From the NCBI RefSeq assembly GCF_026210795.1, contig NC_089433.1:806001-870000 (forward strand): a DNA stretch of 64,000 bases, read 5' to 3'. This document shows positions 1 through 64,000 of the stretch, one piece after another. Below the pieces are notes generated by a model. It searched no databases, was not told the DNA's origin, and worked only from the letters and a program-made list of their open reading frames with translations. The translations under genes and the position numbers were made by a program. Within the stretch, counting starts at the first letter, position 1. Each line of letters opens with the position of its first letter. The DNA comes from Rhizophagus irregularis (taxonomy: Eukaryota > Glomeromycota > Glomeromycetes > Glomerales > Glomeraceae).

Positions 1-1138
1 GTTGTTGTTTAATTTTCAATAAATTATTTTTAAAAAATGACCACTTTTCTTCTATTGAAACATTTAAATTAAAAGAACTAGCAACCTTTTTTAAGTCATC
101 TTGAAAATTTAAAAAATCTTTTTCTTCAGTATTATCAAAATCAAAAATATGTCTAATTAAATTCGTATTAATCGTATTCATTTTTTTTGCCTGTAAAATC
201 GGATAAATCAAATCTTCATTAATAAAATCAAAAGTTAATAAAGCATGATCCGTATTAATTATATCTCTTATATTAATAATTTTTGCTTTCGATGTTTTCG
301 TGAAAAGATTTTCTGATATCCATATATAATCAATTCTTGAGTTGAAACGACCAAAATAAGTCATTATTTCTTTTGTATTATCCATATCATAAGTTTCTTT
401 ATGAACATCCCATAAATTAAGATCTTCTAATTTTTGAAAAATTTTCAACATTTTTGGTATAGATTGTTTATTATCTTGTCATTTTTTAAACCTACGATAT
501 TGTAAATTAAAATCACCACAACAAATAATTTCCATTTTGTGAGACTTAGCATTTTTAATCTGTTTAATTACATGTGTATTCATATCAATTTTTTTGTTCA
601 TATCTACACCAGTACGATGATTAGCTAAATTATAAAATAATATTAAACGTAGTTTTTTGTTATTCTTAAAAGAAAAGTCAACTATTAATATTCGTCCATT
701 AATTTTTTTTATATTGAATATATGTTTTTCTAAATTATTGCGTATTATAAGCATAACTCCTTTTCCAATAGCATTTTTATTATCATTATGTGAAATAATT
801 TTATATCCAGCTTTATCTGCGTTGAAAAAGTTAATTTCTTTATCGGCTTTTTGTGTTTCCGTAATTCCCATAATATCGATACCATTTTTTCTTATATAGT
901 CAAAAATATTGTTCAATTTATATTCTGTTAAAGTACATACATTGAGCACCGCTATTTTAGTAAAATATTTCTGATTAATGTGCTCATTATTAAACATGTC
1001 TATGTTATCATTAATTTGATTTGGAATTGTAATTGTTTTTTTCTTCTGATTCTTTTTTCTTTTATAATTAATCAAATGTGGGGGTGGATTATTAGAATAA
1101 TTATTAATTAAGTTGTTATTATTGAGTTGTACAATCAT
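1..1138 (-). pseudogene. LINE ORF2, endonuclease domain, interrupted by a TGA
   Basis: The frame starts with ATG at 1138 and encodes an EEP/APE-type endonuclease that would nick target DNA for retrotransposition. Visible motifs in order are LNVCTL (metal-binding Asn), GITET (catalytic Glu), GDFN (catalytic Asp and Asn), SRIDYIW, and TDHALL (catalytic His). A TGA at 479-481 cuts the protein after residue 219, but the same frame then stays open to position 1 with the last two motifs intact, so the stop is a late lesion. A CGA (Arg) to TGA change would explain it. The reverse transcriptase part lies outside the window. ORF1 ends just upstream in another frame, as is usual for LINEs. The lysine- and asparagine-rich composition matches the AT-rich surroundings. 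Confidence 0.85.
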
Positions 1139-1143
1139 TAAAA

Positions 1144-3338
1144 TTAAAAATTGTGTTCAAACTGGTTGGCTGAATTGCTAGTACCCCCAATACTTGCAAA
1201 TTCTTTTGTTGTAGTATCGTGTTGTTGTTCTTTATCGGAAAGTTGTCCAGTAAGTTTCGTAATCATATTGAACATATTGGTTAATAAACTATCTTGTTTT
1301 TCGACTTTTGATTCTAAGTTAAGCACTAAGTTATTGTCATCATTTTCACTTGAAGATGAGTCAGGTTTGGCACGCTTGTTATTATCATTAACTATTGGTA
1401 ATTTGTTAGGCTTGTGTTGTAGACCTTTACGATTATTATTATTTTTAAAGGTTTCTTTAATTGAATTAATTTCTTTTCTAACTATATCATTTTCTTTTCT
1501 AAATTCAGTAATCATTGCATTTAAAGTAGTGAGTTGTTTTTTAATATCTGATAAATCATTTTATGAAGATGTATGTTTGTTGTTATTTGGATCATGCATA
1601 GAGCCTCCTTTCCTAGTACCGCCTTGAATTGGGTTGTAGTTGTTGTCACTTATATCTTCTTCGTCACCCCAAGCTTGCATTTCTTCTTTACTAAAGGTGT
1701 AAGTATTGTTATTACGTTGTCGATTGATAATATTATTTTGATTTTAATGTCGTTGTCGATTAGTAGGATATCTATTTCCCTTAGTAGCATCGGCGTATGA
1801 ATTGAATCTAGATTTATTACGATTTTTAAACTGTTGGAGCAGTTGATTACGATTTAATTTATTTGAACGTTGTCGTAATTCCGTTTGACATTCCTTCGCT
1901 ACGTGTCCCGTATATCCGCATCTATGACAAGATTTGGTATCTAATGGGGACCATTCTAGTTGTTGACCTTCATATTCATATACATTATTGGTTGCAATAC
2001 TAAAATCTTCATCATTTTTAAAATATACAAAAGCATATTTCATAGGTTTATATGTCACGGGGTTGCGTGGAATAAAAATAGACGCAATGCTAGTTTTAGT
2101 AACCAATGGTTGTAAATCACGTGCACAAGTATTGAACGGTAAACCATTAATTTTTGCTGCAAATTGGAACCTTTCAGATTTTTTATCTTCAGATAGCAAA
2201 ACAGGTACCACTGAGAGACATTCTTTAAACGCCCATACACTCCATTGAGCGTAAAAAGGTTGTAAGCTAAGTTCATCTTTGTAGGTTATAAAAGCTTGTC
2301 TGTATATACCTTTAAGTCGTGTGGTAATGCCATCTTCTTCTAATTCTCCATATCGACTAAAAACAGCCTTCAAATTATAATTTTCCATATATAATGATAT
2401 ATTAAATACCTTGATAGTACGACTTTTACGAGTTTGAAAAAGTTGTTTTCATTTTTCTTGTAAATTTTCTACTTTTTTAAAAGAGTAAACGACATTATTT
2501 TCTTCTCTATCGGTTGCACTAGGCATTTTAAAAGTCATATTACATAAGCTATTTAAATCGACTTCGGTGTTGACTTTAATACTAATCACGTGACAGTATT
2601 TTGTTCTTGACTGGTATCATCAGTCAATCTAATCGGTTTTTTTTCTTCAAAAGTGGTAACGACGTCGATTTTTGATTTGATAATTTTAACAATATAATGA
2701 CAAAATTGTGTACTTTTAGGCGCCTCCGGAATCATACAAGTAGCTTTCCATGTGTTATGTTTAGACAAGACGATTGGTGAAAATTCGGCGTCAGCCATTT
2801 CTTTTTCAGGCAATTGATTATCAGCAGATAGATCATCAAAATGTGAGTCATCATGCGTCGATTGATCATCTTGATCTTGTGTGTTGATCTTTTATAGTAC
2901 ATCTGAATGATCTTCATTAGCTTTTCCTTTGTTCGCAGTTGGTGTTGCAGAGGGTGATTGTGTTACAATAGGATTGACATTTTTCGGGGTCTCGCCAGTT
3001 TTGGTTTTCTTTTTTTGCTGCGTATTTTGTGGATTATAAGCAATGAAAGGGTCGAGTTCCTGTCGTTTGAAAGTTGCTTGTTGTTTTCTATTATATGGTA
3101 ACCTTGCAGTAGCAGCTGCCTGGTGTTGTTGTTTCTTTTTCTTCTTGTTTTCTTGACGTAAGGTTGCTCTAGATTTAACTGTAGTAAACTCCTCGTCGTT
3201 AGAAGTGAAAGTAAAATTATTCAAAGTATCTTGTGCAGTAGAAGTTGTACCAACAACTCCTTCCATAGTTTCTCCCTGCTCCTGGTTGTCTATACCCTTC
3301 TGGGCAGCACTACGAGTAGTCCTAGTTAGGGCAGACAT
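1144..3338 (-). pseudogene. LINE ORF1, nucleic-acid-binding protein with CCHC knuckle, broken
   Basis: Open pieces at 3338-2892, 2813-2586, 2388-1744 and 1515-1144 join into one ORF1 of about 700 residues. The N-terminus (MSALTRTTRSAAQKG) is basic and Gln/Lys-rich. The middle has an RRM-like stretch (RTIKVFNISL then KYAFVYFKND). It is followed by a zinc knuckle CHRCGYTGHVAKEC, of CX2CX4HX4C form. The C-terminal part is acidic and probably coiled. Lesions are a TAA at 2892-2894, a frameshift near 2588, a TGA at 2449-2451, a TAA at 1744-1746 and a TAA at 1561-1563. The sequence between the listed open pieces remains protein-like in the continuing frame. In LINEs ORF1 coats the RNA and supports reverse transcription. 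This copy cannot produce the full protein. Confidence 0.75.
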
Positions 3339-4158
3339 ACCGTTACAGTATACGAAATAGGATTATAAAAAAAACGAAAATAAATTTTCTAAGTTATATC
3401 TTTGTAATAATACAAAAAAGTAGGAACGGGAGAGAGTTTTTTTTTTACATTGTCATTGTCATTTACATAAAGTTATATAAGATTAATCTGAGAGTTTTTT
3501 ACCAAAAAGGAAATTTTTTTATAAAAAGGGAAATGATTTTCAATTTCGAGGCAATTCAGCAGGTGTTTTAATAACAAATTGAGAAATGATTTCCATAGAA
3601 AATCTCGTGACAAAATTTATAATAAATTTAAAATAAATGATCAACAAATGATCAACAAAATCGTTACTAGTTTTATAAAAAACGCCCAATAATATCTTTT
3701 TATTGTTTTAACTTATTTAATTCTATTATTCATATTTATACAGATAATATTTATCACATAAAATAAATAAATAAATACAGATAATATTTACATATAATTA
3801 AACTAGCTAAATTCTTTATTTAAAAAATTATTTAATAATATAGGAAGTAAGTTATTTATTTAATTCCATTATTAAATATTTGCAAGTTATTTAACCCTCA
3901 TATCAAATAATTCGATAGATTTTTTTGTGCCAAAATGATGATCATATCCTGGAATGCATTAGATCATTGACAATCATATCTTAAAATGAAAAATTATGAA
4001 AAATTGTGAAAAATTGTGCGGTTTTATGGATTAGTTAGTGCATTTTTATGGATTAGATTTTGCATTTGATCTAACCATAAGTCCAAATTTGGATGAAAAA
4101 GTCTCAGATAATTTTATATATATGTTAGTATAGCGAAGCTAACGTTTTTTTTTTGATT

Positions 4159-4640
4159 GAAAAAGGAAATAACTTTCCATTTTTGCTTTAATTTTTTCTC
4201 TTTTCGTAAAAAACTTTTTTTTTGTTGAAAAAAAAAATCAAAAAAATTTATAAAAATAAAAAAGGAAATACCCTACCATTTTTGATTTACTTTTTTCTCT
4301 TTTTGTTAAAAATTTTTTTTTCATGAAAAAAAAAATCAAAAAAAAATTATAAAAATGAAAAAAGGAAATGGGTTTCCTTTTTAATTTTTTTTTCTCCTTT
4401 TGTAAAAATTTTTTTTCATAAAAAAATCAAAAAAATTTATAAGATGAAAAAGGAAATGGGTTTCCTTTTTAATTTATTTTTTTTCGTTGAAAAAAAAAAT
4501 TAAAAAAAATCATAAAAAATATAAAGGAAATGGTTTTCCATTTTGATCTATTTTTTTCTCTTTTCGTAAAAAATTTATATTTATTCCAAAAAAAATTTTT
4601 ATCAAAGAATTCATAAAATTTTAAAAAGGAAAAATACTTT
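4159..4640. repeat. Imperfect tandem repeat, about five units of 75-100 bp
   Basis: Each unit begins with a purine run ending in AAAGGAAAT, then a short C-containing core (e.g. CTTTCCATTTT). A T-rich run with TTTTCTCTTTTCGT follows, and then an A-run leading to TTTATAAAA. Units start near 4159, 4258, 4357, 4446 and 4523. Because the purine run of each unit faces the pyrimidine run of the next, a transcript could fold repeatedly. The array lies next to a GTTAG...CTAAC palindrome near 4126-4145. Confidence 0.6.
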
Positions 4641-4767
4641 CAAAATTTTCAAAATGAATGTTTTCTTAATTAATAAATTTTTAATTTTTTTTTTAATAAT
4701 AATTTTACTCCACAAAAAATATTTTACTAATAAATTTACAGTAACTTTTAAATATTTATTAAAATTA

Positions 4768-5045
4768 AAAATAAATATTATTATATCTTCAAAAATTTAG
4801 ATTATAGTACAATTTAGCATTAGTTTATTATTATTATTTTTTTAACAGATCACTATATCACTATTTATAGCTGATTTATCGTAATAATAATTTTTTTTTT
4901 TATGATGTATACGAATTTGCAGATCACTATATCACTATTTTACAGCTGATTTATCGTTCTTAAAAAAGTGATTAATCTTAATAATATTATTATATCTTCA
5001 AAAAATCTAGATTATAGTACAATTTAGTATTAGTTTATTACTAGC
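4768..5045. repeat. Direct repeats of two kinds
   Basis: A block reading ATTATATCTTCAAAAA then TTAGTTTATTA occurs near 4774-4830 and again near 4989-5040. Between the copies a second motif (CAGATCACTATATCACTATT, later AGCTGATTTATCGT) occurs twice, near 4845-4885 and 4919-4957. This suggests a local duplication of about 210 bp with later divergence. Confidence 0.55.
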
Positions 5046-5499
5046 AGTCATGCACCGGGACAAATGAGTTTGTTTATTAAATAGAAAAATTTAGTATTAT
5101 AATGTAATGCAATACTAAGTAAATTAAAGATGGTTACAGTAGTTTTTTGTTTATAATTAGGAATTTAATATGGTAATAATTAGTTAACAAAAAATAATAA
5201 ATAACATGTATTAAATTATATTTATAATATTAGAATGATATAAATTATATTTAGAATAATATAGTTTATATTAATGATTTGACGTTTGAGTGTATTTTCA
5301 CCCTGGGCGATTTAATAATTTTTCACATTAAATTTTATTGGCTAAATTAATGTGCTGATCATTTTACATTTTGAATTCATTCTTTTTAGGTCTTTCGATT
5401 CTTCTTTATAACTACTAAGGTATGTTTTTTATTTTTTTGTTTTTGTTTATTTATTACATGTAATTTCCGTTTCCTACTAACTTTATTTCTTCTTTTAAT

Positions 5500-5985
5500 T
5501 TTATGGGTTTGGTTTTTACTGTTTATCTCATTTCCGTCCCTTCTCCATTTTTTTGTTTTCTTTTTGTTTCTTCATTTTTTTTGCTCTTTTTATTCTTCCC
5601 TTCCTTCGTTTTTTCTGTTATTTTTATTTCCTTTTTGTTTCTTCGTCTTTTCATTCCTTTACACTACCCTTCGTTCCTTTCATTTTTATTCCATTCCCGT
5701 TTCATCTTTTTTGTTCCTTCACACTATCCTCTGTCATTTTCATTTTTTTCCCATTTCCACTTCTTTTTACATTACCCTTTGTTCCTTTCATTTTTTTTTA
5801 TTCCCCTTTGCTCCATTTTGTCCCTCCATTTTTTTCATTTTTTTTCATTCCCACTTGATCTTTTTCGTTCCTTTTATTTCTTTCACTCACCCTTTGCTCC
5901 ATTTCGTTTCTCCCTCACTCTCCTTCATTTCTTTTATCCTTTTATCTCCCTATTTTTTCATTCACCCTCATTTTTTTGATTAATT
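5500..5985 (+). repeat. Pyrimidine-rich low-complexity block
   Basis: About 480 bp of almost pure C/T on the plus strand, with recurrent cores such as TTCCTTTCATTTTT and CCCTTTGTTCC. Overlapping open frames here are composition artefacts rich in Phe, Ser and Leu. Just upstream (5385-5425), a TTTTTAG, a short segment and GTATG resemble a lone exon between splice sites. Similar pyrimidine blocks stand before the intron-like arrays at 13.6 and 19.1-20.3 kb, and the purine block at 57.7 kb is a reverse-complement relative. Confidence 0.6.
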
Positions 5986-6015
5986 TTTTAAAAATATTTT
6001 CGAAAAACTTTAATA

Positions 6016-6343
6016 TTATGAAAAGGGTTTTGTTTTTTATCGCACCTGCGTTATGTCGCACCCCTATAATATGTTACATATAAAAGTCAAAAATGACATT
6101 CTAAATCCTTTTTGATATATTAAGAAACTTGTAAAACGGTCAAAAATACGTATAGTATAAGGTTTCTTATAGTACATGGTAAGTGCATAAGGTCTCACGC
6201 AAGGATTTTTTAAAAAATGAGAAATCTTAACGAAGTCATGTGATAAAAATGATCGACATAATTAATATATAAAAATTACCAAAAAAGGGAGATGCGACAT
6301 ATCGCAGGTGCGAAAAAAAACATATTCCTTATCAGTTATGAAA
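6016..6343. mobile_element. Small inverted-repeat element (MITE), 9-bp target duplication
   Basis: Imperfect terminal inverted repeats of about 35-40 bp carry the core CGCACCTGCG...ATGTCGCA at the left (6040-6062) and its complement at the right (6294-6312). The direct repeat TTATGAAAA lies outside both ends (6016-6024 and 6335-6343). There is no coding capacity. A 9-bp duplication would fit a Mutator-like origin, but no transposase source is visible. Confidence 0.65.
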
Positions 6344-7950
6344 ATACTACAAATATTTTTTTTAATTAATTATAAATTTTATAATTATTTCTTATTTTAT
6401 ATTACGTCAATCTTAAACTTATAACCAACTTAAAAAAAATATTTGAATAATTAAATGTATTAGAATCTATTCATTTCATTTATTATTATTCTTTTGGTAC
6501 TTAATTTAACTAAACCATTTGAATTAAAATCTTTATTCAAAAATCTGATAGTTATTTAGACAATTTTGGATATGGATTTGGTTATAATAATCTATTATTA
6601 AATCAACAATTTCTTCAAAAAAAAATTGACATTTTTACATATTTTATAATTAATTGATTTTTATGAATTTGAAAATCAAACTATTTATCCAGCGTTTAAT
6701 TTAATTGAAAAAATCTTACTCGTGTTGGTCAATTTTCCTATATCTGATATGTTTGTTATATTGATTTTTTTTAAAAAAATAATAATTTTGTAAATATATT
6801 TAATATAATAAAATAATTTGGGGGGAAGAAAAAGAATAAAGAAAGGAAATCAGTTTGAAAAAAAGGGAAATTTCTGAAAAAAAGGAAAATTTTATTAACT
6901 GAAATTGGATTAGTTGATTGGAATGCACACGGATCGAATAGTTTTTGACCATAAATAGATCAGGCGGAGGCTTGTCACGGGTTTTAATTGTATGGCATGG
7001 GATTTCAAGTTACACAATTCCAAATTATTTATACGGAGACTATAAATCCAAACGTCAGACAAATTTTTTTAGTTATATAGATTTTTTTTTTTAATAATAA
7101 TTTTTTTTTAAATAATAATTTACTAGAGAATAAAGCTTTACTATTTGGTTTCCTTCTTTAGATGGTTCTTATTATCTTATAACACAATGAATGAATCGAA
7201 TGGCAGCTCCCCTGCTAATAAGTTCAATTTCTTGTTATTTAATAAAAATTTTATTATTACATATTTATACTTAATCAATAGTTACATACTTATATAATAT
7301 TTACATATACATATAATTTCTATTATTATTTATATCAATATAATTTTTACATATAATTTAAACTTTAATATTACATATATGTTATATATTTATATATTTT
7401 TAAACTATCTAACTTTTAAAAATTATTTGGTGATATTTTATTTTAGATTATAATTTAAAAATTATTTATTAAATTTTATTATTGCATATTTATGTAGTAT
7501 TAATATATAATTTAGACTAATTAACTAAATTTTTTATTTAAAAATTGATTAATATCATATATAGCATCATTATTTCTATTGTTGTATATTTTATATAATA
7601 TTTTTTGTTAACTGAATTCTTTTATAATTATCCAGTATATTATCCTATTTGATTTTAGGTAAGTGTTAGTAATAAAATAATATTATTTTTTAATATAAAT
7701 TTAAAATAAATTTAATTATTGTGGCTTAAAAAAATTATGTTGACGTTAATACCGATATACACATATTTTATTTGGAGAAAATTTCAAGCATCTAGAGTTA
7801 GAAGGTCAAGGAAACCGTTAATACGACTAATTTTTAATATGACGACAGCAAATAAAAATTTATTCGCTTTTGACCAAAATGTAAATTGGCCGTGAAGAAA
7901 ATATCATTGCTTCCAATTATAGAAATTTATGGAAACACAATCAACGTAAA
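6344..7950. other. Gene-free AT-rich stretch upstream of the BTB gene
   Basis: No coding frame is supported. A less AT-rich patch at 6895-7070 may be a remnant of a dispersed repeat, but I do not recognise it. The last 200 bp are the likely promoter region of the BTB-TLDc gene. Confidence 0.5.
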
Positions 7951-7954
7951 ACAA

Positions 7955-7963
7955 TATAAATAA
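7955..7963 (+). promoter_or_regulatory. TATA box of the BTB-TLDc gene
   Basis: TATAAATAA lies 66 bp before the ATG at 8029. A pyrimidine-rich stretch (about 7988-8013) and an A-rich leader precede the start codon. Confidence 0.6.
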
Positions 7964-8028
7964 GGTGTCGGCTGCAACTCAAATTTTTGCTGTTTTTTTT
8001 TTCCTTTTTCTCATTTACAACAAAAAAA

Positions 8029-9503
8029 ATGATTTCAAAATTTTGGGCAGAATTATCCAACGATTATGAAAAACTTTTTGAAACAGAAATAAGATATGAT
8101 GTTATTATTTATGCAGGAGATGATCAAAATGTCAAAGAAATTCATGCTCATTCAAATATTTTATGTGCTAGGTCTCAATATTTTCGTACTGCATTTTCTA
8201 ACGAATGGGCTGAGAAAAGAGACGGAAAATTTATTTTTAGAAAATCAAATATTTCACCACAATTATTTAATATCATTCTTAGGTAAGATATTATTGTTTA
8301 ATAAATTTTATCATATAAATTTGTAAAAAATATTTAACTATTAATCATATTGTTAGGTTCATTTATTGTGGAAATATTGAACTGAAGAATTTACAAGGTT
8401 CTGAAGTATTAAAATTATTGATAGCTGTGGATGAACTAAATATCAATCCGTTAATTTCTCATGTTCAAGAATTTTTGATTGAACATCAAACTGAATTTTT
8501 ACAACAAAATCCAACCGGAATTCTTGAAATTATTTATCAACATGAAACATTTACGGATTTATGGAATTTTTGCCTTGAAAGAATTTGTAAAGAACCTAAA
8601 ATTTTATTCAGTTCTGAAAATTTTATTAATTTAAAAGCTCCTTTATTGGAATTATTATTAAAAAGGGATGACTTAATTATGGATGAAATTGAAATTTGGG
8701 AGTATTTATTAAAATGGTGTTTTGCCCAACAAAATATGCAGAATGATCCAACAAAATGGAATAAAGATGATATTATAAGAATTGAAAGAGAATTATACAG
8801 ATTTATTCCTTTAATTCGATTTTATGATATTGAACCTACTGATTTCTTTTACAAAGTTTATTGTTACAAAGACATCTTACCACAAGATTTAATTCATGAT
8901 CTTTTAGAATATCATATAGTTCCTGACATAAAATCAAAAGTTAATTTACCACCTTCAAGAAAGCCAAATTTAAAATATCCACTCAATTCAACTTTAATTA
9001 AATCGAATCATCTTCCTCTTTTTGCTTCGTGGATTGATAAAAAAGATACTTCACATTATAATAGAAAAAATATTCCCTATGATTTCAAGTTATTATATCG
9101 CTCAAGTCAAGATGGAGTTGATACTAATTCTTTTCATAAAAATTGTAACGATAAAGGAGCTACTATTTGGATAGCAAAAATTAAAAATTCAACACAATTA
9201 ATAGGAGGGTATAATCCACTTAATTGGGATAGACAACCTCGTTGGGTGGCTACAGCAGATAGCTTTATTTTTAATTTTATCAATGGAGGAAATATTTCTA
9301 CTTCAGAAGTAAGTTATGTTAAGAAACAAGATCGTGCTGTTTTATGCAATAATTATTATGGTCCAACTATGGGTGATATATACTGTTATAATAATAATTG
9401 GTCCAATGAAGATCGTGGTTATGGAGAAGTCTATCCAAGCATAGGAATTCCAAAAAATTTTGAAGTAGAAGATTATGAAGTATTTCAAGTAATTAAAAAG
9501 TAA
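8029..9503 (+). CDS. BTB/POZ-BACK-TLDc domain protein
   Basis: Two exons, 8029-8282 and 8357-9503, give a 466-residue protein. The 74-nt intron starts GTAAGATATT and ends TGTTAG and splits an Arg codon; joining restores the BTB helix (IILRFIYCGN). The BTB fold spans about residues 19-125 (YDVIIYAGDD, HAHSNILCARSQYF). A BACK-like helical region follows (about 130-235, with WEYLLKWC). The TLDc domain spans about 300-466 (FASWI, YDFKLLYRSSQDG, IGGYNPLNW, SFIFNF, and a C-terminal GYGEVYPSIGIPKNFEVEDYEVF). Proteins of this layout are probable Cullin-3 substrate adaptors or scaffolds (family knowledge). The TLDc target is unknown. The ATG at 8029 is chosen because the upstream in-frame start falls in a pyrimidine leader. 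The gene is intact and has a TATA box. Confidence 0.92.
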
Positions 9504-10555
9504 ATTTAAGATGAAATTGAAATTGTTTTTTTTTTCATTATGTCTTCTGAAAAATTATTTCACTTACAATAATAACAGTTTTCTGAGAACCTAATAAGTA
9601 AAACATTTAAATTCAAGATACATAAATATATTAAATAAATAACTAAATCCCAAAAGTCATACATGTTTATCAATAGTAAAGAGTACAAAATAATTTACAG
9701 CCATCCAATGTTTAAGATCCTCCTTGGTCATAAGCTTGCAAGTGTTCTCCATAACCTCATATATCTTATATGGGTTGGAAAAATGGTTCGTGAGAACTTC
9801 AATCAAACTAGATCCCATGTACTTCATGTCATGTCCTGTATAATTCCAACAAAACATGTGACCATGATTATACAATATCCAGATTGAAAATCCAGATTAT
9901 TCAATACATACAGCATGAAGATCAATAATACCAAAAATACTTATTATCATTGTTCAATAAGTTTGACAGATCTGACAGATCTTTTTTATTCATAATTATA
10001 TGAAATCTGAAGTGTTCATTATTCAAGAGGGAAAGTAGTGCAATAGTGCTGGCAATTTCAACAGGGAGGTACTACATTTCTCGTTCTCACATGAATTGAG
10101 TGAGTTCTCATTTGGATATCAGACCTCACCATCAGAATTAGGTGTTCAGTCACCATTCACGAGTTCACTTCCATGCAATTCCCAATGACCCATTTTTCCA
10201 GCTTTTCCTCTGTATGTAACATCAATTCTCTGCACTCAAGATGGTCATCCATAATGCAATCTGATCCAGATGTTTGAGAAGAAAGGTCTGGTCATTTTCA
10301 AAAAGAAGAATGCTAAAAATGTGAAAATATCCAAAAGAAAGAACTTAATTTTGCTGATAGATTTGGAAAAACTGAAAAATGGTTTGATGCTCAGAATTTT
10401 AAAATTTTTTTGAGTAAAGACAATCCCAAAAAAAGAAACACACAAAGTAAGAATTGCCATAAGATTAAGTATTTTGTTCAGAAGTTGGCTGTATACAAAT
10501 AACAAAATGCATCCCATATTGTGCTTATTACTATTGTGTCCCATCAATTTTTTTA
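9504..10555. other. Intergenic region with an unrecognised coding remnant
   Basis: No intact gene is seen. On the minus strand 9899-9657 is open for about 80 codons (SGFSIWILYNHGH ... NYFVLFTIDKHV). The closing motif resembles the C-terminal domain of Sin3 co-repressors, where a tyrosine is followed by LFTIDK, but the rest does not match well enough to call it. The 10.0-10.55 kb part is less AT-rich than its surroundings and may be a decayed exon or transposon piece. Confidence 0.35.
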
Positions 10556-10760
10556 CTATTATTGGTAGTGGCTTGTTCTTGGAAAAATTTTGCTAACAAC
10601 CCAAAATTTTCTTAATACATTGTACAATATATTTTATATCTAAAATACAATTAGTCTTACAATTAATTATTTGCAATATATTGTAACAATGAATTTTGCA
10701 ATTAATAATGATTTTATAATTAAACTAAGCCTTATTACTGAAGACTCCTCTTTTTGTCAC

Positions 10761-10910
10761 TATAAATAGGCCAAGGGAGCAGCAATGGCTATAGGCACTA
10801 ATGGGTCTACATAAGGTTAAACAGGTGTTGTATGTACAATACGTGTATCATGTGATCAACATTAATTCATTAATGATGACTGCTGCCGCAGCTTTAGCCG
10901 CTGCAAATCA
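10761..10910 (+). promoter_or_regulatory. TATA box and first exon of the locus split by a retroelement
   Basis: TATAAATA at 10761-10768 is followed by a G/C-richer leader and an ATG pair at 10873-10878 that opens MMTAAAALAAANQ. The exon is cut at 10910 by the retroelement. It resumes at 13550 with TTAGAAGTTTAA, so the uninterrupted reading would have been the short peptide MMTAAAALAAANQLEV. A strong donor (GTAAATAC) follows at 13576. It could be the start of a non-coding transcript, a short leader peptide, or a truncated signal-like exon of the lysozyme remnant downstream. Confidence 0.4.
10893..10910 (+). repeat. Target-site duplication, left copy (18 bp)
   Basis: TTTAGCCGCTGCAAATCA occurs here and again at 13532-13549, immediately after a run of TAAA repeats. 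The duplicated bases are part of the interrupted exon. Confidence 0.9.
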
Positions 10911-11052
10911 GGTTAGTTTTCCGCAGTAATTTTGCGACGTTTAGTTTTTTTTTAGTTTCTATTTGAAACGCCAAAGGGTGAGAGGCCTTAACAGGCGCTT
11001 CGGACTTATACGAGGTTCTTAGTTCTCTTTATATCCTATGTTATAAAGGAAT

Positions 11053-11568
11053 ATGTCTTCTACACCTCTTATCGAACTAGACTGGTCTTCTACTCCACAA
11101 CATTCTTATGTTCAACTCGGTGACCCTACACCACCTGAAAATAACTCAGATGATATATCATATAATACCGAGCGGCCAGTAATATTTTCCACTAAGGATA
11201 TCCTTTCTCTTGATATTGATGATATTTATCCTTATACGCACTCAACTCTTCATTTTGAAGACAACGAAACGGAATATATATATGATGACGAAGACTACTT
11301 TCAACAGCTACTACAGGCTCATTTAAACGCTGAAATAGAAGAAGGCAGCGTACTTAGAGATGACAAACCTCTCATTGATAACACTCCTTTAACTCCCATA
11401 CAGGAGATTAATCCTATACCACCTTTAGATACTGCGCCTCTTTTAGATAATTTACCCATAGTCGAGAACATTAATCCTATACCATTGGATACTGCGCCTC
11501 TCTTAGAAATTTTACCCATGGTTGAGAACAAAAATACTTTGTTGGTCTCCCGAAAAATTCTCACGTGA
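11053..11568 (+). CDS. Retroelement ORF1, acidic protein with internal duplication
   Basis: ATG at 11053 opens a 171-residue acidic, proline-rich protein with no recognised domain. Residues about 117-160 contain a tandem duplication of about 21 residues; both copies read INPIPPLDTAPLL-like then LP(I/M)VEN. The first 110 residues are rich in Asp, Glu and Tyr (FEDNETEYIYDDEDYF). The frame ends in TGA at 11566-11568, which overlaps the start of the next frame as GTGA. It could be a separate ORF1 or the N-terminal half of a single protein whose frame was shifted. I do not know its function. The acidic nature contrasts with the very basic downstream frame, so the two parts could bind each other (inference). 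Confidence 0.6.
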   Translation: MSSTPLIELDWSSTPQHSYVQLGDPTPPENNSDDISYNTERPVIFSTKDILSLDIDDIYPYTHSTLHFEDNETEYIYDDEDYFQQLLQAHLNAEIEEGSVLRDDKPLIDNTPLTPIQEINPIPPLDTAPLLDNLPIVENINPIPLDTAPLLEILPMVENKNTLLVSRKILT

Positions 11569-13163
11569 CTACGCCAAAATGTTCCGGTTATAACAAGAAT
11601 TATGAAATTCATCGATCTGGATCATCACCTCCGTTTTCGTCAACTTTCGAATATTCTTTTAGTACAAAGAAAATAAACCCATACGAGGTTAGAGACACAC
11701 GTGGAAGTGGCACTCTGTATAACACTAAAAAAGGAAGATATTTCCTTATCGAGTTAGATAATTCCTCACATGTAGATCTTAGAAAGAAAAATTTTTTCAA
11801 CGTCTGCACCAATGACATTCAACTGTCTGATGATCATCATAGGATCTTCAATTCAAACTGCAAAAAGCTCAATCTGAATTACCTTATAGGGACATATCTG
11901 ACCTTTGTCTTTACTTTAAACAAACAATTCTCTCCTGCTATTGTAGATAAATATTTTCATCATTTACGCCAACTGCTATTAGACAAAATATTGGCAGTTA
12001 AAAATAGAACTTCTTCCATATCAAATAAAAATAGACAAACAAAGACCTTTATTCGATTTTCTTCCGGGCCCCACGTGATTTACCTGGGGTACTACTTTGC
12101 CTGCGGATTTACAGAAAATAATAAATGTTGTCAACAACCAGCTGCTGTCGTACTTTCACACAATCGACTAAACTGTAATAAACATCTCCCTAAATTCATA
12201 ATACATGGGAGATTTCGAACTGGTATTTTACCTCAAAACCCTAGTTTTCTTGCCCATAATCGATATCAGACTCATAATCACGCAAAAGAAGTTCATTCAA
12301 CACGACTTGGTATCTCATATAACGTTATCACTCGAAGATACAATGAATGGAGAGGAAAACAAGATTTTTATCTTAAAAATGTTATGGAACCACTATCTAC
12401 TAAAACGAAGAAAGGTGTGAACACCACGCGCACGTTCTACAAAGAATATTATAACTTTGAGCTTGACGCTAACCGTACACAACAACAAATCAAGCGGTGG
12501 AATCGCCTAAAATTTTCGAACTTTAAAGCGGAAAGATCCTTGGGTCAAGTCAGACCCTTCCTAATCAATGAACACTCACATGTGTACAAAAAAATTCAAC
12601 ATGCAGTTGAACGTTTTCCTCCATATAGTAGAAAAAGCAAATTGGAAATTGAAAGCGATAAGATTATTCGCAAAAGGACCAAAAATTGGAAACGCCGTAC
12701 CAAAATGCGAAACAAGAAAAGGAAACCTTTACCTCCTTTACCCGATAATTTTACTGGGAAAGCCATATCCTATTACTTTAATACACATAATATTAATCTC
12801 GCTGCGTATAAAGTGCGACGACGCTATAATTTATCCGGCATCCCTGATTATAAATTTGGTTACCTTAAAGCGGTTAGACGTTATGGCAAATATCAAAATC
12901 GTTTACGTTCACCCCCACCTCCAATAGTTGAGGACAAGACCATTGATACTAATACTCAACCTGAAGCTACTTTTTTTTCAGATAAACTTACTTTGAATTC
13001 TCATAAAGCACATTTTGCTCGTACTACTCCTACTGGACATCAATATCCGTCTACGCCCGAACCTGATCCTCTCAAATCGATCAAAGATGGTGATGAAAGA
13101 CCCATCAGGAAACCAAGAAAACGAAGAATTATACTTCCGCCCACACCTGGGCATGACCAATAA
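11565..13163 (+). CDS. Retroelement ORF2, basic protein with a Cys/His cluster, unknown family
   Basis: A 532-residue open frame begins at GTG 11565 with no early ATG, so translation would need reinitiation at the GTGA overlap, a -1 shift, or a repaired ATG. About residues 185-215 hold ACGFTENNKCCQQPA then NCNKH, a C-X7-CC...C-X2-H pattern that could bind zinc. The second half is strongly basic, with KNWKRRTKMRNKKRKPLPPLP, AYKVRRRYNLSG and a C-terminal RPIRKPRKRRIILPP that looks like a nuclear signal. There are no endonuclease, reverse transcriptase, integrase or RNase H motifs. The long frame without stops in an otherwise decayed region suggests youth or selection. I cannot assign it to a known family; nucleic-acid binding is an inference from charge and the Cys/His cluster. 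Confidence 0.6.
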   Translation: MTTPKCSGYNKNYEIHRSGSSPPFSSTFEYSFSTKKINPYEVRDTRGSGTLYNTKKGRYFLIELDNSSHVDLRKKNFFNVCTNDIQLSDDHHRIFNSNCKKLNLNYLIGTYLTFVFTLNKQFSPAIVDKYFHHLRQLLLDKILAVKNRTSSISNKNRQTKTFIRFSSGPHVIYLGYYFACGFTENNKCCQQPAAVVLSHNRLNCNKHLPKFIIHGRFRTGILPQNPSFLAHNRYQTHNHAKEVHSTRLGISYNVITRRYNEWRGKQDFYLKNVMEPLSTKTKKGVNTTRTFYKEYYNFELDANRTQQQIKRWNRLKFSNFKAERSLGQVRPFLINEHSHVYKKIQHAVERFPPYSRKSKLEIESDKIIRKRTKNWKRRTKMRNKKRKPLPPLPDNFTGKAISYYFNTHNINLAAYKVRRRYNLSGIPDYKFGYLKAVRRYGKYQNRLRSPPPPIVEDKTIDTNTQPEATFFSDKLTLNSHKAHFARTTPTGHQYPSTPEPDPLKSIKDGDERPIRKPRKRRIILPPTPGHDQ

Positions 13164-13508
13164 TTGGAATATTTTTCCTCATTAGTTTATTTAGTTTCTA
13201 CTTTTATTTTTTACTATATGTAAAACAATTATGGACCTATGTAACGTATATTATTTTGTATATGACAGTATTTACATACAATAGCTAGTTTTAGTTAAAA
13301 GAAAAATACGGATGATAGATTTGAACTCCCTTTTTAGTTTTGTTCGTCCTTGATGTCATTGGGTTCATTGGTTCCTTTCTGGTAGGGGAGGGGATCATTC
13401 TGGCTCGTTGGATTTAAAGAAGTTCGGTCCGTCTTCGGGGGGATGATAGCTAGAAGTAGGATAGCACGGTTACGTTTATGTCCTGTTAATAGTCTGTCCG
13501 TCTTCACA
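13164..13508 (+). other. 3' UTR of the retroelement
   Basis: This non-coding stretch is richer in G/C than the window, with GGTAGGGGAGGGG near 13381 and GGTCCGTCTTCGGGGGG near 13426. It ends in GTCCGTCTTCACATAAATAAA. Such a structured tail just before a TAAA run is where LINE reverse transcriptases recognise their RNA (family knowledge). Confidence 0.5.
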
Positions 13509-13531
13509 TAAAATAAATAAATAAATAAATA

Positions 13532-13549
13532 TTTAGCCGCTGCAAATCA
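13532..13549 (+). repeat. Target-site duplication, right copy (18 bp)
   Basis: Identical to 10893-10910. It marks the right boundary of the retroelement, after which the interrupted exon resumes. Confidence 0.9.
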
Positions 13550-13604
13550 ATTAGAAGTTTAAAAAAGATCGTACGGTAAATACTTTTTTTTAAACTTTTT
13601 TTTT

Positions 13605-13740
13605 AAAACTTCCTTCCATTCCTTCTTTCCCTTTTTCCTTTTTCCTCTTTCCCTCTTATTCCCTTGCTCATTCCCTTTCTCTCACTTCCTTTCCTCATTC
13701 TTCTCCGCCCTTCCCCTCGGTTCTCTTCTCTTGCCCGACT
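13605..13740 (+). repeat. Pyrimidine-rich block before intron-like array 1
   Basis: CTTCC, CCCTTT and TTCCTTT motifs dominate. The block lies directly after the donor at 13576 and ends in CCGACTTAG, a good 3' splice site. It could act as the pyrimidine tract of a longer first intron (13576-13742). Confidence 0.5.
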
Positions 13741-13742
13741 TA

Positions 13743-14880
13743 GATTTCGGTAGGAGTTAGATCTTTTCAAATTTACTTTTAACAAAACGCTTTACTAATA
13801 TTTCTATCCTTATTTCCGGCTCTTTGGACACGCAGAATTTCGGTAAGAAAATCTGAATTTTTTTTAATTTAATATAAGCGAAACGTTTTACTAACGTTTC
13901 AATTTAAAATTTTTTTTAGATGACCAGGTCCTTTTGGTGCATAGAATTTCGGTAGAGGATTCTGGAAATATATTTTCTTAGCGATTGGACGCGTACTTAT
14001 AACAACGAAACTTTTATTAACGATTTCGTTTTTATTATTTTTTAGGCGCGCGAATTTCGGTAAGGAAAGGTTTTTTTTCTCATTATTATTTAATGAAACG
14101 TTTTACTAAGTTTCAACTCTTCTCTTTTTTTAGGACAAGTTCTGATTTTAAAGCAACGGGATATTGGGTAAGTTTTTGAAAATATTTTTTGAAAACTAAA
14201 CTTTATTATTTTAATGAACTTTACTAACAGTTCATTTTTTTTATTTTGTAGGTGGCCGTTTAACAAAATGTTTCGATGATTTTGATTTTCTTTTGTAGAC
14301 AGACGTCTGGACGCATGAAAAGTTTAGTAGGAAGTTTTTTAATTAATTTATTATCTTTAACGAAACGTTACTAACGTTTCATTATTTTCTTTTTTTTAGA
14401 TGACTAAGACCTTGGACATGTAAATTTTGGTAACGGATCCAGAAAAAATTTTTATTTAAATTTATTCTATCGAAACGTTTACTAATGTTTCGATTTACTC
14501 TCTTTTTATATATATATATATATTTAAACGATTAGGATGTAGATTTTTGGTTTCCGGATACGCGGGAATTGGTAAGGGTTTATTTATTGTTTTTTTTTAT
14601 TTTATTCTAATGAATTATTACTAAATGTTTGTTATTTTTTCTTTTTTTAGGTGGTAAAGAATTTGTTATGCAAAAATATTATCTGTATAAATAACGAAAA
14701 TATTTATAAACTCAAATTATACCTCGTACTTCAAGAAAGTTTGTAAGCAAAGTAGATTTAGCAAAGGCGTGTCTCTAATTTAAACAGCCTGGACGTAAGT
14801 TTTTTTTATACAGAAATCAGGAAATTTTAATTTAACGAAACTTTTACTAATAAAGTTTCGTTTTCTTCCTTTTTAGACGG
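13743..14880 (+). repeat. Tandem array of intron-like units (array 1)
   Basis: At least seven units each hold a 5' splice site (GTAAG, GTAGG or GTAAC), a branch box of TACTAAC type, and a T-rich run ending in TAG. Plausible intron spans are 13843-13919, 13952-14045, 14060-14133, 14168-14251, 14327-14399, 14572-14650 and 14795-14876, or 73-94 nt. That equals the real introns of the protein genes here. The exon-like pieces are mostly 14-50 nt, often start ATGAC(C/T) or ACGG, and often end GAATTTCG or a variant just before GT. They share no reading frame. In most units the branch box lies in the loop of a hairpin. The array could be a spliced non-coding transcript or a satellite grown from one intron. 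Confidence 0.7.
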
Positions 14881-15365
14881 CTGTTTTTGGATAATTGGAT
14901 GCGTAGGACTTCAAACGTGGAATTAGCTCGGATTCCATATAATGACGGCAGAAGACATGGTCCATATGAATCACATCATTTACTACGACACCAGGGAATC
15001 AAAAAAACTATTGGTTATGGTCATATTTGTCATGTATTTAGCTAGATTTGAAAAATACGTTGAGTCACTCACTCGGATTAAACTAAATCCTGATCAGTTC
15101 TCTGCCTTGTGATCATTTAGCTTCAACCTTGGCTGTGGTACTTATCAAAATCCACGTTGGTAGGAAGCTTAAGTCTGGAGACACCAAAGGTGTTTCCTTG
15201 GAGTTTGGGAAATGGTTTTATGGTGGTGGCAAAAAATTGCCCGGTTTTGTGAGACGCCGTAATGCCAAAAGGGATTTGTTTTGCAAGGGACATAATAAAT
15301 TATTTATTGATCAAACCAATAAATTTTTCACTTATTACTGCTTAGTTATTTGGCAACTATATTAA
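14880..15365 (+). pseudogene. Phage-type lysozyme (GH24) remnant
   Basis: Three frames together spell a GH24 muramidase, an enzyme that cleaves bacterial peptidoglycan. YYDTRESKKTIGYGHICHV (from 14977) is the active-site strand region. RIKLNPDQFSAL then SFSFNLGCGTYQN (about 15076-15150) is the middle helix. KLKSGDTKGVSLEFGKW, then GGGKKLPGFVRRRNAKRDLF (15160-15290), is the C-terminal lobe. Stops (e.g. TAG after HVFS, TGA after FSAL) and frameshifts break it. The family is typical of phages and bacteria, so lateral transfer into the fungus is likely (inference). The catalytic Glu region upstream of YYDT is not clearly visible. It lies straight after the last intron-like unit and may be the 3' exon of the same locus. 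Confidence 0.8.
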
Positions 15366-15369
15366 AATA

Positions 15370-17130
15370 ATATGCTACGTAATATTTGCAATTGAATTTT
15401 CCCAAGTGGTTTATAAGTTTCAAGGAATTTGTTAAACAGAAGATATAGAAATGTGTATTTTGCGACACAATAATATCAAATAATATTATTGGTATAGCCT
15501 GTACTATTTAATTTTACATGGATAAACATTTTATCAATTCTTTAACGAGATATTATATATTTAATTTATCCTTCGTTAATAAATAACTATAAAAGAAGTG
15601 TTAAAGATCTCATTTTAATATATGTTCCCAAATTTTATTTTCTTTCATTTATAGATCATCAATTAGTGAAATCAAAGATTTTTCTGATAGGAAGCGAGAA
15701 GATTTAAATACTTTAAGCGATTTAGTCGGATTTACTACAAAATCCTGACGACATTCATTATCTTGACACATTTTTTTTAAATTTTATTTTGTTAGACGTA
15801 ATAATAATTATATCGCAAAAATTAAACTTTAACAAAAATCGTAAAATATAATATGTTTTAAAAATTAATTGTTTAAATAATACATTGCGATAATCAAGTA
15901 ATAATTAATAATGTAATATTTTTTTATTAATATGCAAAGTTTTTAAAATACTCTTCAGAAATTAATGTTTTTATTTTAATAATTAATATCTTTATTATTA
16001 ATATTTTTTAATAATTATAATAATACATCGCTAACAATTAATATTCTTTTTATTAATATGCAATGATAATTTTTTTCATTTTTTTTTTTAGAACATCTCT
16101 CGATCTTTATAATACACAATACACTTATGTTGTCACGTGAAAGGTAAAATAACCAAATGGCGATAATAGATCTGGTTGATTTTCTTAAAATTTTCAAATT
16201 CTGAAAAACGCCTCTTCCAAAAATTGTAGTCTCCAGAAATTAACATAATTAAATGAAAATTGGTTGAATAAGTTTCTATATAAATTTCGATCCCTTGTTT
16301 TTCAAAATATCTCTTGAATCTTTTGAAGTATTACATCAAATAATCTATCCCCTGCTCTTTTGGTTAAAACAATTCGTCCAGGAATTTTCCATAATATTGG
16401 TACAGTTGCCTCACACTAAGTTCTGTCAACTAAAAGACATGAATGTGATACCATGTCATCCTGCAAATTTTCCGCTATTAAGAAAAATACGTCTTTGTTT
16501 AGATTCAACATTGAGAGAAATTTTTGTCGAATGGTGCGATGTGTGTATAAAATACAACTATTATTAATAATACTATATTTAACTAATTAATTTGTCACTG
16601 TTAAATGTGAAAGGTATACGTGTTTAATAAAGATAGAACCACTTCAAAATTTGTAATTCTGACAATCTGGCCTAAATTATATGTATTTTTTCCCTTGAAA
16701 ACTGGGGAGTTATGTTAACGAATAATTGAGCTGAAGTTGCTAATTTAGAAAATCCAAATGTTATTTTTAAAATATGAAAAAGAATAATTTGTCGTCGACG
16801 CTTTCTATATATATTTCTGAAATTAAAATTTAAAACCCATTCAAACCTTCATAACGATACTAATGAAATATTTTAAATTTTCTAATTGCTACTTCTCATC
16901 CGATCTCAGAACAGGAATTGACAATTATTTCTAGCATACAATGCAGGCGATGCAGGTTTAAGATGTCTAATATTTAATAAGCATTTTTACATGAAAAGCA
17001 CCATAGCGTAATTAGCGTATATTAATTTCAACATTTATACCTCTTAAAATTTCAGATGGAACACTGTCATTGAGTTTTTAGGTTTTTTTAATTTAATGAA
17101 TAATTCTCTAAATTTAAAGCATTCCAATTA
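15370..17130. other. Intergenic region with a possible orphan last exon
   Basis: Mostly non-coding. At 15654-15748, after the acceptor TTTCATTTATAG, a short frame SSISEIKDFSDRKREDLNTL continues to SDLVGFTTKS and a stop; it looks like a terminal exon but its gene is unknown. A 90-codon open stretch at 16295-16567 has leucine-rich composition but no recognisable domain. Otherwise I see nothing. Confidence 0.3.
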
Positions 17131-17827
17131 TTGTCTGGAGCGAAGCGAAGGACAATATATGTCTACACACTATGAGAAAAAAATCGATCACATGAATTTC
17201 TTTGCTAACAACTAAAATTTTACGTAATGTATTGTACGATACTTGTACAAGTATTGTACAATATATTTAAATTCTATAATGAATTGTACAATAGTTTTGG
17301 ATTATAAATTGTCAAGTATATATTAATACACAAGCACTTGTAATTTATATAGCCACAATTATATTTTAATAAATCATCTTACGATTTTAAACAATTTTTT
17401 TTACTTATACATTACACAATATATATTACAATGGGTTGTTATACATATAACCATATAACTACTATGTTGTTATTTTTCATTGACAGCTAATAGTAAGTAT
17501 TTTAACCTGATTAACCACGCACTTTAAGATGATGAATTACTTCTCCTTAATTTGGCTCATTAAGGAGGTTCCTAACATAATGTTAGTGTTTCATTCACTT
17601 ATCCGCTGGCGGTCAGACTAAAATATTCCTTACTAATAACTTTTTGCGCACTCTTTCTTACTTTTCACACCTATAGTATAAAATTTTTTAATATAATGTT
17701 TGATTCATAATTAAATACAAATTTTTATGCACAACATGCAGTAAATACCTCTGATTTTTCAAGTATTAAATTATATTACACCGTGAATTACATCATGAAT
17801 TACATAGAAAACTGAATACGAGTTACT

Positions 17828-18634
17828 TCAATGTCTTCTGCCAAATCCTCCACGTCCATGTCCATAAATATATCCACATTCATGTTCGTGTTCGTGTCCA
17901 CGTCCATTTCTATAGCTTGTAGAAGCTTCCAGTGCATTAAAATTTATTTCATTGGTGAAATTGGTTTGATTATAGTGAGGAAGTATGAGATCATGTGTGA
18001 TATAATCAAGTGTCTTGACCTCATTTAAAGCTGAAGCATTTGTAAGAAGTGGTTCATCTACACATTTTAAAATGTTGGTCATACAGTTCTTTTATACGTA
18101 TAGTATTCTGAATTTTTATTATGTGATGCAGGATCACCAGTAGAAATGATATTGTTAAATGAAGTACTGCGAGATTGTGATTCAGATAATCCATCTCTTA
18201 AGTTAATATTAGGTTTGTAATACAAAAGGCGTTTTCTGATTTATCAGTTACATTTGAATTTGACTTTTTGATAGGTGATTTGTCCGATTCCTCAAGAGAT
18301 TCATTATTAAAAGAGGTACTGTTATGAGGAGTACTAATATCCATAATAAATTCATCAAGAGGTGGATCATCAAGTAGATCATTGCGTGCATTATCTGCAT
18401 CATCAAAACTTTCACCAGACAGGTTGGACGAATTTCCTTTTTTTTTCCTGCTCAGGTTATTAAAGTTAGATCATCATATAAAATCATGGAAAAGAAATTA
18501 ATAAATTAATATCTTACTGGATTCCTCAATAGTACTGTTTGATATTCTTTGACGTTCATGCATAGTTTTATTTTTACTCGTAGTATTGTTTGTTTTATTA
18601 CTGTTGTATGATTTTGAATGAGTTATTCTTACCA
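17828..18634 (-). pseudogene. Unknown hydrophilic protein with His/Gly-rich C-terminus, frameshifted
   Basis: Reading from 18634, ATG opens MVRITHSKSYNSNKTNN and runs to a donor (GTAAGATATT) near 18525. After the acceptor around 18430-18448, the second exon reads NSSNLSGESFDDADNARNDL and on through acidic, serine-rich sequence. A shift near 18215 leads into INLRDGLSESQSRSTSFNN, and another near 18082 into MTNILKCVDEP. The end at 17828 is GRGHEHEHECGYIYGHGRGG, a histidine- and glycine-rich tail. The frameshifts may be real lesions or unrecognised short introns. It is the only protein-like sequence in the 4.8-kb inverted-repeat element. I do not recognise it. Confidence 0.4.
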
Positions 18635-19084
18635 TTGTTAGAAAACAAATGCAAAGTTGTAAAAATAGGGAGTAAAAAAAAAAAATAAAATAAAATAATT
18701 TTTTAACAAGGCGAATTTTAATAGACTTTATAAATAAAATTATTAAACTAATTTAGACTATTTTCATACCGCAGTCACTTTAACAACCAATTTTTATTAA
18801 TAATATATATAATTGTTAATAAATATAATTAATAAGATCTGTGTGATGTGACCTGCATGATATATTTTATGTAAGATGATGCCAACTGATACTAGTTACT
18901 TTAATTTGTATTTATTTATTTCATATATTATATCATTGCATATTCGTAAAAAAAAGTAAAAAAAAAAAAATAAATAATTATTTCTACACTATTTTCTATT
19001 TTTTTTCAGTTTGCGGATCTTTTTTTTAAGCTTTTTTAACTTCTTTTTATTCATTTTAACGAAGCTTATCTATTAATTGGTTAT

Positions 19085-20365
19085 ATTTTATTTTTTCAGC
19101 AAAAATTTTCCCTTTTCTTTTTTTCCATTTCTCTTATTTCTATTTCTCTATTTCCTTATTATTTCCTATTTTCCTCCCACTTGTACTTGATTTAAAAAAA
19201 GGTTGAAAAGCACATCATGCAAGATAATGAAATGTTTCTATGTTTTGATTTTTTTTTTACAGTTTCTGGATGCGACATTTTGGTAAGTTTGTCAAGATTT
19301 ATTTTTTTGTTTTATTTTAATGAATGATTTTTAATGGCTTGTTTCTTAATTTTTTTAGATGGTTTGGTTCTATGGATACTTAAACATATAGGAATATGGT
19401 AGGAAGATTTTTTCATAATTATTTATTTTACAATACAAAATGCTTCTATCTATTTTTATTTTTTTCTAGACGGCCAGGCCTTTGAACGCATGAAATTTTA
19501 GTAGGAGGACTTAAATTTTTTTTTAGTTGAGGTCTTTGGGACGCATAGTAGTAAAATCAGAAAATATTCTTTTTTAACATTTTGATTTTACTCTTTTTTT
19601 AGACACGTAGCATTTGGTAGGAGATTACAAGAATTATTTATTTTAAATTTATTTCTTTAAATGAGACATTTCTAACATTTCAATTTTTTTTCATTTTGTA
19701 GAGGCCGGTTCTTAAGTTATTTGAACACGTGAAAAATTCGATATGAAGAGTTCTATTCTTTAAGTAATTAATTCTTTTAACGAAATGTTTCTAGCATTTC
19801 AATTTTTTCATTTTTGTAGATGATCAATTCTTTAAGGTACTTGGATGCATGAAAAATTCTATGAGGAGATTTTTATTTTTATTTTTTTAACAAAATGATC
19901 AATAATATTTCATTTATTTTGTTTTGCAGATGATTGGTTTCTTGGAATACTCGGATATGTGAAAAAGTCAGTAAGGGAATTGATATAAATAACTCTTTCA
20001 AATGAAATAATTCTAACGTTTTACTTTTTCCTTCTTTTTGTAGACGACCAGTCTTCTGGTATCTGAACGCGTGAGAATTCGGTAAGGAGAACTGAGGGGA
20101 TTTTTTTTCTCACTTTAAATCAAATAATGAAATGTTTACTGCTGACAGGTTGTTTTTTTTAGTTAATATCAGCATATTTCACATGTATCATGTGATTAAA
20201 ATTAATAAATATGATGAACAACTTTTTTTTTTAACTTTTACCACTGTACCTTTAATTTCAAATCCTTTATCATTTTATCCTATTTCATTTCCTTTTCTCT
20301 TATCCTTTCCTTTGTCCTTTCTTTCCCTCTTCCTGTCCTTTTTTCCTGTACTTTCCATTTAAATA
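19085..20365 (+). repeat. Pyrimidine-rich blocks associated with array 2
   Basis: Two C/T blocks, 19090-19190 and 20260-20360, contain TTCCATTT, CCTTTCC and TTTCCCTCTTCC motifs. Each is followed by a run of intron-like units, which repeats the arrangement seen at 13.6 kb. Confidence 0.45.
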
Positions 20366-21365
20366 TTCTTTATATTTAAGTGGTTCTCTCAATCTTTCTG
20401 ACACTACATTTCAGTAAGTTCATATTTTTTTTTTCTTTAATTGTTTTTATTGAATAGTTTCTTAGTTCTTTTTTTCTTTTTTTTTTTAGACAACTAGGTA
20501 TGCAGTCTTTGGTCTTTAGGCTAATTCATAGGATTTTGGTAGGAATTTTATTTTTCTTTTAAATTATTCTTTTAACGAAACATTTACTAACATTTCGATT
20601 TTTACTTTTTTTAGGTGGATTTCTTTAGGACTTGATATTTCCCTACAAGCTCTTTCTTTCTTAACAAAGGTTTAGCAATTAAACATGTGTTTAAAAATTT
20701 AGAGTATGTTAAAAATATTGATAACAAGATATTATTTTATGGTTTTGTATGTATTTTTATTGAAGTTATAAAAAAAAATGATATTCCATTTTTTTTAGTA
20801 CTGAATTATTTTTATTGAAACATAATACTGACATTTTGATTTCCTTTTTTTAGATGGCTTAATTCTTGGACACGTGGGAATTTGGTAGAAAATGATTATT
20901 TTTTAATTATTTTTTTAACAAAACGTTTGCTAACATTTTGTTTTTTCTCTTTTTTAGATGGCTTCTTCTTTGGATATCTTTAGAGATGCAGATTACAGTG
21001 TGTTTAATTTTAATGAAATGCTAACCTATTAATGAGATAGATCTTTAGTTCTTTGAATGTTTAGATGCAGAATTTTGGTAAGATATATTTTTTTTTACTA
21101 AGTTATTTACTTTAACAAACAAATACTAACTTTTTTTTTTCTTTTTTTTAGACAATTGGCTCCTTTAGACGCGAACTTTGTAAGTTATTCAACTTTTTTC
21201 TTCAAATTTTTTCTTTTAGCGAATAGTCACTAACATTCATCATCTTTCCTTTTCAGTTGGTTGGCTTGAACGCATGGAAAATTTGGTGAGACTCTGTTCT
21301 AATTATGCATTTCAATGAAATATTTTACAACATTTCAATTTACTCTTTTTTTTAGATGATCCAGG
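19261..21365 (+). repeat. Tandem array of intron-like units (array 2), more decayed
   Basis: About a dozen or more units follow the plan of array 1. Spans supported by both splice sites include 19283-19358, 19399-19469 and 19617-19701. Others lack a clean donor, e.g. at 19740 where ATATGA replaces GTAAG. Exon-like pieces are again 30-45 nt and recognisably related to those of array 1: most begin ATGA, ATGG or ACGG, contain a (T)GGA(C/T)(A/G)C core, and end AATTTTG or AAATTCG. Branch boxes such as TTCTAACATT and TTACTAACATT are flanked by shorter inverted arms. A long interruption lies at 20130-20400. Same family, older copy. Confidence 0.6.
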
Positions 21366-21976
21366 TCTCTAAATGTTTGGGGATTTGGGATTTGGGGATT
21401 TGGGTTAAAATCATAGGCTTTCCCACCAGCTGGCAAGGTGTATGAAATTTCTTTAATTCACAAAGAAAGCCTTGCTAAAGTCATCTTTAGCATACGTCTA
21501 GTAATACATTGCCTTAATTGAGCGTGGCTACGAGAGTTTATGATTCTTAAATTGCCTTATTCCTATTCATTACACACATATATATCTTATAATTAATTAC
21601 ACAATTTATTTTTATTATTTAAATTTACAATACATGTATAACAAATCGTTTTATAATAAATTTTTAATATTTATCTTACGATCTATTTACAATTTCCATT
21701 TTATAATTAATTTTACAACGGTTTGCCACTATATATTTTTGTAATCAATCTTACTACATATCAATAAGTTAATATCAAAATTTGTAATAGAAGCATATTG
21801 TACGATGTCCCTACAAACCCAATAACAAGTATCTTATCATGGTTTGTACACAATTTATTGTGACAATAATTTTACAATACATTTATAAAATTTTAGGTTG
21901 TTAGCAAAGTTCTCTGTCCGCCACGTGATCGTCGCCCAATGAAATCACAAATTTTAGTTTTTCGCTCCAGACTTAC

Positions 21977-22069
21977 AACGGTTCCCGTTCCCTAGTAAAA
22001 TTCCTTGAATTATGGGATACTGTTGGCGCTCTTGGTTTACCCGGTTATGCAATTGAAGGTTTTAGATGA
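21977..22069 (+). pseudogene. DUF2235 hydrolase fragment
   Basis: Directly beside the right inverted repeat, a frame reads SRSLVKFLELWDTVGALGLP and then GYAIEGFR before a TGA. The WDTVGALG motif is characteristic of the DUF2235 / Tle1-like phospholipase family (alpha/beta hydrolase fold). Only this core piece is seen. A possible later exon after AATTACAAG near 22264 does not match clearly. It may be a gene interrupted by the 4.8-kb element, but no matching 5' part is visible before 17133. Confidence 0.6.
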
Positions 22070-22346
22070 ATTAATAGTATTATGGTAATTACTAAAGTTC
22101 ACAAATCTCTTAATAGGCACCTAATTAATGCTTAAATATCAGATAGTATTTGCATGTTTAATTAATGATTCTTTAAGAAGTTTGTTAATCATTCGCTTAA
22201 ATTTTATCTTTGTATGTCAATTAATACTATAAATCTTTTTTAATTAATTCAATATAATTACAAGATTCGGCTTTTAAATGCAACATTTATTAAGCCCCTA
22301 ACCCAATTGCCTTACAAAGTATCACGATATTCATCTCAGATATATA

Positions 22347-23311
22347 CAGTCAGACCTATATATCGATAATTGCCTGTACCGATAAATTTTCTGTTCCGTT
22401 TCACAATTAATAAAAAAAGCTCATTGTACCGATATTATACATAGTTTCACGATGTAACATGTACCAATACTTTTCTTTGCCCCTTTATAATTAATACATA
22501 GTAAGATGCACTGATACTTTAGTTTACACTGGCATTAATTCGGGCCAACACTATAAATTTGGCCGGATTAACATAAAGGTTCCAATAAATAATCAGTGGT
22601 CAAAATTGGATGTGCGATCCGCACATCATTTTAAATTTGCGCACAAATTATAATAAATGAGGGTTCGGATTTGCTAACATAAAAAAATTCAAAAAATTGA
22701 TTGCGAACACAAAAAATTGCGCACATTTGATGCGCACATGATTTTGATCATTGCGCACACTTGCTGCGCACATCAGATGATTTAATAATGATCGTTATTT
22801 AATATTTACGCATTAACCACAAAAACGCGTTAAACCGTTAACAGTTAGTTGAGTTATGAGTATTGGTTTACTATGAAGGAGAGAAGATTTGGAAATATTA
22901 ATAATAAAATATAAAAATCATTATGTTCATATTTTTTATGATAATAAAATAACATAAAGAAATTATATAATATGTATAAAAAACATTTTATTAAATAAAC
23001 ATGTTCGCATTGCAAACATCTCTTAAATTTTGATGTGCGCACACACATATAGCGCACATGATCTTCAATATTGCTCACATAACTAAAAACAATCATGTGT
23101 GCTGTGCTAACATGGGTTTCCTATTGAATTTTGAACACTGGGTTCCATCCAAATCACATTACATTTTAATATATTGGAGTTTGCATAATGCTGGCAAGAA
23201 TTTGGTTTTGGCCCGCATTATGATTCACTGATGACGGTATATGTAACGATAATTTGATATACCGATATATTTTTCCCAAAACAACAGTATCGGTACATAG
23301 ATGTCCGACTG
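22347..23311. mobile_element. Tc1/mariner- or pogo-like non-autonomous element
   Basis: Ends CAGTCAGACCTATATA (left) and the complement of CAGTCGGACATCTATG (right) form inverted repeats flanked by TA on both sides, the target of this superfamily. The element also has internal CCGATA motifs near both ends. There is no transposase. A second element is nested in it. Confidence 0.7.
22594..23140. mobile_element. Nested hAT-like MITE with TGCGCACA subterminal repeats
   Basis: Terminal CAGTGGTCAAAATTGG is mirrored by CAATAGGA-distant TTTTGAACACTG at 23129-23140. GGTTCCA occurs at 22579-22585 and again just after the right end (23141-23147), fitting an 8-bp class target duplication with a slightly uncertain left edge. 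Near both ends GCGCACA/TGTGCGC occurs many times, like the subterminal transposase-binding repeats of hAT elements. Confidence 0.6.
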
Positions 23312-24290
23312 TATTTCTATTTTAAATTTTAATATATTAAACTATTCACCTTCGAGTTATAATTATATTTGATTTCTTCTTAAAATAGGATATAGAAATT
23401 TGGAATTCTGAAGGTGAAATATTCGCTGAATTTCGGTTTCACATTAAAAAGTACCTTGATATCAAAACAGTTAAAACCCTATATATTTCCAACAGATGAT
23501 AGTATTAATAATTAGTAATTTTTCATTGTAATTAGTAAGCTTTTATTTTTAAAATATTTCTTGATAAATAAATCTTCATTTACTAGATTAAGACAAAAAG
23601 ATCTTTTCATGAAAATAATAACCTTTTTATGTATCGGATTTTAAAGTTTACTTACTTCAATTTCTGAGTTAATCATCGAAATTAAAATCTTGATAATGGA
23701 CTTTAAAGTAAAAGGAAAAAACTTCAAGTCAACTTCCGGACTTATCTGATAGTGGTTTTGTCTCTAATTTTTGTAGAGTTGTGGAATTGTGGCGCAGGTT
23801 ATCGGACCATGATATGAAATTCGGAAACCAAAATCTTTCGCTGCAGAGCCAAATATTTAATTGTGGTATGACTAACGGTGAAGTTTTAATGTTTAATAAT
23901 GTATTATATGAAATTATGAATATTATATGTACTGTTTACCATATACGAATAAATTATCAAAATATATAACCCGCAGGACCTTTGTTTCTTAAAAAAAATC
24001 CAGTTTTTGTGATTATTTCACATTACATTTCTATGATTTTGTACTCCATCAAGTATATAAGAAAAATGCAATTAATCAATTCACGTATTCAGTCTTTGTG
24101 AACATATTCGTATCTTTGAAATTTATACAAAATAGAAAAAAATTACAAATAAATCATAAACTATCATTTTAACTTCTTATTGAGAAAGTTGTTCTGAAAT
24201 CTTAACGTCAGCAGAATAATGTTTTTACCAAGACTACGGAAATAACGGAATTAAACATGCCAATTGTGGATATATATATGGACTATAAAT
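23312..24290. other. Intergenic region with short exon-like pieces
   Basis: Two short frames follow acceptor-like sites: one after AAAATAG at 23389 (DIEIWNSEGEIFAEFRFHIK) and one after TTTTTGTAG at 23777 (VVELWRRLSDHDMKFGNQN). They may be exons of one decayed gene, but I recognise neither. Confidence 0.3.
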
Positions 24291-24292
24291 AA

Positions 24293-24490
24293 GGGAAGTG
24301 CCAAAAATTACGTAATTTCCTGAGGGGAGGGGTAAGGCCAGGATGACCTTCTATTTTTAGTAATTAATAACATATTTAATTCTGGACAAATTACATAATA
24401 ATTTTTGATTTCCTAAAATAGATAATGACAGGGGAGAGGGGAGGTCTCAAAACCTTAAACCCTAAATGATGTAATTTCTGGCAACTCCCC
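24293..24490. mobile_element. PIF/Harbinger-like MITE with TAA target duplication
   Basis: 198 bp with terminal GGGAAGTGCCAAAAATTACG and, at the right, the complement of GGGGAGTTGCCAGAAATTAC, flanked by TAA at 24290-24292 and 24491-24493. A 3-bp TAA duplication and G-rich ends are typical of Harbinger-type MITEs. No coding capacity. Confidence 0.75.
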
Positions 24491-24911
24491 TAAGTTTTAC
24501 ATCCAAATATGCAATGGATCTTATCTGCTATATCAAATACAAAAATATGTGGGACGTCATATTGCATGATGGTCCATTGTTTCCTTTTGGAAAAAATGGA
24601 AAAAATGATTTTTCTGGTGCTCTTTACCGGAAACATTAATGAATGAAATTAAAAAAGTTTAAATGAATAAACTTAATTAATAAATATATAAATCCATGGC
24701 GTAAAAATTTTCCTTTTTCAAATTTCATGTAACCATATAAAGAAATTATTAAATCAAAAAATAAAAATGTATGAAAAGAAAAAAAAAACTTTTTGCCTGT
24801 ATTTTTTGTATTTTAAAAAAGATTTTACAGATAAAGAATTTTTCAAGAAACCTAATTTATATAATAAATATTATTAATTATTATTTTTTTTTTTTGATAG
24901 TTATGAGTTTT

Positions 24912-24920
24912 TATATAAAT
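24912..24920 (+). promoter_or_regulatory. TATA box of the Hsp70-like gene
   Basis: TATATAAAT lies about 80 bp before the ATG at 24998, similar to the spacing in front of the BTB gene. Confidence 0.5.
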
Positions 24921-24997
24921 ACTGTATGATCAATAATATATTTTATTAATTTCAACCTCTCTAGTAATTATTTACATATTAAATCATAAAAAAAATT

Positions 24998-27127
24998 ATG
25001 ACGTGGAGAAGCGATATTCGTGTTGTGGTTGGTTTAGGTATAGTTATAACAATTAAAACATATCGATTTGAATATATTTTTTTTCTTTTTTAGTATTAAA
25101 TTAATTATTTTAAATATTTAAACAATAGATTTCGGAACTACCTATTCGGTAAATGTAGTTTCATTATGTTATAGTAGATTAGATGCGGTCATAAATTAAA
25201 TAAATATATATTTTTTTGATAGGGATTTTCTTATTATCATTGCGAGGATAAAGATGTCGGATGCATCAAAGTAAATCATGAATGGCCTGAAAATACTGGA
25301 CTGGGGATATTGAAGACAAATACTGTACTTCAATACAAAGATGGCTTTGAGGAAGTTGAATTATGGGGTCATCCAGCCTTATGTAAAAAACCAAATACGA
25401 AAGGCAAAGATAATGAAACAAGACCAATAGAATTATTTAAATTATATTTAGGTAATTGTTTAGATAAGCATAAGCCAGTTTTGCCCGAACCATTAAATTA
25501 TAAAAAAGTGATTACTGATTATCTTCATGAAATTGGAAAGGTAAACCAATTTTAATTAATTTAGATATAATATAATATACTATAATCACTAATTTTATTC
25601 ATTTTAATTAATAAAGCTAATCAAAGAAACAGTTAAATCGTACTGGATACATATTAAGTTTATGGAAAATGTCCTTTTAATTGCTACTGTACCAGCTGAA
25701 TATTCAGAAAGTGATAAGGCTATAATGAGAGAATGTATATTCAATGCTGGTTTGATAGGTGACATACATTCGGAAAAATTACAATTTACAACTGAACGTA
25801 AGTTTAATTTTTATTATGTTTTTAATGATGAAATATTAACAGAATTATTCTTTAAAATAAATATAGCTGAAGCTGCAGCAATTTATTGTATGCATAGCAG
25901 CCTAAAGGAACATGAACTTGCAAAACCCGGAAGTATGTTTAAAGTATTTATCGATCAATTTATTAAATATATTATATTAAAATACCAAATATTATTTCAT
26001 TCTTTACTAATAAAGCAAACTTCATGGTCGTTGACTGTGGCGGTGGTACGGTAGATTTAACAACACGTAAATTATTGGAAGAAAACCAATTAGGTGAAAT
26101 CACTGAACGGGCAGGTGACTTTTGTGGGAGTACTTTTATTGATAAAGAATTTATAGAATTACTAAAGCGTGAAGTTGGAAATTCAGCCGTAAATTCATTT
26201 ATCAATGAGCATTATGGTCAATTGCAATATTTGGTTCAAAATTTTTGTCAAGATGTCAAGTTAAAGTTCACAGGAGATGATCTAAATTGTAAATATGAGT
26301 TAGATCTTGAAGCATTAGCTCCTAAATTATTACCATATATTACTGGTTCGGAGAGAGATTCAATGCTTATAGAAGAATGGATGATTGTTCTTGATTATAA
26401 AATCGTTAAATCTATGTTTGATCCTATTATTGATAGAATTATTAAAATGATTCGTGTTCAATTAAATAATTCTGAAAAATGTTCAGCAATATTTTTAGTT
26501 GGAGGTTTCGGTCAATCAAAATATTTACAAAAAAGAGTTGAGGAAGAATTTAGTGACTTGGTAGAAAATATCTCAATTCCGAATCAACCTATTGCGGCAG
26601 TTTTACGTGGTGCAGCAATATATGGAAAAAGTTTACAAGAATCAAAAAATATGAAAAATATGAATAATTTAAAATGTGTTATTGCAACTCGTGTATTAAC
26701 TTATACATTTGGAATTAGAATATCTCCTTTATGGGAATATGGAGATCCAATAGATAGACGTAAAAGTGATGGAAGAATTCATAAATTTTATTGTATTGCA
26801 GAACGTAAAACTATAGTTACAATTGATCAAGAATTTAAAGTTGAAGACTTAATTCCTATTTATTCAGATCAAACAAGAATGAGTTTTGATATCTATTATA
26901 CAAAAGAAGATACTATTTATTGTGATGATGATGAACCTGGTATGAAATTACTTGGGAAATTACTTATTGATCTTCCCGATGTAGAATTAGAAAATAAAAG
27001 ACCATGCTCATTTTCTTTATCATTTGGTGATATGGAAATTAAAGCTAGAGCATTTAATCAAGTAAATGGGCAAAATTATCATACCAAATTCGAATTAAAT
27101 GTATTAAACGAATTAGATGGTTCTTAG
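24998..27127 (+). CDS. Hsp70-like ATPase of the HSPA12 type
   Basis: Six exons, 24998-25037, 25129-25148, 25223-25540, 25617-25797, 25867-25932 and 26016-27127, give 578 residues. Joining them restores the nucleotide-binding motifs. Phosphate-1 DFGTTYSGF (about 14-22) is spread over exons 1-3. TTEPEAAAIYC joins exons 4 and 5. Phosphate-2 VVDCGGGTVDL (about 213) starts exon 6. The adenosine motif FLVGGFGQSKYL lies near 369. The protein is an Hsp70-fold ATPase, but with the divergent C-terminal part of HSPA12 proteins instead of a normal substrate-binding domain and EEVD tail. A stress or signalling role is plausible; clients are unknown. The introns are 69-91 nt, and exon 2 is only 20 nt. The gene looks intact. 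This family is often multi-copy in such fungi. Confidence 0.92.
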
Positions 27128-27299
27128 ATTATTGAAATAATTTATTTGATTAAATTATTTGTTATCGTTAAAATATCTTATCAAAGTTATAGAATTTAAA
27201 GGTTGTTGTAATTTATACGTCATTTTTGTATTGGAATATTTAATTAATATTTGAATAAATTTACAATATTTTTTTTTTGTTATAAATAAATTTAATAAA

Positions 27300-27800
27300 T
27301 AAAATAAAAGTAGTCCGTGATAATTCCTATTACCTTTTAGTTACTGGCTGACGTTACTATAATTCCGTCCGGCTTTGAGCAAAATGCGTACAGCTAATAG
27401 AAAAATTATGTCACTTTCCCTGTAAAAAATCTGATCCGTGTTTTAATCTTGGAAATTTTCACCTCGCTAACACGGGTATCCATGAATGTATCATTTTCAC
27501 GGAATTTTTTACGGAAGACGGAGAAATAACAGGCATTATTGATACAGAATAAAATAACAAATGAAATCGAATTAGAGTTAATGTTGGAATATTGTGTTAG
27601 TACAAATAGTTTAGATAAACGAAACACTGGTGTGGTCTATAGAAAATAGTATAGAAACGTCTTTTTATTTTGTAAAACAAGCCTATGTATTATTGAATCA
27701 TGTAATTGATTTTCTATGCAAATAAAACCACATTTAACAGTATAATTCTGATCGTGACATTTTGTCGTTTATATCTATGCTGACGAACTACTGATGAACT
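27300..27800. other. Intergenic region with a MITE-like fragment
   Basis: TTCCCTGTAAAAAATC and GATCCGT at 27416-27440, with ACGGAATTTTTTACGGA and AATAACAGG at about 27499-27533, match the ends of the small element at 55671-55857. It is probably a diverged member of that family. No gene is seen. Confidence 0.35.
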
Positions 27801-27817
27801 TTGAATTATTCCCAATG

Positions 27818-28021
27818 TCAATCGTCCAACCTGTTTCTGTCAGATCTTTGAGGTATGATTCTATTTGTAAAGAGAGAATCATGCGATTTTTTCGTTCTAG
27901 GATCTACTAATTTTCCTTTACATTTCTGACAGTGACATGGTATATGTTTGCGGGTTCGAGGAGAACGAACATAGGGAGCTTTTTGAACGCTTTGATTATT
28001 TCTAGTTTTATCATATGGCAT
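27818..28021 (-). pseudogene. N-terminal fragment of a fungal transposase-like protein
   Basis: ATG at 28021 (MPYDKTRNNQSVQK) leads to CHCQKCKGKLVDPRTKKSH, a C-X-C-X2-C...H motif of the kind found at the N-terminus of KDZ/Plavaka-type fungal transposases (family knowledge). The frame ends after 67 residues and no transposase core follows to the left. It is a truncated copy or a captured zinc-motif exon. It could be a real small protein, but I think a fragment is more likely. Confidence 0.45.
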
Positions 28022-28639
28022 TTTGAATTCTTTACCAAAGAATTTATGATAATTTTTTTTTTATTTTAATTGTTTAATAGTTAATAAATAATTTTTTAAA
28101 CAAAGAATTTAGTTAGTTTAAATAATATACAATATGTAATAATAGAATTAAATAAATAACTTACACGCTATATTATTAGCCGTTAGTCTTTACTTCGTTT
28201 TATTATACGGAGATTTCGGTATGGAGAGATTTAGGAATACGTTTAGCGTTGACTAAATTTCAATGTATTTTTTTTTATAACTTGTTCTTCTACACTTACA
28301 GAAATAAAATGCGTTTACCGATAAAAATAAAAATAAAAAATATTATTAGCTTATGAATTGCATTATATTCTATGCACAGTAAGGGGGTAACTTCTTAAGC
28401 CAAAATTAGAACGGAACCATATGCTATATATTCCCGATCCAGCTAGTCCAGATTTCTTACTGAAATCGTTAGTTCTGTGTGACACGTCTCTGATCCACCT
28501 TGTGACAAATTTGAAAGTTTCGTGGAAATGAAATAGATGATTTCGGTTTTGAGTGTATATTTATATAATACATTTTATCCATCATTACATGACACTGTTT
28601 TTACGTATTTAAACTTCTGTTTACAATTATAATTTGAAA

Positions 28640-29540
28640 TTTTCTCTCAAAGGATAGAAGAGTCTTTTGCTCGTATGGACAACTATCGACGTAATCCTGC
28701 CTTTGGTCTTTTTGAAGGGCGGTTTCAATCTAATTTGAATACTTACCTCAAAGGAAGTGGAAGACCACAACTGCCATTCAATTGGACTCGTAATGGATAC
28801 ACCTGGAGTTGGGAAGACTCGACCTTTGGAAAAATACGTTATTGAATAACTTAGTGGACCTTGTTGTTTTATCCTATAATAATGGGTAAAACCACCTGAC
28901 CTGGATTTAATTCATTGGCGTCAAAAAAAGTGTGAACCTTGTTTATAACATACAGTTCTTGTTAATCCTAAGCGGGAATTGATGACTTTGTTGATGATCT
29001 CAAGGAAGCAGGTCTCAACATTTTTCATACAGATTTTTCGCCTAAAAAAGCTCTTAGAGTAGTACATGAGAGATTACAGCAGACGAGTGGGTCATTGTGG
29101 TCACAATTGATGAGTTTGAAAAGCTCTTATCTGAGAATTATGATACTGGCCATAGATTTTTATCAAAACTGATCCAGACTCTTGGAGATGTTATGTGTAG
29201 ATCAACAGACCACACAACTGTGGTGAGTTTAATGGCAGGCATAATATCGATAACAATCAAAAGTATTTTTCACAAATTATCCCACCATAGACCATGATGG
29301 GGAGAAATTATCAATCTCAAAAGGACTGATACTACATGCAAGAGAGTTTCATAAATTAAACAGACGAATACGGGAGATCAATTTTGTAGAGTTGGCGGAC
29401 ATACCTCTTTCTCCACTAAGCGTGGACAAACATGCTGAGATCCTTTTTGGAATGAATAACTTCCCATCCAACCGGAAAACATGTCAAAAATTTCGTTTCT
29501 TTATGCGGCAATACAATTTGGGTCCATAACAACTGAGGTA
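28640..29540 (+). pseudogene. P-loop NTPase of Crinkler/RHS kind, decayed
   Basis: Pieces in different frames follow the order of a P-loop ATPase. First comes GLFEGRFQSNLNTYLKGSGRPQ. Walker A TPGVGKTRPLEKYVIE follows near 28797, then LVVLSYNNG near 28860. Walker B VTIDEFEKLLSENYD is at about 29098. A tail LADIPLSPLSVDKHAEILFG ends near 29455. Several stops and shifts separate them. The layout resembles the NTPase module of Crinkler and RHS-like proteins that are abundant in these fungi. The nuclease part is not visible. Non-functional as it stands. Confidence 0.55.
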
Positions 29541-30044
29541 TATGCACCATAGTTGATCTCTTCGTACATGAATCTGCAACGAAAACTGGAGTTTATGGGC
29601 TTGCCATGGTTTTTATATTAGTGTACACGATAGTTCAACAGAATTCAACCTATTGAAGCTTCAACACTCAAGGAAAAAAAAAAAAATTTCGTAGACCATA
29701 AGGATACTGAATGGAAATTCAGTGGTAGTATAGATAATTGGGACTTAGAACAGCTAGCCTAGTAATGTCTTCCTTTATCTCTTTACTAAAAAATGTCTGC
29801 ATCATTTGGTAAAATTAAATTACTTAGTTGTCTACACAAATATGAAGAAGAGATATATTTTATTTCATTTTTAATAATATTATACTATAATTATCAAGCT
29901 TTTTGGATTCCACTACCTCAATTTACTGATCTAAGTAATTGACCTTTTTAACCCTTTCCACTTTTAACAATAAATACCTGAAGTCTAGTTCGTAATTTCG
30001 TCTGGAGCTCTCCATAAAAGAAGAAAAAAAAAAGATAAACTAAT

Positions 30045-30125
30045 TAACAAGAAAATCACCTCCAAGAATTGAACTTGGACACAAAAATTGTGGAACCAAC
30101 GGTGATGGATTTTGTTGAGTTGATA
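30045..30125 (-). ncRNA. tRNA-like remnant
   Basis: On the minus strand a T-arm-like hairpin CCAAG-TTCAATT-CTTGG is followed by AGGTGAT. ATCACC lies 42 nt upstream of the GGTGAT, so a six-pair acceptor-like stem can form. Between them CACAA and TTGTG pair as another short arm. The D-arm and a normal anticodon arm are absent. It could be half of a type II tRNA (the CACAA arm as variable arm) or a tRNA-derived repeat head. It is not a functional tRNA. Confidence 0.35.
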
Positions 30126-30199
30126 AGTTATTAAGGAAAGAACTCAACAAAGGAATAAAATAAAGGGTATCATATGTGAAGAAGGAAATCACATGAGAT

Positions 30200-30452
30200 A
30201 GATCAAATGATCAAGAAAGGTAAATTTTACAAGACAAAGGATCTCTCTGACACCAATTAGCGTGGTGCAATGCTTCATGGGCGATGCAAACGATCCCCTT
30301 ATAAAATTTATCTATCTAAGAATGGTCAAATGATCAAGAAAGGGTAAACTTTTACAAGACAAAGGATCTCTCTGACACCAATCAGCGCAGTGCTATGCTT
30401 CATGGGTGATGCAAACGATCCCCTTGTAAAAATTATCTATCTAAGAATGGTC
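30200..30452 (+). repeat. Tandem duplication, two units of about 120 bp
   Basis: Two adjacent copies contain TTTTACAAGACAAAGGATCT, CTCTGACACCAAT(T/C)AGCG, ATGCTTCATGGG(C/T)GATG and CAAACGATCCCCTT, ending in TATCTATCTAAGAATGG. They differ by about ten substitutions. The block is less AT-rich than its surroundings, has no long frame, and its source is unknown. Confidence 0.7.
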
Positions 30453-30550
30453 AAGTAATCCCAAGTTGACCAAAGGGTAAAGATTACGTCTCCATGCTAT
30501 ATTTGGTAAGCAATGGGCCAAGCTACGTAATATAATATTATTTAATTAAG

Positions 30551-31024
30551 CTATTGGGAGATTAAAAGGAGAATAATATTTACTAAATATGTTATTTTAT
30601 AAAGTAGAGAATAAGAAAAGAGGAGAATATGAATTATACAATTAAGAAAAAAAAGAAAATAAAGAAGAATTGATGATAATGTAAACAAAATATTAAGAAG
30701 GAGTGATAATAATATAGATAGTAATAAATGTTCAAAAGAATAAAATATATTAAAGAGATATGGAAGAGTAGGGAGATAGTTGGGAATGAAAAGGATTGTA
30801 GTGCATATGAATTTCAATGAACGTAAAATTATAACAATTATGTTATTGAGAATATTGGTATATGTGAGGAGAATGATAAAAAGAATGTAAAAAAATCCAG
30901 TAAGTAATGGTAAATGTAAATGTTGAGATGTTTCAATGATTGGTTGAGGATTATTGTAGCATTTGTTAATAGGAGTTTCATTTAAAATAGTATTGATAAT
31001 ATTTGCACACAAATGATAAGACAT
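30551..31024 (-). CDS. Small hydrophobic hypothetical protein
   Basis: ATG at 31024 opens 157 codons. The first 40 residues are soluble (MSYHLCANIINTILNETPIN). The rest is almost continuous hydrophobic sequence rich in Leu, Ile and Phe that could form several membrane segments. Codon use is extremely AT-rich, so much of the frame may be chance. A TATATATAT stretch about 125 bp upstream could be a TATA region. It may be a real short exon fused by decay to non-coding sequence. No family recognised. Confidence 0.3.
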   Translation of the reverse strand: MSYHLCANIINTILNETPINKCYNNPQPIIETSQHLHLPLLTGFFYILFIILLTYTNILNNIIVIILRSLKFICTTILFIPNYLPTLPYLFNIFYSFEHLLLSILLSLLLNILFTLSSILLYFLFFLNCIIHILLFSYSLLYKITYLVNIILLLISQ

Positions 31025-31648
31025 TTTGAATTACAGTTTAAAAATTTGAAATTTGAATTGAATTTAGAAAGATTTTGATTGATAATTGTAAATAATAATA
31101 TTGAAATTTGGTTTTTGATTTTTTCCTTGAGGTAATTTAAGGGTATATATATATTTTTAAAAACCCTTTGAATACATGTGACTAATAATAAAATAGATAA
31201 AAAAATCAAGATTATCTATGAGTCACAATTAATTTACGAGTTATTTAACCTAAACTAGTAATATTAATTGATTTAATGATGAACTATACTTGCATAATTA
31301 ATGATATTGTGTAAATGTGTAATACTCCCCATATTATTAAAACTTTTATTATTGTTAATTAAAATAAATTTATTAAAATTTTTATTCAAGCTAAATTTAT
31401 TTTTGATATATAGTTTGACAATGGTTTTAGTATAAATTTTTTATTGTATACCAAAAAAATAAGTGAGTGCTTGAAAGCTTAAATAAATTAAACATGCGTG
31501 ATATACATAACAAAAATGACATTTCTGTAGTTACACAAGATCCTAGAATTAATCACGGCGGAACTGTGATGATCAATGATATCAATGATATTAATATTCC
31601 CTAGTTTGGAGTGTGTTCTACGCTTCGGACAATAAAAAAGTTTACTGA

Positions 31649-31745
31649 TATACTTATAAATACCAGTTATAAAACTGATTATAATATACTGTGAAATGTG
31701 AATCTATACGGACAATGAATACCAGTTATAAAACTTATAATAATA
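31649..31745. repeat. Direct repeat pair
   Basis: ATACCAGTTATAAAACT and then TATAATATACTG occur twice, at about 31660-31691 and 31719-31749. Small local duplication; function unknown. Confidence 0.5.
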
Positions 31746-32339
31746 TACTGCGTATCTTTAAAATATGTTAGTTTGTATTATTACTCATATAAAGTAAATA
31801 AAGTAAATGATATTACAGTATCTAATCTCATAATTAACATGTAAAGTATTATCATTATTTTATTTAATAAAAAAAAAACTCACTATAATATATCAAATTT
31901 TTGGAGGAACACGCAATAAAACTTGTCAAACACCCACTTTATTACTTTTAAATAGGTAAAGATCAATTTCTATTGTATATAAGATATGATATTTTGTTAT
32001 TAGATGACGTAAAGAGACATGAGGTATAATGTAACAATACAAAGTTTCTTTGGATCTACTAAGGTGGGATATGAAAGCAAAATGTTATTTTTTAATTTTA
32101 GAAACGGTTTTGTTATTGAACTGATTAAAATACGCAGAAATAATTAAATAGAAAGTTATTTACTATAATCTTTATTTAAAGTAGTAGAAGTTATACAAAA
32201 TAATATCAAAATAATACTCTCTTTAATTTATTGGGTAAGAGAACTGCAACTATCCGTAGCAGGCTTTGACATTTATCAAAATAGAAATAATTTTGATATA
32301 ATTTAATTCCTTGACCAATTTTAATTTATTCGTATTTTT

Positions 32340-32862
32340 ATTTTAGAAATGTAGACAATAGCAGGAGCCATACAGACTCGGGAACTAAAACCTTACAAAA
32401 GGAAACTACAACGTGCCACTATGCTAGTATGAACCCAACCCTCGCGAGGATCGTGCTACCTGTTATTGAAAAGAACAAAATTTGGCATTACCTGTATTGT
32501 ATAACACTAAAAAAATAATATAAAGAGAAAGAAAAAGAAAAAGCCCTCTACATGGTAAACCCGGACACCAAAAAAATTTCTATCATCTATAAGTGCTAAA
32601 AGTACTAAAAAAGGCTTAGAAAGCCTACTAACTAACACCACAAATAAAAAAGAAGAGCCAGGAATAGAAAGAAGGAGAAATCTGTGAGCCACCGATGTTT
32701 TGTAAGTGACTCCGTGGTGGGGTTGTAGTTAGTTTTGAGGTTGAATTTTCTCAATAGGAGTTGAAGCCAATGTCGTAAGGTAGAGAGATCTTCATTGAAG
32801 TGTTTGTGGTGTTTATCACGTGCCGATTTGCATAAAATTGCTGGAACAGTAAATTGTATCAC
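32340..32862 (-). mobile_element. Probable retrotransposon 3' remnant
   Basis: The minus strand reads CKSARDKHHKHFNEDLSTLR, then HWLQLLLRKFNLKTNYNPTT. This looks like the hydrophilic C-terminus of a LINE ORF2, followed by G/C-richer sequence with short stems (e.g. CCCTCGCGAGG at 32440-32450) that may be its 3' region. No reverse transcriptase motif is present, so the call is tentative. Confidence 0.3.
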
Positions 32863-32879
32863 CGTATGTGATTATCAAT

Positions 32880-33850
32880 CTTATACAGTATATTGAACAA
32901 GTGCAGTTAAAGGTTTTAATAATTATTTTAATTTCTTTATTACTAACTATAACTCTAGAATATAAATATATTTTGTGTATTTTATAATATTCCAAAAAAT
33001 ATTAATTGATAGCATGATTGCTATCTAATTATTATTCTTGCTTTTTGTTTTCAACATCATTAGGTTTGCCCATTTATTGATAGATTTCTATTATTTATCC
33101 ATTTTCTGCTTATTTTAATTTTTACTATTCATTTAATTAAATAATTGATTATTTAAAAAATTTTATCAGAACTTATAATCATATAAAGCATTAACATCTA
33201 AAATAAGTAATTTGAGTGTCATCACACATAGTATTAGAGCATTATTAATCATTAAAATTTTTATTTAAATTTTTAAATAAAATGATTTTAATAAACTAAT
33301 TCTAATGTATTGCAATTACCAGCATATCCCTTAGTACTTGAAACCAATTTAAATTTATTGAGAAAAAAAATTTTTGATTAATTCTTTTCTTTTTGAATAG
33401 AATCAAAAGATTTCAATATTAATTTTCATTATTATTAGTAGGTAACTAAAAATATCTGGTGAGAAAATCCAATCAACTAAAAGGTTAATAAAGAAGGATT
33501 TAGAGACAGAACTAATGAAATGGGCCAATAAAACCTAATTTTTGAAACCCATTTATAATCAGCATCAAAAAAATGTTTACAGTAACTATGTTATAGTGCA
33601 GCAATTATGAGCATTATCACAAATTGTAACATGTGCTATTCAGAATCATATGGCACAAAATGCAAAGTTGAAAAAAAAATAAAGAGAAAGAAATATGTAT
33701 GGTATTGTTACCTGATACAAGTTTTACTAGTTTTACCATAGTTTTATGCAGTATTACGAAAGTTATGTACAATATGACATCTAAAATCATGCTTATAATA
33801 ACTTATTCTGATATACCGTGAAAACTTTTTTTCCTTCCTAAATTTTTAAA
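32880..33850. other. Gene-free AT-rich stretch
   Basis: No gene or clear repeat is seen. Confidence 0.5.
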
Positions 33851-33854
33851 TGAC

Positions 33855-34520
33855 TTATTTTATTTAACAGATGATTGTGTTTATCACATTTTACAATACC
33901 TTCAAAATGATCATTCAACTTTATTTATATGTTTATTAGTTAACTATTCCTTTGCTTTATGCAAATCCTTTTGCAAACTGAAAAAAAATTACTTTATAAC
34001 CTTGACCTTAATATTTTGCTTTAACAAAGCAGAAATTTTACAATTAAAGAATCAACTTGGATTAAACCAAATTAATATTAATTTTGATGAGGAATAATAT
34101 ATATAAATATTAAACCATTATTTGAATATTCAAATATTTGGAAAATTATAATTACTTTATAATAAATCTCGTTATTAATGGATGGTTTATGAGATATTGT
34201 TCATCAATTTCTCAAATCAAAATATGTGATGATATTACTTCAATATTTCATCAAATCAAGTTTACTAATGATCATATTGATTTATTAGTATTACTATTTT
34301 TTAAAATAAGAATCATATTAGATATGATTAATGTTTCTCAAAATATTGATGAATTTTTTGTAAATTTAGCAAATATATATCTATTAAATGTCATTAATAT
34401 TTTCATTAAAGATCTTTCTGCAATATTTATTCAGGTATGTAAATTATTTTTGCATTATTTTTTTATCTTTTATTAAACCAATCATTGAATTTTTATTTTA
34501 TTTTTTAATAGTGTTTTTAT
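33855..34520 (+). pseudogene. F-box protein gene, decayed
   Basis: At about 33870-34090 a frame reads DDCVYHILQYLQNDHSTLF, then ICLLVNYSF, the usual F-box helix pattern of these fungi (DD..Y.IL.YL..D..TL..C.LVN). It stops at a TAA near 34095. A second frame from 34138 (ENYNYFIINLVINGWFMRYC) continues to a donor GTATGT at 34436 with an acceptor near 34511. F-box proteins recruit substrates to SCF ubiquitin ligases. The initiating ATG is unclear and the frame is interrupted, so the copy is probably dead. The match is by pattern, not a full domain. Confidence 0.45.
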
Positions 34521-35217
34521 TTGTCTCAAGTTGTATCGTAAAAAAGCCTTCATGCAATTAAAGCCAAATTTAAACACAATAACTCACCAAATGTACCAAA
34601 TGTGATAAAGCTTTAGGATTAAAAATCTTTTAGAAGCACTAATATCAAAAGAGTATATAGTAAAGTAAGTATGGTACAATATGATATAATAAGTAAGGTA
34701 TTATAGATATGATATGATATTACACGAACCTTTGGGTATAATTACAGTTGTATTATAGACAAAATGAATACTAATTTTATAAAAAATTTTTCCTTAACTT
34801 TTAATGGCAAGTTTTAAAAATTAAATAAAAAGAAAAAATTATTATAGATACTATATTTTATTAGGTGAACTTTGTACTATACCTGTAAGTATAGTTGTAT
34901 TTATATAATATATACATCCAGAGAAACGGGTACGATAAGATCAGCAAATGGAGAAGCATACTGGTCAAAGTTTCATACCTAAAAAACAATAAAAACAAAA
35001 TATTGTATCAAATACACAAGTAACCAAATTAATAATACCTATATCAAAATGGTTCACATTTTCTGTAATATATTCTATAATGACATGGAGTCATGAACAC
35101 GATTGGAAGCAAATAAGTAAATTATTGGTCACGAACTGTAAGCTTGCATAACGTGTCATATGATTTGATCTGCATATAAAATGATTGGCTTTTGCTAATT
35201 GCATCATTTTAACTCTT

Positions 35218-35335
35218 ATGTCTACTTATAAAATGTCTACTGATAAAATGTTTACTGATAAAATGTCTACTTATAAAATGACTACGTATAAAATGACCAA
35301 GGAATTAGAAGAAGAGTTAAAAGGCATAATGAAGA
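35218..35335 (+). repeat. 15-bp tandem repeat with coding frame
   Basis: ATGTCTACTTATAAA-type 15-mers repeat about six times (35218-35302), each giving M-(S/F/T)-T-(Y/D)-K in one frame. The frame then reads MTKELEEELKGIMKS and stops. It may be the repetitive start of a short protein or a minisatellite that happens to carry ATG in every unit. Confidence 0.5.
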
Positions 35336-35842
35336 GTTGATAGCATCTGTTAATCAGACTGAACTTGCTAAGTGGATTGAAGCAGGGGAACTATATGAAG
35401 AGCATGAAGAAGTATTATTAAACCAAAATGAACGTACTTACTCAGGATCAGTTGGTAAGTCTATGATTTATATATACTTCTGTATATGTTTGATCAATAA
35501 ACTCGAAATTATTAATTTTTAAGGAGCCAGAAGAAACCATGTTGACAATGACGGAAATCATATTGCTGGAGAAACTTTTTATGGAAGTTCCGGGAAGACC
35601 AATAAGAAGACTGGGATGAAACGCTATTCTAGAACTTCCACCAAGAGAGCTACAACCACCAGAGGTTATGACTGCCAATATTGTGATAAATCCACTGAAC
35701 CCAACGGTGTTTCCAACTTTATCAGAATACACAGTACAAATGTTGAATGATCTGAATATGGCTGGTCTATTGAATAGAGTTATCGGATTGAGTGTGAATT
35801 GTAAGATCAGAAGATTTCCAATAGGAGAAAATAGACGTTGAT
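35300..35842 (+). pseudogene. Broken gene of unknown function
   Basis: A first open piece reads RRVKRHNEELIASVNQTELA, continues KWIEAGELYEEHEEVLL, and stops at a good donor (GTAAGT, 35455). After the acceptor at 35523 the best protein-like frame is EETMLTMTEIILLEKLFMEV, then a TGA, then LPPRELQPPEVMTANIVINP, LNPTVFPTLSEYTVQML and NDLNMAGLLNRVIGLSVNCK, ending before 35842. The frames do not join through the predicted splice, so at least one shift exists. Even G/C content suggests a recently lost gene. Family not recognised. Confidence 0.35.
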
Positions 35843-36940
35843 GTTTTCGATATTGTTCCTAAAAAATGGTCTATATGCTTTCGTTCTACCTAACGGTCAT
35901 TATATTGTGCTATGCCATATTCGTGATAATTGGTTTAGGGCACTAGCATATTTTCAAGTTCATAATTTGTACACAAATTTTCTTGATATATACTTTACTA
36001 ACAGAATCAACATGATCAATATAGAATAACAATTTATAATAAAGATTATTGGTTTACATTGTTTTTTCTGCTAATCAAATTTATCTACCATTTATCTTGA
36101 TATTTTACATTTCATACCATGAATTACCACTAATGTAAACACCATAATAATGGCAAATGATTGTTAATATACAGTACCGTACTTTTCCAAAAGTCATTAA
36201 CAATTTCTTAATTTTCTTAGCATCTTCAAGAGTAAGTTTCACTCAATGCAGAGTTGCAGACACCATGATCCTAAATTTTTAATTAGCAAACAGGATCAAG
36301 GATACAGCAACTCAACAAGTCAAAAGTAATTTGAGATGTGCTAAATGCTCATTCAAAAATAAATTTTTTCGTGATGAAAAGGTATCAGGCGCATGTTATT
36401 TATTTGCCAATAATAACCCTTTCTAGATTAACGGAGTGAATAGGCAGGCAGGGCTTTCTTCGATTCTCTCCTCAAGGTTCCTAAAACCACTCGTATATTT
36501 AACTTGCAAACATAATCCATTTCTATATAATAGTAATATTGAAACTGTTTATTTAGAAATAATAAATTAATCTATATAATGTGGTAATAATTAATTTAAA
36601 AAGAATTTAAGCATTATAATAATTAATTTAACTAATTCTCTAATTGTATGGGAATAATAAAGATCAATTTCAACCTGTAAATTCAAAAATAATGAAGTTT
36701 CTTTAAAATTTTTAGCTAAACCAAGAAAACCTAGTTGAATTCTTAAATGACTATTACAAATAAGAGTGAGTATTATAATACATCATCTTTTGAAACAAAA
36801 AAGGAATAAAGAAAAACCATCTACAATTCAAAGGTAGTATTAACAAAATTATTTTGCAGGAAAATATCAAAAGTCTTTAATTACCAACAACTATAACAAC
36901 ATCGGTTTTGGTACGAAATCTCGAAAATCATTTGAGCAAT
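35843..36940. other. Intergenic stretch
   Basis: A 63-codon open stretch at 35838-36029 has no known match. Otherwise I see no gene. Confidence 0.4.
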
Positions 36941-36941
36941 C

Positions 36942-37129
36942 GACAACAAAATCTTGACAATCCAATATCTTGACAAGTCAAAATTCTGACAAGTCAAAAT
37001 CCCGACAAAATTACAACACATTTAAACTAAATATTACATATTGCAACAAATTATTTTATTAGAACACACATCACAAAATTGTCGATATAATGACTTGTCA
37101 GGATTTTGGATTGTCGAGATTTTGTTGTC
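36942..37129. mobile_element. MITE with 34-bp inverted repeats
   Basis: The left GACAACAAAATCTTGACAAT (36942) and the following CCAATATCTTGACAAG are mirrored at 37093-37129 with few mismatches. Inside are GACAAGTCAAAAT repeats. The internal GTCAAAATCCCGACA motif is shared with the element at 63.4 kb. No coding capacity. Confidence 0.65.
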
Positions 37130-37975
37130 TTGTGTTAGTCGTGCAAAGTGGCTGTCGAGATTTTGATCAGATACCGACAACATCTTGGATTTCTCCTATT
37201 ACATTATCAATACCAGAAAACAATTTTTTCCTTAAAATCTCAATCAACATGGTGATTATACATATCTTTATCTTCATCTATTTAAATTCTTATCATAAGT
37301 GTTCTATACTCTCGAGTTCTGATAATAGATAAGAACTTCATTATTCCAAATTTTGTTATATTTGTACGCAAAGCTACCAATTGATTAATTTTATGATTAA
37401 ACTATATAAAAAAAAAAGTAATTTTCCCATTCATATTATTTTAGATAAAATAGATTATCATTTTCATAGTATCAAATTTCTTTATAAACCCTACCTCGAA
37501 AATCTGGTTTCAATATTCTATGTTCAATTTGTAACATTTACCTTAAATATAAACGTTATAGTATTCTCGTTTCGAAATTTTTTATTCCAAAACATTTCAA
37601 ATTCAATATATATTATCACATTCCAAAATTATATATACATATTTATCTAAATTAAATATTTCATTTTAGAACTGCATTGTTTTTATCGTTTGTGATATGA
37701 AAGTATTCCAAATTATTATCTTCTTTCTCACTAATAAAGTAATTGAAAGTTTACCATTATCTTGAAATAATGATCTTTTTAATCATGTAAATAATAACAA
37801 TATATCATTCATGGAATCATCAAGCTAATATAAATTCTAAAAGGAGTCAACGTTGGTTTTTTATAGAACAGAAACGCACCATCACCAACACTGACGCCTA
37901 CTTGTCCACCATGAAGCAATATCTCTCAAAATTTTTTATAAAACAGGAACGTAGTAAAGTAGGCGATGTAGTATA
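37130..37975. other. Gene-free stretch
   Basis: No supported gene. Another GTCGAGATTTTGATC copy lies at 37156, so part of this may be a further relative of the element just upstream. Confidence 0.4.
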
Positions 37976-37977
37976 GG

Positions 37978-38177
37978 TATAGGTAGAGGTGGTAGTGGTG
38001 GTGGTGGTGATGGTGATGGTGGTAGTGGAGGAGGAGGTGGTGGTGGTAGTGGTGGAGGAGGTGGAGATGGTAGTGGTAGTGGTGGAGGAGGAGGTGGTGG
38101 TAGTAGTAATGGAGGTGGTGGAGGTTGAGGTGGAGGCGGAGGCGGAGGTGGTGGTGGTGGTGGTTGGTGGTGGTAGT
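37978..38177 (+). repeat. GGT trinucleotide repeat, about 200 bp
   Basis: (GGT)n with GGA and AGT variants. The plus strand has dozens of GG pairs spaced so that a two-tier G-quadruplex could form. Apparent Val/Glu-rich and His-rich frames are artefacts of the repeat. Confidence 0.8.
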
Positions 38178-38327
38178 TAGTACGTTTTCTTTCATTTATG
38201 TATATTTTAGATTTTAGATTTGGACATTTTTAGATTTATACATTACCATCTTAGATTTAATATATATATTCATTTTTATTTCTACGTATAAATTAAAATG
38301 ATGCAATAAATTCTATTTCAAAAATTG

Positions 38328-38420
38328 CAGATACCGATTTTATACCGATTGATGATCACATACCGATTTATACAATTACACCGATTACATACCGATTTAT
38401 ATACATACCGATTTTATACT
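38328..38420. repeat. ATACCGATT repeat
   Basis: ATACCGATT occurs about six times in 90 bp at irregular spacing (9-30 bp), with one ACACCGATT variant. Possibly the edge of a decayed inverted-repeat element like that at 22.3 kb, which also carries ACCGATA motifs. Confidence 0.5.
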
Positions 38421-38561
38421 GACTTTCGTTATCAAACCAGTCAATTCTTATTAATATTCTATCAAAGATGGTTAACATGACGAATTACTGAATTACCGTT
38501 TCCTAGTGTATGTTAATGACATCACACAAAAATTTTAACAAACAAAAAATTACCCTACTAC

Positions 38562-38866
38562 TAGGGATGGGGTTTAATTAACCATGGTTAATTAACTGCG
38601 GTTAATTAACAGTTAATTTTGTTAATTATGTTTAACTAAAATTGGTTAATTAACGGTTAATTTGGTTAATTATAAATTAACCAATCAAAAAAGAGATTTA
38701 AATCATGTGATTATAGTTAATTTGGCTTAAACTAACAAAATTAATACATTTGACCAGAATTATAAAATTAAACAATGGTTAAATAACAGTTAATTAACGG
38801 TTAATTAACGGTTAATTAACTGGTTAATTAACTAAATTATAATTAACCGTTAATTTACCATCCCTA
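38562..38866. mobile_element. hAT MITE with 8-bp target duplication
   Basis: Terminal TAGGGATGG is mirrored by CCATCCCTA, with an exact 8-bp duplication CCTACTAC at 38554-38561 and 38867-38874. Inside, GGTTAATTAAC occurs many times in both orientations near both ends, like hAT subterminal binding sites. 305 bp, non-coding. The clean ends suggest recent movement. Confidence 0.85.
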
Positions 38867-38879
38867 CCTACTACAATAT

Positions 38880-40405
38880 ATTTTTTTTTCATTTAAAGAG
38901 CGCTTTTTATAAAAAAAAGGAAACATTCACATTTTTACTAGTGGATAATAAAGTGATATTTTTTAAAATCGCTACAAATTTTTTTCTACGAAAAGAGTAT
39001 GTTCCGTTACATGCTTATTAAAATTCTCATGCATTCATTTCATTTAAAATTTTGGTGTTACTTAAATATTAATAGAGCACAACTTGACGAATTTTAAAGA
39101 TGTTTTAATAAAGCAAATCCGGTTTGACAAAATTTGATATCTTCATTGATGAAGTTTTATGTGTGATTGTAAGATTGACTAAACATACAGTAGGTTACAA
39201 AAAGTGACGACCGCCTAAAAATTAAATAACATTAATTATTTTTTAAAATTAAAAGTGTAAAAACTTATTTTGAACCATTTCCTTGCTTAATTAATGGTAA
39301 AATTTTATATAAATACTTAATTTTCAAAGTAGAAAAAATTTTAACATTTCAACCAAAGCGGTTAGCGTAAAATAGGTGTAAAAAAATGATTCCCTGAATA
39401 AAAATTAGCTCATTTTTTAAAGATTCAATCAGTAGTCGTTGAGAAAATCCACTTTTAAATTGATGATCTACATATATTAATATAGGTCGATTTAAATTTT
39501 ATCACATCCCGAGGGTAATATATTTTTTTATTATATATTAAAATAATATTTTATTTAATTTGAAATTCACTAGAGGAGATGATAATTAAGAAAGTTGCTA
39601 ACCCTTACAGTGCTGAATCATCATCATACCAGCAGCATTAGACCTAGGATATTTAATATAAAATGTTTACAATAGAATTATATAACATAAATTTTAAATA
39701 CGATACCTAAATAATAAACCCAACTCTGAATGATGATCGATAAATATAAAAATCTTGGTATTATTAGTAAATTTAATTATGAACATTCTTTATTATACGG
39801 TTATTGAAACTAGCGTCAAATGATCCAATCTTTGTTCTACATTTATTATTATTATTAATAGTAAAAATACATTAAATTAAAATATTATTTAAGAACATTG
39901 TTTTGCGTGAGATGTGAAACTTTATAAAAACAATTTTGTTTCATAAATTACAAAAAAATCATCTAATAAAAAAAAGGAAGATTGTATTAAATGGTTACAG
40001 AAAGCGCAGCGAGATAACCAAAGTCTCGTGATTCATAAATGAAAAAGAAAATTTTCATACAAAGATCATACGACAGCAAAATGATGAAATCAAGAGTAAA
40101 TCAAAAAGACAGAAATTTATATCCGAACACAAAGTCAAGAGAACATTACAAAAAGAATCTAATCACAAAGCTTTAAAAGCTAGTGATAAAAATATATTCA
40201 TGATACTCCGAAGCGTTGAAAAGATAGACGTCATTTAGGAGTAAAACTAAATATCAAACAGAAATTTGTCTTGAGAAAGAATATGAATAAGAATTTAACA
40301 AAGATACTTACGGAGTGATAATAAGTGAAAATTACGTTCATTGGTATAGACTAGAGGAAATATTAGTACAGTCGAACGAGCAGGAGAGATCAATGGCGGT
40401 TAATA
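38880..40405. other. Intergenic stretch
   Basis: No gene is supported. A lysine-rich stretch with scattered short frames at 40000-40400 may be remains of the gene that includes the frame at 40413. Confidence 0.4.
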
Positions 40406-40412
40406 AGAGATT

Positions 40413-40739
40413 TTGATGAAGACATTTCTAGTTGAGAAAATTGTGGAGGTGATAGAAATTTTTTTGCGTAAAAATATAAAGCGAGCTTTATTAAAATTAT
40501 TACAACAGATATTTTTCAAAAATGAAGCGACGCTTTTGGAGAAATCGTTAACGCGGGAAACTAAAGAAGTTAATATGTGGTTGATCCACAAATTCAAGAA
40601 TTACTCAATACAATTTAATATAAATTTAAAATTTAAGGATACATTCAACAGAGAAATGAGAATTTCAGATAAAGAAGCGGATAAAGAGAATATGAGCGTA
40701 CCATGTTTATTATCTGCGCCTCACTCCTTACTGATGTAA
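40413..40739 (+). CDS. Hypothetical basic protein or exon
   Basis: An open frame of 108 codons (start uncertain, first ATG at about 40416) reads MKTFLVEKIVEVIEIFLRKN then IKRALLKLLQQIFFKNEATL. It is amphipathic and Lys/Glu-rich and ends KENMSVPCLLSAPHSLLM. Its base composition is more balanced than the flanks, and its sequence is not simple, so it may be a real exon. The upstream sequence holds further protein-like scraps with stops (e.g. DTYGVIISENYVHWYRLEE near 40310). No family recognised. Confidence 0.3.
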   Translation: MMKTFLVEKIVEVIEIFLRKNIKRALLKLLQQIFFKNEATLLEKSLTRETKEVNMWLIHKFKNYSIQFNINLKFKDTFNREMRISDKEADKENMSVPCLLSAPHSLLM

Positions 40740-40885
40740 AGTATGTCATCGGTATTTTTGTGACTTGCTCACTTACAGTATGTCATAGTTTTATTTATTA
40801 AAATTAGTGACTTGCACATATCAAAATTAAAATTGATATTTAAGATAAAAATCAACTTTTCTTACTAAACCTTAAAAATTACGTT

Positions 40886-41785
40886 TTAAAAATTATTCAA
40901 TACATTCAGAGCATTTTGATAACCTTGTTCAGCAGATTTTTTATACCAATAAATTGCTTTGTTCGTATTTTTTTTAACTCCTTCACCATATTCATACATA
41001 TTAGCAAGATTATGTTGAGCTACTTTATTTCCTAAATTTGCTGCCTCTTGATATAATTCAAATGCTTTTTGCGTATCAATATCAGTTCCAATCCCATTAT
41101 CATAACAATAACCTAATAAATTTATTCCACCAGAATGTTTTCCTACTGAACATTTTTTAGATAATTCAAAAACCTTATTATCATCTTTTAAGAAATTTTC
41201 ATTCTTATACATTAATGCAAGATTACATTGAGCTCTATTATTTCCTAAATTTGCTGCCTTATTATATAATTCAAAAGCTTTTTGTTTATTAACTTCAGTT
41301 CCAATTCCATTATAATAACAATATCCTAATAAATTTATTCCACTTGAAAATTTTCTTTCAGTCAAATCTTTTGATAATTCAAAAGTTTTATCATAATTCT
41401 TTTCAACACCTTCACCATCTTCATACATTAAAGCAAGATCAAATTGTGCTAAATTATTTTTTAATTCTGCTGCTTTTTGATATAATTCAAATGCTTTTTG
41501 TTTATCAATATTAGATTCAATTCCATGATAATTAAAATATCCAAGTAAATAAATAGATGTTGAATCATTTTGATTATTTAAAAGCCAATGATAAACTTCT
41601 TTTAAAATTATTTTTTGATTATTAACATAATTAAGAACACGTTGCTTTCTTATTATTTCTTCTTTTCCTTCATTTAATTCTTTAGAAATAAAGTCGACTA
41701 ATTCATGAATCACAAAACTAAAATCCTCTTCAAATATGTTTGTGTGAATGTATCGAATGGTTGGTTCTATTTCTTTAATATTCAT
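40886..41785 (-). CDS. Sel1-repeat protein, paralogue lacking the kinase part
   Basis: A single frame of 299 residues from ATG 41785. Residues 1-75 are a helical leader (MNIKEIEPTIRYIHTNIFEE). Then come five to six Sel1-like repeats of about 36 residues, e.g. SIYLLGYFNYHGIESNIDKQ, KAFELYQKAAELKNNLAQFD, and the final KAIYWYKKSAEQGYQNALNV. Sel1 repeats form an alpha-solenoid that binds partner proteins. The whole protein aligns with the C-terminal two thirds of the kinase-like gene at 42782-44991, starting at that gene's internal MNIKETEPTI. So it is a tandem duplicate that lost the 5' exons. No TATA box lies at the usual distance. It may be transcribed from a new start or be an unexpressed copy with an intact frame. 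Confidence 0.8.
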   Translation of the reverse strand: MNIKEIEPTIRYIHTNIFEEDFSFVIHELVDFISKELNEGKEEIIRKQRVLNYVNNQKIILKEVYHWLLNNQNDSTSIYLLGYFNYHGIESNIDKQKAFELYQKAAELKNNLAQFDLALMYEDGEGVEKNYDKTFELSKDLTERKFSSGINLLGYCYYNGIGTEVNKQKAFELYNKAANLGNNRAQCNLALMYKNENFLKDDNKVFELSKKCSVGKHSGGINLLGYCYDNGIGTDIDTQKAFELYQEAANLGNKVAQHNLANMYEYGEGVKKNTNKAIYWYKKSAEQGYQNALNVLNNF

Positions 41786-42189
41786 TTTATTAATTTTTTT
41801 ATAAAAGAAAAAAAATATAGATATTATAATAATTTTGCGGTGGTTTTTTTATTATTAGAAAAAAAAATTATAACAAAAAAAAAAATATTTTTTTTTTATG
41901 TACTTTATTTATTATGTGCGTAAATCACTTGATATTTTGGACACAGTCGATTAAAATGTTCGGAAATGGCCGATAATTAGTCATGACCCGATTCACGTGG
42001 TACAAAAAAATGATTTGTAAACCTTAACCGATTTTGCTACGCCATAAATGCAAAAATCTTGTAATTTTTATTTTTTTCTGCGGAAACAAGCAAATCATGT
42101 TCAAGGAATGCCGAATGTGATTTTTAAATTATAATTATGTAAAGAATTTATTGGAGTCGCTAATTATTGAAAAAAAACTTAATTACATT

Positions 42190-42365
42190 GTTTGGTAAAC
42201 CGACATCAGCAACATCATGCATACATGCATAGTTTTCCGATATCACATGGGAAAATAAAGAAAATTATCACCGAATAATAAACCGACATTCAGCAACATC
42301 ATGCATAGGAATTCAATTTCACATGGTATAATAAAGAAAATTATCGCTAAATATGCACGCAAAAA
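42190..42365. repeat. Tandem duplication of about 85 bp
   Basis: AAACCGACAT(T)CAGCAACATC then ATGCAT, followed by TCACATGG and AATAAAGAAAATTATC, occurs twice in succession (about 42195-42280 and 42283-42362). It lies between the two Sel1 genes; no function evident. Confidence 0.6.
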
Positions 42366-42781
42366 AATAAAAAAAATGTCTTTTTATTTAAATTTTACGA
42401 ATCAAAAGTTATTTATTAATAAATTTCTCTCACACTAAGATATGCTATTAAAAATAAATTTTATAAATTATATATTGATTAACGAACTTTCATTTGACCG
42501 TTTTTTTTTAACTTGATCGATAATAAAAATAATATCTATCGTATTGATTATTAAAAACACTAATATACCTATATATACTATATGTTTACACAGTAATCTA
42601 ATTTAAACAGTATTTATCACTCAGCATTTTATTAAAGTGATAAATGTACTATTTGTAAAATGGAATATTATAAATGAAAATCTTAATTATGACCGTAATT
42701 AAAAAAAAAAATACGACATGATCAAAGCGTTAGAAAGATAACACTCCTATCATTTCGCCTAAAGATTGGGCCACGTTACTC

Positions 42782-44991
42782 TCATAACTTTAAAAGAGAT
42801 TTTAATTTAGCTTGAGCGCCCAGATTTTCTTGTTCGGCGGATTTTTTATACCAATAAATTGCTTTGCTCATATTTTTTTCAGCTCCTTCCCCATATTCAT
42901 ACATATTAGCAAGATTATATTGAGCTACATCATTCCCTAAATTTGCTGCCTCTTGATATAATTCAAATGCCATTTGAAAATTAGTATCAGTTCCAAGTCC
43001 ATTATAATAACAATATGCTAATAGGCCTATTCCATCCGAATGTTTTCCATTTGCAGATTTATTAGCTAATTCAAAAACCTTATCATGATCTTTTTCGACA
43101 CCATCTCCACTTTCATAAATTAAACCAAGATTACATTGAGCTCTAATATTTCCTAAATTTGCTGCTTTATAATATAATTCAACTGCCTTATGTTTATCAA
43201 CATCGGTTCCAATTCCTACATTATAACAATATCCTAATAAATTCATTCCAGCTGGATATTCTCTATCCGCTAATTTTAATGATAATTCAAAAACTTTATC
43301 ATAACTTTTATCAATACCTTTTCCGTAAATATGTAAATAAGCGAGATCAAATTGTGCTGCAGTATTTTCTAACTCCGCCGCTTTTTGATATAATTCAAGC
43401 GCCTTTTGCTTATTAATGTTAGCTTCAATTCCATAATTATTAAAATATCCAAGTAAAAAAATAGAATTTGAATCATTTTGATTATTTAAAAGCCAATTGT
43501 AAATTTCTTGTGAACTTATATTGGAATTATTAATATAATCAATAACAAATTGCTTTCTTACATTTTCTTCCTTTCCTTTATTTACCTCCTCAAAATATAA
43601 ATTAATCAATTCATCAATAACAATACTTAAATCCTCTTCAAATATAGCTCGATTAATATTTTGAATCGTAGGTTCTGTTTCCTTTATATTCATTTTATCA
43701 TTTTTTTGAATAATTTGAGATTCTGTTATATGTGTTTTTGTAATGATTGACTTTAACTTATCAACCACTTGATTCATCGATGGTCTATTTTTGGGCTCGC
43801 CATTCCAACACTCTAATAAAACGTATATTAAATAAATATTAAAATAAAGAATAACAATATATATCATAATTATAGTAAGAATTATATTTACCGGTATAAA
43901 GATTAGAATAATCTATAGGAGTATCCGAAATAATTTTTTCTCTATAACCTTTTGAAATCTGCATAACTAAACTAGCATCATAAGATTCGCCTTTAAATGG
44001 TAACTGACCACTCGATATCTCCCATAAAAGTACTCCAATACTATAGACGTCACTCTTTTCACTTAATGAGTATGGCTGCATTAAATTATTACTATTATTA
44101 AACCATATTGGATCAATATAAGGAGCTGCAACAAATAATTCTGATTGATCCATAGGTGTTTTAAGCGCTTCTTTAATTCTTTTTGATAATCCAAGGTCGC
44201 CTAATTTGATATTATTCTGATGAACTAATATATTGCCAGAGTTCTATTATAAATTAAATATAAATGATTAATAAAAAAAATATAATAAAATTTTTTTAAA
44301 AAATTAAAAAAAAATATATTTTTTTACCAAATTTCCATGCACAATTCCTTTATTATGTAAACATGATACAACATGAGCTAATTGGAATGCTAATCTAAAC
44401 TTATCTTCCCACGTAAGATTTTCAAAGTTTTCTTTCAAATAGTTTTGAAGAGAACTACCATTAACGTACTCCATTACTAAAAAGTATTCTTTCGCTTGAC
44501 CATTTTGATTTTCTAATTTTTTTTTAAAAAAAATTATTAATGCTTTTTATAAACTATTTAAACATCACTCATAATTATTACATTTTTATACCTTTATCTG
44601 TAACTCCAAAAAAACTAACAATATTTTTATGAAAAATCAACTTTTTACGATAAAGTTCAACCTAAATTATAATGAATATGTATTGTAAATGATTTAAGAC
44701 TAAAATACAAAATAATAATAATTATAATTTTACAATTACCTCATGAATGATTTCTTTTACAATGACATCATTGTCAAAATTAAAGGATTTCAATACAAAA
44801 TATTGTTTCGAATTTTTCCAATTTGCACGATAAATTTTTCCAAAGTAACCATTATCAATTTGTTCAATATTATAAAAATCTTTATATTCATAGTATTTTA
44901 TAAGATTTTTAGAAATAGATTCATTAACGTTAATCAAACTAATCCATTCATTTGAATTTTTGGTAACTTGTATTTCATTTTTATCAAACAT
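42782..44991 (-). CDS. Protein kinase-like (probable pseudokinase) with Sel1 repeats
   Basis: Five exons, 44991-44740, 44661-44592, 44512-44328, 44243-43892 and 43812-42782, give 629 residues. The kinase-like domain spans about 40-310: a glycine loop IDNGYFGKIYRA, ATP-binding Lys in YFVLKSF, EYFLVMEYVNGSSL, and DVYSIGVLLWEISSGQLPF, closing with NRPSMNQVVDKL. The catalytic loop reads IVHGNLNSGN where active relatives have HRDL, so the catalytic Asp is Asn. The metal-binding loop is DLG instead of DFG. It is therefore probably a pseudokinase scaffold. From about residue 395 to the end are Sel1 repeats (KAFELYQEAANLGNDVAQYN). The introns are 78-84 nt and every join keeps frame. TATAAATA lies about 55 bp upstream (45044-45051). 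Kinase-Sel1 fusions are a large family in these fungi. Confidence 0.88.
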
Positions 44992-45042
44992 TATAAATAA
45001 TTCGATTGAAAAAAAGAATATCCGAAGCACAATTTACCCCCG

Positions 45043-45051
45043 ATATTTATA
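45043..45051 (-). promoter_or_regulatory. TATA box of the kinase-Sel1 gene
   Basis: On the minus strand AGTATAAATATCG lies about 55 bp before the ATG at 44991. The codons upstream of that ATG in the same frame are leader sequence. Confidence 0.5.
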
Positions 45052-45059
45052 CTTTTGCA

Positions 45060-47700
45060 TAAGTGTTTGTTACACTGATCATGTGATTTTTTTGATCAAT
45101 CCTTAAATTGGATTTGGATTGAATTACAGATCATTTATTTTTGTCGATGTGGTAATATTTATTACTTTAATTATTATTATTATTTTTATTACAAATAATT
45201 AAGGATTTCGTCTCTGCGAACCACTAAGGAATTTTTGGAACTAAGTTTTAAGATTGCGCAATTGCATTTTAATTGCGCAACGAGTTTTTCACTGGGGATG
45301 GGTCAAATGGTTTAGAACTGCTTTTGTGACCAATTTTAAAATTTGAAGTCGTTTTTTAAAAAAAAATTGGACCAGACTAAATCTGGATTGGACTAAAAAA
45401 AAAGTTCAAAGTACCACGACGATCATGAACTAGTCACATGATCAATTATCCTAATTTTGGCCATAGGAAAATTTTAATTCTAGCTGAAATTAACAATAAT
45501 CTGCGAAATAAATTTATTGGCATATTGGAGTGCGCCAAGTTTACCAGGCAAAATTTACAAGGCATTAATTTTTACGTTTTGTAATACGCCTAAAATTCAA
45601 ATGCAAGTTCATCTGACCTGCAAAACTTCCTTCATTCCTTATTCCTTCAGTTGCTTGTAGTACAATCGACTATGATATTTGATAGGCGATAATCACACTG
45701 ATATCAAAAATCCATATTATATTTTTTTTAGTTGCAACTAACAAAATATGAATATATATAATATAATAATATAATATAATACGCCTGATAAATGTAATAT
45801 CAATTAGAATTTAGAAAATCGATCATGTGATTATTAGGTATTATGTATACACCAATGGATTTTTGTCGATTACCTAATGTTAAAATCGAGTTAATTGTAT
45901 AAAATTATATTTTATTAATTTTTATTTTTATTTTTTTCATGTTTATTTTTATTTTTTAAGATTTTTTGGTTTCCACAAAGCGATCATAATTACTGTACTG
46001 TATATTTTTTCGAATTGAAGAATGTACTGTATATGTATAACACATTAAACTAGAGGATGAAATCGAATAAGGTTAATCGATTAATATAATCGGTTAGAAA
46101 TGCAGTATCATCTCAAATTTTTTTAGAAATATACTTAGATGAATTAACTTCATAAAAAAATAAAAAATATATTTGTGATTAAAAATATTGAAGAATTTTT
46201 ATCTGGGTCGTCAAAAGCTTGTATCTACTACTATACTTTCTAAAAGGTCATCATTTTTGGAATCAACAATTTGTAGCCAACAGCAGCAACAGCAGCAAAC
46301 GAAAATTCTTTTCATTAAGATATGTTCACGCTAATAATAAATAAGGTAATACTCAAATTACATAATTGAAATGTTCAGTTCTCTTATAGTAAGCTAATAA
46401 ATTTTTATTGATTTTTTTATTAAGCATTTTACAAAATTTCAAATATTTGATTGGTTGCAAATTATGGTATAAAGAGTGAATATACGCTACAATAAATATT
46501 TTTTCGCGGTATATTATTAAATTTTGTGGCGCTTTTCATAAAATTTGCGATACTGAGAGATTATGGGAATTATATGAAAAATCATGTGGAAATCGTGGAA
46601 AATTATGTATAAAGGATCAAAATTTTGTATTTATCATATAATTTTGTGACTTTTGAGATTTATTGTGAACTGTCATAAATCATCGTCTGGTTGTGACACG
46701 AAAAAGAATTTTATTTATGTATTATAATTTCCAATCTTTCTTTACTTGATTACGACTTAAATCTTGTCAAGAGTTTGTCAAGTTTTCAGTTTTACAATAC
46801 AAAAATTCAAGTTTTAACAGAAATTCCTGCAAAAAAAATAATAATAATTGATATAACGGTTAGTTTTATTATTATAAAAATGTTTTAAAAAAGTTTTTAA
46901 AAGCATAATAAAATTTTAATTCAAGTAAATGGTTTAATAACATTTAATTTTTAAATATATTTAACTTGATTTTCAGATTATTTGGAGCGTAAGGCATTTA
47001 TTGTCATAAAATTATAAAAAAAAAGCTGTAGAGTTAGTTTTGTTCAAATTTGATAAGATCTAATAGTAAATATTCCAATATTTGTAGAAAAACCTTATAT
47101 AACCTTTTAAAATTATTTAAATCATCCCAATTGTTAAATAAACCATGTTATATAACGCCATATATATAATGATCAGAAAAATTGAATTACTCACAAAATC
47201 TTATTAATGGTATAAATTGGAATTGGATGTAATTGAAAAATAATTCTATGAGTAGAAAAATACGTTAGAACCTTTAAAGTATAAAGAAAAGTGTCAGAAA
47301 TCACAGTAATCTTAATATTTAGACGAGAAAACTCAAAATCTGTACATAATAAACTGACTTATAACTCAAACAAGGAGAAGATGTAAATAAACCTGTTAAT
47401 ACAAGTATTGCCAACGAAGCATAGTATGTTAGGTTCAAAATATTCTAAAGTTTTTTATTAGATAATTGATGATACACACCATTTTGAAAACTACAAAACT
47501 TTGATTTATATTTTACGCGGAGTATATAATATGTCCCTATGCGTAGCAATTTAATTGCGTGCATGTTACAATTGTGACATCATGACCTGATTTACTTTTT
47601 GATTATAAGATTAAAATTGATTTAACCTTTATTAAGCTTTTTATGCCGTTTCTTACATTCCTTGCTTTCTTCTTTCTATTTTCACATCTCTCAACACTTT
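45060..47700. other. Gene-free AT-rich stretch
   Basis: No gene is supported. Small features are a palindromic TTGCGCAATTGCATTTTAAT then TGCGCAA at 45255-45281 and an AATATAATA run at 45750-45780. A CAGCAGCAACAGCAGCAA stretch lies at about 46281-46298. Confidence 0.45.
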
Positions 47701-47732
47701 CTCTCCATTCTTTTATTATAAATTATATTAAA

Positions 47733-49130
47733 ATGAGTGATTCAAAATCCATATTTAGTGATAACCCCGATATTGAAATTCCTGAAAAGTTTTAAATAGT
47801 ATTCCAGAAGATGATAGTGAAAATGATTTGAAATTGATGAAAATCTTTCTAGTACTTGCGATTCAAGTACTCCAACTTTAATCCTTTCCTACCTGGAAGT
47901 TGGCATTTGATCATATTAGACAATGGTTCCAACAGCAAGGTTTTTTATTTGAAAATGAAGACCAGAAAAGTTACAAAATAAACGTAGAAAATATGCAATA
48001 TTATACCTGTGTAAGTAGAAAAAATCCATCCAAACCTTCAAAAATTTGTAGTACTAATTGTAAATGGTATGTAAACCTATACTGAACTGTTAAAAATAAT
48101 GCGAACAAGCCCTATAAAAAAAGTAGATACGTTTCTTATACTAAAAGATACGTTTTGTATGCTGAGAGATACGTCTAGATGCGTCTAGATACGTTTAGAG
48201 ATACGGGAAAATGCACAATTCCGTATCTTGCAAGATACGTTTTGTATACGGATCTTACTACACTTGTTGATTTATTTCCTACAGTGAAGAACACATAGGA
48301 ATAGAATAATGATGATTATATTAATTGGAAAAATACACTTCTATGTACTAAGTATACAACTCTTACTTCGAGTGGTAATCAAAGAACTTAAATTATTTAC
48401 TTCTCCTCAAATACATCATAATGACATTTAGCTATGATGCTAGAGTATTAGATTAGACTTATTCCAAAACAATTGGATTTCAAAAAGCAACCCTTTCGGC
48501 ATATAACAGGGACTTGCCCTGCCTCATGCAAAACAGCCGATCGTAAAGAACTCGCAGAAATTGTAAGGGCTTACCAAGAGGACCGAGATGCCGAGAACAT
48601 ACCCTCTCTGGTTACCAAACTATGAAGTTAGATAAGAGAAAGCGCGTGAGTTTATTCTGCTTCTAAATTTGGTGCTGATTAGAGATTTCACTTTTGGAAT
48701 CCAACAATAATTTTACTTTCTTAATTCAATTAATACTTCATATGCTTCTATTAATAAAAAACATTTGCATTATGTTAACATACAATGAGACAAGCTAAAC
48801 AGATTGCTTCTAATTCTTGTGACAAGCTATTTGTTAATTTACTTGAAGAAATAAAAATTATAAAGCGCTTAAATTGGAATACCAAAATTTTGATCTAATT
48901 AGACGTCCTAAAGGAAAACTTGCTAGAACTGCAAGATTTAAAGGATCTTTGGAAACCTCCACTCAATTTAATGCTGGTGGTAGTTTAACATAGAATAAAC
49001 GTGGTTTATGTAGTAATATAGGCTATAATCATGCCACAATTGCCACATGTCCATCCAATCATAATCAAAAGAAAGAGGGCAAAAAATGCAATGCTCTCTT
49101 CAGTTGCCAAAGTTGATTAAAATTTTTTAC
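47733..49130 (+). pseudogene. FAR1/MULE-type transposase, decayed
   Basis: Fragments in order suggest a Mutator-like transposase with a FAR1-type DNA-binding head. MSDSKSIFSDNPDIEIPEKF starts at about 47733. GSWHFDHIRQWFQQQGFLFE and SRKNPSKPSKICSTNCKWYV follow at 47900-48085; CKWYVNL is typical of the zinc-binding head. Later come ADRKELAEIVRAYQEDRDAE near 48540, MRQAKQIASNSCDKLFVNLL near 48785, RPKGKLARTARFKGSLETST near 48902, and a remnant zinc knuckle CSNIGYNHATIATCPSN near 49012. Most of the catalytic core is missing and stops are frequent. Dead element. Confidence 0.5.
48118..48255. repeat. AGATACGT-motif cluster
   Basis: (A/G)GATACGT occurs about seven times in 130 bp, at 8-18 bp spacing, followed by an inverted pair CCGTATCTTGCAAGATACG at about 48222-48240. 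It lies inside the decayed transposase region and may be an inserted MITE. Confidence 0.5.
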
Positions 49131-49584
49131 TTTTTATATCGAAGTCTACACCGACTATGCTATTCCAATATAATTAATTTTATGCGTACAAAAAAATATT
49201 CATTGTGTGAGCAGAAAACAAAAACCTAATAGAAATATTGAAAAAAAAATTAGGCCACGAAAAAATTCAATTAACTAGTAGAAATAAAATTTTAATGTCT
49301 ATTGCATTTCCAAAGTAGTATTTGATGTTAGTACTATTTTAGTATGCGAACTGCGAAATAATCAAACCATTTAAGGATATGGTTCTCGACACATAAAATC
49401 TGATAATGAATATATTTTATTTTTATTAAAAAATATATATAATCTTATCAGCAACCATTTATTAATTAAAAATGCAATTGTAATGATGATAAAAAAAAAA
49501 TCAAATAATTATCATACATATAATAATTGACCAGATATGATTTACTTTACATGATTGCAGAAATTATAGTCCTATATAACAGAT

Positions 49585-49680
49585 AAATAGATGGTAAAAT
49601 ACTAACTAAATTATAATTTATCTCTTAATTCCACTTTCTGCTGAAGCTTTTCTATAGCAATAAAATTATTATATAGTCCT
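49585..49680 (-). repeat. Duplicated 3' end of the large Sel1 gene
   Basis: Just beyond the stop codon the minus strand again reads a degraded last repeat (AIEKLQQKVELRDKL) and again carries the ATGGTAAAATACTA sequence of the gene end, about 90 bp downstream of the first. It is a short tandem copy of the gene's terminus. Confidence 0.5.
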
Positions 49681-52600
49681 TTAATAGTATGGTAAAATAC
49701 TAGATAATTTATCTTTTGCCTCTCTAATTCCATTTTTTGAAGCCTTTCTATACCAATAAATTGCTTTGTCAACATTATTAACAATACCTATACCATCATA
49801 ATAGCATTTCCCTACATAATACTGTGCTTTTGCAATTCCACCTTCAGCTGATTTCAAGTACCATTCAAATGCCTTCACATTATTTATGTTTGTCCCTGCA
49901 CCATTTGAATAACAACATCCCAATTTATACTGTGCAACTATATTTCCATTTTCAGCTGACTTTAAATACCATTCAAATGCTATTGTCTTGTCATTATATG
50001 TTCCTATACCATTTTCATGGCAAAATCCTAAATTACATTGGCCTAAAGCACACCCTGCATTTGCTGATTTCGTGTACCATTCAAATGCTTTTGCTTCATT
50101 TTTAGCAGTTCCCTTACCATACTGAAAATAATGACCTAAATTACATTGTGCTGTTGCATGTCCATTTTCTGATGATTTTAAATACCATTCAAATGCTTTT
50201 ATTTCATCCTCCAAAGTACCAATACCATAGTCATAACAATATCCTAATTTGAACTGTCCACTAGGATTTCCTGCAATAGCTGATTTCATATACCATTCAA
50301 ATGCCTTTATTTCATTAATCTCTGTTCCTATACCATTTTCATAGCAAAATCCTAAATTACAATACCCTGAAATACACCCTGCATTAACCGATTTAGTATA
50401 CCATTCAAATGCTTTTATCTCATCCTTAGCAATACCTATACCATAATTATAACAATATCCTAATTTGTATTGCCCATTAACATTTCCTGCAATAGCTGAT
50501 TTCATATACCATTTACATGCTTTTGTTTTGTTAATCTCTGTTCCTATACCATTTTCATAGCAAAATCCTAAATTATATTGTCCACTAGCACATCCTGCAT
50601 TTGCTGATTTCGTGTACCATTCAAATGCTTTTGCTTCATCTTTAGCAGTTCCTTTACCATATTGAAAATAATGACCTAAATTACTTTGTGCTGTTACATA
50701 TCCATTTTCTGCTGATTTTAAATACCATTCAAATGATTTTATTTCATCCTTAATAGAATCTATACCACATTCATAAAAATACCCTAATTTGAATTGTCCA
50801 ATAGCATTTCCTCCATTAGCTGATTTCATAAACCATTCAAATGCTTTTGTTTTGTTAATCTCTGTTCCTATACCATTTTCATAGCAAAATCCTAAATTAT
50901 ATTGCCCATTAGCACATCCTGTATTAGCTGAATTTGTATACCATTCAAATACTTTTGCTTTATTTTCAGCAGTTACATTGCCATACTGAAAATAATGACT
51001 TAAATCACTTTGTGCCATTGCACATCCATTTTCTGCTGATTTTAAATACCATTCAAATGCTTTTATTTCATCTTTAGTAGTACCTATACCAACGTCATAG
51101 CAATATCCTAGTTTATATTGGCCATCAGCAAATCCTTTATTAGCTGATTTTGTATACCATTCAAATGCTTTTGTTTTATCAATCTTTGTTCCTATACAAT
51201 TTTCATAGCAAAATCCTAAATTATATTGTCCTAAAGCACATTCTGCATTAGCTGATTTTGTGTACCACTCAAATGCTTTTATTTTATTTTCAGCAGTTCC
51301 TTTACCATACTTAAAATAATGGCCTAAATTATTTTGTGCTATTGCATGTCCATTTTCTGCTGATTTTAAATACCATTCAAATGCTTTTATTTCATTTTTT
51401 TCAGTTCCTATACCATGGTCATAAAAATATCCTAATTTATATTGAACATTAGTATTTCCCGCAATTGCTGATTTAACATACCATTTAAATGCTTCTGTTT
51501 TGTTAATTTCTGTTCCTATACCCTTTTCATGGTAAAATCCTAAATTATAGTATCCTAAAGCACACCCTGCATCAGATGATTTTTTATACCATTCAAATGC
51601 TTTTATTTCATCCTTAATAGTACCTATACCATGATCATAACAACATCCCAATTTATATTGACCAATAATGTATCCTGCATTAGCTGATTTTGTATACCAT
51701 TCAAATGCTCTTGTTTTGTTAATCTCTGTCCCTTTACCATTTTCATAGCAAAATCCTAAATTATATTGTCCATTAGCATACCCTGCAATAGCTGATTTCA
51801 TATACCATTCAAATGCTTTTATTTCATCCTTAGAAGTACCTATACCATGATCATAACAACGTCCTAATTTATATTGACCATCAATGTATCCTGCATTAGC
51901 TGATTTTGCATACCATTTAAATGCTTTTATTTTGTTAATCTCTGTCCCTTTACCATTTTCATAGCAAAGTCCTAAATTATATTGTCCACTAGCACATCCT
52001 GCATAAGCTGATTTTGTGTACCATTCGAATGCTTTTGCTTCATTTTTAGCAGTTCCTTTACCATATTGAAAACAATAACCTAAATTACTTTGTGCCATTG
52101 CATATCCATTTTCTGCTGATTTCAAATACCATTTAAATGCTTTTATTTCATTCTTAACAGTGCCTATGCTATAGTCATAAAAATATCCTAATTTGTATTG
52201 ACCATTAGCATATCCTGCATTAGCCGATTTTGTATACCATTCAAATGCTTTTGTTTTGTTAATTTCTGTTCCTATAACATTTTCATAACAATATCCTAAA
52301 TTATAGTATCCTAAAGAACACCCTGCATTAGCTGATTTTGTATACCATTCAAATGCTTTTGTTTCATTTTTAGTCGTCCCTTTACCATACTGAAAATAAT
52401 GACCTAAATTATTTTGTGCCATTGCATGTCCATTTTCTGCTGATTTTAAATACCATTCAAAAGCTTTTATCTCGTCCTTTTCAGTTCCTATACCATGGTC
52501 ATAACAATATCCTAATTTAAATTGACCATCAGTATATCCTGTATGAGCTGATCTTGTATACCATTCAAATGCTTTTATTTCATTTTTACTTATTCCTTTA

Positions 52601-53325
52601 CCATATTGATAACAATACCCCACATGAAATAATGCTATTAAATTATCTGCTATTGCAAGCTTCAAAAGCTTTTCGAATTCTTCCTTTTCTTTTTTATCAT
52701 TTGCAATTAGGTATTCGCTTTGTTCAGATTTTAAAAACCATTCAAATGCTTTTTCTTCATTTTTTTGTATTTCTACTCCATCCATATAATGAATTGCTAA
52801 ATTATATTGGGCGTCTAGATCACCATTTTTAGCTAATTTTACAAGTTTCATTAATCCATTCTGATTATTATTTCCCTTGCTTTGGTAATAATTAAAACCT
52901 TCTATATCTATAATAATATCTTTATAATAAAATAATGATAATAAATATTTTCCAATAATTATATTTTTATTTTTTAACAAATTAAAATTTTCATTTGAAA
53001 GATCATTTTCAATTTTTTCATTATCAATAACCAATAAATAAAAATCCAACGCTTTTTCTTTATCTAAATTACAACCAATACCATGTTGATAAAAAAATCC
53101 TATTAAACTTGTGAACCAAAATTTACTTTCTTTATGATTTTCCATCAAATTAAGAATATCTATATAGTCATTATAATTATTAATTTTAATTTCATTTTTT
53201 ATCCCAATAAAATTTTTTTCAAAATTATTAAAATCATTTGTTTCAATAATTTTATTATAAAAATTATTTAATAAATTTTTTAAGAAATTCTCATTATCAC
53301 CTTGCGAAATGTAGTTGTTATTCAT
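49681..53325 (-). CDS. Giant Sel1-repeat protein, 1214 residues
   Basis: One uninterrupted frame from ATG 53325. The N-terminal 130 residues are an Asn/Lys-rich helical region (MNNNYISQGDNENFLKNLLN). About 30 Sel1 repeats of 36 residues follow to the C-terminus. Most match the consensus LG.CY..GIGT....KAFEWY.KSA..G...Q. Three repeat types recur in order: A (YKLGYCYDHGIGT...DEIKAFEWYLKSAEN), B (NLGHYFQYGKGTAKNEAKAF) and C (YNLGFCYENGIGTEINKTKA). The A-B-C unit of 108 residues (324 bp) has been amplified. Such long alpha-solenoids act as scaffolds (family knowledge); the partner is unknown. There is no signal peptide or membrane segment. The last repeat (KAIYWYRKASKNG) resembles the ends of the other Sel1 proteins here. 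The frame is intact in spite of the repeats, which implies selection or recent growth. Confidence 0.93.
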   Translation of the reverse strand: MNNNYISQGDNENFLKNLLNNFYNKIIETNDFNNFEKNFIGIKNEIKINNYNDYIDILNLMENHKESKFWFTSLIGFFYQHGIGCNLDKEKALDFYLLVIDNEKIENDLSNENFNLLKNKNIIIGKYLLSLFYYKDIIIDIEGFNYYQSKGNNNQNGLMKLVKLAKNGDLDAQYNLAIHYMDGVEIQKNEEKAFEWFLKSEQSEYLIANDKKEKEEFEKLLKLAIADNLIALFHVGYCYQYGKGISKNEIKAFEWYTRSAHTGYTDGQFKLGYCYDHGIGTEKDEIKAFEWYLKSAENGHAMAQNNLGHYFQYGKGTTKNETKAFEWYTKSANAGCSLGYYNLGYCYENVIGTEINKTKAFEWYTKSANAGYANGQYKLGYFYDYSIGTVKNEIKAFKWYLKSAENGYAMAQSNLGYCFQYGKGTAKNEAKAFEWYTKSAYAGCASGQYNLGLCYENGKGTEINKIKAFKWYAKSANAGYIDGQYKLGRCYDHGIGTSKDEIKAFEWYMKSAIAGYANGQYNLGFCYENGKGTEINKTRAFEWYTKSANAGYIIGQYKLGCCYDHGIGTIKDEIKAFEWYKKSSDAGCALGYYNLGFYHEKGIGTEINKTEAFKWYVKSAIAGNTNVQYKLGYFYDHGIGTEKNEIKAFEWYLKSAENGHAIAQNNLGHYFKYGKGTAENKIKAFEWYTKSANAECALGQYNLGFCYENCIGTKIDKTKAFEWYTKSANKGFADGQYKLGYCYDVGIGTTKDEIKAFEWYLKSAENGCAMAQSDLSHYFQYGNVTAENKAKVFEWYTNSANTGCANGQYNLGFCYENGIGTEINKTKAFEWFMKSANGGNAIGQFKLGYFYECGIDSIKDEIKSFEWYLKSAENGYVTAQSNLGHYFQYGKGTAKDEAKAFEWYTKSANAGCASGQYNLGFCYENGIGTEINKTKACKWYMKSAIAGNVNGQYKLGYCYNYGIGIAKDEIKAFEWYTKSVNAGCISGYCNLGFCYENGIGTEINEIKAFEWYMKSAIAGNPSGQFKLGYCYDYGIGTLEDEIKAFEWYLKSSENGHATAQCNLGHYFQYGKGTAKNEAKAFEWYTKSANAGCALGQCNLGFCHENGIGTYNDKTIAFEWYLKSAENGNIVAQYKLGCCYSNGAGTNINNVKAFEWYLKSAEGGIAKAQYYVGKCYYDGIGIVNNVDKAIYWYRKASKNGIREAKDKLSSILPYY

Positions 53326-53395
53326 GGTTATTTTTTAATAATTAGTTTGTTGATATTGTTTATTGTTAAATATTTATATTTTTTTGTTTGGAGCG

Positions 53396-53402
53396 TTATA
53401 TA
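53396..53402 (-). promoter_or_regulatory. TATA box of the large Sel1 gene
   Basis: TATATAA on the minus strand lies about 70 bp before the ATG at 53325, followed by an A-rich leader. Confidence 0.5.
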
Positions 53403-53419
53403 CGTGCCGTTGGAATTCA

Positions 53420-54990
53420 AAAAAGGAAATTTCCAACAAATGAACTTAATTATTAATTATTGTTCCAAGTATAACAAAGGGGCTACTAAATGGACCAGAT
53501 TTAGCATTGTACAATGAAAACAAACGCACAATATTTACTTTTTTTTGCAGTCACTAAATAGAAAGATCAGCAATCCGACATTCCCAATAATTGCATCTGA
53601 AAAGTTCACAAGACCTCGGATGAAATCAAGCCGAATATCCGAGATATCATCATGAAGTCACGTGGACCACTATGCTAATGGGATGCAACAATATCAACTA
53701 CAATCATCAAAAAAGTATCAGATTAAATTATTAAAAATGCAAAAAGAGAGAGCTAAAAATTTTTGTGAAGATTGGCTTCAAGACCCTTGAAACTTTCAAT
53801 CAAATAAACAAATCTTCAGATGGTCTCGTTTAGAGCTCGATCAGTCCAGGTTACCTGGCCAATATTTTTTCGGGTTTGGTCAGTCAGTCGGGTTGGGTCG
53901 GGTATTCCTAGAAGCTTTAGTAAGTAAGGTAATAATGAGGCATAGGTAGTAAGGAGGAAACCTTAATAGGGAAATTGTTGCTTCCCTAATTGATTCCTTA
54001 GACTCATACGATTTACCGAACTGATATACCGGTTGATAATAAAAAAGCATTTTTAAAAACGTTTTTTAAGAAAAGTTAAATAATAACAAAAGTTTTTATA
54101 GTTTCAATAAAAAACAACCGGTTTGTCTTAATATTTAATAAAAAGATAATGGCTTTTCAAATTTAATAAAAAAGGCCGATTCTTCATTAAATAATAAAAA
54201 ATTGGGCTTTTGATTTTAATAGAGAATGGTTATTTTATTAATTAATAAGTTGATTAATAAAAAAAAAAGACCCAGTAATTTTTTATTAAAATGATAAAAA
54301 AAAGGAATTTTTCATTATTCAATTCATTTTTAATAAACAAGACCCTATTTCAGTTAGTAAAAATCCAGTTTTTTTAAACATGTACGAATTGGTAATTACT
54401 AATCGGGCATCGGGTTTCAGATCCTTATGTAAAATGTTGAAATGACATTTTTTGGCATTTTTTTATAAATTATAAATCAATTCTATCTTTCAAAAAAAGC
54501 GTACAAAATTTTTCAGTAACAACTAACAACTAGAGCAGTTCAGATACAGCAGTTAGTGAGCTTTAAAAAATAAATATATTGATAAATTTGTATTTATTTA
54601 TTATTTTTAAATAGCCTTAATTAATATGTATGAGAAAATGATATTTTAAAATCAAGTAATCTTCCAATTTTATCAAAAAAAAAATTTGGATTTGATCAAA
54701 GCAAAATGAAGTTCAAAAAATTCACATGATTGTATTATGTTGTCACGATATTGGAATTTGACATATGAAAGTGAACAATAACAAAATTAAAGACTTTGGA
54801 AGTAACCCCTAATTTAGTTTAGATTTTATTAAGATAGTTATTATAATTTTATTTTATTTTTTTTCTTTCTTTTAGATTTATTTTTTATTTTTTCAATTTT
54901 GTTTTATGTAAGGTGAGTTCATTGATTAAGATGTCTTGCAAGATATGTATGAAAAAAGACATGCACTGTACACAAATGATAGTACCACTA
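53420..54990. other. Gene-free stretch with decayed repeats
   Basis: A patch at 53540-53900 is less AT-rich and may be a remnant of a transposon, but no frame is recognisable. At 54050-54380 TTTAATAAAAA recurs every 30-50 bp. Confidence 0.4.
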
Positions 54991-55535
54991 GGTTACGGTA
55001 CATTTCGCCGAAATCCATCTCACTGAAACCGCCGAAGCCATTTCACCGAAGAGATATTTTACCGAAGGGACGTTTCGCCGAAAGGACGTTTTGCTAAAGT
55101 ACATTTTATCGAATCCATTTCACCGAATCGCCAAATGGACATTTCGCCGAAAATGGTAGCAATTAACATTTTAATAAAAAACATTCATCGCGCAATGAAA
55201 ATAAAAATTAAATTATTTTTAGAGAATTTTTTTTCCAGGATATTATCACTTTAACATTTAAGTAACTGATGTTAAGTGCTAAGAAATATATATATATATA
55301 ACTTTATTTTCCTGAAAACATATATTCACGAATAAGTAAGTAAAAAAAGACTATTAATATTAATAAAAATCAGATAATTCAAAAATTTTTCTAGAGAACA
55401 TTTTTTTATGTATTTAGTATAAAAATTGTTTCTTCCATTTGGTTATTTTATTGTTTTTCGGCGAAATGTCCATTCGGCGAAATGTTCATTCGACAAAATG
55501 GCTTCGGCGAAATGGGGTTTTGGTGAATGGACGTC
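54991..55535. mobile_element. MITE with arrays of TTTCGCCGAAA
   Basis: The left end GGTTACGGTACATTTCGCCG (54991) is followed by about eight CATTTC(G/A)CCGAA-like motifs every 15-20 bp to about 55157. The right end (55458-55535) has the same motifs inverted (TTCGGCGAAATG). The middle is AT-rich and non-coding. The same left end recurs at 61130. Confidence 0.7.
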
Positions 55536-55581
55536 AAAACATTTTTCTACTTTTATTCTTATTTTATGTAGTACTTTTATG

Positions 55582-57655
<2,074 letters not shown>

Positions 57656-57663
57656 TGCAGCAA

Positions 57664-58258
57664 CATTGATCAGGGGGAAAAGGGAGGACGAAAGGGAAAG
57701 GGAAAACTAAAGGGAAGGGGAGAACGAAAGGGAAAGAAGGGAACGAAAGGGAAAGGGGATAACGAGAGGGAAAGGGGATAACGAGAGGGAAAGGGGATAA
57801 CGAAAGGGAAAGGGGAGTATGAAAGGGAAAGGGGATAACGAAGGGATAACGAAGGGGAAAGGGGATAACGAAGGGAAAGGGAAGATGAAGGGGAAAAAAG
57901 GGAACGAAAGGGAAAGGAAAGAACGAAGGGAAAAGGGGAACGAAAGGGAAAGGAGAGAACGAAGGGGAAAGGGGAGAACGAAAGGGAAAGGGAGGACGAA
58001 GGGGAAAGGGGATAACGAAAGGGAAAGGGAAGAACGAAGGGGAAAGGGGAAGACGAAGGGGAAAGGGGATAACGAAGGGAAAGGGAAAACGAAGGGGAAA
58101 GAAGGGAACGAAAGGGAAAGGAAAGAACGAAGGGAAAAGGAGAACGAAAGGGAAAGGAGAGAACGAAGGGAAAAGGGAAGACGAAGGGGAGAACGAAAGG
58201 GAAAGGGGATAACGAAGGGAGAACGAAAGGGAAAGGGGAGAACGAAGGGGGAAGGAAA
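57664..58258. repeat. GA-rich minisatellite, about 590 bp
   Basis: Units of about 15-25 bp built from GAACGAAGGG, GAAAGGG, AAAGGGGATAACGA and AAGGGAAAGG. The plus strand is almost purely purine, except for one C (and sometimes a T) in each ACGA or ATAACGA. Long frames on both strands (Arg/Glu/Gly/Lys-rich on plus, Pro/Phe/Ser/Leu-rich on minus) arise because the repeat contains no stop codons. CTGATCA/TGATCAG inverted copies lie just to the left (57638 and 57666). Confidence 0.85.
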
Positions 58259-58259
58259 T

Positions 58260-61125
58260 ACACAACATAAACATTCTTACAGTTAATATGATCCATGCAC
58301 TTTAGGTTTCTTAAAACGATAAATAATATATTTGTTATTATTTATTCATACCATTCATACCATAATACTTACAATATTATCTGAAAAAAACAAACCTTCT
58401 GTTGGCAGCCGAAAAAATTTTGTAGAGTCACGCGGCTTGGGCAGTGTCCGGTCCGGAAGGAGCTCTGGTAGTAGAAGAGGGATCCGCAGGAGAACGAAAA
58501 GAAAGGAATCAAGCTGGAGTGTGAATAGAGGCTTCAAGAGAAGAGTTTTCCGGAGCGGTAAGTTCGTCGGTGTTTTGAGTATTCATTACTTCCTATATAA
58601 GTTCTACTGAGAAGGGAAAACAAGTGAATATTCTGAATATTCGATGATAACAATAATAAAACTGCAGAACCATAAGAAACAAAAGGCCCCAATGAGTCTT
58701 ATATATATATAAAAAATATGAGGCTTAGAAATGTATTAAATGTATTAATTTTTACTAACTGTGACTCAGATGCGGTGTTACAACTGTTACGCGATTCCAA
58801 TATCGCATAATCATTTCGATTTTAATATTGTTATTTTACTATTTACTGATTAGATGCAATTTGCAATCAAGTATCAATAAAGTTTATTAAAGATTATTAA
58901 TTGAATAGTTATATCATGCAAGTATACTGTATCATGAATCCGTTACTAATTCAGTATAACGGAACTCCGTTCATACTTTTTTTAAGCATCACATTTAATA
59001 ACTTTGCCTTTCTTTTACGCAAAATCCAATATATTATTTATATATAATATAACTGTATATATTAAAAAAAACAAACTTTTATTATTTGTTATCATTTCTC
59101 TATTTTTTTAAAAAAAAGAAAAATGACTACTTATTTTGATAACCTTCAAAGAAACTATACTGGTGCATCTATTATGGAAGACTGTATTGAAACTATATCT
59201 ATTTTCTTGAAGTAACCGATGGACTTGTAATCTATTTAGAATGTATAGAATTTAATTCTAATAAACTTTTTAGACTTACTTGGTTAATGTCGTTTAAAGT
59301 GATATAAGGAAACATTGAGGTACATTTTTATCATTTTAATCGGGTTAATTGTTTTAATCTGGTTAATAGTTTTAACCATTTTAATCAGTTTAATGGGTTT
59401 AATAGAAATTCTCTTTATATAGAAAGTTAGGAAACATTATGGTGTTGTTCTATCAAAGATTCATATTCCCGAAAAGTTGGTTAACGAACAAGGTAAAAAA
59501 AAAAATGTCCCGCTACTGATCATAAATTTCATATAAATATAGAGGATTGGATTTACTTTAGTAACATTAAGTCGTTCCTTTTAATTTCTTTTACTGAGGT
59601 TTATAGTGTTATTTCATGGAATGCTCGTCTGACCTAGAGCTCCAAACTATGTACTTATCGTTATATATGATGTTCTTATATAGGGGGTAACTATGTGAGG
59701 GTACGACATTTTTCCACAATTATGTAAATTTGTTTTTGAGGGTTTTACAGAATAATGAAATTTTTTCATACCCTGAGATTATAAGATTAATCATGTTACA
59801 GTACGCCGATGTTCCTTTAAATTTTAAATTTTTTTTGCCTTATAAATATTTTGATTTTACGTTTGGTTTATTTTAGAAAACAATTTTTTTTTAGATAAAT
59901 AATTATTTAACACTTGATGATTAATCGCGTAGTGCGGGCCGTTCATGTAATTTTTATATCCCGTTACTATTCAACAATATCTCAATATCTGCATAAACAA
60001 ACTGAGATAATTGATAGTATATTTATTGTACTAATATAATAAGTGTATATATAGTACTACAATTTTTGCAGTTCTAGAATTACGGTAAAAAATAATGATG
60101 TCACTTATATGTATTAGGATCACGAGAATATACTAAATGCAGGGGTATCAACAAGCTAGTTCAATATAATAGCGTATAATGCTGCTACTTCAGACTCATC
60201 GTCTCAAGTTCAAATAATAGACGGTAGCCATATTATCTTTTGTTTACGCTATGTAGCTCAGGTTTATTTAAGTGGCAAGATATATTGCTAATGTGAATAA
60301 TTTTTTGGACTAATTAAATTATATCTTATTTATAGTCAGAACCAGTGTGTAATTTCTTGGTGGTAATATATTCAAGAGATGTTAATGGTGTTTCTAATTA
60401 GTTACGGATTATCTGTGAACTGTTAATATGTTAAGGTAGACGAGAAAAAAGCATTTCTTTACAAAAACCTATTTTATATTAATGTGATTTTTTTTTTCAG
60501 AAATTGTGGTGATATTGTTACCAGCTGTAACAGTAAATAAAAGTCGTATGACTGGCGTAATTATATCGTAAAATTATATGATTACCAATGGGATTCTTAC
60601 TCAATACTGCCTCACTTGGCACGTCGGTATTGTTCGTTAAGAGTCGTCAAGGTAAATAACTAGAAATACGGAAATATAACAGGTTACGACGGATATAAAA
60701 ATATTTTGATTTTTGACGTTAGACGGAATGAAATACAAAATAATCGCAAAAAAATTTATATCCGCTGAAACGGGCCAAAAGTTTTTGTCATAGATTACTG
60801 GATTACTTGCATCAATTAATTTTTATCATATTTTCATTAAAGTTTTCAATGTCTCAATTAGTAAGATTAAAAAGTGATTAGGGAGTTTAATTTACAATTT
60901 AACCCATAACACAAAAACAGATTTATTACAGTCATTTAATTGATTATTAATTACTAGAATTCATTACGATTTACGAAAAAAAAAAAATTAATAATAAAAA
61001 AACAAGATTTATTTTACATTTTCATGGTTTGAAACAAACATTTAATCAAAGTTTTATTTGAGTTTATGATAATGATTATCAAATAAAGTGAGGCTCGTAC
61101 AACAAATTTAAATTAGCATGTTAAG
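58260..61125. other. Largely gene-free stretch
   Basis: A G/C-richer open stretch at 58400-58610 (Ser/Arg/Gly-rich on plus) has no recognisable domain. At 59122 a short frame MTTYFDNLQRNYTGASIMED continues as CIETISIFL and, after a one-base shift, as VTDGLVIYLECIEFNSNKLF; it is probably a broken small gene with a TATA-rich region upstream (59035-59070). TTTTAATC(G/T)GGTTAAT-like motifs repeat at 59334-59403. The rest holds nothing I can name. Confidence 0.4.
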
Positions 61126-61292
61126 AATGGTTACGGTACATTTCGCCGAAAGCCATTTCGCCGAAAGGACGTTTCGCCGAAAAATAGGGCCAACATTATG
61201 CAGAATTATAAATAACTCAGGCCAGAGATTATTTTTCGGCGAAATGGCTTTCAGCGAAATGTCCTGATACCGCTAAGGAAGGGTTAAGAATG
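61121..61292. mobile_element. Short MITE of the TTTCGCCGAAA family with target duplication
   Basis: TTAAGAATG lies at 61121-61129 and 61284-61292. The element between them starts GTTACGGTACATTTCGCCG and its inner inverted repeats each carry two to three CATTTCGCCGAAAG motifs. It shares its left end with the copy at 54991 but is only 154 bp. Confidence 0.75.
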
Positions 61293-61306
61293 CAATCGAT
61301 CGGTTA

Positions 61307-61594
61307 GTTTCTGATCACTGTGATCAAATATAAATGATATACTGCAAATCAGTACTATGGTATCTTGATTTAAATTAACTTTTCTCCCTCTATTTTAAGG
61401 TAATTTAAACACATACAGTATGTATATTCAATTTTAAAAAAGAGAAGGAGTGCTTTAAACATACTGTATGTGTTTAAATTACCTTTGAAATTTCAAAAAT
61501 AGAGGGAGAAAAGTTAATTTAAATCAAGATACCATAGTACTGATTTGCAGTATATCATTTATATTTCCTAACAGGGATCACAGTGATCAGAAAC
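61307..61594. repeat. Long foldback: inverted arms of about 120 bp
   Basis: The left arm (61307-61426) contains TTTCTGATCACTGTGATC, AAATGATATACTGCAAATCA, GTACTATGGTATCTTGATTT and AACTTTTCTCCCTCTA. The right arm (61458-61594) contains the exact complements in reverse order. The arms differ mainly by two small insertions (near 61485 and 61566). The spacer is about 30 bp. A transcript would form a very long hairpin. It carries no coding frame and has no clear target duplication. Confidence 0.85.
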
Positions 61595-61970
61595 ATGCCC
61601 TCTCTCAAAAATAAGTTTTTTCAGAGAAAGAACCAATCATAGGCTCAGAAGTAAAATCAACTAAATATTATTGCTAATCTTTTTTCGGAGTAAAAAGTAT
61701 CGCACACGTCTGGCGGAGTCCTCCTTTATATTTGTTTACAGTTCCTTTTTCCTTATAGAACTTCACGAGTTCTTCACGTTCCTTTGAATTATTGTTGAAA
61801 AAAAAAACCATTTTTAAAAAGAAAAAAGGGGTAAAACGTTATTAATTTATTTATTTTATTTCTAAAAGAGTAGTGAATCTAAGACTATTTACAAGGGGTA
61901 AAACGTTACAATTAATGCCAAGACTTTTTATTATGATCATTTATGTCACGTGACTTAATAATGAATTTCT

Positions 61971-61980
61971 GTATATATAG
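61971..61980 (+). promoter_or_regulatory. TATA box of the secreted-protein gene
   Basis: GTATATATAG lies about 85 bp before the ATG at 62063. Confidence 0.55.
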
Positions 61981-62062
61981 GCCAAAATTTTATTATAAGT
62001 TGAGAGTTAGAGTCGTATGGTAAAATATTAATTTACTTATAAAAGAATAGTATTTATTAATT

Positions 62063-62473
62063 ATGATGTTCGTACAAAATTTAGGATTATTGATAATTTT
62101 ATTATCTCTTATCAATACTTCCTATTCATATCCCCAACATAGAGTAGCGTTTAATCCACGAGGAGTTAATTCGGTTATAAATAGAATATGCATTCATTGG
62201 TACGATTATCATCAAAATGAGATATCGACTGAATGCGACATACCAGCTGAACTCTTTTCATCAAAGACATCTCCAGCAAATTGGTCAATAGGATATAAAC
62301 TCTCTATACATACAGTGGCTGGTACATTTCATAATGGCCCATATTTTTGGTGGGATGGCTGGGTAAATGGGATATATTGTAACGATATACATTTTCATTT
62401 ACGAGAAGGTGGTTTAGTTGTTGTAGAAACTTTAAATAAGTCTATAGTTTATGATAAATGTTCCTGGGAATAA
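62063..62473 (+). CDS. Small secreted cysteine-containing protein
   Basis: A single exon of 136 residues. The first about 22 residues (MMFVQNLGLLIILLSLINTS) form a typical signal peptide with likely cleavage near SYS-YPQHR. The mature part of about 114 residues has four cysteines (43, 58, 106 and 133) that could form two disulfides. It is rich in Trp, His and Tyr (HWYDYHQNE, GPYFWWDGWVNGIYC), has one NWS site, and ends in CSWE. No known domain is recognised. Its size, signal and even number of cysteines fit a candidate secreted effector or a small extracellular binding protein (inference). The two adjacent ATGs at 62063 and 62066 make the start ambiguous by one residue. The frame is intact, and the gene lies in a MITE-rich neighbourhood. 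Confidence 0.8.
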   Translation: MMFVQNLGLLIILLSLINTSYSYPQHRVAFNPRGVNSVINRICIHWYDYHQNEISTECDIPAELFSSKTSPANWSIGYKLSIHTVAGTFHNGPYFWWDGWVNGIYCNDIHFHLREGGLVVVETLNKSIVYDKCSWE

Positions 62474-62479
62474 TAAATC

Positions 62480-63370
62480 AGATGATTGATTACTATTGGA
62501 AGAATTCACAGAAGTAATTGTATTTGTTTTAGTAATATATCCTGTAGTTTAGATAACAGAAAGTATTTTTCTTATTAAGTAGAAAAACAAATAGTTTAAT
62601 TTTCTGTATAAAAATATTTGAAATCAAATTAATTATCTATATCTATTATATAAATTACCTGACTTGTTATTTGTGTTTTGTGAACAGGTTATGATTTATA
62701 ATTTTGTTATATGATTTAATCAATAAAAACGAATACAATATAATTTGTATTCCGACTTTATTTATCTATTCCAAGAAATTTTTTCCAAACTTGTATCAAC
62801 ATTTTCTCAATTAGTGATATTATAACATCTACTTTACAGGTGACATAAAAAAAATAAAGATAAATGAAATAATAAAGTAATGATAAAAAAATAAAAAATA
62901 AAAAATGATAATATAAAAAAATGGCTAAGGCGGCCATCTAGGGCTTAGTTTTCCAGAAAAAAAAAATTTAAAATAATTTACTTTCATTAAAAGTATAGTA
63001 CTAGTATAGTCCGTTACATTACTAATGGAATTTTGCGTGTTACGAAAAATTGCCAAAGATCATGAAATTCCCAGGCAAATTTGCCTGCAATTTTATAATA
63101 CATAACACAAAATCATAATTCCCTGCATGCTCGTAAATAAATATTTCAATGACTTTTACATAAAAATTTAAGTAAAGAGCTTCATAAACCAATTTAAAAA
63201 TTTCGCATGCAAATTTGCCTGCGAGATATTTGCGATAATAATTTATTGCTAATTTTTGCTTATCACATAAAATTTAAATTTTCAAAATTGGATGCATTAT
63301 AGATGAAGAGTTGTGCAATGTTATGCCAATTTTGCCATATTATAATATGCTTAATATGGTTATGGGTCTA
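62480..63370. other. Gene-free stretch with recurring GCAAATTTGCCTGC
   Basis: No gene. The motif GCAAATTTGCCTGC occurs near 63076 and 63210, and GCAAATTTTGCCTGC near 63533, each with partial palindromy (GGCAAATTTGCC). Confidence 0.45.
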
Positions 63371-63373
63371 AAT

Positions 63374-63495
63374 CGCGACGGGTCAAAATCCCGAATGGGT
63401 CAAAATCCCGACAGTTGGCCCGCGTTATGCAGAATTATGCGGAATCACGTGATATTTTGGCCAGCATTAGAATTCGAGATTTTGACCGGATCACG
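63374..63495. mobile_element. Short inverted-repeat element (MITE-like)
   Basis: GGTCAAAATCCCGAAT (63381-63396) is mirrored by ATTCGAGATTTTGACC at 63472-63487. A second GGGTCAAAATCCCGACA follows at 63397. The same motif is found in the MITE at 36.9 kb. No coding capacity. Confidence 0.55.
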
Positions 63496-63750
63496 CTTAA
63501 TATATAGTAATTTAAATTCAAAAAGTTCGCAAGCAAATTTTGCCTGCGTTACAGATGAGGGGATAATTCAAAGAAATTGTATGTCGATAAGTTAAATTTA
63601 TTATTTTTATTCCAACTTTATCAATTAACCGCGTTCTGAGAATCTTCACCTCAAATGTTTAGTACATAAAATAATAAACCAGTGTGATAAATAAATTTAT
63701 TTAAATATATTAAAGATTTTATATATAAAAAAAAGGTTAATTTAAAATAA

Positions 63751-64000
63751 TTACTCGATTTTCTTAATACAGATACCGTAAGGACGTAAATTATTCCCAT
63801 CGGGTGAAATCTAATATTCACCGATTCCAGTTTCTATATTTGAAATTCTAATCAAATTCTCTGGGTTAACTCTATTTTGGAACACAACCAGATAGTCATC
63901 TCCTTCATAAGTAAATTTAATGGCATATTTAGATGCGACATCAATATCTGGAGTGGAATAAAATCTGTATCCAAATGGTAATGGTTTCTTACAAGAGAAA
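63751..64000 (-). pseudogene. 3' end of a gene with an in-frame TAG
   Basis: The minus frame entering at 64000 reads KKPLPFGYRFYSTPDIDVAS, KYAIKFTYEGDDYLVVFQNR and VNPENLIRISNIETGIGEY, then TAG (63811-63813), then ISPDGNNLRPYGICIKKIE and a final stop at 63751. The layout (FYSTPDIDVASKYA, VVFQNRVNP, RPYGICI) looks like the C-terminal half of an ADP-ribosyltransferase/PARP-like fold, which is a tentative assignment. The TAG falls where a Trp or Gln codon would fit, with intact sequence after it. It is a recently disabled gene, an allele, or a readthrough case. The 5' part is outside the window. Confidence 0.55.

Follow-up and report, generated by a model that had tools for sequence, protein, structure and literature searches.

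The window is a 64,000-nt stretch (C5:806001-870000) of the Rhizophagus irregularis genome, which was searched as a whole (146.7 Mb, 32 contigs). Reading of the sequence revealed eight consecutive GT...CTAA...AG units, all on one strand, at 13843-14876. They lie in what appears to be a copy of a DNA transposon. Its left terminal inverted repeat and end region, TTTTGCTAACAACCCAAAATTTTC, occupy 10588-10844 on the plus strand, as judged from the end pattern and from a match to a copy at locus L032. The left end of the latter starts CTTTGCTAACAACCC and aligned with the 10588 end over 40 bp at 95% and then over 185 bp at 73%. A gene follows on the plus strand (10801-13163), which consists of upstream exons and a 545-aa ORF (11526-13163). 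The array is adjoined upstream by a CT-rich, promoter-like tract on the same strand (13577-13742), which may act as the promoter; positions 13577-13722 were 90% identical to L032. The array-bearing copy lacks a right end, and other DNA begins at about 14914. Just beyond this broken side, at 14987-15266, is a Phage_lysozyme (PF00959) pseudogene in two frames, with relatives on C4 and C16.

The units, all on the plus strand, are given from the donor G to the acceptor G. They contain the signals of U2-type spliceosomal introns (GT donor, branch box, pyrimidine run and AG at normal spacing). Unit 1 (13843-13919, 77 nt) carries a branch hairpin, GAAACGTT-TTACT-AACGTTTC, and its acceptor is used by the published gene model P0001. 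The same model uses Units 2 to 4 in full. Unit 2 (13952-14045, 94 nt) and Unit 3 (14060-14133, 74 nt) did not fold above their shuffles (z 0.00 and -0.11, respectively), whereas Unit 4 (14168-14251, 84 nt) has both a hairpin near the 5' splice site and a branch hairpin, AATGAACT-TTACTAAC-AGTTCATT. Branch hairpins are also present in Unit 5 (14327-14399, 73 nt; GAAACGTT-ACT-AACGTTTC), in Unit 6 (14430-14535, 106 nt; ATCGAAACGTT-TACT-AATGTTTCGAT), the acceptor of which is weak, and in Unit 8 (14795-14876, 82 nt; AACGAAACTTT-TACTAAT-AAAGTTTCGTT). The predicted fold of Unit 7 (14572-14650, 79 nt) contained none. Ahead of Unit 1 is a decayed unit (13750-13800, plus strand), which has retained a GTAGG donor and TTTACTAAT and has lost its acceptor AG. 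This AG was still present in the aligned copies on C26 and C6.

The original prediction of seven or more such units was exceeded by this count of eight plus a decayed ninth. Its span of 73-94 nt held for seven of the eight and failed for the 106-nt Unit 6. The exons between Units 1 and 8 are 32, 14, 34, 75, 30, 36 and 144 nt long, so that five of the seven fell in the predicted range of 14-50 nt, and those of 75 and 144 nt did not. For comparison with the introns of intact genes, which these spans were said to equal, P0001 implies three ordinary introns in the window, of about 70-140 nt with approximate boundaries.

A strict pattern (GTRNG, a branch box and a pyrimidine-rich YAG, 60-115 nt) was used to count units in the arrays and in 200 dinucleotide shuffles of each. 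The window array contained five strict units on the forward strand and none on the reverse, against a mean of 0.12 in the shuffles (sd 0.35, maximum 2). Eight of the nine arrays tested exceeded every one of their own shuffles (4-12 forward units versus shuffle maxima of 2-3). The exception was the L038 array, with one strict forward unit against a shuffle maximum of 2. No strict unit was found on the reverse strand of any of the nine.

Two published gene models use the junctions predicted from these signals, which, together with the shuffle controls, supported the description of the units as complete intron-like units in tandem. P0001 (GLOIN_2v1769145) uses the acceptor at 13919 and the introns 13952-14045, 14060-14133 and 14168-14251. 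The last of its exons upstream of the array stops at the GT at 13090, and its last 30 residues are encoded in the array, over exons 13920-13951, 14046-14059, 14134-14167 and 14252 onward, which are joined exactly at the predicted sites. The presence of a 14-nt exon (14046-14059) in a published model is notable. The second model, P0038 (OCT59_000045; 96 aa), takes its first 21 residues from exons of the array at L051 with the predicted joins. It was found at E 0.049 by 21 identical residues, the comparison covering these 21, as the other 75 lie outside the sequence stretch compared. A third model, P0009, which also bears the OCT59 prefix, comes from an annotation made with Nanopore RNA. It represents the window gene, stops where the ORF does, at about 13160, and skips the array. 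We take P0009 and P0038 to belong to the annotation of PMC10234402, for which Illumina reads were given to BRAKER2 and Nanopore reads to PASA. Removal of the array units by splicing would agree with two of these models and disagree with P0009.

The peptides in P0001 and P0038 could mean that the array is what remains, mostly broken, of a gene with many micro-exons that formerly encoded a small element protein. The L035 array also begins with an ATG exon, and by eye a 42-nt exon could continue its frame. On the other hand, six spliced arrays or array pieces had longest stop-free stretches of 57-88 aa, the exon lengths had no common phase, and a shared-word search among proteins of similar length with P0038 returned only P0038 itself of 12 candidates. 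The frames at L031 and L036 gave no Pfam match at E <= 0.1. With no long frame in the spliced arrays, a hidden protein was rejected, and we regard a micro-exon gene as improbable. As predicted, the exons share no reading frame, since splicing left no continuous open frame. The broken frames are compatible with the spliced non-coding RNA that had been suggested, although short peptides are taken from the exons in the two models. The multi-lariat producer that had also been suggested would be a consequence of splicing. Rfam returned no match at the gathering score within the 64-kb window (for example, to a snoRNA host gene), which removed a known structured RNA from consideration, and no tRNA or tmRNA was found in the window.

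The array is one of many. It gave at least 77 blastn matches genome-wide, counting its own; four other long copies, on C26, C28, C6 and C3, were 79-83% identical to it. The L051 array gave at least 202; by a hand count, the matches listed fell into 35 places, where they often followed one another at intervals of about 120 bp. Both totals are lower bounds because the best candidates alone were scored. One 20-base version of the branch hairpin, GAAACGTTTNCTAACGTTTC, had 496 matches in the genome with no more than one mismatch, and its reversed control had none. Some of these matches had a loop of T only and no branch box. Eight places were picked by hand from the perfect matches among 100 listed, a small and partly related sample. 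Seven of them lay in arrays by eye, including L051 and L057, which were 94% copies of each other. The eighth, L056, showed a single unit. The repeating unit is an exon plus an intron, and arrays of it occur genome-wide in R. irregularis.

In fungi and algae, introners, or introner-like elements, are spliceosomal introns present in one genome in many similar copies that form stable secondary structures. The arrays might be such introns, moving as units and piled up here by chance, and the many similar, structured introns in this one fungal genome are a trait of that kind. However, introners are near-identical introns placed singly in many unrelated host genes. Seven of the eight sampled places were arrays instead of lone introns of ordinary genes, the exon is part of the repeating unit, and the R. 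irregularis units stand in tandem inside transposons. We regard an origin as introner-like elements as improbable.

The carriers have recognizable ends. The same pair, CTTTGCTAACAA...TTGTTAGCAAAG, was found in four copies, namely L050 (1064-5453), L043 (1555-5725), L032 (3335-6926) and a second element in the window (17200-21909, plus strand). Outside these ends were 2-bp duplications of TA, AA, TG and TT, respectively, although a 2-bp match could arise by chance in AT-rich DNA in these four copies. The end pattern of this family had 42 matches in the genome, with or without array neighbors. A second family, at L038, has CATCGGGAAATTT ends with TA outside, seen in one copy with both ends. L038 also contains at 3780-4640, by eye, a CT-rich, promoter-like block repeated about three times ahead of its array. 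Ends are known for these two array families only; those of the L035 and L036 arrays were looked for and not found. The elements are 3.6-4.7 kb in size, and the spliceable array makes up very roughly one-third to one-half of the body.

The element at 17200-21909 is intact, with TT on both sides, and belongs to the same family as the array-bearing copy. It contains a second array (about 19283-21355, plus strand) with seven strict forward units and no reverse unit, against 0.26 in shuffles. This array is more decayed than that at 13843-14876, and its branch hairpins are near background. The array is directed toward the right end in L050, L043 and the intact window element, and in the opposite direction in L032, which indicates that the elements have no fixed array orientation. 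Gene-like frames on the minus strand, apparently with one intron, lie in the left half of the intact element (17800-18650). The one Pfam match in this half, KH_KRR1_1st (E 0.036), was under the family cut-off. Pfam had no accepted match, and no transposase, in the frames of L031, L036 and window 17200-18700. From the matching ends and the 2-bp duplications, the carriers are classed as putative non-autonomous DNA transposons with terminal inverted repeats.

The gene at 10801-13163 is missing between the matching stretches of L032, and we treat it for this reason as an insertion or capture. A direct repeat, TTTAGCCGCTGCAAATCA, bounds the gene region at about 10893 and 13532. The 545-aa ORF was considered as a transposase and rejected, having no Pfam hit, 85 matches in the genome and no counterpart in the L032 copy. 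Of its 37 database relatives, 35 were labeled R. irregularis, one 'hypothetical protein', and one had no label. It belongs to a large R. irregularis gene family without a Pfam match. On C7, matches to this ORF at 1723156 and 1727970 flank an array at 1724440-1726064.

The branch box is flanked by arms that pair. At 101 array sites, chosen without regard to pairing and so an unselected test of the hairpin, the arms scored 14.50 in their native combination and 11.42 when swapped between units (sd 0.28, z 11.0). At 56 control sites outside the arrays, chosen in the same way and defined by their signals without being proven introns, the scores were 10.18 versus 9.18 (z 2.7). Ordinary introns were rejected as the origin of the hairpin signal on this comparison. 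A stem search with a narrower loop, in which several clear hairpins scored low, gave 12.14 native versus 9.26. The signal was uneven among arrays, with scores near the control level of 10.2 in the second window array (10.7), L043 (11.0), L049 (10.8) and L041 (11.2). The stems also covaried. A gapless set of 25 units gave a covariation of 0.342, compared with 0.152 when shuffled and at most 0.119 when slid, and 25 cells with changes on both sides versus 9.4. Values as high occurred in none of 500 shuffles for four of the five measures, and in 35 of 500 for pairs with a change on both sides. This set was picked for stem score in one register from 114 sites, which inflates its paired percentage.

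Hairpins were also found at the donor. The donor hairpin score was 18.5 (N=54) and fell to 12.6 when the intron part was shuffled. Among the 18 strongest, 12 began at +3, one at +4, one at +5 and two at +15 (counted from the donor as called); the remaining two paired exon with intron across the donor. The +3 hairpin pairs the AAGT (AAGU) of the donor, the expected target of U1, and could thus hinder splicing. Four introns of L035 folded at z -5.5 to -7.2, and the eight of the window array at z -2.5 to 0.0. Overall, L035, L044 and L051 clearly show both hairpins, the window array shows them in part, and in other arrays the form is weak. The hairpins could draw the donor close to the branch, slow U1 or U2, or stabilize lariats. 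Alternatively, repair of inverted repeats at the DNA level could have produced them incidentally.

In an alignment of the units, the acceptor AG columns reached about 0.8 and 0.7, and some exon columns were equally high. This alignment was therefore replaced by a test on palindromes, which were sought across 18 arrays or array pieces with splice signals ignored. Among palindromes with a branch-like box, a T-rich YAG lay downstream in 30 of 42 on the array strand and in none on the other, a result that the T-richness of the arrays on one strand favors. The corresponding numbers for palindromes without the box were 12 and one of 33; for the 21 palindromes elsewhere in the window, they were 0 and 2.

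L035 contains a 1.25-kb tract of hairpin repeats (3262-4508) between a donor and an acceptor, with few AGs; a similar tract is present in L044. The L035 tract (1246 bp) has four AGs versus 32.6 expected, an 8-fold depletion, and 47 GAs. That of L044 was less extreme (12 versus 31.9). Such depletion resembles that of a long intron that has to avoid false acceptors, and the L035 tract looks like one giant intron of hairpins.

Between dispersed copies, identity was 0.907 at donors, 0.914 at branch boxes and 0.908 at acceptors, compared with 0.876 in the rest of the intron and 0.864 outside. Splice positions, whose lack of conservation in other copies would have counted against the original prediction, were in many cases kept in the copies on C26, C28 and C6. 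Some were lost, and the excess over background was slight. The dispersed copies evolve nearly neutrally, with splice-site identity barely above background. Set against the palindrome and AG results, we interpreted this as constraint in an active lineage and decay in its copies.

The near-neutral conservation would suit a plain tandem satellite inside transposons, whose splice-like signals were simply part of the ancestral unit. Template switching in DNA would perfect its imperfect inverted repeats into hairpins, and covariation would then need no selection on RNA. Many hairpins of L035 and L044 do lie in the exon-free tract, and hairpins were seen by eye within some exons. Evidence against this reading is the T-rich YAG following palindromes with the branch box on the array strand alone, the AG depletion in L035 (less marked in L044), the use of the sites by two gene models and the 5' stems that begin exactly at +3 in 12 of the strongest 18. 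We consider this reading unlikely.

The arrays are, in our view, probably an exon-intron satellite that is carried by non-autonomous DNA transposons of R. irregularis and kept spliceable while these are active. Each repeat, about 110-125 bp long, joins an exon of about 30 nt to a complete spliceosomal intron of about 75-105 nt. The repeats arose by head-to-tail duplication, and in the window the CT-rich promoter-like stretch precedes them. The element's own promoter would drive transcription through the array, and the units, presumably every one of them, would be spliced out one at a time. In the better-preserved arrays these introns carry a hairpin from +3 of the 5' splice site and a second at the TACTAAC branch box. 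Because the units would remove themselves, the array could grow with the mature RNA hardly longer, and the units could spread. Units that still splice would be favored as long as the lineage of the element is active, and dispersed copies would decay afterwards. The satellite derived from one intron that had been proposed comes close to this, except that the unit is an exon plus an intron and the carriers resemble DNA transposons. In a stronger form, which we offer as a tentative possibility, the satellite would be a new kind of selfish repeat. Paired hairpins at the 5' splice site and branch box, selected in the RNA, would fold co-transcriptionally and control removal, each element transcript would release at least ten structured lariats, and the short mature RNA would escape silencing.

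Introns are usually regarded as passengers of genes. Here, the thing multiplied seems to be a complete exon-intron unit, in mobile DNA and at dozens of places in one genome. If so, intron gain, tandem repeats and transposons would be linked, and splicing would be part of a repeat's way of spreading. Satellites and tandem repeats occur inside transposons, and the arrays share with them the head-to-tail copies and a unit of about 120 bp; they differ in that the unit has a full set of splice signals, with covarying hairpins, on one strand. Stwintrons, some of them similar to one another in sequence, are multiplied fungal introns as well, nested at one position (PMC12403724, PMC8469720), whereas the R. 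irregularis introns are consecutive with exons between them. The carriers resemble non-autonomous transposons with terminal inverted repeats and MITEs in their inverted ends, short target duplication and absence of a transposase in the scanned frames. At 3.6-4.7 kb and with a spliceable array in the body, however, they exceed the MITE size range of 50 bp-1 kb used in PMC11075540, a curated transposon survey of R. irregularis.

No earlier description of such a repeat was found in the open-licence papers searched, and exon-intron arrays in transposons seem to be an undescribed kind of repeat. The terms intron, non-autonomous, tandem, non-coding and hairpin are absent from the main text of PMC11075540, and its abstract gives two-thirds of R. 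irregularis transposable elements as unclassified. The arrays may account for part of the unclassified repeats. They also provide numerous diverged, naturally occurring versions of a structured intron, for which existing RNA data could show what pairing does at the branch box and the 5' splice site.

Two other repeats were noted in the window. A 1217-aa ORF at 49681-53334 contains a 108-bp tandem repeat, which by eye we take to be Sel1-like. A purine-rich tandem repeat, GGGAAAGGGGAGAACGAAA, is present in 31 copies at 57675-58255.
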